Assembly (NCBI GenBank): GCA_012729605.1
Contig: JAAYCV010000060.1
Location: 1 to 46,722, forward strand
From: Ramlibacter sp.
Lineage (GTDB): Bacteria; Pseudomonadota; Gammaproteobacteria; Burkholderiales; Burkholderiaceae_C
Length of the DNA: 46,722 bases
Reading direction: 5' to 3'
The position numbers and the translations under genes were made by a program. Below are positions 1 to 46,722 of the stretch, piece by piece. Each line of letters opens with the position of its first letter. The stretch's first letter is position 1. The notes beneath the pieces were generated by a model. It was not told the origin of the DNA. It ran no database searches and saw only the letters and a list, made by a program, of their open reading frames with translations.

Positions 1-1192
1 CATCGCCGCGCAGGAAGTTGCCCAGCGGCATCACCATCATGTCGACAAACCACTGGAAGCCGTAGGGCACGAATTCGCCAAACGGCACCAGGTGCTGCTT
101 GAGATAGCGGTATTCGGGCTGGCTGGACGGCGGCATCAGCACCTCCGACAGCGGCTGGCTGCCGGACAGCACGGCACCTCCCGGCACCATGCCGACCACG
201 GCATTCGCCAGGCCAGTCTCGAAGGTCCCGGCCGGCGTGCCGATCAGCGCCGCCTGCTCGCCCATGGCCAAGCGCTGCTGCATGGCCTGCCAGTAGCCCG
301 GCGGCAGCTGCGTCGGCAGGATCGGCAAGGCGGTTTCAGGCAACAGCACCAGTGGCGCCTGCGCCGCAGCCAGCTGCTCGCCGTACCAGACCAGCGCCGC
401 TTCGATGCCGCCGCTGGGCACGAATTTCTCGTCCTGCGGGATATTGCCCTGCATCAGCTCCACGCCCAGCGGCTTGTCGCCCGCCGGCGTAGTCAGGCCG
501 GGATTGACGCCTTCACGCAGCGCGATGCCGGCAAACAGCAGCAGCACCACGGTGGCAGAGGTCAGCAGGCCCTGGCGCACCGAAGCGTTGCGACCGTGCA
601 GCTGGCGCAGCGCCAGCAGCGCCGCCAGCCAGCAGGCCAGGAAGCCGATGCCGTAGACGCCGATCCAGGGTGCCCAGCCGGCCAGCGGGCCTTCGACATG
701 GGCGTAGCCCAGCGCGCCCCAGGGAAAACCGGTGAACAGCACGCCACGGCAAAGCTCGGCCAGCAGCCAGAGCGCGGCAAACAGCAGGCTGCCGCCCGCC
801 CGCGTCGGCCCCTGCAGTGCCAGCCAGAGCCCGCAGGCCAGCGCGTAATACAACGCGAGCGCGCCGGCCAGCAACAGCACCGCCAGTGCCGCCACTCCCG
901 ACAGCATGCCGCCATAGACGTGCATGGAGATATACAGCCACCAGAAGGTACTGGCGAGCCAGACCGTGGCCAGCAGCCAGCCACGGCGGAAGCCACGGCG
1001 GAAACGCTGGCGTGGCGAATCGATAGGCGAGACGGAGCGCGCCAGCAACCAGACCGCGACAGCCAGCACCAGCGGCTGCAGCCACCACAAGGGCATGCCG
1101 CCCCAGGGCCAGGCGGTAGACCAGGCCAGCAGCACGCCGCACAAGGCCAGCAATAGCAGTCCGAGGCGTCCGGCAGGCAGCGTGTGTGTCAT
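1..1192 (-). CDS. lnt: Apolipoprotein N-acyltransferase (3' end outside window)
   Basis: Lnt adds the third acyl chain to the N-terminal cysteine of lipoproteins in the inner membrane. Reading from the ATG at 1192, the frame is open to the window edge and gives about 397 residues of a protein usually near 500. The N-terminal part is very hydrophobic, with several predicted membrane spans. The nitrilase-like domain follows: GNIPQDEKF, then LLPETALP with the probable catalytic Glu at residue 286, and HLVPFGEFVP near residue 370. The catalytic Lys was not pinned down and the Cys probably lies beyond the window. The gene starts 28 bp after the corC stop, which matches the usual corC-lnt pairing. 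Identification is firm; the C-terminus is not seen. Confidence 0.93.
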   Translation of the reverse strand, partial: MTHTLPAGRLGLLLLALCGVLLAWSTAWPWGGMPLWWLQPLVLAVAVWLLARSVSPIDSPRQRFRRGFRRGWLLATVWLASTFWWLYISMHVYGGMLSGVAALAVLLLAGALALYYALACGLWLALQGPTRAGGSLLFAALWLLAELCRGVLFTGFPWGALGYAHVEGPLAGWAPWIGVYGIGFLACWLAALLALRQLHGRNASVRQGLLTSATVVLLLFAGIALREGVNPGLTTPAGDKPLGVELMQGNIPQDEKFVPSGGIEAALVWYGEQLAAAQAPLVLLPETALPILPTQLPPGYWQAMQQRLAMGEQAALIGTPAGTFETGLANAVVGMVPGGAVLSGSQPLSEVLMPPSSQPEYRYLKQHLVPFGEFVPYGFQWFVDMMVMPLGNFLRGD

Positions 1193-1220
1193 GGTGTCAG
1201 GGGCTAGCCGTAGCAGCGGC

Positions 1221-2102
1221 TCAGTAGCCGGCTTCGGGGTTGACCGCGCGAGAGACCTTGAACCAACGCACCGCACCGCCACGCGTGTGCATGACAACGA
1301 AGTTCAGGCCGTCCAGCGTGATGTACTCGCCGCGGCGCGGCACATGGCCCATTTCGTGGGCAATCAGGCCGCCAATGGTGTCGAAGTTGTCCGCATCTTC
1401 GGGATCGCTGCTGGTGATGCGCACCTCGAAATCCTCGTTGATGCGCTCGACCGGGGTATCGCCACTGACGCGGTAGGAGCCGTCGGCCAGGCTGTAGATA
1501 TCGCCCTCTTCCTCGTTCTCGTCGAATTCGTCCTCGATCTCGCCGACGATTTCCTCCAGCACGTCCTCGATCGTGACCAGGCCGGCCAGGCGACCGAATT
1601 CGTCGATCACCATGGCCTGGTGGTTGCGCTTGACGCGGAATTCACGCAGCAGCTCGTTCAGGCCCTTGCTCTCGGGAATGAACAGCGGCGCGCGCAGCAG
1701 CACGCGGATATTCAGGTCGGGGGCGCGCTGCAGCTTGAGCAGGTCCTTGGACATCAGCGTGCCGATGATGTTGTCGCGCTCGCCTTCGAAGACCGGGAAA
1801 CGTGAGTGCGCGGTGTTGATGACGGTCTTGAGCAGCTCGTCATAGCTGGCATTGATGTCCAGCAGGTCCATGCGCTTGGTTGGCACCATGACATCGCTGG
1901 CGGTCATGCCGGCGATGCGCAATACGCCCTCCAGCATGATGCGGCTGTCGGGGCCGATGACATCGTTGCTTTCGGCCTGGGCCAGGGTGTTGTAGAGCTC
2001 TTCCGGGGAGTCGGGTCCGGGATGCAGGAATTCGGCGATTTTTTGCAACAGGCTGCGTTTGTCCTCATGTCCCAGACTGGGGGAAGGCGAAGGGTCACTC
2101 AC
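1221..2102 (-). CDS. corC: HlyC/CorC family protein with CBS pair and CorC transporter-associated domain
   Basis: A 293-residue soluble protein of the CorC/YbeX family, linked to magnesium and cobalt efflux and, in other bacteria, to ribosome and heat physiology. It has the usual order: an acidic N-terminal stretch, a CBS pair (near VMVPTKRMDLL and IGTLMSKDLL), a second CBS half with GLVTIEDVLEEIVGEI, and a C-terminal CorC_HlyC domain with DTIGGLIAHEMGHVP. The assigned start is GTG at 2102, and no good ribosome binding site is visible before it. The neighbour lnt follows 28 bp downstream, the conserved order in proteobacteria. ybeY and ybeZ, often upstream, are replaced here by a GNAT gene. 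Confidence 0.92.
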   Translation of the reverse strand: MSDPSPSPSLGHEDKRSLLQKIAEFLHPGPDSPEELYNTLAQAESNDVIGPDSRIMLEGVLRIAGMTASDVMVPTKRMDLLDINASYDELLKTVINTAHSRFPVFEGERDNIIGTLMSKDLLKLQRAPDLNIRVLLRAPLFIPESKGLNELLREFRVKRNHQAMVIDEFGRLAGLVTIEDVLEEIVGEIEDEFDENEEEGDIYSLADGSYRVSGDTPVERINEDFEVRITSSDPEDADNFDTIGGLIAHEMGHVPRRGEYITLDGLNFVVMHTRGGAVRWFKVSRAVNPEAGY

Positions 2103-2211
2103 GGAATTGAAAGCACTGGCGTGCAGATGGTTGCGATCCCCCTAGGATACACAAAATCCGGGTCACCCGAATGTCAGGTGTGCCCGGATTCCTTCCGTCT
2201 GGGCGGCAGAC

Positions 2212-2892
2212 TCAGAAATGCTGGCGCAGCAGCGGGTTGCCGAGCATGCCGAAGCCCTGCAGACGCTGCAGGAATTGCTGGTAGTTGCGCAGCTGCTTTT
2301 TCATGCGGTAGTCGGTATCGGCCACGCGCTCGTCCAGCGCTTCTTCCAGACGGCTGGCGCTGGTGGCTGCCGGCAGCGTCAGGTAGGCTTCGGACTCCTC
2401 GCCATCGCGCTCGACGCGGGCGCCGGCCTTGCGCGCGATGCGCAGCATCGGGCGGTTTTCGGTCAGGGCGTGGATGTAGAGCAGGTTCAGGCCACGGTTG
2501 CGACAATGCAGCACGGCACGATCGAACAGTTGCTGGCCCATGCCCATGCCGCGCAGGCTCTTGTTGACGGAGCCACCAAATTCGGCTGCCTTGCCATCGG
2601 GGCTGTAGCCCAGGTGGGCCAGCGCAACCAGGTTCAGGTTTTCGTCGTAATAGCCGTAGAGCTCGTCGCTGCCAAACTGCAGGCCGTTGACATAACGCTC
2701 GATATGGCGGTCACCGGCCAGCAGGCCGAACCGCAGGTAGCGGTCACGCTCGTCCAGCGCCAGCAGGTGCTCCAGCACCTTGTGGCGATGGTGTTGGGGC
2801 ACTTCACGCAGCGGCACCTCGGTGCGGGCGCGCAGCGGTTGACGCGGGGGTTGCGCCAGTACGGCTTCAAAATCGGCAGCGGTAGTCGTCAT
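2212..2892 (-). CDS. GNAT-family N-acetyltransferase
   Basis: A 226-residue protein with a GNAT core. RYLRFGLLAGD and the ERYV segment lie in the N-terminal half. The acetyl-CoA loop region SLRGMGMGQQLFDRAV follows, and LLYIHALTENRPMLRIARKAG is typical of the C-terminal half of the fold. The ATG at 2892 is preferred because AGGGAG lies just upstream; an in-frame upstream start at 2964 lacks support. The C-terminal tail after about residue 165 is basic and coiled-coil-like and is not part of the core fold. The gene lies 109 bp upstream of corC on the same strand and may be co-transcribed. The substrate cannot be inferred. Confidence 0.8.
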   Translation of the reverse strand: MTTTAADFEAVLAQPPRQPLRARTEVPLREVPQHHRHKVLEHLLALDERDRYLRFGLLAGDRHIERYVNGLQFGSDELYGYYDENLNLVALAHLGYSPDGKAAEFGGSVNKSLRGMGMGQQLFDRAVLHCRNRGLNLLYIHALTENRPMLRIARKAGARVERDGEESEAYLTLPAATSASRLEEALDERVADTDYRMKKQLRNYQQFLQRLQGFGMLGNPLLRQHF

Positions 2893-3089
2893 GGAGGCTC
2901 CCTTGGCTGGCAGCGCGCCGGATGGGCCGTGCTGCTCAGTGGATACGGTCGCGCGGGTTGGCAACCGGACGGGACGAAGTATAGGGTTATCCCTGAATGC
3001 GATTCATGGAACCGACATAAACCCCTACGCAACGTAAGAAATCGCACACTTGTGCGATTCTGCTGTGGACCTGACGCCACAAATGACAA

Positions 3090-3111
3090 GGGGCACCCCG
3101 CAGGGTGCCCC
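3090..3111 (-). terminator. Hairpin downstream of the DUF937 gene
   Basis: A perfect 9-bp stem (GGGGCACCC / GGGTGCCCC) with a 4-nt loop lies 24 bp past the DUF937 stop on the minus strand. It is followed only by a mixed CTTGTCATTTG rather than a clean T run. It is probably a transcript end, although the weak U tract leaves a stabilising 3' hairpin possible. The rest of 2893-3134 shows no gene. Confidence 0.55.
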
Positions 3112-3134
3112 AGTGACTATGCAGCTGACCGGGA

Positions 3135-3641
3135 TCAGTTGCGCTCGGAATACTGCTTCATCTTGATCGCTGCGGCCAGCAGGGCCACGCCACCCAGCGC
3201 CTTTAGCAGGCCGGAGTTGTCGGCGTAGAACTCGCTCAGGCGCTGGCTCAGCTCGGGCTGCTGCTGTTGCGCCTCGTTCACGACCTGGGTCACCTCGGTC
3301 GGCGACAGCTGGGTCACGGCATCGGCATCAATCTGCTGCTCACCGGGCTTCATCACCTTCTGCAGCACACCGCCTGCCAGCGCTGCGGCTGCGGCCGGGC
3401 CCAGCGCCTGGATGACCTGGTTGATCAGGCCGGCCTGCTGCTGGTTGCTGGACTGGCCGAACATCTGGCCAACCTGCTCGCCAAGGCTGGGCGTGTCGTT
3501 GGCATCGAATGCCTCGCGCAGGCCTTCGCGCACGGTATCGCGCGGGGCTTCACGCACGATCTCGTCCACGTGGCTTTGTTGCGGCTGGCTGTTCTGGTTG
3601 AGGGCGTTGGCAATTTGCGAAAGCGCGTCTAGCAGTCCCAT
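3135..3641 (-). CDS. DUF937 (YidB-like) protein
   Basis: A 168-residue protein of the DUF937/YidB type, function unknown. It starts [14 protein letters not shown], continues with Gln-rich linkers, has an Ala/Gly-rich helix ([15 protein letters not shown]) and ends in a hydrophobic segment ([15 protein letters not shown]) followed by a basic tail. The start at 3641 is chosen because AGGAG lies 7-8 nt upstream; a longer frame from 3662 would include that site. The gene is divergent from hemE and appears monocistronic, with a hairpin after it. Some family members have been described as soluble multimers; nothing in this sequence indicates a substrate. Confidence 0.78.
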
Positions 3642-3670
3642 GGCGATCTCCTGGTCAATCAAAGAATGCG

Positions 3671-3687
3671 CCTGCCACGATGGCAGG
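3671..3687. promoter_or_regulatory. Short palindrome in the DUF937/hemE divergent region
   Basis: CCTGCCA, three bases, then TGGCAGG forms a perfect 7-bp inverted repeat midway between the divergent DUF937 and hemE genes. It could be an operator or a leader hairpin. No T run follows on either strand, so a terminator is unlikely. No known regulator site was recognised. Confidence 0.3.
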
Positions 3688-3830
3688 GTTCAGGATCATT
3701 ATGGGCAAGAGTTCATGACCGCCCGGCGAAATGGACGGCAAATCTGGCAAGTGTCTGTAACAGGCGCGATGCCGCGGTGCCGCACCGGGATGCTGCCGCT
3801 TTGCCGCCAATCCCTGCGACAATGCTGTGC

Positions 3831-4952
3831 ATGAACGCTACGACTGCTTTTGCCCCCCTCCAGAACGATACCTTTCTGCGTGCCTGCCGCGGCCAGGCGA
3901 CCGAGTACACGCCGCTGTGGCTGATGCGCCAGGCCGGCCGCTACCTGCCGGAATACCGCGAGACACGCGCCCGCGCCGGCAGCTTCATGGATCTGGCCAT
4001 GAACGTCGATTACGCCACCGAGGTCACGCTGCAGCCGCTGGACCGCTTTGCGCTGGACGCCTCGATCCTGTTCAGCGACATCCTGACGATTCCCGATGCC
4101 ATGGGCCTGGGCCTGAGCTTCCAGCAGGGCGAAGGCCCGAAGTTCGAGAAGAACGTGCGCGATGAAGCCGCCGTGGCCGCGCTGGACGTGCCGGACATGG
4201 ACAAGCTGCGCTACGTGTTTGACGCCGTGACCAGCATCCGCAAGGCGCTGAACGGCCGTGTGCCGCTGATCGGTTTCTCCGGCAGCCCGTGGACGCTGGC
4301 CTGCTACATGGTTGAAGGCGGCAGCAGCAGCGACTACCGCGCCGTCAAGAGCCTGATGTACAGCCGCCCGGACCTGATGCACCGCATCCTGGAAGTCAAC
4401 GCACGCAGCGTGGCAGCCTACCTGAACGCCCAGATCGATGCCGGCGCCCAGGCCGTGATGATTTTTGACAGCTGGGGCGGCGTGCTGGCCGACGGCAAGT
4501 TCCAGGAGTTCAGCCTGGCCTATACCGAACAGGTGCTGGGCCAGCTCAAGCGCACCGGCCCGGACGGTGCCGACATCCCGCGCCTGGTGTTCACCAAGGG
4601 CGGTGGCCTGTGGCTGACGCAGATGAACCTGCTCGATTGCGACGTGCTGGGCGTGGACTGGACCGTCAACCTGGGCGCGGCGCGTGCCTCGCTCTGGATG
4701 CATGGCGAAGGCAAGGCACTGCAGGGCAACCTGGACCCGAACGTGCTGTTTGCCTCGCCCGACAAGGTGGCGGCCGAAGCGCGTGCCGTGCTCGACAGCT
4801 TTGGCACGCCGCACACCGGTGAAGGCCGTGGTCCGACCCACATCTTCAACCTGGGCCATGGCATCAACCAGTTCACCCCGCCGGAGAACGTGACGGCACT
4901 GGTGGAAGCGGTGCACAGCCATTCGCGCGCCATGCGCGTGGCCGCCGCCTAA
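3831..4952 (+). CDS. hemE: Uroporphyrinogen decarboxylase
   Basis: HemE decarboxylates the four acetate side chains of uroporphyrinogen III to give coproporphyrinogen III in haem synthesis. The 373-residue product carries the signature [12 protein letters not shown] near the N-terminus, the substrate-site [29 protein letters not shown], and the C-terminal FNLGHGI. The ATG at 3831 gives the expected length; an in-frame ATG at 3822 is only three codons upstream. An intrinsic terminator follows directly, so hemE is probably not co-transcribed with priA even though both lie on the plus strand. Cytosolic, highly conserved family. Confidence 0.97.
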
Positions 4953-4972
4953 GCGCGCCCTGCCCCCTGGAC

Positions 4973-5001
4973 AACCGCTGGCCTGTGCCAGCGGTTTTTT
5001 T
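4973..5001 (+). terminator. Intrinsic terminator after hemE
   Basis: CCGCTGGC / GCCAGCGG forms a perfect 8-bp GC-rich stem with a CTGT loop, followed directly by seven T residues. It lies about 20 bp past the hemE stop. This is a textbook rho-independent terminator and marks the left edge of the long non-coding region before priA. Confidence 0.93.
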
Positions 5002-5260
5002 ATGGCCAGTGCACAAGTGCATCGCCCATCTGGGGAAAACCGTGGCTGTCAAGCCCGGAAAATGCGGTTTCGAGGCTTGACAACGCAGGGTTATGCACAA
5101 ATGCCGCTCCGCAGATCGATGCCGGCCGTGCTGCCACGTCACTTTCAACTTGGATTTGCAAGTTCTTGAAATTCAATCATTTTTTGATGGCTGCCCAGAA
5201 TCAGCAAGTGGCTGCAAGTGCGCGATTTACCGTCTTGTCCAGTGTCTGCCCAAGGGATAC

Positions 5261-5278
5261 CCACAAAGTTATCCACAG
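5261..5278 (+). repeat. Composite DnaA-box motif, copy 1
   Basis: CCACAAAGTTATCCACAG is identical to copy 2 over 18 bp and to copy 3 over 17 bp. The perfect box TTATCCACA occupies 5269-5277 and a half-box CCACA precedes it on the same strand. The AT-rich element starts 101 bp upstream at 5160. Confidence 0.8.
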
Positions 5279-5612
5279 GGCACCAACAACATTCGGAAAG
5301 GCCAATCAGGACAAGCACTTGGGACCATCTGATGGAGCAGAATGACAAGGAAGCCGTTTAACTGTCATTCAGCCGTCATCCGTGCATTTCCACAACAGCC
5401 TGGGGCAGGCAAATCCGAGCATGGCAGGCGGATTTATGCACATCTGCCAGCACTGCCTCTGAACTGTCATTTGTGTTGCAGCGCAGCAGAATCAGCCCTT
5501 GACAGATTCCGTAAGTTGTTGATTTTCATGAAATTCGTTTTTTGCCACTTATCTAGGCAAAACGCTGGAAGCCATGCAGGACGCGGACTTGGCGCATCGC
5601 TCCCAAGATCAT

Positions 5613-5630
5613 CCACAAAGTTATCCACAG
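5613..5630 (+). repeat. Composite DnaA-box motif, copy 2
   Basis: This is the same 18-bp sequence as copy 1, preceded here by TCAT so that TCATCCACA at 5609-5617 is itself a one-mismatch box. That gives two boxes in tandem. The AT-rich element of this unit starts 100 bp upstream at 5513. Confidence 0.8.
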
Positions 5631-5698
5631 GAGCTGTGGGTGAGGCCCGGCCCTGTGGAAAGCCAGCAGATACGCGGCCTGCCAGCCACCCCCTCTCA

Positions 5699-5761
5699 CA
5701 AGCCAGCAAGGGCGCGGGTTGGCGGGGAACCTGTGCGCCAGGCCACGTCCTTGCTGGCTTG
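5699..5761. repeat. 13-bp perfect inverted repeat between repeat units 2 and 3
   Basis: CAAGCCAGCAAGG at 5699-5711 is matched by CCTTGCTGGCTTG at 5749-5761 with 37 bp between. Further partial pairing is possible inside (GGCGC with GCGCC). It could form a long hairpin in RNA or a cruciform in DNA. No T run follows, so it does not look like an intrinsic terminator. Confidence 0.6.
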
Positions 5762-6000
5762 CCGGCAGGCTGGATAAACGCACAGCCCAGCCTGGCAAAA
5801 AATTGGCGGCAATGGCTGCACCCGCACGATTTATCCCCATTTTTGTGCTAGCCCCTGTCATGGCACAGAAAAAGCCCGGCAGATTCCTGACGCAAACGCA
5901 AGTTATTGATTTTTATCAAATTTGTCTTTTTGCCCATTTTTGCCGCAAAGTGCTCAAAGCCTTGAAGGACGCGCACTTGCGCGCTCCACCCCCAAGACAT

Positions 6001-6017
6001 CCACAAAGTTATCCACA
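6001..6017 (+). repeat. Composite DnaA-box motif, copy 3
   Basis: CCACAAAGTTATCCACA is followed by A instead of G. The perfect box is at 6009-6017, only about 70 bp before the priA start, so bound DnaA could interfere with or activate priA transcription. The AT-rich element, containing the palindrome TTGAT-TTTT-ATCAA, begins 100 bp upstream at 5901. Confidence 0.8.
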
Positions 6018-6086
6018 ATTGCTGGGGAATGTGCACAACTGTGCTTTTTGCCTCTGGAGCGGGCCGGAACGGGTAAAGTACCGGCC

Positions 6087-8210
<2,124 letters not shown>

Positions 8211-8252
8211 GCGGAGGCGTTACAGTAGGACCTTGTCCGAATCTCCCTGTAG

Positions 8253-9251
<999 letters not shown>

Positions 9252-9340
9252 GGCAGACAGGCGCTTCAGCGAAATTCCTACATGCGAGCGGACGGCACCG
9301 GGTCGATACTGGGATCATTCCACCCCTCAAGGAGAATCCC

Positions 9341-9691
9341 ATGAAAACCACCATCCTGACCCGTGCCACCCTGTTCGCCGCCTCCCTCGGCATGGCAGCT
9401 GCCGTGTCCGCACAGACGGCTCCGTCCGCTCCGTCCCCGAGCGGCGCGCAGAAAGGCTACCCGACGGCACAAGCGCATGAAGCCGCAGCCGCCCGCGGCG
9501 CCCCGGGCCAGCTGGAATCCAAGCCGCTGACCCAGTACCAGATCAACGCCCAGAAGCGCTGCGATCGCCTGCCGGAGCTGTACAAGCAGGCCTGCCTGGA
9601 TCGCGTGAGCGGCAATGGTGAAGCGACTGGCAGCGTGGCTGCCGGCGGCATCCTGCGCAGCAGCGAAGTCATCATCGTTCCGGCGCAGTAA
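9341..9691 (+). CDS. Small secreted protein with conserved cysteine pair
   Basis: A 116-residue protein preceded by a strong ribosome binding site (AAGGAGAATCCC before ATG). It has a clear Sec signal peptide ending near AAAVSAQ and then a Pro/Ala/Ser-rich spacer. The C-terminal part holds KRCDRLPELYKQACLDR, GSVAAGG and EVIIVP. The two Cys, 13 residues apart, could form a disulfide in the periplasm. It resembles unnamed small exported proteins that I recall from Burkholderiales; no function is known. It converges on the AEC gene, with only 9 bp between the two stops. Confidence 0.72.
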   Translation: MKTTILTRATLFAASLGMAAAVSAQTAPSAPSPSGAQKGYPTAQAHEAAAARGAPGQLESKPLTQYQINAQKRCDRLPELYKQACLDRVSGNGEATGSVAAGGILRSSEVIIVPAQ

Positions 9692-9700
9692 GCGCTGCGT

Positions 9701-10678
9701 TCAGGGGCGCATCCACTGCGTCACCAGCGCAAAGCTGACAAACGAGGCCAGCGTACTGAGCAGGATGACGCGCGCTACGCGCGTGTTGTCCGCGCCCAGA
9801 CGCTCGGCCAGCAGCGAGACATTGCTGGCGCTTGGCAGCGCCGCCGCCATCACCAGCACTTGCATCGCCAGATCGGACAATGGCAATCCGGCTTGACGCG
9901 CCAGCACGCAGGCCACGAACACCAGCAGCGGATGCAGCAGCAGCTTGATCGCGGCGATACCAGCCGGATCTCGCCAGCCAGTGTCGGCATGCTGGCCGGA
10001 CTGCGGCGCCATATTGGCGCGTGCCAGCACCGCACCAATCGTGAACAAGGCGACAGGCGTAGCGGCGTTGGCCAGCAGGCCGACCGTCTTGTCCAGCACC
10101 TCTGGCAGCACCCATTGCTGCGCCGTGAACCCGGCGCCCAGCAGGATCGCCCAGGCCATCGGATTACCGAGTACGCCGCGCAAGGCCTTGCCCAGCGCCT
10201 GGCGCATCGCCTGCAGGCCGCTGCCTTCGGCGCCATCCAGCCGCGACAGCGCAATGCAGATCGATGAGGTGACTACCATGTCGGCCGCCACCAGCAGGAT
10301 GATCGGGCCGCCGGCAGCTTCGCCCAGCAAGGCCACCAGCAAGGGCACGCCCATGAAGCCGCTGTTCGGGAACACCGCCACCAGTGCCCCCATGGCGGCA
10401 TCGTTCCAGTTGCGGCCCTGGCGCCGGGCGATGGCCACGGCCAGCGTGACCAGCACCGCGGCCACCAGCAGATAACAGGCCAGCAGTACGCCATCCAGCA
10501 GCTGCTGCAGCGGCGTGCGTGCCGCCAGCTGGAACAGCAGCGCCGGCAGGGCAAAAAACAGCACAAAGCTGTTCAGACCCGGAATCGCGGCCAGCGGCAA
10601 CAGCTGGCGACGTGCCGCCAGATAGCCGCACAACACCAGCGCAAAGAACGGAAAGGTAACGGCAAGAATCGACAGCAT
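9701..10678 (-). CDS. AEC-family permease (auxin efflux carrier type)
   Basis: A 325-residue integral membrane protein with about ten hydrophobic helices arranged as two halves. The N-terminus is MLSILAVTFPFFALVLCGY and the family-typical FPNSGFMGVPLL lies in the first half. The second half has LLANAATPVALFTIGAVL and the end is ALPSASNVSLLAERLGAD. AEC carriers move small organic anions such as malate or malonate; the substrate here is not predictable. The frame runs open upstream to 11332 but that extension is antisense to rep and reads as noise. The ATG at 10678 gives the family N-terminus. No convincing ribosome binding site is visible. Confidence 0.87.
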   Translation of the reverse strand: MLSILAVTFPFFALVLCGYLAARRQLLPLAAIPGLNSFVLFFALPALLFQLAARTPLQQLLDGVLLACYLLVAAVLVTLAVAIARRQGRNWNDAAMGALVAVFPNSGFMGVPLLVALLGEAAGGPIILLVAADMVVTSSICIALSRLDGAEGSGLQAMRQALGKALRGVLGNPMAWAILLGAGFTAQQWVLPEVLDKTVGLLANAATPVALFTIGAVLARANMAPQSGQHADTGWRDPAGIAAIKLLLHPLLVFVACVLARQAGLPLSDLAMQVLVMAAALPSASNVSLLAERLGADNTRVARVILLSTLASFVSFALVTQWMRP

Positions 10679-10773
10679 GGACAGCACCCGGGAAGCGTTC
10701 CATTCTGCCAGAGTGCCGATGCCGCCCTGCCCCCGGCTTTCCCGCTTTGGGCGATAATGGGCCATCCCTGATC

Positions 10774-10791
10774 GACCCGCTGCGGCGGGTC
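10774..10791 (+). terminator. Hairpin with T-rich tail in the rep leader
   Basis: GACCCGC, TGCG, GCGGGTC forms a perfect 7-bp stem followed by TTTGCATTTGTCTTT. It lies 25 bp before the rep ATG, downstream of a GATAAT sequence at 10753-10758 that might be a -10 element. It could be an attenuator of rep or simply a weak terminator guarding it. Confidence 0.45.
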
Positions 10792-10816
10792 TTTGCATTT
10801 GTCTTTCTGGAGTTCC

Positions 10817-12898
10817 ATGTCGTCTGATGGCCTGAATATCGCGCAGCAGGAAGCGGTCAACTACCTGCACGGCCCCTGCCTGGTGCTGGCGGGAGCGGGC
10901 TCGGGCAAGACGCGCGTGATCACGCACAAGATCGCACGGCTGATCCAGGCCGGGCTGGAGCCGAAGCGCATTGCCGCCATCACCTTTACCAACAAGGCCG
11001 CCGCCGAAATGCGCGAGCGCGCCAAGGGCCTGATCGGTGCGAAAGCCGCGCGCGAGGTGGTGATCTGCACCTTCCACGCGCTCGGCGTGCGCATGCTGCG
11101 CGAGGACGGCCAGACGATTGGCCTGAAGGAGCAGTTCAGCATCCTGGACAGCGATGACGTGCTCTCGCTGCTGAAGGACTGCGGCAAGACCACCGATGCC
11201 GCCGTGGCACGTCAGTGGCAGTGGACCATCAGCCTGTGGAAAAACCAGGGCCTGACACACGCGCAAGCCTTGGAGCAGGCCAAGGGCAACGAGGAGCAGC
11301 GCAGCGCCGCGATGGTGATGCAGCTCTACCACGAGCGCCTGCAGGCCTACCAGAGCGTGGACTTTGACGACCTGATCCAGCTGCCGCTCAAGCTATTGCA
11401 ACAGCATCCCGAAGTACGCGAGAAATGGCAAAAGCAGCTCGGCCACGTGCTGGTGGACGAGTACCAGGACACCAACGCCACCCAGTACGAGCTGCTGCGG
11501 CTGCTGGTGGGGCCGGACCGGCCTGATGCGCGCTTTACCGCGGTGGGCGACGACGACCAGAGCATTTACGGCTGGCGCGGTGCCACGCTGGACAACCTGC
11601 GCAAGCTGCCGGAAGACTTTCCCAAGCTGAAGGTGATCAAGCTGGAGCAGAACTACCGCTCCACCAGCACCATCCTGCAGGCCGCCAACAACGTGATCGG
11701 CCCCAACCCCAAGCTGTTTCCCAAGACGCTGTGGAGCGCGCTCGGCGATGGCGAGCCGGTGCGCGTGATCGACGCCGACAACGAGGAGCATGAAGCCGAT
11801 CGCGTGGTGGCGCGCATCCAGAGCCTGCGCTCCACCTCCAGCTACAAGGAATTCCGCGACTTTGCCATCCTGTACCGAGCCAACCACCAGAGCCGTCTGC
11901 TGGAAACCGCGCTGCGCCGTGCGCAGATCCCGTACAAGGTCTCGGGTGGCACCAGCTTTTTTGACCGCGCCGAGATCAAGGACTTGTGCGCCTGGTTCCG
12001 CCTGCTGGCCAACAACGATGACGATCCGGCCTTCCTGCGCGCCATCACCAGCCCGAAACGCGGCATTGGCCACACCACCATGCAGCAGCTCGGCGAGTTT
12101 GCCGGCAAGTACCGCATCAGCATGTTCGAGGCACTGTTCAGCCCCTCGCTGCCGGCCGCCCTGCCCAAGCGGGCGGTGGACAGCCTGCACGAGTTTGGCC
12201 GCTACCTGAATGACCTGGAATATCGTGCACGCCACACCAACGGTGCCGAAGCGGCGCGCACTTTCCTGAGCGACTGGCTGCGCGAGATCCAGTTCGAGAA
12301 ATACCTCTACGACAGCGAGGACAGCGAGAAGGTGGCCGCCGCACGCTGGAACAACGTGCTCGAATTCATCGACTGGATGGCGGGACGCGCCGGTGGCACG
12401 CTGGACGACACCGCCGGCGTCACCACCCAGAGCGAGATCAGGAGCGTGCTGGAAGTGGCGCAGACGATTGCGCTGCTCTCCACCATTTCCGAGCGCGAGG
12501 AAGACCAGAACGTGGTCACGCTGTCCACGCTGCATGCCTCCAAGGGCCTGGAGTGGCCGCACGTGATGATGATTGGCGTGGTCGAGGGACTGTTGCCGTT
12601 CCGCGTGGATGATGAGGCCAGCGGTGCCGAAGCCGAAGGCCTGCTGCAGCGCATCCAGGAGGAGCGCCGGCTGATGTATGTGGGCATCACGCGCGCGCAG
12701 CGCTCGCTGGCGGTGAGCTGGACGCGCCGGCGCAAGAAGGGGCGCGACATCATCAGCGCGCAACCGAGCCGCTTCATCAAGGAAATGGCGCTGGACAGCG
12801 CCACCGTCAAGGAAGATCCGCGCGAGAAGCTGAAGGCCTTGCGTGCCGAATTCGCCAAGAAGGCCGCTGCCAGCGCCGAGGCGAAATCACGCCTCTGA
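10817..12898 (+). CDS. rep: ATP-dependent DNA helicase Rep
   Basis: A superfamily 1A 3'-5' helicase of 693 residues that helps forks pass bound proteins. Motifs run in order: Walker A AGAGSGKT (25-32), TFTNKAAAEMRER, the motif II region VDEYQDTN, motif III GDDDQSIYGWRGA, LEQNYRST, TLHASKGLEWPHV and YVGITRAQ. The segments SGGTSFFDRAEIKDL and LSDWLREIQFEKYLYD fit Rep better than UvrD or PcrA. The ATG at 10817 has a modest ribosome binding site (CTGGAG); a TTG at 10793 is in frame upstream. The 3' end overlaps the convergent transglutaminase gene by 12 bp. Confidence 0.95.
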   Translation: MSSDGLNIAQQEAVNYLHGPCLVLAGAGSGKTRVITHKIARLIQAGLEPKRIAAITFTNKAAAEMRERAKGLIGAKAAREVVICTFHALGVRMLREDGQTIGLKEQFSILDSDDVLSLLKDCGKTTDAAVARQWQWTISLWKNQGLTHAQALEQAKGNEEQRSAAMVMQLYHERLQAYQSVDFDDLIQLPLKLLQQHPEVREKWQKQLGHVLVDEYQDTNATQYELLRLLVGPDRPDARFTAVGDDDQSIYGWRGATLDNLRKLPEDFPKLKVIKLEQNYRSTSTILQAANNVIGPNPKLFPKTLWSALGDGEPVRVIDADNEEHEADRVVARIQSLRSTSSYKEFRDFAILYRANHQSRLLETALRRAQIPYKVSGGTSFFDRAEIKDLCAWFRLLANNDDDPAFLRAITSPKRGIGHTTMQQLGEFAGKYRISMFEALFSPSLPAALPKRAVDSLHEFGRYLNDLEYRARHTNGAEAARTFLSDWLREIQFEKYLYDSEDSEKVAAARWNNVLEFIDWMAGRAGGTLDDTAGVTTQSEIRSVLEVAQTIALLSTISEREEDQNVVTLSTLHASKGLEWPHVMMIGVVEGLLPFRVDDEASGAEAEGLLQRIQEERRLMYVGITRAQRSLAVSWTRRRKKGRDIISAQPSRFIKEMALDSATVKEDPREKLKALRAEFAKKAAASAEAKSRL

Positions 12899-13825
12899 GC
12901 GATTCCGTTCGTGCTCCGGCTCGACCGTGACCGCCACCTCCAGCGCGCCGCCACGGCTGCCGTTGATAACGCCGCGCAGCGGTGACACATCGCTGAAATC
13001 GCGGCCCAGCGCCACACGCACATAGTCCTCGCCCGGCGTGTCCCAGCCCCAGCGATTGTTGGTCGGATCCAGATCCAGCCAGCCGCCGGGTGGATGATCC
13101 GGATCGGCATCGGCCGGTTGCAGGTCCGGCAGCCAGACCGAAGCCCAGGCGTGCGAGGCATCGGCACCGCGCAGGCGCGGCTGGCCCGGTGGCGGCTGCG
13201 TCAGCAGGTAGCCGCTCACATAGCGCGCCGCCAGCCCCTGCGCGCGCAGGCAGGACAGCAGCACATGGGCAAAGTCCTGGCAGACGCCGGCGCGCTGCTG
13301 CAGCACCTCGCTGGCAGTGGTGCCGGTGCCGGTGCTGCCGCTGCGGTAGATGAAATCCTGGTAGATGCGCTGCATCAACTCGATGGCGGCATCGTGCAAG
13401 GAACGGCCTGCCGCAAACGAGGGTCGGGCATATTCGGCGGCCAGCGCATCGGCCGCCGCATACTGCGAGGCAAACACGAAGATATGCGCCGGATCGTAGG
13501 GACCGCCGCTGCGGTAGACAAAGCGCTCTCGCACCTGCTCCCATGGCAGCTGGCTGCGGGCGGCGCGTGACGGCTGCGTCTCCACCACGGCCTGCGATGT
13601 CACCGAAAGCACATCGTGCGGTGCCGTGAGTGCAAACCAGGAGGTGGTGTTGCCAAAAATATCCTGCTGCGTCTCGATGTCGCCCGGATCAGGAGCTATC
13701 AGCAGCTGGTGCTGCAGGCACTGCTGCGCCGGCGTATCGGCCGGGCGCAGGAACACTTGATGCAAGGCATTGTCGACCATGTCGCCATAGCGGTAGTGCG
13801 TCTCGTGCGTGACATGCAGCTTCAT
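12887..13825 (-). CDS. Transglutaminase-like cysteine protease family protein
   Basis: A 312-residue protein with the bacterial transglutaminase N-terminal domain (MKLHVTHETHYRYGD) and a papain-like core. The catalytic Cys is in RAGVCQDFAH, His in ADASHAWAS and Asp in GWLDLDPTN, so it should be an active hydrolase or transferase. The start overlaps the stop of the upstream ATP-grasp/alpha-E gene in an ATGA junction, so the two are translated together. Comparative genomics has linked this trio of domains to an uncharacterised peptide-tagging or peptide-synthesis system; no substrate is known. Confidence 0.9.
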   Translation of the reverse strand: MKLHVTHETHYRYGDMVDNALHQVFLRPADTPAQQCLQHQLLIAPDPGDIETQQDIFGNTTSWFALTAPHDVLSVTSQAVVETQPSRAARSQLPWEQVRERFVYRSGGPYDPAHIFVFASQYAAADALAAEYARPSFAAGRSLHDAAIELMQRIYQDFIYRSGSTGTGTTASEVLQQRAGVCQDFAHVLLSCLRAQGLAARYVSGYLLTQPPPGQPRLRGADASHAWASVWLPDLQPADADPDHPPGGWLDLDPTNNRWGWDTPGEDYVRVALGRDFSDVSPLRGVINGSRGGALEVAVTVEPEHERNRSEA

Positions 13826-16449
13826 GCCAGCCTCCCTTCGCGCAGGCCGTGCAGGGTCTGGTGCGTCACCACGCTGGTGTGGGTGAAATAGCGCTGCGAC
13901 AGTGCGGCCGACAAGGCCAGCCCGCCTTGCATGCACTGCTGCAGCAGCACATGCAGCGCGCCGTGGTGGCCATCGCTATCGGCCTGGGACAGCTGCGCCA
14001 GCGGCACTTCGCCGGGCTTGGGCAGTAGCAGGCGCAGATCGGCCATGTCGGCATCGCGCCTACCACGCTGCAACCGCTCCATGCGTCGCTCCAGCGTGTA
14101 GGCGACCCAGCCGAGCGCGCGCGGGTTTTCCCGGCTGTGTACCAGCAGCTGCAGCAGGTCAGTCAGGTCGTGGCTGTGCTGGTAGTAGGCGTGGAAGGTG
14201 ATGGTGCTGTCAAACAGCGCCAGCACCGCTTCAAAACCGTCCTCTTCCTGCACCACGCGCGCGGCAAAGGCCTGGTCCAGCGCATGCGCCAGGAACACCA
14301 GGCGCTCGATCATGCGGCCGCTCGACAACACGATCCAGCCGTCATCGCGCGTCATGCGGTCGAGCTGCGAACCGGTGATCGCCGTCATGCGCTGGCTCAG
14401 TCGGCGCAGCATGTGCTGTGCGCTATCCAAGCGGTAATCCTGCTCGCGCAGCAGCCGGTCACCGTCCTCGACAAAGCCCTGCTCGGCCGCACGCAGCTCC
14501 TGCCAGTGCTCATTCGCCAGCCGGTCACGCACGCGCGATGCCGTGCCGTGCAGCCAGGCCAGCTGCTGGCGGATCATGCCCTGCCCATCTGCACCAGCCA
14601 GGCCATCGATCAGGCTGCGCAGGCAGCCGGCCGGATCGTCCGCCAGCAGCGGCGCAGCAGATTCCGGCAGCAGCCCCTGGTCGCGCAACAGGCCATCGAG
14701 CCAGTGCAGCAGTGCGGGCGAGGCACGCTCCTCGCCTGACAGCAGGTTGAGCACCAGCTGCACGGTGGCCACGCTGTTCTCGACACGCTCGGTATAGCGC
14801 CCCATCCAGAACAGGTTGTCGGCGGCACGGCTGGTCACCAGCCAACCGCGCAGCGAGGTCGGCATGCCGCTGGCGACCGGCTGCAGGATGCCCGGCGGAT
14901 GGCCAGTCTCGGTCGCATCATCCGGCGCCTGCACCCAGACGTCGGCACTGGAACCGCCGGAGCGCATCGCCGACAGGCCGCTGCTCTCGCCCACCAGCCG
15001 CACCAGACCGCCCGGCACCACGCGCCATTCTCCCGGCGCATCGGCCACGCAGAACACGCGCAGCAGCGCCGGTCGGAAGCCGGCTTGACCGTCCTGCCCC
15101 GGCGCACCCGCGTGCCAGACCGGCATGCTGGACGGCTGCAGGTAGCGCTGGATGGTGTAATCCTCGCCCCGCGCCAGGATGCGCTGCACCCATTGCTGGC
15201 GTTGTTCCGGCGTCAGCAGGCGTGACAGCACCGGATCAAAGGCCTTGCGCTGTGGCACGCCATCCGGATGCGCGGCCGGATAGGTCGCCTTGATCACGCA
15301 GTCATCAATCTGTGCCAACGCTTCGGGCAACACCGCCTGCTCGCCGCACCACCAGGTATGCAGCGCCGGCAGCTGCAGCTCCTCACCCAGCAGCCGCGGC
15401 CCCAGCGCTGGCAAAAAGCCGAGCATGGCGCTGGATTCAAGAAAACCGCTGCCCGGCAGGTTCGACACGATCACGCTGCCAGCGCGGATCGCCTGCAGCA
15501 GGCCCGGCACGCCCAGCTGCGAATCGGAGCGCAGCTCCAGCGGATCGAGATACTGGTCGTCGACGCGCTTGAGCAGCACATCGACCTGCTCCAGCCCGTG
15601 CAGGGTCTTGAGATAGAGCTTGCGCTCGCGCACCGTCAGGTCGCTGCCCTCGACCAGCGTAATGCCCAGATAGCGCGCCAGATAGGCCTGCTCGAAATAG
15701 GTTTCATTCAACGGCCCAGGTGTCAGCATGGCGATATGGGCGCGCTCGCCAACCGGGCTGCGCCGGCGCAGGCTGGCCACCATGGCGCGGTAGACCGTGG
15801 GCAGGCGCTGCACGCGCATGCGGTCCAGCGCCTGCGGAAACTGCTGCGCCACCACATGGCGGTTTTCCAGCATATAGCCCAGGCCGGCCGGCGCCTGCAG
15901 CCGCTGCGACACCACCCACCAGGCACCGTTCTCATCACGGGACAGGTCGAAGGCCGCGGTGTGCACATGCATGCCGCCAGCCGGTTGCACGCCATGCATG
16001 CCCGGGATGTAATCGGGATGGCCCAGTACGAGCGCCGGCGGCAGCAGGCCTTCGTGCAGCAGGTGCTGCGGACCGTAGACGTCGGCCATCACCCGGTCCA
16101 GCAGGCGCGTACGCTGCAGCACGCCTTGCTCGATCTGCTGCCAGTCGGCCGTGGGCAGCAGCAGCGGAAACAGGTCGAGCGACCAGGGCCGCTGCACCTG
16201 GCCATCGTGGGAGTGGACGTTGTAGCTGACGTCGTTGTCGCGGATATGGCGCTGCAGCGCCTGCACACGCTCGTCCAGGCTGGCCGGCGTGTGCGGCTGG
16301 CTGGCAAAAAAGGTCTGCCAGTACGGCGCCAGGCCACCCGGTGCCGCCAGCAGCGCTGGCAGGCTGCCGCCACCACTGGCCTCGGCGTCCGTCACGGCAC
16401 GGCCGTGCAACTCGCTGAAGTGCGGCTGCGCGATTCCGGCCTGGCTCAT
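13822..16449 (-). CDS. Circularly permuted ATP-grasp protein fused to an alpha-E domain
   Basis: An 875-residue protein with two parts that are separate genes in many bacteria. Residues of about 50-500 match the circularly permuted ATP-grasp family (DUF404/DUF407): RDNDVSYNVHSHDG, LLDRVMADVYGPQ, LTPGPLNETYFEQAYLARYLG and VIVSNLPGSGFLES. From about residue 527 the alpha-E helical domain (DUF403) begins with SRAADNLFWMGRYTERVEN. ATP-grasp enzymes join a carboxylate to an amine, so this is probably a peptide ligase of unknown substrate. The ATG at 16449 is preferred over an upstream start at 16530. It is coupled to the transglutaminase downstream. Confidence 0.9.
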   Translation of the reverse strand: MSQAGIAQPHFSELHGRAVTDAEASGGGSLPALLAAPGGLAPYWQTFFASQPHTPASLDERVQALQRHIRDNDVSYNVHSHDGQVQRPWSLDLFPLLLPTADWQQIEQGVLQRTRLLDRVMADVYGPQHLLHEGLLPPALVLGHPDYIPGMHGVQPAGGMHVHTAAFDLSRDENGAWWVVSQRLQAPAGLGYMLENRHVVAQQFPQALDRMRVQRLPTVYRAMVASLRRRSPVGERAHIAMLTPGPLNETYFEQAYLARYLGITLVEGSDLTVRERKLYLKTLHGLEQVDVLLKRVDDQYLDPLELRSDSQLGVPGLLQAIRAGSVIVSNLPGSGFLESSAMLGFLPALGPRLLGEELQLPALHTWWCGEQAVLPEALAQIDDCVIKATYPAAHPDGVPQRKAFDPVLSRLLTPEQRQQWVQRILARGEDYTIQRYLQPSSMPVWHAGAPGQDGQAGFRPALLRVFCVADAPGEWRVVPGGLVRLVGESSGLSAMRSGGSSADVWVQAPDDATETGHPPGILQPVASGMPTSLRGWLVTSRAADNLFWMGRYTERVENSVATVQLVLNLLSGEERASPALLHWLDGLLRDQGLLPESAAPLLADDPAGCLRSLIDGLAGADGQGMIRQQLAWLHGTASRVRDRLANEHWQELRAAEQGFVEDGDRLLREQDYRLDSAQHMLRRLSQRMTAITGSQLDRMTRDDGWIVLSSGRMIERLVFLAHALDQAFAARVVQEEDGFEAVLALFDSTITFHAYYQHSHDLTDLLQLLVHSRENPRALGWVAYTLERRMERLQRGRRDADMADLRLLLPKPGEVPLAQLSQADSDGHHGALHVLLQQCMQGGLALSAALSQRYFTHTSVVTHQTLHGLREGRLA

Positions 16450-16534
16450 GGGATCTGTCTCTGTCACGCTCTGTCCATCATCCGTGCTGATGGCCCCATT
16501 GTGCCGCAGGCATGGCCTGCGGACCGGCACAGGC

Positions 16535-17533
16535 TCAGAGCGTCAGCACGCTGGAACCGGTGGTCTGGCGGGCTTCCAGCGCGCGGTGCGCCTGCTGCAC
16601 GTCTTCCAGCGCGAAACGCTGGTCGATATGGATCTTGACCTGACCACTGCGTATCACGTCGAACAGGTCGCCCGCCATCGCATCCACCGTGGCGCGGCCC
16701 TGCTTCAGGTGCGTGAACAGGGTCTGGCGCGTCAGGTAGGCACAGCCGGCCTGGGCCAGTGCCAGCGGTGCCACCGGCGGTACCGGGCCACTGGCATTGC
16801 CGAAGCTGACCATCAGGCCAAACAGTGCCAGGCTGGCCAGCGAACCTTCGAAAGTGTCCTTGCCGACCGAGTCGTACACCACCTTGACGCCAGCGCCGCC
16901 CGTGATCTCGCGCACGCGCTCGGCAAAATTCTCTTCGCGGTAGTTGATGGCATGGGCAGCCCCATTGGCCAGTGCCAGCGCGCACTTCTCGGCGCTGCCA
17001 GCGGTAGCAATCACCTGCAGGCCGAGCGCCCTGGCCCACTGGCAGGCGATCAGGCCGACGCCGCCAGCGGCGGCATGGAACAGGATGTGGTCACCGGCCA
17101 CCAGCTCATGCTGGCCACGCACGCGGCGCAGCAGGTATTGCGCCGTCAGGCCCTTGAGCATCATGGCCGCACCAGTTTCAAAGCTGATGTCGTCCGGCAG
17201 CTGGCAGACGGTATCGGCCGACAGCGTGCGCAGGTCGGCGTAGCTGCCCGGTGCGGCGGCCACATAGGCGACACGATCGCCCGGCTGGAAGCCGCTCACG
17301 CCCTCGCCCACCGATTCGACCACGCCAGCCGCTTCCATGCCCAGCGTGGCCGGCAGCCCCATCGGGTACAGGCCGGTCCGGAAATAGACATCGATATAGT
17401 TCAGTCCGACCGCCTTGTGCTGGATGCGCAACTCGCCGGGACCGGGTGCCGGCACCTCGATCTGGCGCAGTTGCATGGTCTCGGGGCCACCGGTGGCATC
17501 GATCTGGATGGCGCGGCTGGAAATGGCGGTCAT
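16535..17533 (-). CDS. qor: NADPH:quinone oxidoreductase (zinc-free MDR family)
   Basis: A 332-residue cytosolic enzyme of the QorA type, which reduces quinones or related carbonyls with NADPH. It has the GroES-like N-terminal half (NYIDVYFRTGLYPM, LGMEAAGVVESVG, GDRVAYV), then the Rossmann motif AAAGGVG and VVYDSVGKDTFEGSL. The structural zinc cysteines of alcohol dehydrogenases are absent, as expected for this group. The start at 17533 has AGGAGA about 8 nt upstream. It is divergent from the EamA exporter across about 107 bp and lies 85 bp upstream of the ATP-grasp gene on the same strand. Confidence 0.92.
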   Translation of the reverse strand: MTAISSRAIQIDATGGPETMQLRQIEVPAPGPGELRIQHKAVGLNYIDVYFRTGLYPMGLPATLGMEAAGVVESVGEGVSGFQPGDRVAYVAAAPGSYADLRTLSADTVCQLPDDISFETGAAMMLKGLTAQYLLRRVRGQHELVAGDHILFHAAAGGVGLIACQWARALGLQVIATAGSAEKCALALANGAAHAINYREENFAERVREITGGAGVKVVYDSVGKDTFEGSLASLALFGLMVSFGNASGPVPPVAPLALAQAGCAYLTRQTLFTHLKQGRATVDAMAGDLFDVIRSGQVKIHIDQRFALEDVQQAHRALEARQTTGSSVLTL

Positions 17534-17640
17534 GGGGAATCTCCTGACAATCGGAATATGGGAATACGATGGCCCATGCTACCCGAGAGCCTGTTGCCCC
17601 TGTCAGCAACGCAGGGATTTTCTTGCTACAGTGGCACCCC

Positions 17641-18564
17641 ATGTCTACTCCCGCCACACCAGCCGGCCGCATTCCGCTGACCGCCATCCTCCTGTTGACG
17701 CTCGCCCCGATGATGTGGGCCGGCAATGCCGTGGTCGGCCGCCTGCTGGCCGACCTGATCCCGCCGGTCACGCTCAACCTGGTGCGCTGGTCGCTGGCGC
17801 TGCTGGTATTCCTGCCGTTTTCCTGGCGCACGATTGCACCATCGAGCCCGCTCTGGGCGCACTGGAAGCGCTACGCCATCGTCGGCCTGCTCGGCATTGG
17901 CTGCTACAACATGTTCCAGTACATGGCGCTGCACACCTCCACCCCGGTCAACGTCACGCTGGTGGCGGCCAGCATGCCGCTGTGGATGATGATCATCGGC
18001 CGGCTGATCTACAAGGTGCCGATCACGCTGCCGAAACTGTTCGGTGCCGGGCTGTCGCTGGCCGGCGTGCTGTTCGTGCTGTCGCGCGGCTCGCTGGCCA
18101 ACCTGCTGCAGCTGCAGCTGGTGGTGGGCGACCTCTACATGCTGGCCGCCACCGCCTGCTGGTCCATGTACAGCTGGATGCTGCTCTACACGCGTGAGCC
18201 GGTCGAGATCCGCAGCGACTGGAAAGGCATGCTGATGGCGCAGCTGTGCTTTGGCGTGCTCTGGTCGATCTTCTTCACCGGCCTGGAATGGGCAGTGATG
18301 CCCGATCTGCATGTGGACTGGCAGAACCCGACGCTGATCATCGGCCTGGCCTTTGTCGTGCTCGGCCCGGCGCTGCTGGCCTACGCCTGCTGGGGCATCG
18401 GCATCCAGCACGTGGGCCCGACGATTGGCGGCTTCTTCACCAACCTGACGCCGCTGTTCGCCGCCGTGCTGTCAGTGCTGCTGCTGGGCGACATGCCGGC
18501 CTGGTACCACGGCGTGGCGTTCCTGCTGATCGTGGGCGGGATTGTGGTGTCGTCGCGGCGCTGA
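17641..18564 (+). CDS. EamA/DMT-family transporter
   Basis: A 307-residue inner-membrane protein with about ten hydrophobic helices in two EamA repeats. The first begins LLLTLAPMMWAGNAVVGRLLADLIPPVTL and the second begins near VVGDLYMLAATACWSMYSWML. The C-terminal GPTIGGFFTNLTPLFAAVLSVLLLGD is typical of the family. Such carriers export amino acids or other metabolites, and the substrate cannot be read here. The ATG at 17641 gives the standard N-terminus; an in-frame ATG at 17569 adds a non-hydrophobic leader. It converges on the liv operon across a bidirectional terminator. Confidence 0.9.
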   Translation: MSTPATPAGRIPLTAILLLTLAPMMWAGNAVVGRLLADLIPPVTLNLVRWSLALLVFLPFSWRTIAPSSPLWAHWKRYAIVGLLGIGCYNMFQYMALHTSTPVNVTLVAASMPLWMMIIGRLIYKVPITLPKLFGAGLSLAGVLFVLSRGSLANLLQLQLVVGDLYMLAATACWSMYSWMLLYTREPVEIRSDWKGMLMAQLCFGVLWSIFFTGLEWAVMPDLHVDWQNPTLIIGLAFVVLGPALLAYACWGIGIQHVGPTIGGFFTNLTPLFAAVLSVLLLGDMPAWYHGVAFLLIVGGIVVSSRR

Positions 18565-18567
18565 AAA

Positions 18568-18604
18568 CAACAACGCCTGGTCTGATCACCAGGCGTTATT
18601 GTTG
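18568..18604. terminator. Bidirectional terminator between EamA gene and liv operon
   Basis: AACGCCTGGT (18572-18581) pairs with ACCAGGCGTT (18588-18597) around CTGATC. The flanks CAACA and ATTGTTG extend the pairing. It is A/T-rich on both sides and sits in the 53-bp gap between two convergent stops, so it can end transcripts in both directions. Confidence 0.85.
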
Positions 18605-18617
18605 AGTTTGATGCAGC

Positions 18618-19949
18618 TTACATCCCCAAATACGCCGCCCGCACATCCTCGTTCTGCAGCAGTTCCTGCCCCGGCCCGGTCAGCGTGACGGAGCCGGTTT
18701 CCAGCACATAGCCGCGATCGGCAATGGCGAGCGCGGCGGAAGCGTTCTGTTCCACCAGCAGGATCGTCATGCCCTGCGCCTTGAGCGCCTTGATGACGTT
18801 GAACACCTCTTCCACCAGCAGCGGCGCCAGGCCCATGGAAGGCTCATCGAGCAGCAGCAGCTTGGGACGGCCCATCAGCGCACGACCAATCGCCAGCATC
18901 TGCTGCTGGCCGCCGGACAGGGTACCGGCCGGCAGTGCACGCTTTTCCTTGAGGATGGGGAACATGCTGAACACCTTCTCCATGTCCTCGTTGACGGTGG
19001 CGCGCGACTGGGTAAAGGCGCCCAGACGCAGGTTGTCCTCGATCGACAGCGGACCGAACACCTGGCGCCCTTCGGGGCTCTGGCAGATACCGCGGCGCAC
19101 GCGCAGGTCGGCGCGCAGGCGCGAGATGTCCTCGCCAGCAAACATGATCTTGCCGGCCGACATCGGCTGCACACCCGACAGCGTGCGCATGAAGGTGGTC
19201 TTGCCGGCGCCGTTGGCACCGACCAGCGCCACCAGCTCGCCCTGGTGCACTTCCACATCCAGGCCCTTGAGCGCCTTGATGCGGCCGTAGCAGCTTTCCA
19301 TGCCCTGCACCGACAGCAGCAGCTCGCCAACGGGCTTGTGCGCCTGACCGGCCGGAGCCACCGGCAACTTGCCGCCTTCGCTGGCACCCAGACCAACCGA
19401 TTCCGGGGCCAGGCTGCTCAGGCGGTGGAACTGCTGGGCAAACTCGGCCTGCGCCTCATCGCCAAACAGCGGATCGGCGTTGTTGGCAAACACGGCGTTG
19501 ATGTGCGTCCAGTCGTCCTCGGTAAAGCTCTTGCGCGCCAGCGCCATCACGTCCTTTTCTTCGGTACGGATATGGTCCTTCAGCAGCACGGCATAGGAGC
19601 GCAGGTGCGCGACAAAGCTGGCGCGGCCCTGGGCATCGCCCTGCATGGCGCGCGCCATCGAGGCACGCAGCTCGCGCACCGATTCGGTACCGTGGCGGTG
19701 GTCGGCTTCGAGGCGGTCCAGCACGGCGGCTGCTTCCGGGCTGCGCTCACGCAGCAGCGGGAAGAAGTGGGCGTCTTCCTTGCCGTGGTGGCTGCCGTCC
19801 ACGTACTTGTCGAGGTAATCGAACAGGACGACAAAGAAATCGTCCTCGATCGGCTTGCCTTCGCCGATCTCGTTGGCCAGCAGTTCGAGCGTGGCGGCAA
19901 TGCGCCACAGGTTCTGGTGTTCTTCGGTAATGATGCGCAAGGCTTCCAT
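18618..19949 (-). CDS. livF: Hemerythrin-LivF fusion: ABC transporter ATPase with N-terminal HHE domain
   Basis: A 443-residue protein, about twice the usual LivF length. Residues 1 to about 175 form a hemerythrin HHE domain with candidate di-iron ligands His11, His54/55, Glu58 (SHHGKED), His61, His84 (EADHRHG), His126 and Glu130 (KDHIRTEEKD). A linker of about 35 residues leads to a complete LivF ATPase: Walker A GANGAGKT (244-251), SPEGRQVFGPLSIEDNL, signature LSGGQQQ (344-350), Walker B LLLLDEP (364-370) and LVEQNA. It starts 19 bp after the livG stop with AAGGAA before the ATG. Fusion to an oxygen-, NO- or iron-binding fold suggests that ATPase activity or stability responds to such a signal, which is inference. 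Confidence 0.93.
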   Translation of the reverse strand: MEALRIITEEHQNLWRIAATLELLANEIGEGKPIEDDFFVVLFDYLDKYVDGSHHGKEDAHFFPLLRERSPEAAAVLDRLEADHRHGTESVRELRASMARAMQGDAQGRASFVAHLRSYAVLLKDHIRTEEKDVMALARKSFTEDDWTHINAVFANNADPLFGDEAQAEFAQQFHRLSSLAPESVGLGASEGGKLPVAPAGQAHKPVGELLLSVQGMESCYGRIKALKGLDVEVHQGELVALVGANGAGKTTFMRTLSGVQPMSAGKIMFAGEDISRLRADLRVRRGICQSPEGRQVFGPLSIEDNLRLGAFTQSRATVNEDMEKVFSMFPILKEKRALPAGTLSGGQQQMLAIGRALMGRPKLLLLDEPSMGLAPLLVEEVFNVIKALKAQGMTILLVEQNASAALAIADRGYVLETGSVTLTGPGQELLQNEDVRAAYLGM

Positions 19950-19968
19950 GGGGTTTCCTTCGGGCGTC

Positions 19969-20730
19969 TCAGGCATGTACGCCCAGGTAGGCAGCAATCA
20001 CGTCGGGATTGTTGCGGACTTCTTCGCGCGTGCCTTCGGCCAGCTTGCGGCCGTAGTCCAGCACCAGGATGCGCTGCGACAGGTTCATCACCATCTTCAT
20101 GTCGTGCTCGACCAGCACGCAGGTCACGCCGCTGTCGGCCACCTTGCGCACCAGTTCGTCGATCTCGTGGGTTTCGGTATGGTTCAGGCCAGCTGCCGGC
20201 TCGTCCAGGAACAGCAGCTTGGGCTGCATGGCGAGCGCACGCGCGATTTCCAGGCGCTTCAGCGCGCCGTAGGACATGGCGTCGGCACGCATGCCGACCT
20301 GCTTGCCAAGGCCGACAAATTCCATCAGGCCGGCCGCTTCCTCGCGCAATTCGGCATCGCGACGCGTGATCGAGGGCAGGTGCAGCGCGCCCTTGATCAG
20401 GTTGCGGTCCAGGCGCAGGTGCGCGCCGACCATCACGTTTTCCAGCGCCGACATGTTCATGCAGATCTGCAGGTTCTGGAAGGTGCGCGCCACGCCACGG
20501 CGTGCCAGCTCGTCCGGGGACTTGCCCTGGATTTCCTCGCCGTTGAGGCGGATCTTGCCGCTGGTCGGCTTGTAGACGCCGGTGATCAGGTTGAACAGCG
20601 TGGTCTTGCCGGCACCGTTCGGGCCGATCACGGCATAGATCATGCCGGGATCGATGCTGAAGGACACATCGTTGACGGCCTTGACACCGCCAAACTGGAT
20701 GGAGAGGTTCTGTACGTCAAGCATGGACAT
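19969..20730 (-). CDS. livG: Branched-chain amino acid-type ABC transporter ATPase LivG
   Basis: A 253-residue ATPase. It has Walker A GPNGAGKT, the Q-loop region RTFQNLQIC, the signature region MSYGALKRLEIARAL, Walker B LLFLDEPAAGLN and the switch His in LVEHDM. The LivG-specific insert after the Q-loop (MVGAHLRLDRNL) is present. The signature reads SYGALKR rather than LSGGQ, which is usual for LivG. The ATG at 20730 is chosen because AGGAGG lies 7 nt upstream; a TTG at 20736 overlaps the livM stop. It follows livM by 2 bp and pairs with the hemerythrin-LivF protein. Confidence 0.94.
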   Translation of the reverse strand: MSMLDVQNLSIQFGGVKAVNDVSFSIDPGMIYAVIGPNGAGKTTLFNLITGVYKPTSGKIRLNGEEIQGKSPDELARRGVARTFQNLQICMNMSALENVMVGAHLRLDRNLIKGALHLPSITRRDAELREEAAGLMEFVGLGKQVGMRADAMSYGALKRLEIARALAMQPKLLFLDEPAAGLNHTETHEIDELVRKVADSGVTCVLVEHDMKMVMNLSQRILVLDYGRKLAEGTREEVRNNPDVIAAYLGVHA

Positions 20731-20732
20731 GC

Positions 20733-21671
20733 TCAATCCTCCTTCTTGGCGAACTTGCTGGCCAGGGTGGGCACGATGCCCTTGGGCAGGAAGATCATGA
20801 ACATCATCAGGATGGCACCGAAGATCACCGTCTCCCAGCCTTCCAGCGTGGCCAGCGCCTGCGGCAGTGCCGTCAGCAGCGCGGCGCCCAGCAACGAGCC
20901 CCAGACCGAGGCCATGCCACCCACCACCACCATGGTGATCAGCTCGACCGAGTGGAAGAAGTCGGCAAACGACGGCGTGACCATGCCAACGTAATGCGCA
21001 GCCACGCTGCCCATGATGCTGGCGAACACGGCCGACAGGGTGAAGATGGCGACCTTGTAGCGCACCACGTTCACGCCCACCACGCGCGAAGCCACTTCAG
21101 AGCCGTGCAGCGCACGCAGCGCGCGGCCAAACGGGGAGTCGATCAGGTTCAGCGAGGCCCAGACGCTGACCACCAGGAAGGCAGCCACGACCCAGTACCA
21201 GTGGCGGTCGGTATCCAGCGCCAGGCCGAACAGCTCCATCGTCGGCACTACGATGCCGTCCGGGCCACCGGTCAGCTGCGACTCGTTGCGCAGCACGATG
21301 TTGACCAGAATGCCGAGGCCAAGCGTGGCCATGGCCAGGTACTGGCCCTTGAGGCGGAAGATCGGGCGCGCGATCAGCGCCGCCAGCCCTGCACACAGTG
21401 CGGCACCGGCGATCAGCGCCAGCAGCGGATGCCAGCCAAAATGCGTCGGCAGGATCGCCGAGGCGTAGGCACCAATGCCGAGGAAACCCGCGTGGCCCAG
21501 GCTGATCTGGCCGGCAAAGCCGACCAGCAGGTTCAGGCCCAGCACGATGATGGCGTTCATGGAAATGCGGATCAGCAGGTCCAGGTAGTAGGCGTTGCTG
21601 ATCACGAATGGCGCCACGATCAGGCAGGCCGCCAGCACCAGCAGGGAAATCCAGGTCGTTGTCTTGCGCAT
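20733..21671 (-). CDS. livM: Branched-chain amino acid-type ABC transporter permease LivM
   Basis: A 312-residue inner-membrane permease with the LivM N-terminal half (MNAIIVLGLNLLVGFAGQISLGHAGFLGIGAYASA), the long loop ESQLTGGPDGI, and the coupling region around FGRALRALHGSEVASRVVGVNVVRYK. It forms the pore with LivH. Only 3 bp separate it from the livH stop, and its own ribosome binding site is weak, so translation is probably coupled to livH. Confidence 0.94.
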   Translation of the reverse strand: MRKTTTWISLLVLAACLIVAPFVISNAYYLDLLIRISMNAIIVLGLNLLVGFAGQISLGHAGFLGIGAYASAILPTHFGWHPLLALIAGAALCAGLAALIARPIFRLKGQYLAMATLGLGILVNIVLRNESQLTGGPDGIVVPTMELFGLALDTDRHWYWVVAAFLVVSVWASLNLIDSPFGRALRALHGSEVASRVVGVNVVRYKVAIFTLSAVFASIMGSVAAHYVGMVTPSFADFFHSVELITMVVVGGMASVWGSLLGAALLTALPQALATLEGWETVIFGAILMMFMIFLPKGIVPTLASKFAKKED

Positions 21672-21674
21672 GAT

Positions 21675-22547
21675 TTACACCCGGTCGGTAGACTTGCCGC
21701 CAAACAGGCCGCGCGGCATGAAGAACAGCACCAGCAGGATCAGGATGAAGGGAATCGCATCCTTGTAGGCGGAAGAGATGTAGCCGGCACCCATGGATTC
21801 AAGCACGCCGACCAGCAGGCCGCTGATCACGGCACCCAGGCCGTTGCCCAGGCCACCCACCACGGCAGCGACGAAACCCTTCAGGCCAAGCATGATGCCG
21901 ACGTCATAGGAGGTCATGGTCACCGGCGTCAGCAGGATGCCGCCGAGCGCGCCCAGCGCTGCGGACAGGCCGAAGCTGATGAACAGCACCTTGCTGGTGT
22001 TGATACCGACCAGCTGCGCCGCGGTCTGGTTGAACGAAGTCGCCAGCATGGCCTTGCCGGACAGCGTGCGGCTGAAGAAGTACCAGAGCGCCACCACCAC
22101 CAAGGCGGTCACGCCCAGCACCCACAGGCTTTGCGGCTGGATCGCGGCACCCAGGATGATGATCGGCGTCTCTCCTGAAAACGCCGGCAGGCTGAAGGTG
22201 CCCTTGCCCAGCCAGACCTGGATCAGGCCGCGGATGAACAGCGAGGCACCGATGGTGATGATGATCAGGGTCACGGTTTCGGCGCCCTTGACCGGCTCGA
22301 TGGTGAGCTTTTCCATCAGGATGCCGACCACGGCGGGAATCAGGATCGCCAGCAGGAAAGCGACCGGCATCGGCAGGCCGGTCTGGCTGAAATAGACCGC
22401 CAGCATGCCGCCCAGCATGATGAACTCGCCCTGGGCGAAGTTGATCACGTTGCTGGAGTTGTAGATCAGGGTAAAGCCGAGCGCGGCCAGGGCATAGGTC
22501 GATCCGACCGTAATGCCCGAAAACAGGAATTGCAGGAACTCTGCCAT
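21675..22547 (-). CDS. livH: Branched-chain amino acid-type ABC transporter permease LivH
   Basis: A 290-residue permease with the standard LivH pattern: AALGFTLIYNSSNVINFAQGEF near the N-terminus, the coupling segment LSGKAMLATSFNQTAAQLVGINTSKV, and GLKGFVAAVVGGLGN before the last helices. The ATG at 22547 has AGGGAG upstream. It lies 217 bp downstream of livK, an unusually long gap in an otherwise tightly packed operon. Confidence 0.94.
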   Translation of the reverse strand: MAEFLQFLFSGITVGSTYALAALGFTLIYNSSNVINFAQGEFIMLGGMLAVYFSQTGLPMPVAFLLAILIPAVVGILMEKLTIEPVKGAETVTLIIITIGASLFIRGLIQVWLGKGTFSLPAFSGETPIIILGAAIQPQSLWVLGVTALVVVALWYFFSRTLSGKAMLATSFNQTAAQLVGINTSKVLFISFGLSAALGALGGILLTPVTMTSYDVGIMLGLKGFVAAVVGGLGNGLGAVISGLLVGVLESMGAGYISSAYKDAIPFILILLVLFFMPRGLFGGKSTDRV

Positions 22548-22687
22548 GGTGAATACTCCCTGGTGTCAGATGAACTGGGGCGGGCGGTCATGCAGACCGG
22601 GCGATCCAGTGCGGCGGTGCTTGTTATGTGGTGTATGCGCCAGGTTGGCGCTGGCCGCCTGACAATGCAACCGGAGGGGAACAGGAT

Positions 22688-22710
22688 CCTGCCGCCTACC
22701 TGGCGACAGG
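22688..22710 (-). promoter_or_regulatory. Stem-loop between livK and livH
   Basis: CCTGCCGCC, TACCT, GGCGACAGG forms a 9-bp stem with one mismatch inside the 217-bp livK-livH gap. No T run follows on the minus strand. Such hairpins often stabilise the abundant binding-protein mRNA relative to the permease genes; that role is inference here. Confidence 0.3.
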
Positions 22711-22764
22711 ACCAAGGGGAAAACAGGCCGCCGGGTCAGGTTGACACCGGCAGGCCGGAAGGCA

Positions 22765-23997
22765 TTACGGAACCAGCGTCCACTTGCCGTCCTTCACCTC
22801 CAGCATGTTGAAGGCGTGCATGTCCAGGCCGTTGTGGTCGGTCGGGGACATGTTGAAGATGCCGCTGGTACCGACCAGGCCCTGGGTGCTCTCGATGGCA
22901 TCGCGCACTTTTTCCTTGTCGGTAGTACCGGCACGCTTGATGGCATCCACGGCGATCATCAGGCCGTCATAGGCATAGCCGCCGAAGGCCGAGGTTTCCT
23001 GGTTCCACTTGGCACGATAGGCGTTGTTGTAGGCCTCGACCACCGGCTTCTGCGGGTCGTCCGCCTTCAGTGCCGTCGGGTCCAGCTGCGGGGAAGCAGG
23101 CATGCGCACGCCGTTGGCAGCGTCACCGGCCAGCTGCAGGTAGGCGTTGGAAGACACGCCATGCGACTGGTACAGCGGCAGCTGGATGTCCAGCTGGCGG
23201 TAGTTCTTGGTGGCCACGGCCGGGCCCTGGCCCATGCCGAAGATGAACACGGCCTGCACGCCAGGGGTGTTCTTGATCTTGGTGAGCTGGGCGCTCATGT
23301 CGGTGTCCTTGGGACCGTAGGTTTCGTTGGCCAGGATCTCGATGCCCATCTTGCCGGCCACACCCTCGGTTTCCTTCTTGCCGGACTGGCCGAAGCCGCT
23401 GGTCTCGGACAGCAGGCCAATCTTGGTGATGCCGTTCTTCTTCATGTCGTCAAAGACTTTTTCAGCGGCCATGCGGTCGGTCTGCGGCGTCTTGAACATC
23501 CACTTCTTGATCGGCTCGGTGACCACCACGGCGCCCGCCAGGGAGATCATCGGCACACCGGCCTTGTCGACCAGCGGCGCCATCGCCATGGTGGAACCGG
23601 TGGTGGTGCCACCAACAATCACGTCCACCTTGTCGTCCTCGATCAGGCGCTTGCCGAAGCTGTTGGCCTTGTTGGCATCGCCGCCATCGTCATAGTGCAC
23701 CAGCTGCAGCTGGCGACCCAGCACGCCGCCCTGCTTGTTGATGTCTTCCACGTACATCTGCAGCGTCTTCAGCTCCGGATCGCCCAGGAAAGAGGCCTGG
23801 CCGGTCACCGACAGCACGCTGCCGATCTTGATCGGGCCAGTGGCGTTGGCTGCTGCCGCGCCGGAAGCGCCGCTGGCCGCCGTATCGCCGGAGCTCTTGG
23901 AATTGCACGCCGTGAGCAGGGTGGCAGCGCCAGCCAGCATGACGGCCGTGACCGCCAGGGAAGTGCCTGTTTTCAGGCTGTTGAAGGCGAATTTCAT
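22765..23997 (-). CDS. livK: Periplasmic binding lipoprotein of a LivK-type ABC transporter
   Basis: A 410-residue type I periplasmic binding protein. The signal peptide ends in the lipobox LLTAC with Cys31, so it should be membrane-anchored. The mature protein opens with IKIGSVLSVTGQASFLGDPELKTLQMYVEDIN, as in ANL-receptor families. Later it has IVGGTTTGSTMAMAPLV, GVPMISLAG and DGLMIAVDAIKRAG. The ligand could be a branched-chain amino acid, but relatives bind aromatic acids, amides or urea, and nearby IclR and PaaX regulators make an aromatic acid possible. The start at 23997 is preferred over 24027 because the signal peptide begins there. Confidence 0.9.
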   Translation of the reverse strand: MKFAFNSLKTGTSLAVTAVMLAGAATLLTACNSKSSGDTAASGASGAAAANATGPIKIGSVLSVTGQASFLGDPELKTLQMYVEDINKQGGVLGRQLQLVHYDDGGDANKANSFGKRLIEDDKVDVIVGGTTTGSTMAMAPLVDKAGVPMISLAGAVVVTEPIKKWMFKTPQTDRMAAEKVFDDMKKNGITKIGLLSETSGFGQSGKKETEGVAGKMGIEILANETYGPKDTDMSAQLTKIKNTPGVQAVFIFGMGQGPAVATKNYRQLDIQLPLYQSHGVSSNAYLQLAGDAANGVRMPASPQLDPTALKADDPQKPVVEAYNNAYRAKWNQETSAFGGYAYDGLMIAVDAIKRAGTTDKEKVRDAIESTQGLVGTSGIFNMSPTDHNGLDMHAFNMLEVKDGKWTLVP

Positions 23998-24449
23998 GTG
24001 GGGAGTCCTCTTGGTTCGTGGTTGCACATGGTGTCGGGTCGACCAGTCCGGCAGCTGGGGAAAGGGGGCTGCCGGACCCGGGTGTTGCCGCCTGCAGCAG
24101 CTGGCCCGGAACAGGCCCGGTCTTGCTACAGATGGTCACTTCGTGGCGGATTATAGGTATCGTTCTCCAGCTCTCACACTAGGGTTTACGATTGGTGTAA
24201 TTCGTTTTGCATGGAGTAAAAACAGGCTTTCCATCCATCAAAATCATGGTGTTAGCGCAAGTACACGGTTCTGTCACGGCCCCCAGGCTGGCCCGGAATT
24301 CGTGCTTTTCCGTGTTTTTGCAACACCTTCATCTCGTCACCTGAGCAAACAAGAAACATGTATCACGTCAACCCGATTGCCGGCACCTCCGCCCCGGCGC
24401 CCTGCCCCACGGCGCGGCCAGCATGGCCTCTGCACGGAAAGTGCCAGCC
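23998..24449. promoter_or_regulatory. Divergent control region between livK and the IclR-type gene
   Basis: This 452-bp gap has no gene. The livK side (to about 24143) is a GC-rich leader with a strong hairpin. A perfect TATAAT on the minus strand at 24150-24155 could be the livK -10, but the -35 is poor. The stretch 24151-24360 is markedly AT-rich for this window and probably holds operators. A loose inverted repeat ATGGA-14-TCCAT lies at 24211-24234. No curated operator was recognised. Confidence 0.5.
24046..24077 (-). promoter_or_regulatory. Strong stem-loop in the livK leader
   Basis: GTCCGGCAGC (24046-24055) and GCTGCCGGAC (24068-24077) form a perfect 10-bp stem with a 12-nt loop that is pyrimidine-rich on the minus strand (CCCCTTTCCCCA). 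It lies about 50 nt upstream of the livK start and downstream of the candidate promoter. There is no T run, so it may control mRNA stability or translation rather than termination. Confidence 0.55.
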
Positions 24450-25271
24450 ATGAGCGTGCTGGAGAAAGACAGCCGCAGCGGCGTGCAATCCATCGAAACC
24501 GGCATGGCGGTGGTGCGGGTCCTGGTCAACAGCCAGGGACCGATGATGCTGCGCGATATCGCCCTGCAGGCCGACATGCCGCCGGCCAAGGCGCACCGCT
24601 ATCTGGTCAGCCTGATCCGCGCCGGTCTGGTCACGCAGGATCCGGCCAGCTCGCACTATGACCTGGGGCCGTTCGCCCTCAGCATCGGCATGGCCGCCGT
24701 CAACCGCATCGACCGCGTCCGGCTTGGGCTGGAAACGATCTCGGACTTGCGCAACAGCATCAACGAGACCACTGCGCTGTCGGTCTGGACACCGGGCGGG
24801 CCGGTGATCGTGCGCTGGGAACGACCGCGTCGGCCGATTACTGTCAACGTGGTGACTGGCGTGCAGGTGGACCTGCTCAGCAGCGCCAGCGGCCTGGTAT
24901 TTGCCGCCTGGCTACCCGAGGCGCGCATCCTGCCGATGATCCAGGACGAACTGCGCCGCCAGCCAGCCGATGCACCGCCGCGCACCCTGGCCGATGTGCG
25001 CGAGCAGCTGGCGCAGATCCGCCAGCAGGGCGCAGTGAGCGTGCGCGAGAACTACTTTGCCAGCGGCGTGCAGGCGCTGGGGGCACCGGTGTTCAATTTC
25101 CGCAACGAGATCACCATGGCGCTGGTGGTGGTCGGCATTGCCGGCATGAGCGACCTGGGCGAACACAGCGCGGCCATGCAGGCCTTGCAGCAGGCGGCAC
25201 GCACCCTGTCTACCCGGCTCGGCTCCACCCTGTATGGCCAGCAAGCCCCGGCTGACATCCAGCTGACGTGA
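24450..25271 (+). CDS. IclR-family transcriptional regulator
   Basis: A 273-residue regulator. The N-terminal winged HTH reads GVQSIETGMAVVRVL and MLRDIALQADMPPAKAHRYLVSLIRAGLV, as in IclR proteins. The C-terminal effector domain has the usual spacing but the loop motifs are divergent, so no ligand can be proposed. The ATG at 24450 has GGAAAG about 8 nt upstream; an ATG at 24423 is also in frame. It is divergent from livK across 452 bp, which makes the liv operon its most likely target, and is followed by the PaaX-type gene after 78 bp. Confidence 0.88.
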   Translation: MSVLEKDSRSGVQSIETGMAVVRVLVNSQGPMMLRDIALQADMPPAKAHRYLVSLIRAGLVTQDPASSHYDLGPFALSIGMAAVNRIDRVRLGLETISDLRNSINETTALSVWTPGGPVIVRWERPRRPITVNVVTGVQVDLLSSASGLVFAAWLPEARILPMIQDELRRQPADAPPRTLADVREQLAQIRQQGAVSVRENYFASGVQALGAPVFNFRNEITMALVVVGIAGMSDLGEHSAAMQALQQAARTLSTRLGSTLYGQQAPADIQLT

Positions 25272-25307
25272 TGGCCTGCCATACTCCCGGGAGAGCGCAT
25301 ACCTTCC

Positions 25308-25313
25308 TATAAT
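25308..25313 (+). promoter_or_regulatory. Candidate -10 element of the PaaX-type gene
   Basis: A perfect TATAAT lies 36 bp before the ATG at 25350. The expected -35 position reads TCCCGG, a poor match, so this may be an activated or otherwise weak promoter. The IclR gene ends only 37 bp upstream, so read-through is also possible. Confidence 0.35.
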
Positions 25314-25349
25314 CCACCATTTACCTGTAGCCCTTCACGCGGCTCCCGC

Positions 25350-26321
25350 ATGCCTGTTTCCCTTGCCCAAGCCCATATCGATGCGTTCAGCCAGCAAAGT
25401 CGCGTACGCGCCGGCTCCGTCATCATTTCCGTATTCGGCGATGCCGTCCATCCGCGTGGAGGACGCATCTGGCTGGGCAGCCTGATCCGCCTGCTCAAGC
25501 CGCTGGGCATCAGCGAACGCCTGATCCGCACTTCCGTGTTTCGACTGGTACAGGAAGGCTGGCTGCGCACCGAGGCGCATGGCCGCAAGGCCGACTACCT
25601 GCTGACGCCCGGTGGTCAGCAGCGCATCGAAGACGCCGCGCGCCACATCTACGCCTCCAGCGCGCCCGCCTGGGATCGTCGCTGGCGCCTGATGCTGACG
25701 GTGGGCGAGCTCAGCGCCCGTGAACGCGAGCTGCTGCGCCGCGCCATGTTCTGGCAGGGCTTTGGCCTGGTCGGTGGCGATTGCTTCATCCACCCGAGCG
25801 CCGACCTGACCGCCGCCTCCGACGCCCTGCTCTCCGAAGGCCTGGGCGAACTGCTGCACAAGCTGATGCCCTTGCTGGCGGTAGAAAACCATTTTGGCAA
25901 TTCGGCGCGCAACGTGGACATGATCCTGCACGCCTGGGATCTGGAACATCTGGGCGCGTCCTATACCGCCTTTGTCAACAGCTACCGCCCGCTGCTGGAG
26001 GCCTTGCGCCAGCAGTCAGCCGATGCGCTCACCGACGAACAGGCCTTTCTGCTGCGCACGCTGGTAGTGCACGAATACCGCCGCCTGCTGCTGCGCGATC
26101 CGGAACTGCCGGCCGAACTGCTGCCGCATGACTGGCCGGGCAACGAGGCGCGCATCATGTGCCGCGAGTTCTACCGCCGCCTGCTGCAGGCCTCCGAGCG
26201 CCATCTGGACAAGCAGCTGGAATGCGCCAACGGCGATATCCCGGCCGCGCAGGAGCTGCTGCACCAGCGCTTCCAGGCCGAGGATCCGTTTGCCGACCTG
26301 GCCCAGCCGAACGCCAGCTGA
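25350..26321 (+). CDS. paaX: PaaX-family transcriptional regulator
   Basis: A 323-residue protein matching PaaX, the phenylacetyl-CoA-responsive repressor. The N-terminal HTH region contains RAGSVIISVFGDAVHPRGG, IWLGSLIRLLKPLGISERLIRTSVFRLVQEGWL and GRKADYLLTPGG. The PaaX C-terminal domain follows with WDRRWRLMLTV and the conserved HEYRRLLLRDPELPAELLP. No phenylacetate catabolic gene is in the window, so it either acts at a distance or controls the neighbouring liv-type transporter. The symbol is given for the family; the true regulon is unknown. Confidence 0.9.
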   Translation: MPVSLAQAHIDAFSQQSRVRAGSVIISVFGDAVHPRGGRIWLGSLIRLLKPLGISERLIRTSVFRLVQEGWLRTEAHGRKADYLLTPGGQQRIEDAARHIYASSAPAWDRRWRLMLTVGELSARERELLRRAMFWQGFGLVGGDCFIHPSADLTAASDALLSEGLGELLHKLMPLLAVENHFGNSARNVDMILHAWDLEHLGASYTAFVNSYRPLLEALRQQSADALTDEQAFLLRTLVVHEYRRLLLRDPELPAELLPHDWPGNEARIMCREFYRRLLQASERHLDKQLECANGDIPAAQELLHQRFQAEDPFADLAQPNAS

Positions 26322-26335
26322 CCCAGCCTGCCGGT

Positions 26336-27112
26336 TCAGGGCAGTTCAGCTACCGGCCGCAGCACCTTCGGCCACTTGTGCGCCGGCAGGCCCCAGCGCT
26401 CCTTGATCTCCAGCGCACGCTGCTCCAGCACGGCCCGCTCAGGGTGCGTTGCCGTGGCCTGCGCCAGCACCACGGTATTGCCCTCGCGCGTCGGCTTGAA
26501 CGTCCAGACCGCCGTCTCGCCAAAGGCTTCGCAGATCCTGGTCAGGCTGGCATCGAAACTGCTGTCACGGCCAAACAGGTTGACCGTCATGCAGCCATCG
26601 GGTGTCAGCAGCGCCTTGCAGTCGCGGTAGAAATCGGCATGGTCCAGCACCGGGGCAGCGGCCTCTTCGTCGTACAGGTCCACCTGCAGCGCATCGATCG
26701 CGCCCTGCCACTCGGGCTGGCGGATTTCCTCGGCGGCATCGCCCAGAATCACGTTGAGCTTCTCGTTATTGTCCGGCAGACGGAACCACTGGCGGCAGGC
26801 GGCATAGACCTGCGGGTTGAACTCGATGCAGGACGTCAGCATCTCGAGCTTGCGATAGCTGAAGCGCGTGAGGCTGCCGGCGCCCAGGCCGAGCTGCATG
26901 GCATGGCGTTCGGCTACGCTGTCGGGATCGACAAACAGCAGCCAGGCCATCATGCGCTGCACGTACTCCAGCTCCAGCTTCACCGGGTCCTTCAGCCGCA
27001 TCGCGCCCTGCACCCATTCGGTGCCCAGATGCAGGTAACGGCAGACGCCGTCTTCGGAGAAATTCACTTCAGGCCAGTACGGCTCGGGCTGGGGGGTGCG
27101 TTGCTTGGACAT
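26336..27112 (-). CDS. Spermidine synthase-like SAM-fold protein
   Basis: A 258-residue protein of the polyamine-synthase-like methyltransferase fold. AMQLGLGAGSLTRFSY is the nucleotide-binding loop, SCIEFNPQVYAACRQWF the following acidic strand, LNVILGDAAEEI the next, and IDALQVDLYDEEAAAP the catalytic-region strand. The usual SpeE gatekeeper DGxxQ sequence is not evident, and the N-terminal beta-domain is short. It may therefore not make spermidine. It converges on the PaaX gene, with 14 bp between the stops, and appears to stand alone. Confidence 0.75.
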   Translation of the reverse strand: MSKQRTPQPEPYWPEVNFSEDGVCRYLHLGTEWVQGAMRLKDPVKLELEYVQRMMAWLLFVDPDSVAERHAMQLGLGAGSLTRFSYRKLEMLTSCIEFNPQVYAACRQWFRLPDNNEKLNVILGDAAEEIRQPEWQGAIDALQVDLYDEEAAAPVLDHADFYRDCKALLTPDGCMTVNLFGRDSSFDASLTRICEAFGETAVWTFKPTREGNTVVLAQATATHPERAVLEQRALEIKERWGLPAHKWPKVLRPVAELP

Positions 27113-27145
27113 GCGGCATTGTAGAACGCCGCTGCCATCTGGGAC

Positions 27146-27640
27146 TCAGGCCAGGCCATGCGCGGCCAGCACCTCGCGCCAGGCCTGCAGCTTGCGTTCG
27201 AAGCTCCAGCTGGCGTTGGCCGGGCTGGTAGATGGCAATCGATATACCGGCAGACCCAGCGTGCGCGTATGGCGCTGGTGGCGCCAGCTCTCGCCACCGT
27301 TGTGTGCAATCGCCTGCAGCTGCGGGCTGCGCTGCGCCAGCCCGACAAAATCATTCACGGTGGCGTTGCGGATCGCGCTGTCCAGGCTGCCTTCGCGCTC
27401 GCAGCTGGCGTAGACATCCCAGATGCCCAGGCCGTGCGCCAGTGCCTGCTGGCAGCGTCCGGCATAGTCGAGCTGCTGCAAGGGCTGGTCCCACAAGGTA
27501 CCGAGAATGCGCCAGAACTGGTTTTGCGGGTGCGCATAGTATTGCTGCAGCTGCAGCGACTTGACGCCGGGAAAACTGCCCAGCACCAGCAGGCGCGTGT
27601 GGCTATCGGCAATGGGAGCCAGGCCCGACAGCAGGCTCAT
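27146..27640 (-). CDS. DNA-deoxyinosine glycosylase-like protein (uracil-DNA glycosylase superfamily)
   Basis: A 164-residue protein of the family 6 UDG type (hypoxanthine-DNA glycosylase), which removes deaminated adenine from DNA. LVLGSFPGVKSLQ at the N-terminus, YYAHPQNQFWRIL with Asn40 as the probable catalytic residue, GLGIWDVYASCEREGSLD, and the late loop LPSTSPANAS all match. Its start overlaps the tatD stop in an ATGA junction, so it is the last gene of the lolC-lolD-tatD unit. Confidence 0.85.
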   Translation of the reverse strand: MSLLSGLAPIADSHTRLLVLGSFPGVKSLQLQQYYAHPQNQFWRILGTLWDQPLQQLDYAGRCQQALAHGLGIWDVYASCEREGSLDSAIRNATVNDFVGLAQRSPQLQAIAHNGGESWRHQRHTRTLGLPVYRLPSTSPANASWSFERKLQAWREVLAAHGLA

Positions 27641-28491
27641 GACTGGCCCTGGGGCAAGAGCGCTTGCAGCCGCGGCAGCGCCTGCAGCGTATTCGCCAGC
27701 ACCTGTTGCTGCAGCTGCGCCAAGGGCTGCCCGCGCAAGTCGGCCAGCACTTGCGCGATGCGCGGGATTTCTTCCGGGGCGTTGCGGCCCTGTTGCTGGC
27801 CGGCAGCGCGTTCGGCGGCGGTGGCGTAGAGCCAGCTCGGGGTGATATCGGGGGCATCGGTTTCGAGCACGATGGCATCGTCGGGCAATTCGGCCGCCAA
27901 GGCGCGCAGGCGCGTGGCGCGGTCAAAAGTCATGGCGCCGCCAAAGCCGAGCTTGCAGTCCAGCCCCAGAAAGGCATCGGCCTGCTGCCGGCTGCCGACA
28001 AAGGCATGGGCGATGCCACTGGCCGGAGGCAGCTGGCGCAGCGCCTTGAGCACGGCATCCACCGAACGGCGCACATGCAGCAGCACCGGCAGCTGGTGTG
28101 TACGGGCCAGCCGCAGCTGTTCGCGCAGCAGCCAGTCCTGATGCGCACGCATTTGTGGCGTGCACAGTTCCGGCACAAAAAAGTCGAGGCCGATTTCGCC
28201 CACCGCCACCAGATGCGGATCATCACGGGCTGCATCGAGCTGCTCGGCCAGCTGCTGCAGTTCACGTTCGCCGGCCGTTAGGGCGCACATCGGGTGGATG
28301 CCGAGCGCATAGGCATCGCCCCACTGGCGTGCCAGCTGCTGCACCTGCGCCACATGCGATGCATGCACGTGCACGGCGGGGATCACGCACAGGCCGACGC
28401 CCTGCCCGCGCGCACGCTGGCGCATGGCGTCACGGTCGGCATCGAACTCGGCCGCGTCCAAATGGCAGTGCGTGTCGATCCAGAAGCTCAT
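27637..28491 (-). CDS. tatD: TatD-family metal-dependent hydrolase
   Basis: A 284-residue TIM-barrel hydrolase with the HxH metal pair at His8/His10 (DTHCHLD), [25 protein letters not shown] and the late acidic ligand in LETDAPD. TatD-type enzymes have 3'-5' exonuclease or DNase activity in the cytosol, and some family members act on D-aminoacyl bonds. It overlaps lolD upstream and the DNA glycosylase downstream by 4 nt each. Pairing with a DNA repair glycosylase fits a role in DNA processing. Confidence 0.93.
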
Positions 28492-29207
28492 GCCATGGGC
28501 AGCGGCGGCGTCGGGTCGGTGGTATGCAAGGGCTCGAGCACGCCCTGCGTCATGCGGAACTGGCGGTCGCAGCGGGCGGCCAGTTCCTCGTCGTGCGTGA
28601 CCAGCACAAAGGCCGTGCCCTTGTCCTGCGCCAGTTGCAGCATGCGCTGGAACACCTGGTCGGCGGTGCTGCGGTCCAGGTTGCCGGTCGGTTCGTCGGC
28701 CAGCACGCAGGCCGGCTGCGTCACCAGCGCACGCGCAATCGCCACGCGTTGGCGCTCGCCGCCGGAGAGTTCTGCCGGGCGATGCTCGGCGCGCTCGGAC
28801 AGGCCGACCTGGGCCAGCATCTGCAGCGCCTGCTGCTGTGCACTGGCGCGATCCTGGCGGCGGATCCAGAGCGGCATGGCGACGTTCTGCGCCGCGGTGA
28901 ACTCGGGCAGCAGGTGGTGGAACTGGTAGACAAAGCCGAGATACTGGTTGCGCAGCTCGCCCTGCTTCGCCAGCGAGAGCTGTGCCAGGTCCTGGCCCAT
29001 GATCTGCACGCTACCGCTGGTGGGCGCATCGAGCCCGCCCAGCATGTGCAGCAGCGTGCTCTTGCCGGAGCCGGAGGCACCGACGATGGCCACCGTTTCG
29101 CCCGCGTGCACCGTCAGGTCGATGCCACGCAGCACGGTCAGGTCAATATTGCGACCCTCATGGAATCGCTTGGTCAGGCCTTGCGCCTGCAGGACGATGT
29201 TACTCAT
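28488..29207 (-). CDS. lolD: Lipoprotein-releasing ABC transporter ATPase LolD
   Basis: A 239-residue ATPase powering extraction of outer-membrane lipoproteins from the inner membrane by LolCDE. It has Walker A GASGSGKS (43-50), the LolD-typical [21 protein letters not shown], signature LSGGERQR, Walker [11 protein letters not shown] and switch His in VTHDEEL. The ATG at 29207 lies inside the lolC stop region (8-nt overlap). A longer frame from 29243 is antisense noise in the lolC reading frame. Confidence 0.95.
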
Positions 29208-30453
29208 AGCGCAGGGCCTCCGCCGGGTTGACGCGGCTGGCACGCCAGCTCGGATACAGGGTCGCCAGGAAGGACAGGATCAGCGACACGACCACGATCG
29301 GCACGATATCGCTGGCCTGCGGATCGCTCGGCATCTTGCTGATCAGGTAGATGTCCTGGGGCAGAAAGCTGGTGTTGAACAGGCGCTCGAAGAAGGGCAC
29401 GATGACATCGATATTCACCGCCACCGCCAGCCCCAGCGCCAGGCCGGCCAGCGTGCCGATGATGCCGGCGGTGGCACCCTGCACCATGAAGATGCGCATG
29501 ATGCTGCGCGGCGATGCGCCCAGCGTGCGCAGGATGGCGATATCGGCGCGCTTGTCCTGCACGCTCATCACCAGCGTGCTGACCAGGTTGAAGGCCGCCA
29601 CGGCCACGATCAGCGTCAGGATGATGAACATCATGCGTTTTTCCACCTGCACGGCGGCAAACCAGCTCTTGTTCTGCTGCGTCCAGTCGCTCACCAGCAG
29701 CTGCCCCTGGAACAGGCCGGCCAGTTGCGCCGCCACCGTGGGTGCCTCGTTCAGGTCGCGGATCTTCAGGCGCACGCCCATCGGGCCTTCGAGCTGGTAG
29801 ATCAGCGCGGCGTCCTGCACGTTCAGCATCATCATGCCGTTGTCGTATTCGAAATGGCCGGATTCGAAGGTGCCGGCCACAGTCAGCTGCTTCAGCCGTG
29901 GCATCACGCCGGCCGGAGTGACGTTGCCGCTGGGTGCGATCATCGTCACCTTGTCACCCGGCAGCACGCCGAGCGAACGTGCCAGCTGCACGCCCAGCAC
30001 CACGTTGAAGCTGCCCGGCGTGAGCGACTTGAGCGTCGCCGCCTGCTGCTCGCTGATATTGCTGACCTCGTGCTCAAGGCCCGGCTCGATGCCGCGCACC
30101 AGCACGCCGCGCATGGTGTCGCCCAGGCTCAGCAGCGACTGGCCGGAGACGAAGGGCGCGGCGCCGATTACCTCGGGGTTGGTGCGCGCCTGCTGCACCA
30201 CCGCCTGGACGTCCTGCAGGCCGGTGCCGTCCGGGTTGTACAGCTCGATGTGCGAGACCACGCCCAGCATACGGTCACGCACCTCCTTCTGGAAGCCGTT
30301 CATGACCGAGAGCACGATGATCAGTGCTGCCACGCCCAGCGCGATGCCGATGATGGAAGCTGCCGAAATAAAGGAAATGAACCCGTTGCGTCGGGTTGAC
30401 CGGCCGGCGCGTGTGTAACGCCAGCCAATCAGGAGTTCGTAGGGACTTTGCAT
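29200..30453 (-). CDS. lolC: Lipoprotein-releasing ABC transporter permease LolC/LolE
   Basis: A 417-residue inner-membrane protein with an N-terminal span ([26 protein letters not shown]), a large periplasmic domain (about 60-270), and three C-terminal spans including [27 protein letters not shown] and the closing [19 protein letters not shown]. Only one LolC/E-type gene is present, so it may serve as a homodimer (LolF-like), or lolE may be elsewhere. It leads an operon with lolD, tatD and a DNA glycosylase and is divergent from bioA across 150 bp. Confidence 0.95.
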
Positions 30454-30603
30454 AGCTCTTGTAGTGACGGGTCTCCCCGGGGCAGCAGCTATTGTGTCAC
30501 GCCAGCTTGCAGAGACCTGTCAGACGGTATCCCAGGTTGTGACAACACGTGGCCTGGCCCCAAGGCTTACACTTGGGCGGTGTGTGACTTTTTACCGGCC
30601 GAC

Positions 30604-31971
30604 ATGACGAACCCAGCCCTGTCCCTGAGCCAGCGCAGCCTGCGCAGCGTCTGGCACCCCTGCACGCAGATGAAGCAGCACGAACGCCTGCCCCCGCTGG
30701 CGATCGCGCGCGGCCAGGGCGTCTGGCTGTACGACGAGGCTGGCAATCGCTACCTGGACGGCATCAGCAGCTGGTGGGTCAACCTGTTCGGCCACGCCAA
30801 CCCGCGCATCAATGCGGCGCTGATCGACCAGCTCGGCACGCTGGAGCACGCGATGATTTCCGGCTCCACCCACGCGCCGGTGGTGGAACTGTCCGAGCGG
30901 CTGTCGGCGCTGACCGGCGGCGTGCTCGGCCATGCCTTCTATGCCTCCGATGGCGCATCGGCCGTAGAGATTGCGCTGAAGATGAGCGCGCACTACTGGC
31001 GCAACAGCGGCCAGCCGGACAAGCACCAGTATGTCTATCTGGCGCAGAGCTACCACGGAGAAACCATGGGCGCGCTCAGCGTGACCGATGTCGACATCTT
31101 CCGCCACGCCTACCAGCCGCTGGTGCGCCAGACGCATATCGCGCCCAGCCCCGATGCGCGCCTGGCCGCCACGCCGCAACAGGCGGCCAACCAGGCGGCA
31201 CAGGCGATGGAGGCGCTGCTGCAACAGCATGGCAGCACGATCGCCGCCGTCATCGTCGAACCGCTGGTGCAGTGCGCCACCGGCATGGCGATGCACGATC
31301 CCGACTACCTGCGCCAGCTGCGCGCGCTGTGCGACCGCTACCAGGTACACCTGATTGCCGACGAGATTGCCGTTGGCTGTGGCCGTACCGGCACTTTCTT
31401 CGCCTGTGAGCAGGCCGGCATCTGGCCGGACTTCATCACCCTGTCCAAGGGCATCAGCGGCGGCTACCTGCCCTTGTCGCTGGTGCTGACGCGTGACAGC
31501 ATCTACCAGGCCTTCTACGACGACGATGTGCGCACCGCCTTCCTGCACTCGCACTCGTACACCGGCAATCCGCTGGCCTGCCGCGCCGCCCTGGCCTGCC
31601 TGGACATTTTCGAGAGCGAGGACGTGCTGGCGCGTAACCAGATCCTGGGCCAGCAGCTGGATCAGGCGCTGCAGCCGCTGGCGCAGCACCCAGCGGTGCG
31701 CCACGTGCGCCGCCAGGGCATGATCTGGGCCTGCGATATCGATCCCGCTGCCATTCCCGACCAGTCGGCCGATGATGCGCGCAACGGCATGGCCGGTGGC
31801 ACTTTTTCGCAGCGCTACCATCTGGCGGCACGCCAGCGTGGCCTGCTGCTGCGCCCGATCGGCAACACGATCTACCTGATGCCGCCTTATGTGCTGCACG
31901 CAGTCGAGCTGCAGCATCTGGCCGATGGCGCGCTGGGCAGCCTGCTGGATGTGCTGGAGCCAGCCGCATGA
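30604..31971 (+). CDS. bioA: Adenosylmethionine-8-amino-7-oxononanoate aminotransferase
   Basis: BioA makes 7,8-diaminopelargonate using SAM as the amino donor, with PLP. The 455-residue protein has the typical VWHPCTQM at the N-terminus, GNRYLDGISSWWVNLFGH, YASDGASAVEIALKM, IADEIAVGCGRTG and the PLP lysine Lys282 in LSKGISGGYLPLS. The ATG at 30604 fits the family; the frame stays open upstream to 30448. It overlaps bioD by 4 nt. bioF and bioB are not in the window. Confidence 0.96.
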   Translation: MTNPALSLSQRSLRSVWHPCTQMKQHERLPPLAIARGQGVWLYDEAGNRYLDGISSWWVNLFGHANPRINAALIDQLGTLEHAMISGSTHAPVVELSERLSALTGGVLGHAFYASDGASAVEIALKMSAHYWRNSGQPDKHQYVYLAQSYHGETMGALSVTDVDIFRHAYQPLVRQTHIAPSPDARLAATPQQAANQAAQAMEALLQQHGSTIAAVIVEPLVQCATGMAMHDPDYLRQLRALCDRYQVHLIADEIAVGCGRTGTFFACEQAGIWPDFITLSKGISGGYLPLSLVLTRDSIYQAFYDDDVRTAFLHSHSYTGNPLACRAALACLDIFESEDVLARNQILGQQLDQALQPLAQHPAVRHVRRQGMIWACDIDPAAIPDQSADDARNGMAGGTFSQRYHLAARQRGLLLRPIGNTIYLMPPYVLHAVELQHLADGALGSLLDVLEPAA

Positions 31972-32672
31972 GCATTCCCGCCTCCCTCGCACACGGCGTA
32001 TTCGTCACCGGCACCGACACCGAAGTCGGCAAGAGCCTGATCGCCGCGGCGCTGATTCACCGCTACAACGCCAGCGGCCAGCCCTGCATCGGCATGAAGC
32101 CGGTCGCCGCCGGTGCCGACTGGCGCCAGGACGACACAGGCGGCTACTGGCACAACGACGACGTCGCCCTGCTCGATCAGGCCAGCCCGATCCGCGCGCC
32201 GCAGGCGCTGCGCTGCCCCTACCTGTTCGAGCCGCCGATTGCGCCGCATGTGGCGGCGCGCCAGGCCGGCGTACAGATCAACCTGGACACGCTGCGCGAG
32301 CGCTACCTGCAGCTGCGCGACTACGCCCCAACCGTGGTCGTCGAAGGTGCCGGCGGCTGGCTGGTGCCCGTGGATGACAAGCACACCCTGGCCGATCTGG
32401 CGGTAGCGCTGCGGTTGCCGGTGGTGCTGGTGGTCGGCCTGCGTCTGGGCTGCATCAGCCACGCCCTGCTCACGGCACAGGCGATTGCCGCCAGCGGCCT
32501 GCCATTGGCCGGCTGGGTCGCCAACCATATCGACCCGCAGATGCTGGTACAGCAGGACAACATCGCCACGCTGCAGCAGCGCCTGCAAGCGCCCTGCCTC
32601 GGCATCGTGCCGCGGCTGGAGACGGTGGACGTGGCGCGGGCAGCCGGGTATCTGGGCTGGCCAGCCGCGTAA
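31968..32672 (+). CDS. bioD: Dethiobiotin synthetase
   Basis: BioD closes the ureido ring of dethiobiotin with CO2 and ATP. The 234-residue protein has the P-loop GTDTEVGKS (15-23), IGMKPVAAGA, the acidic EGAGGWLVP and VVLVVGLRLGCISHALLT. The ATG lies in the bioA stop (ATGA), so translation is coupled. This is the compact bioA-bioD arrangement without bioF between. Confidence 0.95.
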   Translation: MSIPASLAHGVFVTGTDTEVGKSLIAAALIHRYNASGQPCIGMKPVAAGADWRQDDTGGYWHNDDVALLDQASPIRAPQALRCPYLFEPPIAPHVAARQAGVQINLDTLRERYLQLRDYAPTVVVEGAGGWLVPVDDKHTLADLAVALRLPVVLVVGLRLGCISHALLTAQAIAASGLPLAGWVANHIDPQMLVQQDNIATLQQRLQAPCLGIVPRLETVDVARAAGYLGWPAA

Positions 32673-32723
32673 TATTGCCGCAAGACAGGCAACAACCTGA
32701 AACCAGTCCCAATGCCGCACGCC

Positions 32724-32752
32724 GGGACAGTCCGGTGCCACCCCTCTAGAAT
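32724..32752 (+). promoter_or_regulatory. Candidate promoter of the recJ unit
   Basis: GGGACA (32724-32729) and TAGAAT (32747-32752) are separated by 17 bp in the 116-bp gap between bioD and the gene at 32789. The -10 differs from consensus by one base and the -35 shares ACA. It is plausible as a housekeeping promoter but not strong. Confidence 0.35.
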
Positions 32753-32788
32753 AGAGTCAAGCCTACGTGCAAGCACCAGAAAGTTGTC

Positions 32789-33823
32789 ATGTCGTCCACC
32801 CAATCCCACCATCTCGTCATTCCCTTTGCCCTGACCCGCTCGGCCGGCTGTCTGCAGGCCGTGCAACAGTTGCAGCTGCAGCATCTGCCCGCCCTGCTGG
32901 ACCGGCTACAGCCGCTGCCGGTGCGCCACTGGGATGAATACAACTACAGCACGCCGCACGAGCATGCGCTGGCAGAGGCCCTGCAATGGCCCGACGCCCT
33001 GCGCCAGGACGGCCAGATGCCCTGGGCCGCACACATGGCACGCAGTCATGGCATGGCCACGGCGATTCCGGTCGCCTGGGGCCTGGTCACGCCCTGCCAC
33101 TGGCAGATCCAGACCGATCACGTCACCATGGCGCATCCGCAGGAGCTGGAGCTGACGCTGGAAGAAGGCAATGAACTGCTGCAGACGATGCAGCCCTGGT
33201 TTGCCGAAGAAGGCCTGTACCTGGTCGCCGTACCGGGCAGCAAGCCCGGCAACATCCAGTGGCTGGCGCGCGGCTCGCTGCTGGAAGGCCTGCGCACGGC
33301 CTCGCTCGATCGCGTCTGTGGCCGCAATGTGGAAAGCTGGATGCCCTCGCAGGTCAAGGCCGCCACCAGCCCAACCGCTGCCCGCGCCGCGCCGCTGCAG
33401 CGCCTGCAGAGCGAGATGCAGATGCTGCTGCACACGCACCCGGTCAACGATCGCCGCCAGGCCGCCGGCAAGCTGCCGGTGAACTCGTTCTGGGTCAGCG
33501 GCACCGGCGTGCTGCCGGCCGACATCCCGCTGTTTCCCGAAGATGAGAACGCACTGCAGCCACACATGCTGCGCCAGCTCGCCACCGCCGCCCAGCGCGA
33601 GGACTGGGACGCCTGGCTGACCGCCTGGCGCTGGCTGGACGAGCACGTGTTTGCACCGCTGCTGCAAAAGCAGCGCGAAGGCACGCTGAAAGGCCTGCAG
33701 CTCACGCTGTGCAGCGAGCAGCGCGCCGCCAGCTGGCACAGCGCGCCGGTATCGCTGTTCGACAAGCTGATCCGCAGCATGCGTCCGACCCAGCTGCCTG
33801 CACTGCTGCAGAAAACCCTGTAA
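32789..33823 (+). CDS. RecJ-linked conserved protein, often labelled phosphoglycerate mutase
   Basis: A 344-residue protein of a family that, as I recall it, lies before recJ in many Burkholderiales. Visible landmarks are HLVIPFALTRSAGC at the start, WAAHMARSHGM, VAWGLVTPCHWQIQTDHVTM, LEEGNELLQTMQPWFAEEGL and the Pro-rich KLPVNSFWVSGTGVLP. Database copies are called phosphoglycerate mutase, but no phosphohistidine RHG motif or metal-site pattern of either mutase type is visible, so that name is doubtful. It ends 3 bp before recJ and is probably co-translated with it. Cytosolic by sequence. Confidence 0.7.
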   Translation: MSSTQSHHLVIPFALTRSAGCLQAVQQLQLQHLPALLDRLQPLPVRHWDEYNYSTPHEHALAEALQWPDALRQDGQMPWAAHMARSHGMATAIPVAWGLVTPCHWQIQTDHVTMAHPQELELTLEEGNELLQTMQPWFAEEGLYLVAVPGSKPGNIQWLARGSLLEGLRTASLDRVCGRNVESWMPSQVKAATSPTAARAAPLQRLQSEMQMLLHTHPVNDRRQAAGKLPVNSFWVSGTGVLPADIPLFPEDENALQPHMLRQLATAAQREDWDAWLTAWRWLDEHVFAPLLQKQREGTLKGLQLTLCSEQRAASWHSAPVSLFDKLIRSMRPTQLPALLQKTL

Positions 33824-33826
33824 GCC

Positions 33827-35536
33827 ATGCGCCTGCTGACCCGTGACATCCCGCCCCGCGCCTGCTGGGCGCTGGAACAGGCTGGCCTGCATCCGCTGCT
33901 GGCGCGCCTCTATGCCGCACGCGGCGTGCAACCGGACGAACTCGACGAGGGCCTGGCCCGGCTCACCCCGCCAGACCAGCTGCTCGGTGCGCAACAGGCT
34001 GCCGTGCTGCTGGCCGACAGCATCGCTGCGGGTCGCAACATCTGCATCGTCGCCGATTACGACTGTGACGGTGCCACCGCCTGCGCCGTGGCATTGCGCG
34101 GCTTGCGCATGCTGGGCGCCACCCAGGTGCAGTTCCTGGTGCCCGACCGCGTGGTCGACGGCTACGGCCTGACCGGCCCGATTGCCGAACGCGTACGCGC
34201 TGCCGGCGGCGACCTGCTGGTCACGGTAGACAACGGCATCGCCAGCGTGGAAGGCGTGGAGGCCGCCCATGCGCTCGGCATGCAGGTGCTGGTGACCGAC
34301 CACCACCTGCCCGGCGACACCCTGCCGGCCGCCGATGTCATCGTCAACCCGAACCAGCTCGGCTGCAGCTTTCCCGGCAAGTCCATGGCTGGCGTGGGCG
34401 TGATGTTCTACGTATTGCTGATGCTGCGCGCCGAATTGCGCCAGCGCGGCCAGTTCACGGCGCAGAACCAGCCGCGGCTGGACACGCTGCTGCCGCTGGT
34501 GGCGCTCGGCACCGTCGCCGACGTGGTGAAACTGGACGCCAACAACCGCCGCATGGTGGCGCAAGGTCTGAAACGCATCCGCCAGGGCGCGATGCCGGCC
34601 GGCCTGCACGCGCTGTTCCAGGTCGCCGGCCGCGACTGGCGCGCCGCCACGACTTTTGACATGGGTTTTGCGCTCGGGCCGCGCATCAACGCCGCCGGCC
34701 GCCTGGCCGACATGACGCTGGGCATCGAATGCCTGACCACCGACGATGCCACGCGCGCGCTGGAGCTGGCGCACCAGCTCGACAGCATCAACCGCGAACG
34801 CCGCGAGCTCGAAGACGGCATGCGCGAGCAGGCCCAGGCCAGCGCCGAGGCCCTGTTTGCCACCGATGCCGCCCCGCCCTCGGCGCTCAGCGTGTTTGGC
34901 GAGGATTTCCATGAAGGCGTAGTCGGCATCGTCGCCTCACGCCTGAAAGACAAGCTGCACCGGCCGATCTTTGTCTTTGCCCCGAGCGCGGCGCCAGGCC
35001 AGCAGCAGGAGCTGAAAGGCTCGGGCCGCTCGATTCCGGGCTTTCACATGCGCGATGCGCTGGACCTGATCTCCAAGCGCCATCCGGAGGTGATCCTGCG
35101 CTTTGGCGGCCACGCCATGGCGGCCGGCTGCACCATTGCGCGCGCGCATTTCCCGACCTTCGAGCAGGCGCTGGTGCGTATCGCGGAGGAATGGCTGGAC
35201 GAGGCCACGCTCACCCGCACGCTGGAAACCGATGGCGCGCTGCCGCCCGAATTCCGCCGCATCGATATCGCCAGCGAGCTGCAACAGCAGGTCTGGGGCC
35301 AGGGCTTTGCGCCGCCGGTGTTCTGCGAGGAGCTGGACATCGTGCAGCAGCGCCTGGTGGGCGAGCGCCACCTCAAACTACAGCTGCGCCACCACGGTGA
35401 ATTGGTAGACGGCATCTGGTTTGGCCGCAGCGAACCGCTGCCGCCACGCGCCACGCTGGCCTACCGGCTCGACGTGAACAGCTGGCAGGGCCGCGACAAC
35501 GTGCAGCTGGTGGTGGAAGGCATGGCCGGCGACTAG
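33827..35536 (+). CDS. recJ: Single-stranded-DNA-specific exonuclease RecJ
   Basis: RecJ degrades single-stranded DNA 5'-3' in recombination and mismatch repair. The 569-residue protein contains the DHH-family metal motifs ADYDCDG (76-82), VTVDNGIAS, TDHHLPG (157-163) and VALGTVADVV, then the DHHA1 motif GRINAAGR. FGGHAMAAGCTI lies in the C-terminal half before the OB fold. All metal-binding residues seem present. It follows the mutase-like gene by 3 bp and overlaps the convergent 2H gene by 4 bp. Confidence 0.96.
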   Translation: MRLLTRDIPPRACWALEQAGLHPLLARLYAARGVQPDELDEGLARLTPPDQLLGAQQAAVLLADSIAAGRNICIVADYDCDGATACAVALRGLRMLGATQVQFLVPDRVVDGYGLTGPIAERVRAAGGDLLVTVDNGIASVEGVEAAHALGMQVLVTDHHLPGDTLPAADVIVNPNQLGCSFPGKSMAGVGVMFYVLLMLRAELRQRGQFTAQNQPRLDTLLPLVALGTVADVVKLDANNRRMVAQGLKRIRQGAMPAGLHALFQVAGRDWRAATTFDMGFALGPRINAAGRLADMTLGIECLTTDDATRALELAHQLDSINRERRELEDGMREQAQASAEALFATDAAPPSALSVFGEDFHEGVVGIVASRLKDKLHRPIFVFAPSAAPGQQQELKGSGRSIPGFHMRDALDLISKRHPEVILRFGGHAMAAGCTIARAHFPTFEQALVRIAEEWLDEATLTRTLETDGALPPEFRRIDIASELQQQVWGQGFAPPVFCEELDIVQQRLVGERHLKLQLRHHGELVDGIWFGRSEPLPPRATLAYRLDVNSWQGRDNVQLVVEGMAGD

Positions 35537-36231
35537 ACGCCAGCCGCCGCCAGCACCCCGGCCGCGATCGGGCCAAGCAGGTGGCTGTCGTGCCAATGCA
35601 GCGCCTGTTGCTGCAAGTCCCATGCTGCCACCGGCAGCAGCCGGCCACCGATATCGTGCGTGGCATAGGCCACCAGCCAGAGCTGCTGCACCGGCAACGC
35701 CGTCACCTGTTCCGGCACCCGTGCCCGGCATGATACCAAGGTCGCCAGCGGCCAGGCGTCGGCATAGTGGCCCAGCGTCAGGTGCGGCACATGGGCTTCG
35801 GCCAGCGCCTCCTGCGTCAGCAGCGCCTGGCGCGCATCCGCATAGCCAGTGGAATCAGCATGCACCTGCAGATACGGCACGCTGGCAAAGCTGTCCAGCC
35901 GGCCGATCTGCAAGGTGAACGGCGCAATCGCCGCCTGGCGCAGCCCTTGCAACTGGGCCAGTAAACCGGCGGCATTGATCGCCTGGGGCTCCGCCTGCGT
36001 CTGCGGAAAACCGCCCAGCGCGATCGTCACATGCGGCTGGCGCCCATAAGCAGGCAATAGCAGCTGCTGCAGCGCCGTGCGCGCCTGCTGCCAGCGCGCC
36101 CGCACGGCAGGCGTATCGGCATTAATCACCCAGCACAGGTAGTACGGGCGGCCACGGTGCCATTCGGGGAAATCACGCGGCTCACAGCGCAGCGTGTGGC
36201 CGCGCTGCAGCAGCCAGGGATCGGACCACAT
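35533..36231 (-). CDS. 2H phosphoesterase (2'-5' RNA ligase family)
   Basis: A 232-residue protein with the two Hx(T/S) motifs of the 2H superfamily: PHVTIALGGF in the first half and PHLTLGHYA in the second. Family members hydrolyse or form 2'-5' or cyclic phosphodiester bonds in RNA or nucleotides. The N-terminal segment YYLCWVINAD is the first strand of the fold. It is the last gene of the rsmD-coaD-DUF1294 unit, starting 3 bp after the DUF1294 stop, and converges on recJ. Confidence 0.82.
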   Translation of the reverse strand: MWSDPWLLQRGHTLRCEPRDFPEWHRGRPYYLCWVINADTPAVRARWQQARTALQQLLLPAYGRQPHVTIALGGFPQTQAEPQAINAAGLLAQLQGLRQAAIAPFTLQIGRLDSFASVPYLQVHADSTGYADARQALLTQEALAEAHVPHLTLGHYADAWPLATLVSCRARVPEQVTALPVQQLWLVAYATHDIGGRLLPVAAWDLQQQALHWHDSHLLGPIAAGVLAAAGV

Positions 36232-36234
36232 CGC

Positions 36235-36540
36235 TCAGGGCAGGCGCGACAGGTCCCAGTAGAGCAAGCCGCCCAGCGCCATCATGTTCAGCATCACCGT
36301 GAGCCAGAACACGGTCTGGAACGCCGGCTTGACGGTCTTGTGGCGGAACAGCCGCTGTCCGAGCCAGCCACCCGGCCAGCCGCACAGCAGTGCCAGCGTG
36401 TGCAGATACGATTCCGGAATGCGCGGCTTGTTGGCCCTGGCCGCCAGCTTGTCCCAGCCGTACACCAGCAGCGTGCACAGGCTCATCGCCACATAAATGC
36501 CGATCAGCCACTCGAAGTGGGTGACGACCGAGACGTTCAT
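36235..36540 (-). CDS. DUF1294 membrane protein
   Basis: A 101-residue membrane protein with the DUF1294 pattern: YVAMSLCTLLVYGWDKLAA, then RIPESYLHTLALLCGWPGGWLGQRLFRHKTVKPAF and a final hydrophobic stretch. About three membrane segments are expected. Function is unknown. The start overlaps the coaD stop in an ATGA junction. Confidence 0.88.
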   Translation of the reverse strand: MNVSVVTHFEWLIGIYVAMSLCTLLVYGWDKLAARANKPRIPESYLHTLALLCGWPGGWLGQRLFRHKTVKPAFQTVFWLTVMLNMMALGGLLYWDLSRLP

Positions 36541-37025
36541 AGACGTCCGCTCTTGGCCATCAGGCGCTCGAACACGCCCGGCGATACCAGCTGGTGCACT
36601 TCGCCGCCCAGGGTGGCAATCTCGCGCACATAGGTGCTGCTGACAAACTGGTACTGGTCGCTCGGCGTCAGGAACACGGTCTCGACATCGGGCATCAGGC
36701 GGCGGTTCATGCCGGCGAGCTGGAATTCGTAGTCAAAGTCGGTCACCGCGCGCAGGCCGCGCACCATGGCGCGCGCGCCACGCGCCACGACAAAGTCGCG
36801 CAGCAGGCCGTCATAGCTCTCGACTGTGACGTTGGGGAAACGCGCCACCGCCTGCTGCACCATGTCCAGCCGCTCTGCCAGGTCGAACATCGGCTTCTTG
36901 TGGTGGCCGGCCGCCACTGCCACGATCAGGTGGCCAAACAGTTGGGAAGCGCGGCGCACCAGTTCCTCGTGGCCCAGGGTCATCGGATCAAAGGTGCCGG
37001 GATAGACGGCGATCACGGGGTTCAT
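36537..37025 (-). CDS. coaD: Phosphopantetheine adenylyltransferase
   Basis: CoaD transfers AMP from ATP to 4'-phosphopantetheine, the penultimate step of coenzyme A synthesis. The 162-residue protein has YPGTFDPMTLGHE with the catalytic His in TLGH, VRGLRAVTDFDYEFQLAGMNR and FVSSTYVREIA. Length and motifs are standard. AGGAGA lies 10 nt before the ATG. It follows rsmD by 23 bp, the classical rsmD-coaD pairing. Confidence 0.97.
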   Translation of the reverse strand: MNPVIAVYPGTFDPMTLGHEELVRRASQLFGHLIVAVAAGHHKKPMFDLAERLDMVQQAVARFPNVTVESYDGLLRDFVVARGARAMVRGLRAVTDFDYEFQLAGMNRRLMPDVETVFLTPSDQYQFVSSTYVREIATLGGEVHQLVSPGVFERLMAKSGRL

Positions 37026-37048
37026 GCGCGGAAATCTCCTGTACAGAT

Positions 37049-37732
37049 TCAGTCAGCCGCCTGCAGCGGACGCAGCAGGTGGGCGTGCACGGCGCCAGCC
37101 TGCAGATGGCGCCAGCACTGCCAGCCCAGCGGCTGAAGAGCGGCATCGTCCCAGGCCTGGCCGGCTTCCAGATAGAGGTAGCCAGTGGGACGCAGCAGCG
37201 GCAGCGCCAGCTGCAGCGCCTGCTGGTACCAGTCGGCGTCATAAGGGGGATCCAGCAGGATCAGGTCCTGGCTGGCGGGATGTTGTCGGGCCTGGTCGCG
37301 CAGCAGTGCCAGCGCATCACCCTGGCGCACCTGCACGGCATCGGCCTGCAAGCTGGCCTGCAACTGGCGTAGCTGCTTCACCAGTGCCGCGTGCGATTCC
37401 AGCATCAGCACGCGGGCGGCACCGCGCGAGGCGGCCTCGAAACCGAGCGCGCCGGTGCCGGCACACAGGTCGATGCAGTGCCAGCCTCCCAGGTCCTGGC
37501 CGAGCCAGTTGAACAGGGTCTCGCGCACGCGGTCCGGCGTGGGGCGCAGGCCAGGCGGCACGCCGGGGCCGGCGGCGACCGGCAGCAGGCGGCGGCGCCA
37601 CTGGCCCCCGATGATGCGGACCTGGCCGGCACCGCGTTGTGCCGCTACGCCCTTGCCCGGGCGCTTGCCCGCCGGGCGCGCGGCCTCGGCCGGCTTGGCG
37701 CGCAGGCTGGCATTGATGGCTTCGAGTGACAT
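37049..37732 (-). CDS. rsmD: 16S rRNA (guanine966-N2)-methyltransferase
   Basis: RsmD methylates G966 of 16S rRNA. The 227-residue protein has RIIGGQWRRRLLPV, RPTPDRVRETLFNWL, the SAM motif DLCAGTGALGFEA and the catalytic LLDPPYD. The basic Lys/Arg/Ala-rich N-terminal tail is longer than usual. The start could be 37732 or the in-frame ATG at 37747. Neither has a clear ribosome binding site, and a TATGAT at 37754-37759 on this strand could be a -10 just upstream. It is divergent from ftsY, a common arrangement in proteobacteria. Confidence 0.9.
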   Translation of the reverse strand: MSLEAINASLRAKPAEAARPAGKRPGKGVAAQRGAGQVRIIGGQWRRRLLPVAAGPGVPPGLRPTPDRVRETLFNWLGQDLGGWHCIDLCAGTGALGFEAASRGAARVLMLESHAALVKQLRQLQASLQADAVQVRQGDALALLRDQARQHPASQDLILLDPPYDADWYQQALQLALPLLRPTGYLYLEAGQAWDDAALQPLGWQCWRHLQAGAVHAHLLRPLQAAD

Positions 37733-37923
37733 GGCAGAGCGTCCCATGCCGCGATCATAGGGGAAAAGCCCGCCAGACAACGCGATCTGCCGGCTTTTTG
37801 CCGCCTGCCGGCCGCCAAAGTCGCGCATCGCGCAGCCGCTTGCATGGATATTCACGGGACGGACAGGGCTTGTCCTTACAATCAGGGGCACTGTCTGCCC
37901 TCCTACCGGCCTCCCTACACCCC

Positions 37924-39297
37924 ATGTTCAGCTTTTTCAAGAAAAAACCTGCCGCTGCGCCTGACGCAGAGCTGCCTGTCGATAGCGCTCCCGACAGCGT
38001 TACCGAGGCGACACCTGCCGTCGTCCCGGAACCCGAACCCGCCGCCGACGTGGCTGCCAAGCCCGCTGCCGAAGCCCCCAAGGGCTGGCTGAACCGGCTG
38101 CGCCGCAGTTTCGGCAGCGACGAGGAGCCGGCTGCATCCACGGTCGAGGCCGAGACGCCTGCTGGCGAAACGGCAGCCGCCGAACTGCCGCCCATCGACG
38201 AGGAAGAGCTGGAGCGCGCCGCCATGGAAGCGGCCACCGAGCATGAGCTGCCGCCGGAAATCATCGAGCCGGTGCCGCCGGTCGTCGCGCCCGTGGCTGC
38301 TGTTCCTGCACCTATGGACAGCCCGGCCGAGGCCATCGCCAGCGACAGCTACGCCCTGTCCGCCCCGCCCCAGGAGCGGCCCGAGTCGCTGGATCCGGAT
38401 CGTGCCGGCTGGTACAGCCGCCTGAAGACTGGCCTGCGCCGCACCGGCAGCAATATCAGCACCGTATTCACCGGCACCCGCATCGACGACGAACTGTACG
38501 AAGACCTGGAAGCTGCACTGCTGATGGCCGATGCCGGCGTGCAAGCCACCGAATTCCTGCTGGAAGACCTGAAGCAGCGCGTCAAGAACGCGCGCGCCAG
38601 CGATCCGGCCCAGGTCAAGGCGCTGCTGGTCGATGCGGTTGCCGACCTGCTGGCACCCCTGCAGAAGCCGCTGGTGATCGGCGAGCACACGCCGACCGTG
38701 ATCATGGTCGCCGGTGTCAACGGCGCCGGCAAGACGACCTCTATCGGCAAGCTGACCAAGCACCTGAGCGACCACCAGCAGCAAGTGCTGCTGGCGGCTG
38801 CCGACACCTTCCGTGCCGCCGCGCGCGAGCAGCTGGCAATCTGGGCCGACCGCAACACGGTGGAAATCGTCAGCAGCTCCGGTGGAGATCCGGCCGCACT
38901 CAGTTTTGACGCCGTGGCCGCTGGCCGTGCGCGCGAGAAGGACGTGGTGCTGGTCGATACCGCCGGTCGTCTGCCGACCCAGCTGCACCTGATGGACGAG
39001 CTGAAGAAGATCCGCCGCACCATCACCAAGGCCTATGTCACCGCGCCGCACGAGGTGCTGCTGGTGATTGACGGCAATACCGGCCAGAACGCGCTGGCCC
39101 AAGTCAAGGCGTTTGACGAGGCACTGGAACTTACCGGCCTGATCGTGACCAAACTGGATGGCACGGCCAAGGGTGGCGTGCTCTGCGCCATCGCCCGCGA
39201 AAAGCCGGTACCGGTCTACTTCGTCGGCGTCGGCGAAAAGCTGGAAGACCTGCAGACCTTCAACGCGCGCGAATTTGCCCAGGCACTGCTGGGCTGA
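37924..39297 (+). CDS. ftsY: Signal recognition particle receptor FtsY
   Basis: FtsY docks SRP-ribosome complexes at the inner membrane. The 457-residue protein starts MFSFFKKKP, followed by an acidic Pro/Ala/Glu-rich A domain to about residue 155. The N domain (WYSRLKTGLRRTGSNISTVFTG) follows. The G domain has P-loop GVNGAGKT (264-271), DTFRAAAREQL, DTAGRL and TKLDGTAKGG. All SRP-GTPase motifs are intact. TACAAT at 37877-37882 may be its -10. It is probably monocistronic; rpoH behind it has its own control region. Confidence 0.97.
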   Translation: MFSFFKKKPAAAPDAELPVDSAPDSVTEATPAVVPEPEPAADVAAKPAAEAPKGWLNRLRRSFGSDEEPAASTVEAETPAGETAAAELPPIDEEELERAAMEAATEHELPPEIIEPVPPVVAPVAAVPAPMDSPAEAIASDSYALSAPPQERPESLDPDRAGWYSRLKTGLRRTGSNISTVFTGTRIDDELYEDLEAALLMADAGVQATEFLLEDLKQRVKNARASDPAQVKALLVDAVADLLAPLQKPLVIGEHTPTVIMVAGVNGAGKTTSIGKLTKHLSDHQQQVLLAAADTFRAAAREQLAIWADRNTVEIVSSSGGDPAALSFDAVAAGRAREKDVVLVDTAGRLPTQLHLMDELKKIRRTITKAYVTAPHEVLLVIDGNTGQNALAQVKAFDEALELTGLIVTKLDGTAKGGVLCAIAREKPVPVYFVGVGEKLEDLQTFNAREFAQALLG

Positions 39298-39410
39298 TCC
39301 GCCCCTGTCCTACACGCCGTCCCCGCCCTGCTTTCCATAATGGACATCAGGGCGGCCTGCCAGCGGGCAGACGGCAATCCTTCGGTTTGTTACGTCTTTC
39401 ACGCCCTGAC

Positions 39411-39437
39411 TTAGCACTCGCAACGTCAGAGTGCTAA
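39411..39437. promoter_or_regulatory. Perfect CIRCE operator upstream of rpoH
   Basis: TTAGCACTC, nine bases, GAGTGCTAA is an exact match to the CIRCE inverted repeat bound by the heat-shock repressor HrcA. It lies 66 bp before the rpoH start. A weak promoter (TTAGCA, 18 bp, TAATAT) would overlap it. HrcA control of rpoH has been reported for betaproteobacteria, so RpoH synthesis is probably released on heat shock when HrcA unfolds. Confidence 0.93.
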
Positions 39438-39457
39438 TATTTGAGGAACGGACGGAA

Positions 39458-39494
39458 CATTCCTCCCAGGAATGACTCCAACCCTTAAAGGAGT
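39458..39494 (+). promoter_or_regulatory. rpoH leader hairpins that could mask the ribosome binding site
   Basis: CATTCCT-CCC-AGGAATG (39458-39474) is a perfect 7-bp hairpin in the presumed leader. Next to it, ACTCC (39475-39479) can pair with GGAGT (39490-39494), which covers the Shine-Dalgarno AAAGGAG (39487-39493). This could be a thermolabile structure, but the second stem is only 5 bp and no folding was computed. Confidence 0.4.
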
Positions 39495-39503
39495 AAACGA
39501 TAC

Positions 39504-40457
<954 letters not shown>

Positions 40458-40476
40458 GCGCCTCCGGCATGCGCCA

Positions 40477-40506
40477 GCAAAAAACGCCCCGAGGGGCGTT
40501 TTTTGC
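40477..40506. terminator. Bidirectional terminator between rpoH and the SCO1 gene
   Basis: GCAAAAAACGCCCC, GA, GGGGCGTTTTTTGC is a perfect 14-bp inverted repeat with A and T runs on the two sides, placed between two convergent stops. It should terminate both transcripts. Confidence 0.95.
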
Positions 40507-40522
40507 GTCTGGACAGAAAGGA

Positions 40523-41179
40523 TCAGGCTTCGGCCAGCAGCGTCTTGACGTCCGCCGCAATCGAATCGGCCGGCGTGCCATAGCTGCAGTGCACGCGGAT
40601 CTTGCCCTTGGGATCAAACAGCAGCACACCGGCGGTGTGGTCCATGGTGTAGCTGGTGGGCGTGCTGCCCTCGACTTTCTTGTAGTAGACCTTGAAGTCC
40701 GGCGCAACCTTGGTGCGCAGTTCTTCGGGTGTGGGCACCAGGGCCACGAAGCTCGGGTCGAAGTTGCCCAGGTATTCCTTCAGGATCTGCGCCGTATCGC
40801 GCTCAGGATCCACCGTGACGAACAGCACCTGCAGCTTGTCGCCATCGGCACCGAGCATTTCCTTGACCTGCACCATCTCGGCCAGCGTGGTCGGGCAGAC
40901 GTCCGGGCACTGCACAAAACCGAAGAACATGGCCACCACCTTGCCGCGGAAATCGGCCATGCTGCGCTGCTGGCCGTTCATGTCGGGCAGGGAAAAGTCT
41001 TGCGCGTACTTGGCACTGCTGATGTCCAGGCCCTTGAACTGACTGGACTTGCTGCCGGCCGAACTGCCGTTTTCACAGCCGGCCAGCATCAGGGCGGCAC
41101 CGCCCAGCATCAGCGAAGAAACGATCTGGCGGCGCGTCAGGCCAACAGCCCCGGAAAATGCGTGCGTGGTGTGTGTCAT
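40523..41179 (-). CDS. SCO1/SenC-family copper chaperone lipoprotein
   Basis: A 218-residue membrane-anchored thioredoxin-fold protein that delivers copper to cytochrome oxidase CuA. A twin-Arg-like TRRQIVSS precedes a hydrophobic stretch ending in the lipobox MLAGC (Cys35). The copper ligands are Cys91 and Cys95 in CPDVCPTT and His181 in MDHTAG; all are present. It lies 52 bp downstream of the BioC-like gene on the same strand. No cytochrome oxidase gene is nearby. Confidence 0.92.
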   Translation of the reverse strand: MTHTTHAFSGAVGLTRRQIVSSLMLGGAALMLAGCENGSSAGSKSSQFKGLDISSAKYAQDFSLPDMNGQQRSMADFRGKVVAMFFGFVQCPDVCPTTLAEMVQVKEMLGADGDKLQVLFVTVDPERDTAQILKEYLGNFDPSFVALVPTPEELRTKVAPDFKVYYKKVEGSTPTSYTMDHTAGVLLFDPKGKIRVHCSYGTPADSIAADVKTLLAEA

Positions 41180-41231
41180 GCACTCATTCTACAAGTCGAT
41201 CAACACAACGGTCCATGAAGACCGTCCGGGT

Positions 41232-42146
41232 TCAGGGCTGTTGCTTGCGCAGCATGCGCTGCATCTGCTCCAGCGTGATCGCCGTCGTGCCTTCGACCTT
41301 GTGGCGCGGTTCGGGCTGCAGCGCGTGGCCGTAGATCACCTCGAAGGTCAGCGCGATGCTGCCATCGCGCTCCAGCGTGCGCAGGCCGTGTTTCAGCTGC
41401 TGCAGCCAGCCGCGGCCATGGGTGCACGTATCGCGCTGGCTGGACAGGTTGCGGCCCAGCTCGCGCAGCTCCTGCAGCAGGCGCTCGGGCGTGGCAAAGG
41501 TCAGCGTGATGCGCTCCATGTCCATCACCGGCTCGGCAAAACCGGCCTGAATCAGCATGTCGCCCCAGTCGTGCATGTCGGTGAACTGGTGCGCCGGTGC
41601 TGGCCAGCCCAGCGTGCGGTAGAGCGCGTCCAGCTCGCGCAGCGTGTCCGGGCCAAGCGCCGAGAACATCAGGAAACCATTCACCGCCAGCGCCTCGCGC
41701 CACTGCGCCAGCAGCGCCTGCGGATCAGCGGCGTTGTGCAGCGCCATATTGGCCCACAGCATGTCCATGCTGCCGGCCTCCGGCAAACCAAATTGGGTCG
41801 CCACTGGACCGCCCAGCAGGCCACCCAGCGTGCGGCGCAGCCAGCCGCTGCCGCCCTCTTCCGCGCCCAGCTGCTGCAACGCCTGCTGGCTGGCCGCATC
41901 GGGCTCATGGGCCCAGGCCTGCGCCTGCGGATAGCGCTGGCGCAGCAGCGCGTGCGCCTGCTGGCCACCCTTGAGCGGCTGCCAGTGCAGCCAGCGCTGC
42001 GGCTGCAGCGTGATCAGCGACAGGCGGTCTTCCATGCGGCGCGCGATCTCCTCGTGCAGCCAGGGGCTGTGCGGCAGCGGCAACTGCTGCCAGCGGCGCG
42101 CGGCCACGGGATCGATGCTGGGGGGGAGTTGGGTCTGGGTATGCAC
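41232..42146 (-). CDS. bioC: BioC-like methyltransferase-fold protein with degenerate SAM motif
   Basis: A 304-residue protein whose C-terminal two thirds match BioC, the malonyl-ACP O-methyltransferase of biotin synthesis: FLMFSALGPDTLRELDALY, HQFTDMHDWGDMLIQAGFAEPVMDME and TFEVIYGHAL. The glycine-rich motif I that should lie near residues 52-62 reads WLHWQPLKGGQ, with no D/ExGxGxG, so SAM binding is questionable. The GTG at 42146 is the likely start; the reverse strand has TATATACT only a few bases upstream, so the leader must be very short. It is divergent from comF. Confidence 0.7.
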   Translation of the reverse strand: MHTQTQLPPSIDPVAARRWQQLPLPHSPWLHEEIARRMEDRLSLITLQPQRWLHWQPLKGGQQAHALLRQRYPQAQAWAHEPDAASQQALQQLGAEEGGSGWLRRTLGGLLGGPVATQFGLPEAGSMDMLWANMALHNAADPQALLAQWREALAVNGFLMFSALGPDTLRELDALYRTLGWPAPAHQFTDMHDWGDMLIQAGFAEPVMDMERITLTFATPERLLQELRELGRNLSSQRDTCTHGRGWLQQLKHGLRTLERDGSIALTFEVIYGHALQPEPRHKVEGTTAITLEQMQRMLRKQQP

Positions 42147-42200
42147 GCGGGCAGTATATAGCGCCGCCCCAGCCCTGCGCCAACGCGGGATTTGCACGGC

Positions 42201-42231
42201 TTGACGTAGCAGCCACACCTTCCGCTACAAT
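42201..42231 (+). promoter_or_regulatory. Candidate comF promoter overlapping the annotated start
   Basis: TTGACG (42201-42206) and TACAAT (42226-42231) lie 19 bp apart on the plus strand, close to consensus apart from the long spacer. The TACAAT includes the first two bases of the ATG at 42230. If this is the real -10, transcription starts near 42238 and that ATG is not used. Confidence 0.45.
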
Positions 42232-42994
42232 GCACATATTAATTCTTTTATCTTATAACTTGAACTGGTTTACCCGCCTGATTCCGGCACGCTGCGGCAT
42301 TTGCCAGAGCTGGCCAGCACAGCCGCTGTGCGCCGATTGCGTGCAGCGGCATGCCCAGCCCATGGAACGCTGCCGTGGCTGCGCCCTGCTACTGCCACCA
42401 GACGAGGACGATGGCCATGGCCTGTGCCACGATTGCAGCCAGCACCCGGCCCCGCTGCTGGAAAGCTGCCATGCCTCCCTCTCCTACGTCTGGCCCTGGC
42501 AAGGCAGTATCGATGCCTTCAAGTTCCATGGCCAGCCGGCGCTGGCCGGGCTGCTGGCGGCACGTATGGCCGCCTGTCCGGAGCTGGTCGCCACGGTGCG
42601 CGACAGCGATCTGCTGGTGCCACTTCCCTTGCACCCGCATCGGCTGGCCGAGCGCGGCTTCAGCCAGACCTGGCTGCTGGCACAACAGCTGCGCCGGCTG
42701 GTCCGCCCGCCGGTCCAGAAAGCCGTGCTGCGCCATGACTGGCTGGCGCGCAGCCGCCATACGCCGCACCAGAGCCGGCTGCCGCATGCCGAGCGCGAGC
42801 ACAATATCCAGGATGCCTTCGAGGTACCAGCGCGACTGGCGCCGCTGGTCGAAGGCCGCCATGCCGTGCTGCTGGACGACGTGATGACTACCGGCGCCAC
42901 GCTGGAAGAAGCGGCGCGCGTGCTGCTGGCCGAAGGCTGCCACCGCGTCAGCGCCGTGGTGCTGGCGCGCACCGAAAAACCCCGGTTTGATTGA
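42230..42994 (+). CDS. comF: ComF-family amidophosphoribosyltransferase
   Basis: A protein of up to 254 residues linked in other bacteria to DNA uptake (ComF/GntX family). Four zinc-type CxxC pairs open it: Cys22/25, 34/37, 48/51 and 66/69. These are followed by the phosphoribosyltransferase core with VPLPLHPHRLAERGFSQTWLLAQ and the PRPP loop VLLDDVMTTGATL. The start is uncertain: the ATG at 42230 has no ribosome binding site and lies within a candidate -10. The TTG at 42260, just before NWFTRLIPARCGIC, would keep all cysteines. Confidence 0.88.
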   Translation: MHILILLSYNLNWFTRLIPARCGICQSWPAQPLCADCVQRHAQPMERCRGCALLLPPDEDDGHGLCHDCSQHPAPLLESCHASLSYVWPWQGSIDAFKFHGQPALAGLLAARMAACPELVATVRDSDLLVPLPLHPHRLAERGFSQTWLLAQQLRRLVRPPVQKAVLRHDWLARSRHTPHQSRLPHAEREHNIQDAFEVPARLAPLVEGRHAVLLDDVMTTGATLEEAARVLLAEGCHRVSAVVLARTEKPRFD

Positions 42995-43024
42995 CGCCCC
43001 GGTTTGGCGCGACAATGCGCGACC

Positions 43025-43498
43025 ATGTTTCACATCGTCCTGGTCCACCCCGAAATCCCGCCGAATACCGGCAACGTGATCCGCCTGGCGGCAAATACCG
43101 GCTGCACGCTGCACCTGATCGAGCCGCTCGGCTTCAGCCTGGACGACAAGCAGCTGCGCCGCGCTGGGCTGGATTACCACGAGTACGCCTCGCTGCAGGT
43201 GCATGCCAGCTGGCAGGATTTCCTGCAGCGTGCGCAACCGGATCCGGCGCGGCTGTTTGCCATGACCACGCGCGGCAGCCACCCGGTGCAGGCGCAGGCC
43301 TTCCGGCCGGGCGACTGGCTGGTGTTTGGCTGCGAGACTGCCGGCCTGCCGGCAGCGATCCGCGACAGCTTCCCGGCCAGCCAGCGGCTGCGCCTGCCGA
43401 TGCTGCCAACCCAGCGCAGCCTGAACCTGTCGAATGCGGTGGCGGTGACGGTCTATGAGGCCTGGCGCCAGTGCAGCTTTGCCGGTGCCAGCAGCTGA
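43025..43498 (+). CDS. trmL: tRNA (cytidine(34)-2'-O)-methyltransferase
   Basis: A SPOUT-class enzyme that methylates the wobble base of two tRNA-Leu species. The 157-residue protein has FHIVLVHPEIPPNTGNVIRLAANTG, LIEPLGFSLDDKQLRRAGLDY, and the knot region FGCETAGLP and LPMLPTQRSLNLSNAVAV. The ATG at 43025 gives the conserved N-terminus. It begins 30 bp after comF on the same strand. Confidence 0.95.
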   Translation: MFHIVLVHPEIPPNTGNVIRLAANTGCTLHLIEPLGFSLDDKQLRRAGLDYHEYASLQVHASWQDFLQRAQPDPARLFAMTTRGSHPVQAQAFRPGDWLVFGCETAGLPAAIRDSFPASQRLRLPMLPTQRSLNLSNAVAVTVYEAWRQCSFAGASS

Positions 43499-43506
43499 GC
43501 GGGCAC

Positions 43507-44295
43507 TCAGAGCTGGGTCTTGATCCCGTCCCAGACCAGCTTGATGCCGGTCAGCAGCATGCCCAGGTAGATCAGGCGGTAGAACCAGGTCGGGTCAATA
43601 CGCCTGGCGATGCGCACGCCGATGCAGACACCCAGCGGTGCCAGCGGCAGCAGCACCAGCGAGGTGGCGAGGTTTTCCCAGTTCAGCAGGCCCAGATAGG
43701 CATAGGGCAGCCACTTGCTCAGGTTGATGCAGAAGAACAGGTAGGCCATGGTGCCGGTGAAGACCAGCGGCGGCAGGCGCATCGGGATCACATAGGCGCC
43801 CAGCGGCGGGCCGCCGGCGTGCGCGACAAAGCTGGTAAAGCCGGAAGTGGTCGCCAGCACGCTGCCGAGCCAGCGCGGTGGCAGCGCCGCATCGGCACGC
43901 GGCGGAAACAGCAGACGCTGCGCCAGGAACAACAGCGTCAGCACACCGACAATGCCCGCCACCACCGGCGCGCTCAGGAACCGGAACAGCAGCGTACCGA
44001 TCACGGTGCCGAGCAAGGCCCAGGGCAGCAGGCGCTTGAACAGCGCCCAGTCGACATGGCGGCGGAAGGCGTGGATGCCCATCAGGTCCATCGCCAGCAG
44101 CAGCGGCATCATGATGGCCGCCGCCTGCGGCACGCTGATACTCAGCGCCATCAGTGGCACCGCCAGTGCGCCAAAACCCGCGCCGAAGCCACTCTTGCTG
44201 ATGCCGATCAGCAGCACCGCCGGGATCGCCACCAGGTAGAACTGCCAATCGGTGATCAGGACCAGGCCCTCAGGCAACCAGCCTGCCCAAGCCAT
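43507..44295 (-). CDS. TSUP-family permease (TauE/SafE)
   Basis: A 262-residue inner-membrane protein with about eight hydrophobic segments. It has the repeated TSUP pattern: LLIGISKSGFGAGFGALAVPLMAL in the first half and TTSGFTSFVAHAGGPPLGAYVIPM in the second. The family exports or imports sulfite, sulfoacetate or similar anions. The ATG at 44295 shares one base with the parA stop (TGATG), so translation is coupled to the orphan ParA gene. Confidence 0.9.
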   Translation of the reverse strand: MAWAGWLPEGLVLITDWQFYLVAIPAVLLIGISKSGFGAGFGALAVPLMALSISVPQAAAIMMPLLLAMDLMGIHAFRRHVDWALFKRLLPWALLGTVIGTLLFRFLSAPVVAGIVGVLTLLFLAQRLLFPPRADAALPPRWLGSVLATTSGFTSFVAHAGGPPLGAYVIPMRLPPLVFTGTMAYLFFCINLSKWLPYAYLGLLNWENLATSLVLLPLAPLGVCIGVRIARRIDPTWFYRLIYLGMLLTGIKLVWDGIKTQL

Positions 44296-44960
44296 CAATA
44301 GCGCGCGTCAGGATCGACCTTCGATGGCGGCTGCGGGCGTGCCGGCTCATCCAGCCAGCGGCAGATCGGCTCCCACTGCTGCAGGTCGCGCTGCACGCGA
44401 CCGGGGGGGACGTCGAACAGGGTCAGGCCCTGGGCTGCCAGGTGCACATAGTTCTGCGTGTCTCGCACCACGCCCAGCAGCGGGAACGGCAGGTGCTCGC
44501 AAAAATCGCGCAGGTGCTGCAGCGAATGGGTGTTTTCCTTGACGCGCATCGCCAGCAGGGCAATATCGATGCGGCCCAGCTTCTTGTACTCGACCAGTTC
44601 GCGCATGAAATCGACTGTGGCGCGCATGTCAAACACGCTGGGCTGCAGCGGCACCACCGCCTTGGTGGCCATCTTGAGCACGCCCTTCAGTTCCTTGCCG
44701 TCCAGGCCGGCCGGTGTGTCGAGCACCACATGGGTGACGCCCTTGGGCACCTTGACCTTGCCGGCGGAGGCGGTTTCCCAGGGCACGATCTTGCCGGCAG
44801 CAGCCGGGCGATCAGCCAGCCACTGGCGCGAGGATTGCTGCTTGTCCACGTCTCCCAGCATGACACGTGCCCCGCGCGCGGCAAAATAGCCCGCGATATT
44901 GGTAGAGACGGTGGTTTTTCCCACCCCTCCCTTGGGGTTGACGACGACAACTACGGGCAT
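44295..44960 (-). CDS. ParA/MinD-family ATPase (orphan)
   Basis: A 221-residue deviant-Walker ATPase: VVVNPKGGVGKTT at residues 5-17, GDVDKQQSSRQWL, VVLDTPAGLDGKELKGVLK and PLQPSVFDMRATVDFM. It lacks the N-terminal HTH of plasmid ParA and resembles small chromosome-encoded ParA-like proteins. No parB is adjacent. The start at 44960 has AAAGGAG about 9 nt upstream; a longer frame from 45014 is not supported. It is coupled to the TSUP permease and divergent from DUF1841. Confidence 0.88.
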   Translation of the reverse strand: MPVVVVVNPKGGVGKTTVSTNIAGYFAARGARVMLGDVDKQQSSRQWLADRPAAAGKIVPWETASAGKVKVPKGVTHVVLDTPAGLDGKELKGVLKMATKAVVPLQPSVFDMRATVDFMRELVEYKKLGRIDIALLAMRVKENTHSLQHLRDFCEHLPFPLLGVVRDTQNYVHLAAQGLTLFDVPPGRVQRDLQQWEPICRWLDEPARPQPPSKVDPDARY

Positions 44961-45161
44961 GGCAACAAGCTCCTTTGGCAAATCAGCGCGCCGCAAGTGG
45001 CTACGCCTGGACAAGGCAAAGAAAGACTGTACCCTGTTTGAACTTGCACGCCCATGGTTTTAGCCGTGGTTTTGCCGCAAAATCCTGCAAAATGGCTTGT
45101 AGAAACCTGATTTTCGGTGTATGTCATATTTTCGTCATAAATCTGGAACCACTTTTATCCC

Positions 45162-45602
45162 ATGTTGATGCAACCCAGCCAGGCCGATGTGCGCCGCTAT
45201 TTCTGTGCCACCTACGCCAAGTGGCGCGCCAACCAGCCCATGGACGCCATGGAGACGCTGATCGCCGGCTGGATGGAGCAGCACCCTGAATACCATGCCG
45301 ATCTGGCCGATGTCGATGCCGCCCTGGCGGCCATGCAAAAGCCGGATCTGGCCGGCCAGGCCAACCCCTTTCTGCACCTGTCCATGCACCTGACCATCAG
45401 CGAGCAGTGCAGCATCGACCAGCCGCGTGGCATCCGCCAGGCGGTGGAACTGCTGGCGGCACGCCGGCATGACCTGCACGCCGCCCACCACGCCGTCATG
45501 GACTGCCTGGGCCGCATGATCTGGGAAAGCCAGCGCAACGGCCGCCCGCCGGATGGCGAGGCCTACCTGGCCAGCGTGCAGCGCCTGGCCACGCAGGATT
45601 GA
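45162..45602 (+). CDS. DUF1841 protein
   Basis: A 146-residue protein of the DUF1841 family: VRRYFCATYAKWRANQPMDAMETLIAGWMEQHPEYHADL, then NPFLHLSMHLTISEQCSIDQPRGIR, HHAVMDCLGRMIWESQRNGRPPDGEAYL. It is His-rich in conserved positions, which may hint at metal binding. Function is unknown. A second in-frame ATG is at 45168. It is divergent from parA across about 200 bp and 32 bp upstream of the PPK2 gene. Confidence 0.88.
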   Translation: MLMQPSQADVRRYFCATYAKWRANQPMDAMETLIAGWMEQHPEYHADLADVDAALAAMQKPDLAGQANPFLHLSMHLTISEQCSIDQPRGIRQAVELLAARRHDLHAAHHAVMDCLGRMIWESQRNGRPPDGEAYLASVQRLATQD

Positions 45603-45634
45603 AATCACACAACCACAAGCACAAGGAGTCACCC

Positions 45635-46525
45635 ATGAGCAAGCGCGACAAGCACCCCGCCAAGCCGACCCCGCTGCTGCGCCAGTGGCAGCCGCCGGTC
45701 ACGCGTTCCGTGCATGCTACCGATGGCAGCGGCGCCTACAACGCCGACCACAGCGTCAAGATCAGCGATTTTGATCCGGGTGCCCAGCCCTACTCGATCG
45801 GCACCAAGCCGGAGAACAAGGCGGCCGTCAAGGCACTGGCCGAAGAGATCGACCTGCTGCAGGACGTGCTGCTGGCCGATCGCCGCCATGCGCTGCTAGT
45901 GATCCTGCAGGGCATGGACGCATCGGGCAAGGACGGCACGCTGCGCGGCGTGTTCAGCCATACCAGCCCACTCGGCGTGCGCACCGTCGGCTGGAAGGCG
46001 CCCACTTCGCTGGAGCTCAGCCACGACTACCTGTGGCGCATCCATGCCTCCATGCCGGCCAAGGGCGAGATCGTGGTGTTCAACCGCAGCCAGTACGAGG
46101 ACGTGCTGGTGCCGGTGGTGAACCGCAACATCAGCGCCGAGCAGACGCGCCAGCGTTACGCCCAGATCAATGATTTTGAGCGCATGCTGACCGAAAACGG
46201 CACCGTGATCCTAAAGTTCATGCTGCACATCAGCAAGGACGAGCAGCGCGAGCGCCTGCAGGAGCGCATCGACGACCCGAGCAAGCATTGGAAATTCGAA
46301 GCCGGTGACCTGGAAGTGCGCCGCCACTGGGACGACTACCAGCAGGCCTATGCGCAGTTGCTGACCCACACCAGCACGCCCTGGGCACCATGGACCGTGG
46401 TGCCGGCCGACAGCAAGACGCACCGCAACCTGATGATCGCCACCGTGGTGCGCGATACCCTGCAGGCGATGGACCTGCGCTACCCGCCGCCCAAGCCCGA
46501 GCTCAAGGGCGTCACCATCAAGTAG
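45635..46525 (+). CDS. ppk2: Polyphosphate kinase 2 family protein
   Basis: PPK2 enzymes move phosphate between polyphosphate and nucleotides. The 296-residue single-domain protein has Walker A GMDASGKDG (93-101), Walker B and lid region IVVFNRSQYEDVLVPVV (146-162), KFMLHISKDEQRERLQER and the C-terminal WTVVPADSKTHRNLMIA. The FNRSQYED form suits the nucleoside mono/diphosphate-phosphorylating PPK2 group rather than the ADP-only class, which is inference. AAGGAG precedes the ATG at 45635; an in-frame TTG at 45599 is less likely. Confidence 0.93.
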   Translation: MSKRDKHPAKPTPLLRQWQPPVTRSVHATDGSGAYNADHSVKISDFDPGAQPYSIGTKPENKAAVKALAEEIDLLQDVLLADRRHALLVILQGMDASGKDGTLRGVFSHTSPLGVRTVGWKAPTSLELSHDYLWRIHASMPAKGEIVVFNRSQYEDVLVPVVNRNISAEQTRQRYAQINDFERMLTENGTVILKFMLHISKDEQRERLQERIDDPSKHWKFEAGDLEVRRHWDDYQQAYAQLLTHTSTPWAPWTVVPADSKTHRNLMIATVVRDTLQAMDLRYPPPKPELKGVTIK

Positions 46526-46576
46526 GATGCCGGGCATCCCCCTTTCTTGTTTTTGATTAGACCAACCGGATACGAC

Positions 46577-46722
46577 ATGCAGAAATTCCAGGGTTCCGAC
46601 CAATACGTTGCTACCGATGACCTGAAACTGGCCGTGAACGCCGCCATCACGCTGCAGCGCCCGCTGCTGGTCAAGGGCGAGCCCGGCACCGGCAAGACCA
46701 TGCTGGCTGAAGAGGTGGCCGA
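46577..46722 (+). CDS. MoxR-family AAA ATPase (5' part only)
   Basis: The first 48 codons of a MoxR-type AAA protein: MQKFQGSDQYVATDDLKLAV, then the Walker A region LLVKGEPGTGKTMLAEEVA. MoxR ATPases work with von Willebrand A proteins in assembling or remodelling enzyme complexes. The rest of the gene lies outside the window. It is 51 bp downstream of ppk2 on the same strand. Confidence 0.87.
   Translation, partial: MQKFQGSDQYVATDDLKLAVNAAITLQRPLLVKGEPGTGKTMLAEEVA

Follow-up and report, generated by a model that had tools for sequence, protein, structure and literature searches.

What role does a dense cluster of DnaA boxes play between hemE and priA, and which of the known kinds of DnaA-binding site does its arrangement resemble? 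This question arises from a 46,722-base stretch of DNA (the window), which belongs to a draft genome of 2.27 Mb in 295 contigs; the genus label Brachymonas is used here for the window genome together with the sibling genomes in our comparisons. An initial annotation had pointed out five exact TTATNCACA sites on the plus strand (5091, 5269, 5434, 5621 and 6009), and we found these to be the only exact sites in the window; 100 shuffles of the window yielded on average 0.27 such sites and never more than 2. Five of the 16 exact sites of the whole draft genome are located in the hemE-priA gap, and the next cluster has three sites, which lie at the start of mnmG and upstream of it.

Three units of DnaA boxes and predicted IHF sites

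The boxes form three units of one common layout, namely a distal box A, an interval of 68–78 bp, a predicted IHF site, an interval of 109–110 bp and a strong box B2, with a weak box B1 placed 12 bp before B2. The features of the region are listed below in window coordinates.

3666..4952 (+): hemE, uroporphyrinogen decarboxylase, the upstream neighbour (PF01208, E 3e-129)
4973..4996 (+): terminator-like hairpin with a T run between hemE and the array; 10-pair stem just past the hemE stop
5091..5099 (+): unit 1, distal box A, TTATGCACA
5159..5171 (-): unit 1, IHF-like site TTTCAAGAACTTG with one mismatch
5257..5265 (+): unit 1, weak box B1, ATACCCACA; box B3 absent (6 mismatches)
5269..5277 (+): unit 1, strong box B2, TTATCCACA
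5434..5442 (+): unit 2, distal box A, TTATGCACA
5512..5524 (-): unit 2, exact IHF consensus, AATCAACAACTTA
5609..5617 (+): unit 2, core box B1, TCATCCACA
5621..5629 (+): unit 2, core box B2, TTATCCACA
5635..5643 (-): unit 2, inverted core box B3, TCACCCACA, two mismatches, 14 bp past B2
5831..5839 (+): unit 3, distal box A variant, TTATCCCCA
5899..5911 (-): unit 3, exact IHF consensus, AATCAATAACTTG
5997..6005 (+): unit 3, weak box B1, ACATCCACA
6009..6017 (+): unit 3, strong box B2, TTATCCACA; place of B3 degenerate (4 mismatches)
6030..6038 (-): extra inverted box after unit 3, TTGTGCACA, also present in genome G001
6087..8210 (+): priA, replication-restart helicase, the downstream neighbour (PF17764, PF18074, PF18319, PF00270)

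Counted from B2 as position 0, box A lies at -178, -187 and -178 in units 1, 2 and 3 (first-to-last box spans of 178, 187 and 178 bp), and the predicted IHF site at -110 (minus strand, one mismatch), -109 (exact) and -110 (exact), that is, 68, 78 and 68 bp after box A and 110, 109 and 110 bp before B2; unit 2 has in addition B1 at -12 and the inverted B3 at +14. The three-unit organization with conserved spacing described in the initial annotation therefore holds, as does its almost invariant motif, since CCACAAAGTTATCCACA, which contains the weak box B1, is the same in all three units. The elements that had been regarded as AT-rich blocks at a fixed spacing keep that spacing, but their identity is different: they are matches on the minus strand to the IHF consensus WATCAANNNNTTR, exact in units 2 and 3 and with one mismatch in unit 1. 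The one-mismatch box at 5831 (TTATCCCCA) is present and occupies the true position of box A, which the same variant holds in ten loci of other genera. Two further one-mismatch boxes in the gap, TCATCCACA at 5609 (+) and TTGTGCACA at 6030 (-), had been missed. The hairpin past hemE was the only one found in a scan for terminator-like structures, against 2.0 expected in shuffles, and this count is weak evidence when taken alone. A reading of TTGATTTTTATCAA in unit 3 as an FNR/ANR site was dropped on inspection by eye, because the other units lose the palindrome while the IHF consensus is kept.

Identity between the units within the window is 40–54%. A tree built from 14 units of four Brachymonas genomes groups the four unit-1 copies in one clade (support 0.99), and units at the same position pair between close species; deeper joins among the units other than unit 1 are weakly supported. 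The unit-1 clade indicates that the tandem copies, at least unit 1, predate the split of these species. Selection on geometry with decayed sequence had been suggested at the outset, and this suggestion is borne out by the low identity together with a spacing that is conserved in Betaproteobacteria (see below); as far as can be judged from the sequences, the geometry of the unit has outlived its sequence. The array is interrupted in some relatives: in B. denitrificans, an AlkB-like 2OG-Fe(II) oxygenase gene (PF13532) is located between units 3 and 4 (L085:4073-4702), and a similar gap in the array is seen in the sibling G002 (L237).

The chromosomal origin and the position of priA

The first possibility that had been raised was that the gap is the chromosomal replication origin, for which the density of its DnaA boxes and IHF sites and its raised AT content would be suitable. 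Since dnaA is not followed by dnaN according to the translations, dnaA alone gives no origin position. The dnaA gene (L002:6893-9432, contig C64 of G000) adjoins rnpA, and a 0.7-kb stretch upstream of it has no TTATNCACA within one mismatch; the usual origin layout is dnaA-dnaN. GC skew was computed for 40 sampled slices of the near-complete sibling G002, which has a contig of 2,711,532 bases, the window's own genome being in 295 contigs. Skew in G002 is mostly positive to about 0.97 Mb, mostly negative to about 2.26 Mb and then positive again. The latter sign change, at about 2.24–2.38 Mb, coincides with mnmG (2.310 Mb), whereas the hemE-priA gap at 1.79 Mb (priA at 1.791 Mb) lies inside one arm, 519 kb from the switch. 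Two slices of the negative arm are exceptional, one at 1.292 Mb (+0.004) and one at 1.768 Mb (+0.023), and the latter, a 20-kb slice beside the locus, could be taken in favour of an origin there; one odd slice is, however, not an arm-wide switch. No trio-like track was seen in the gap by eye. The skew of G002 and the position of mnmG thus speak against the hemE-priA gap as the replication origin, a reading which we now reject as highly improbable. The positive skew of the slice beside the locus (L174) may perhaps reflect a local inversion.

Upstream of mnmG, DnaA boxes are located next to a GC-rich step and a track rich in AT and CTA, and such a track next to DnaA boxes is the usual appearance of an unwinding region; we take this one to be a DnaA-trio. 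Origin-like stretches of this kind were noted at L003:4600-4850 (contig C31 of G000) and L241:900-1250 (G002), and the true Brachymonas origin is probably located upstream of mnmG. The distance between priA and mnmG was computed in 4 of 22 genomes, those with closed or very long contigs, and amounts to 490–653 kb (0.24–0.38 of half the contig). Distances obtained by subtraction in other genomes extend from about 11 kb to more than 1 Mb, and because of this spread the position of priA cannot be regarded as fixed across the order.

Conservation in Betaproteobacteria and across the class

We collected loci on the basis of PriA homologues (30 loci from 100 relatives and 80 from public genomes) and used 107 of them; the window itself (L004) and L006, which shares a contig with L085, were left out, and L071 had no upstream sequence. 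In 98 of the 107 loci, the 450 bp preceding the PriA match contain a plus-strand TTRTCCACA, and among the nine loci lacking it within this distance some have a variant box. Relative to TTRTCCACA, exact minus-strand IHF sites occur at 107–112 bp (61) and at 121 bp (1) and nowhere else between 60 and 180 bp, so that an exact IHF match is lacking over this range in 36 or more of the 98 loci. Direct boxes with up to one mismatch occur at 175–179 bp (18) and 184–191 bp (73), with six elsewhere in 120–230 bp, one locus possibly counting at several offsets. The spacing is therefore conserved in relatives across Betaproteobacteria, mostly as a single unit, and the lack of conserved spacing which the initial annotation had named as a refutation was not observed. 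Related genomes are not independent, and for this reason we claim no p-value for any of the conservation counts.

The smaller boxes were examined in 138 rows of box pairs 160–200 bp apart, in which one locus can give several rows and some rows are spurious neighbour pairs. B1 is present at 12 bp in 110 of the 131 rows used for this box, and never at offsets of 9–11 or 13–19 bp. An inverted B3 with up to two mismatches is present 14 bp past B2 in 30 of the 138 rows, against 0–4 rows at every other offset from 9 to 30; the main weakness in Betaproteobacteria is that B3 has more than two mismatches in the other 108 rows. Where betaproteobacterial modules contain just one exact IHF site (90 modules), the interval from A to IHF is 65–69 bp (10), 76–80 bp (72) or 88–90 bp (8), classes that differ stepwise by about one helical turn, while that from IHF to B2 is 109–111 bp in 82. 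For the IHF site of E. coli DARS2, a shift toward FBS2-3 by 5 bp did more harm than one by 10 bp (PMC4245941), which speaks for the DARS-like reading discussed below.

The exact pattern TTATGCACA-N165..195-TTATCCACA gave 51 matches in 45 of the 100 relatives, and the same pattern written backwards gave none. Of these matches, 49 are located upstream of priA on the same strand within 829 bp, one is at a contig end and one is elsewhere in G097. The last of these, an exact A-B2 pair off the priA contig (contig C43, L239:2257-2443), represents an additional or moved copy of the module. Single units predominate, and most single-copy loci have B2 about 63 to 250 bp before priA; two to four units occur in Acidovorax, Paracidovorax and others, and three or four in Brachymonas. 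In principle, the window array might be a chance cluster or the decayed repeat of a mobile element, and its tandem layout and the low mutual identity of its units would suit such an explanation. This is scarcely credible in view of the number of exact boxes expected in the window by shuffling, the conserved spacing with zero matches for the backwards controls and the orthologous units that are common to Brachymonas genomes.

For a wider view, we searched a sample of 369 genomes of the class, which we take to be Gammaproteobacteria in the GTDB sense; four of them belong to the window's order. A box-IHF-box pattern, with neither B1 nor B3 in the query, was found in 65 of the 369 genomes, and its backwards control in none. 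The first 30 loci listed have A-IHF intervals of 77–81 bp and IHF-B2 intervals of 108–112 bp. B1 is present at 12 bp in all 30; of the 29 loci long enough to be examined for the inverted B3, 26 have it at 14 bp, compared with 0–2 of 29 at other offsets from 9 to 30. When the exact core (B1-12-B2-14-inverted B3) was instead used alone, it was found in 158 of the 369 genomes, again with no match of the backwards control, but in none of the four genomes of the window's order in this sample, the window's own included, because B3 there is too weak for the exact pattern. Among the first-listed core loci, of which 29 of 30 were used (L272 was too short), a direct box A with up to one mismatch is present at 174–200 bp in 28, at distances of 176–199 bp, while the opposite strand has one box hit over all offsets from 120 to 230. 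An exact IHF site at 95–113 bp is present in only 4 of the 29 core loci; when one mismatch is allowed, 19 hits are at 99 or 109–111 bp and two elsewhere. The phased box A in 28 of 29 loci indicates that this box belongs with the core even where the IHF site is weak. Both sets of 30 are the first listed, one per genome, and not random samples, and at least one place is common to both. Distances within the module are kept to the helical turn across very diverse bacteria. Among the matches listed, G304 (contig C62:64822-64858) and G182 (contig C16:2909-2945) have exact cores that overlap on both strands, 7 bp apart, as palindromic double DARS cores.

The gene neighbourhood bears on another possibility, namely that the module is mainly a DnaA/IHF switch for transcription of priA, which would couple the supply of the restart helicase to initiation. 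Such a switch would be consistent with the 49 exact matches placed upstream of priA on its strand, with B2 of unit 3 lying 78 bp before the priA start, and with PriA being encoded in 14 of the 30 box-IHF-box loci (the window among them) and in 11 of the 30 loci chosen by the core. The remaining class loci, however, have no PriA within about 1.5 kb on either side, and other genes flank the module there, such as aroE-, hemW- and maeB-like genes (named from translations alone). Moreover, the distance from B2 to priA varies while the inner geometry is constant, and a plain switch has no need of three units. A scan for sigma-70-like promoters at 4900–6200 found none, against 0.4 expected, which is weak evidence. 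We therefore consider it unlikely that switching of priA is the main role.

Comparison with DnaA-control elements of E. coli

To our knowledge, control of the DnaA nucleotide state by DNA sites has been worked out mainly in E. coli, and the original paper on DARS is reportedly that of Fujimitsu in 2009. We extracted the E. coli elements from NC_000913 and scored the core over 24 positions. DARS1 has 2 mismatches, DARS2 3 and unit 2 of the window likewise 3, whereas the best match in datA has 6 and the oriC stretch has no match at 6 or fewer. The order and spacing of the three-box core of DARS are found in unit 2 only; units 1 and 3 keep B1 and B2 without B3 and for this reason are not complete by this feature. 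A predicted IHF site flanking the core, as in DARS2, is present in all units, 109–110 bp before B2. The location between hemE and priA differs from those of DARS1 (by uvrB) and DARS2 (by mutH) and rules out orthology to either, and the array is accordingly filed as DARS-like. Both DARS cores hold three DnaA boxes (PMC4245941); the spacing of these boxes was measured here.

DARS1 (bioD-uvrB) resembles the module in its core and in a direct TTATCCCCA 209 bp before B2, one helical turn beyond the 198 class. Unlike the window array, it is a single copy in a different gene neighbourhood and has no IHF match with up to one mismatch in the 240 bp before B2. DARS2 (rppH-mutH), which also has another neighbourhood, carries an IHF-like site (one mismatch) on the same strand and a strong box TTATCCACA 197 bp before B2, but the IHF site is one turn closer (99 vs 110 bp), the box is inverted, and the element needs the Fis sites FBS2-3 (PMC4245941). 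The left DnaA-oligomerisation region of oriC likewise combines DnaA boxes with an IHF site (PMC10380432), but oriC has a DUE (PMC10380432), a different box layout and no core match at 6 mismatches or fewer. DARS2, DARS1 and the present array (L202, L235 and window 5091-6087) all lie beside genes of DNA repair or restart, mutH, uvrB and priA, respectively.

datA was favoured at first, because its IHF-to-box distance agrees with that of the window to about 1 bp. When its box 3 is taken as B1, the distal boxes of datA fall at -186/-174 and its exact IHF match at -109, with unchanged orientations, near -187/-178 and -109/-110 in the window, so that an IHF site lies between boxes of one direction in both and the A-IHF-B1 spacing of the array is within 1–4 bp of that of datA. 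The datA box set (tandem pair, IBS, box 3 and inverted box) and its tRNA-Gly/queG neighbourhood were not found in the array, which has no inverted box 12 bp after B1. According to this reading, IHF would bring box A and the B boxes together, and hydrolysis of ATP-DnaA (DDAH) or titration would delay re-initiation. The essential boxes of datA have one direction with IHF between them and a spacing that is important (PMC5742627, PMC10380432), as A, B1 and B2 do in direction, and the DARS-specific box B3 is weak in Betaproteobacteria. However, the B1-12-B2-14-inverted-B3 core, a constant of the class-wide loci, is missing from datA; the box after box 3 of datA is inverted at 12 bp, and the tandem pair of datA is located across IHF from that of the window, which lies on the B side. 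As a working identification, datA was demoted once the inverted box at 14 bp was found. The agreement in spacing stands, and we keep a datA-like function as a rival that is possible but rather doubtful. Separately, the similarity of box-IHF-box distances in datA (L201:933-1127) hints at a common descent of datA and DARS.

As the module has its core in common with DARS and its bent arm in common with datA, it combines both. We have taken the core as decisive over the datA-like arm because searches blind to the core recover it, which is a matter of judgement. The arrangement of boxes fits a DARS site better than plain titration, and on this comparison of sequences we consider it reasonably probable that an ancient DARS-like module for DnaA reactivation is present in three tandem copies in the hemE-priA gap. 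The likelihoods assigned to this reading, to the datA-like one and to a priA switch as the main role may overlap. DnaA and IHF probably assemble at fixed distances on each unit. By analogy with work on E. coli, ADP-DnaA would oligomerise on the three-box core, and IHF would bend the DNA sharply about midway so that DnaA on box A could meet the core oligomer. This contact would cause DnaA to release ADP, and after rebinding ATP it could initiate another replication round at the actual origin near mnmG. Box A may thereby play, or help with, the role of Fis at E. coli DARS2, and three copies may raise or buffer the reactivating activity.

The required proteins are largely encoded in the window genome. 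Its one DnaA, found by the C-terminal domain, is identical to E. coli DnaA at 228 of 467 E. coli residues and keeps Lys178, Arg285, Leu290 and Arg334. Arg227, a residue named for DARS2 activity (PMC4245941), is replaced by His, which counts against the DARS-like reading. Hda and both IHF alpha and IHF beta are encoded, the latter two each above at least one curated cut-off, and a Fis-like protein scores just below its cut-offs (117.4 and 88.7 bits vs 122 and 99).

Several other points also argue against a DARS-like module: B3 is weak in Betaproteobacteria and missing from units 1 and 3, datA has nearly the same A-IHF-B1 spacing, the exact core is absent from the four sampled genomes of the window's order, nine of the 107 loci lack TTRTCCACA within 450 bp of PriA, and many loci have no exact IHF site. 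DARS2 has its IHF site at 99 instead of 110 bp and its distal box inverted, and DARS1 has no IHF match with up to one mismatch. In addition, PMC4245941 reports that boxes IV-VI of DARS2 are dispensable, that shifts of the IHF site toward the core by either 5 or 10 bp are harmful, and that the DARS2 core is specific to gamma-proteobacteria related to E. coli. Elsewhere, DARS2 spacing is described as conserved in E. coli-proximal beta- or gamma-proteobacteria (PMC5742627), and DARS1/2-like sequences as conserved in many proteobacteria (PMC10380432), so the hemE-priA locus may already be listed. The accessible parts of PMC3135505, PMC10380432, PMC10950094, PMC12371093, PMC4585315, PMC5742627 and PMC4245941 mention neither a hemE-priA element nor a distal DnaA box that is conserved in DARS.

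More broadly, we put forward as a tentative proposal, which may well prove wrong, that the box-IHF-core arrangement is a common and probably ancestral module for nucleotide control of DnaA in the broad Gammaproteobacteria including Betaproteobacteria, that a distal box placed near 189 bp, give or take one helical turn, is a general and so far unremarked functional part of DARS, and that E. coli datA and DARS1/2 are divergent descendants, datA having kept the bent loop and DARS the core. What is new in this finding is the distal box with its helical phasing, and the module predicts that this box is a functional DARS part. If the proposal is true, its repeated place upstream of priA would tie recharging of DnaA to replication restart, and Brachymonas would have amplified the module to three or four copies, such multi-copy arrays being natural dosage variants. 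The conserved and easily found box-bend-core module would offer a concrete target site in Betaproteobacteria, and the relation between inactivation by datA and reactivation by DARS would become testable by swapping cores on one bent scaffold. Elsewhere in the window, positions 13822-16530 on the minus strand encode a circularly permuted ATP-grasp and alpha-E domain protein.
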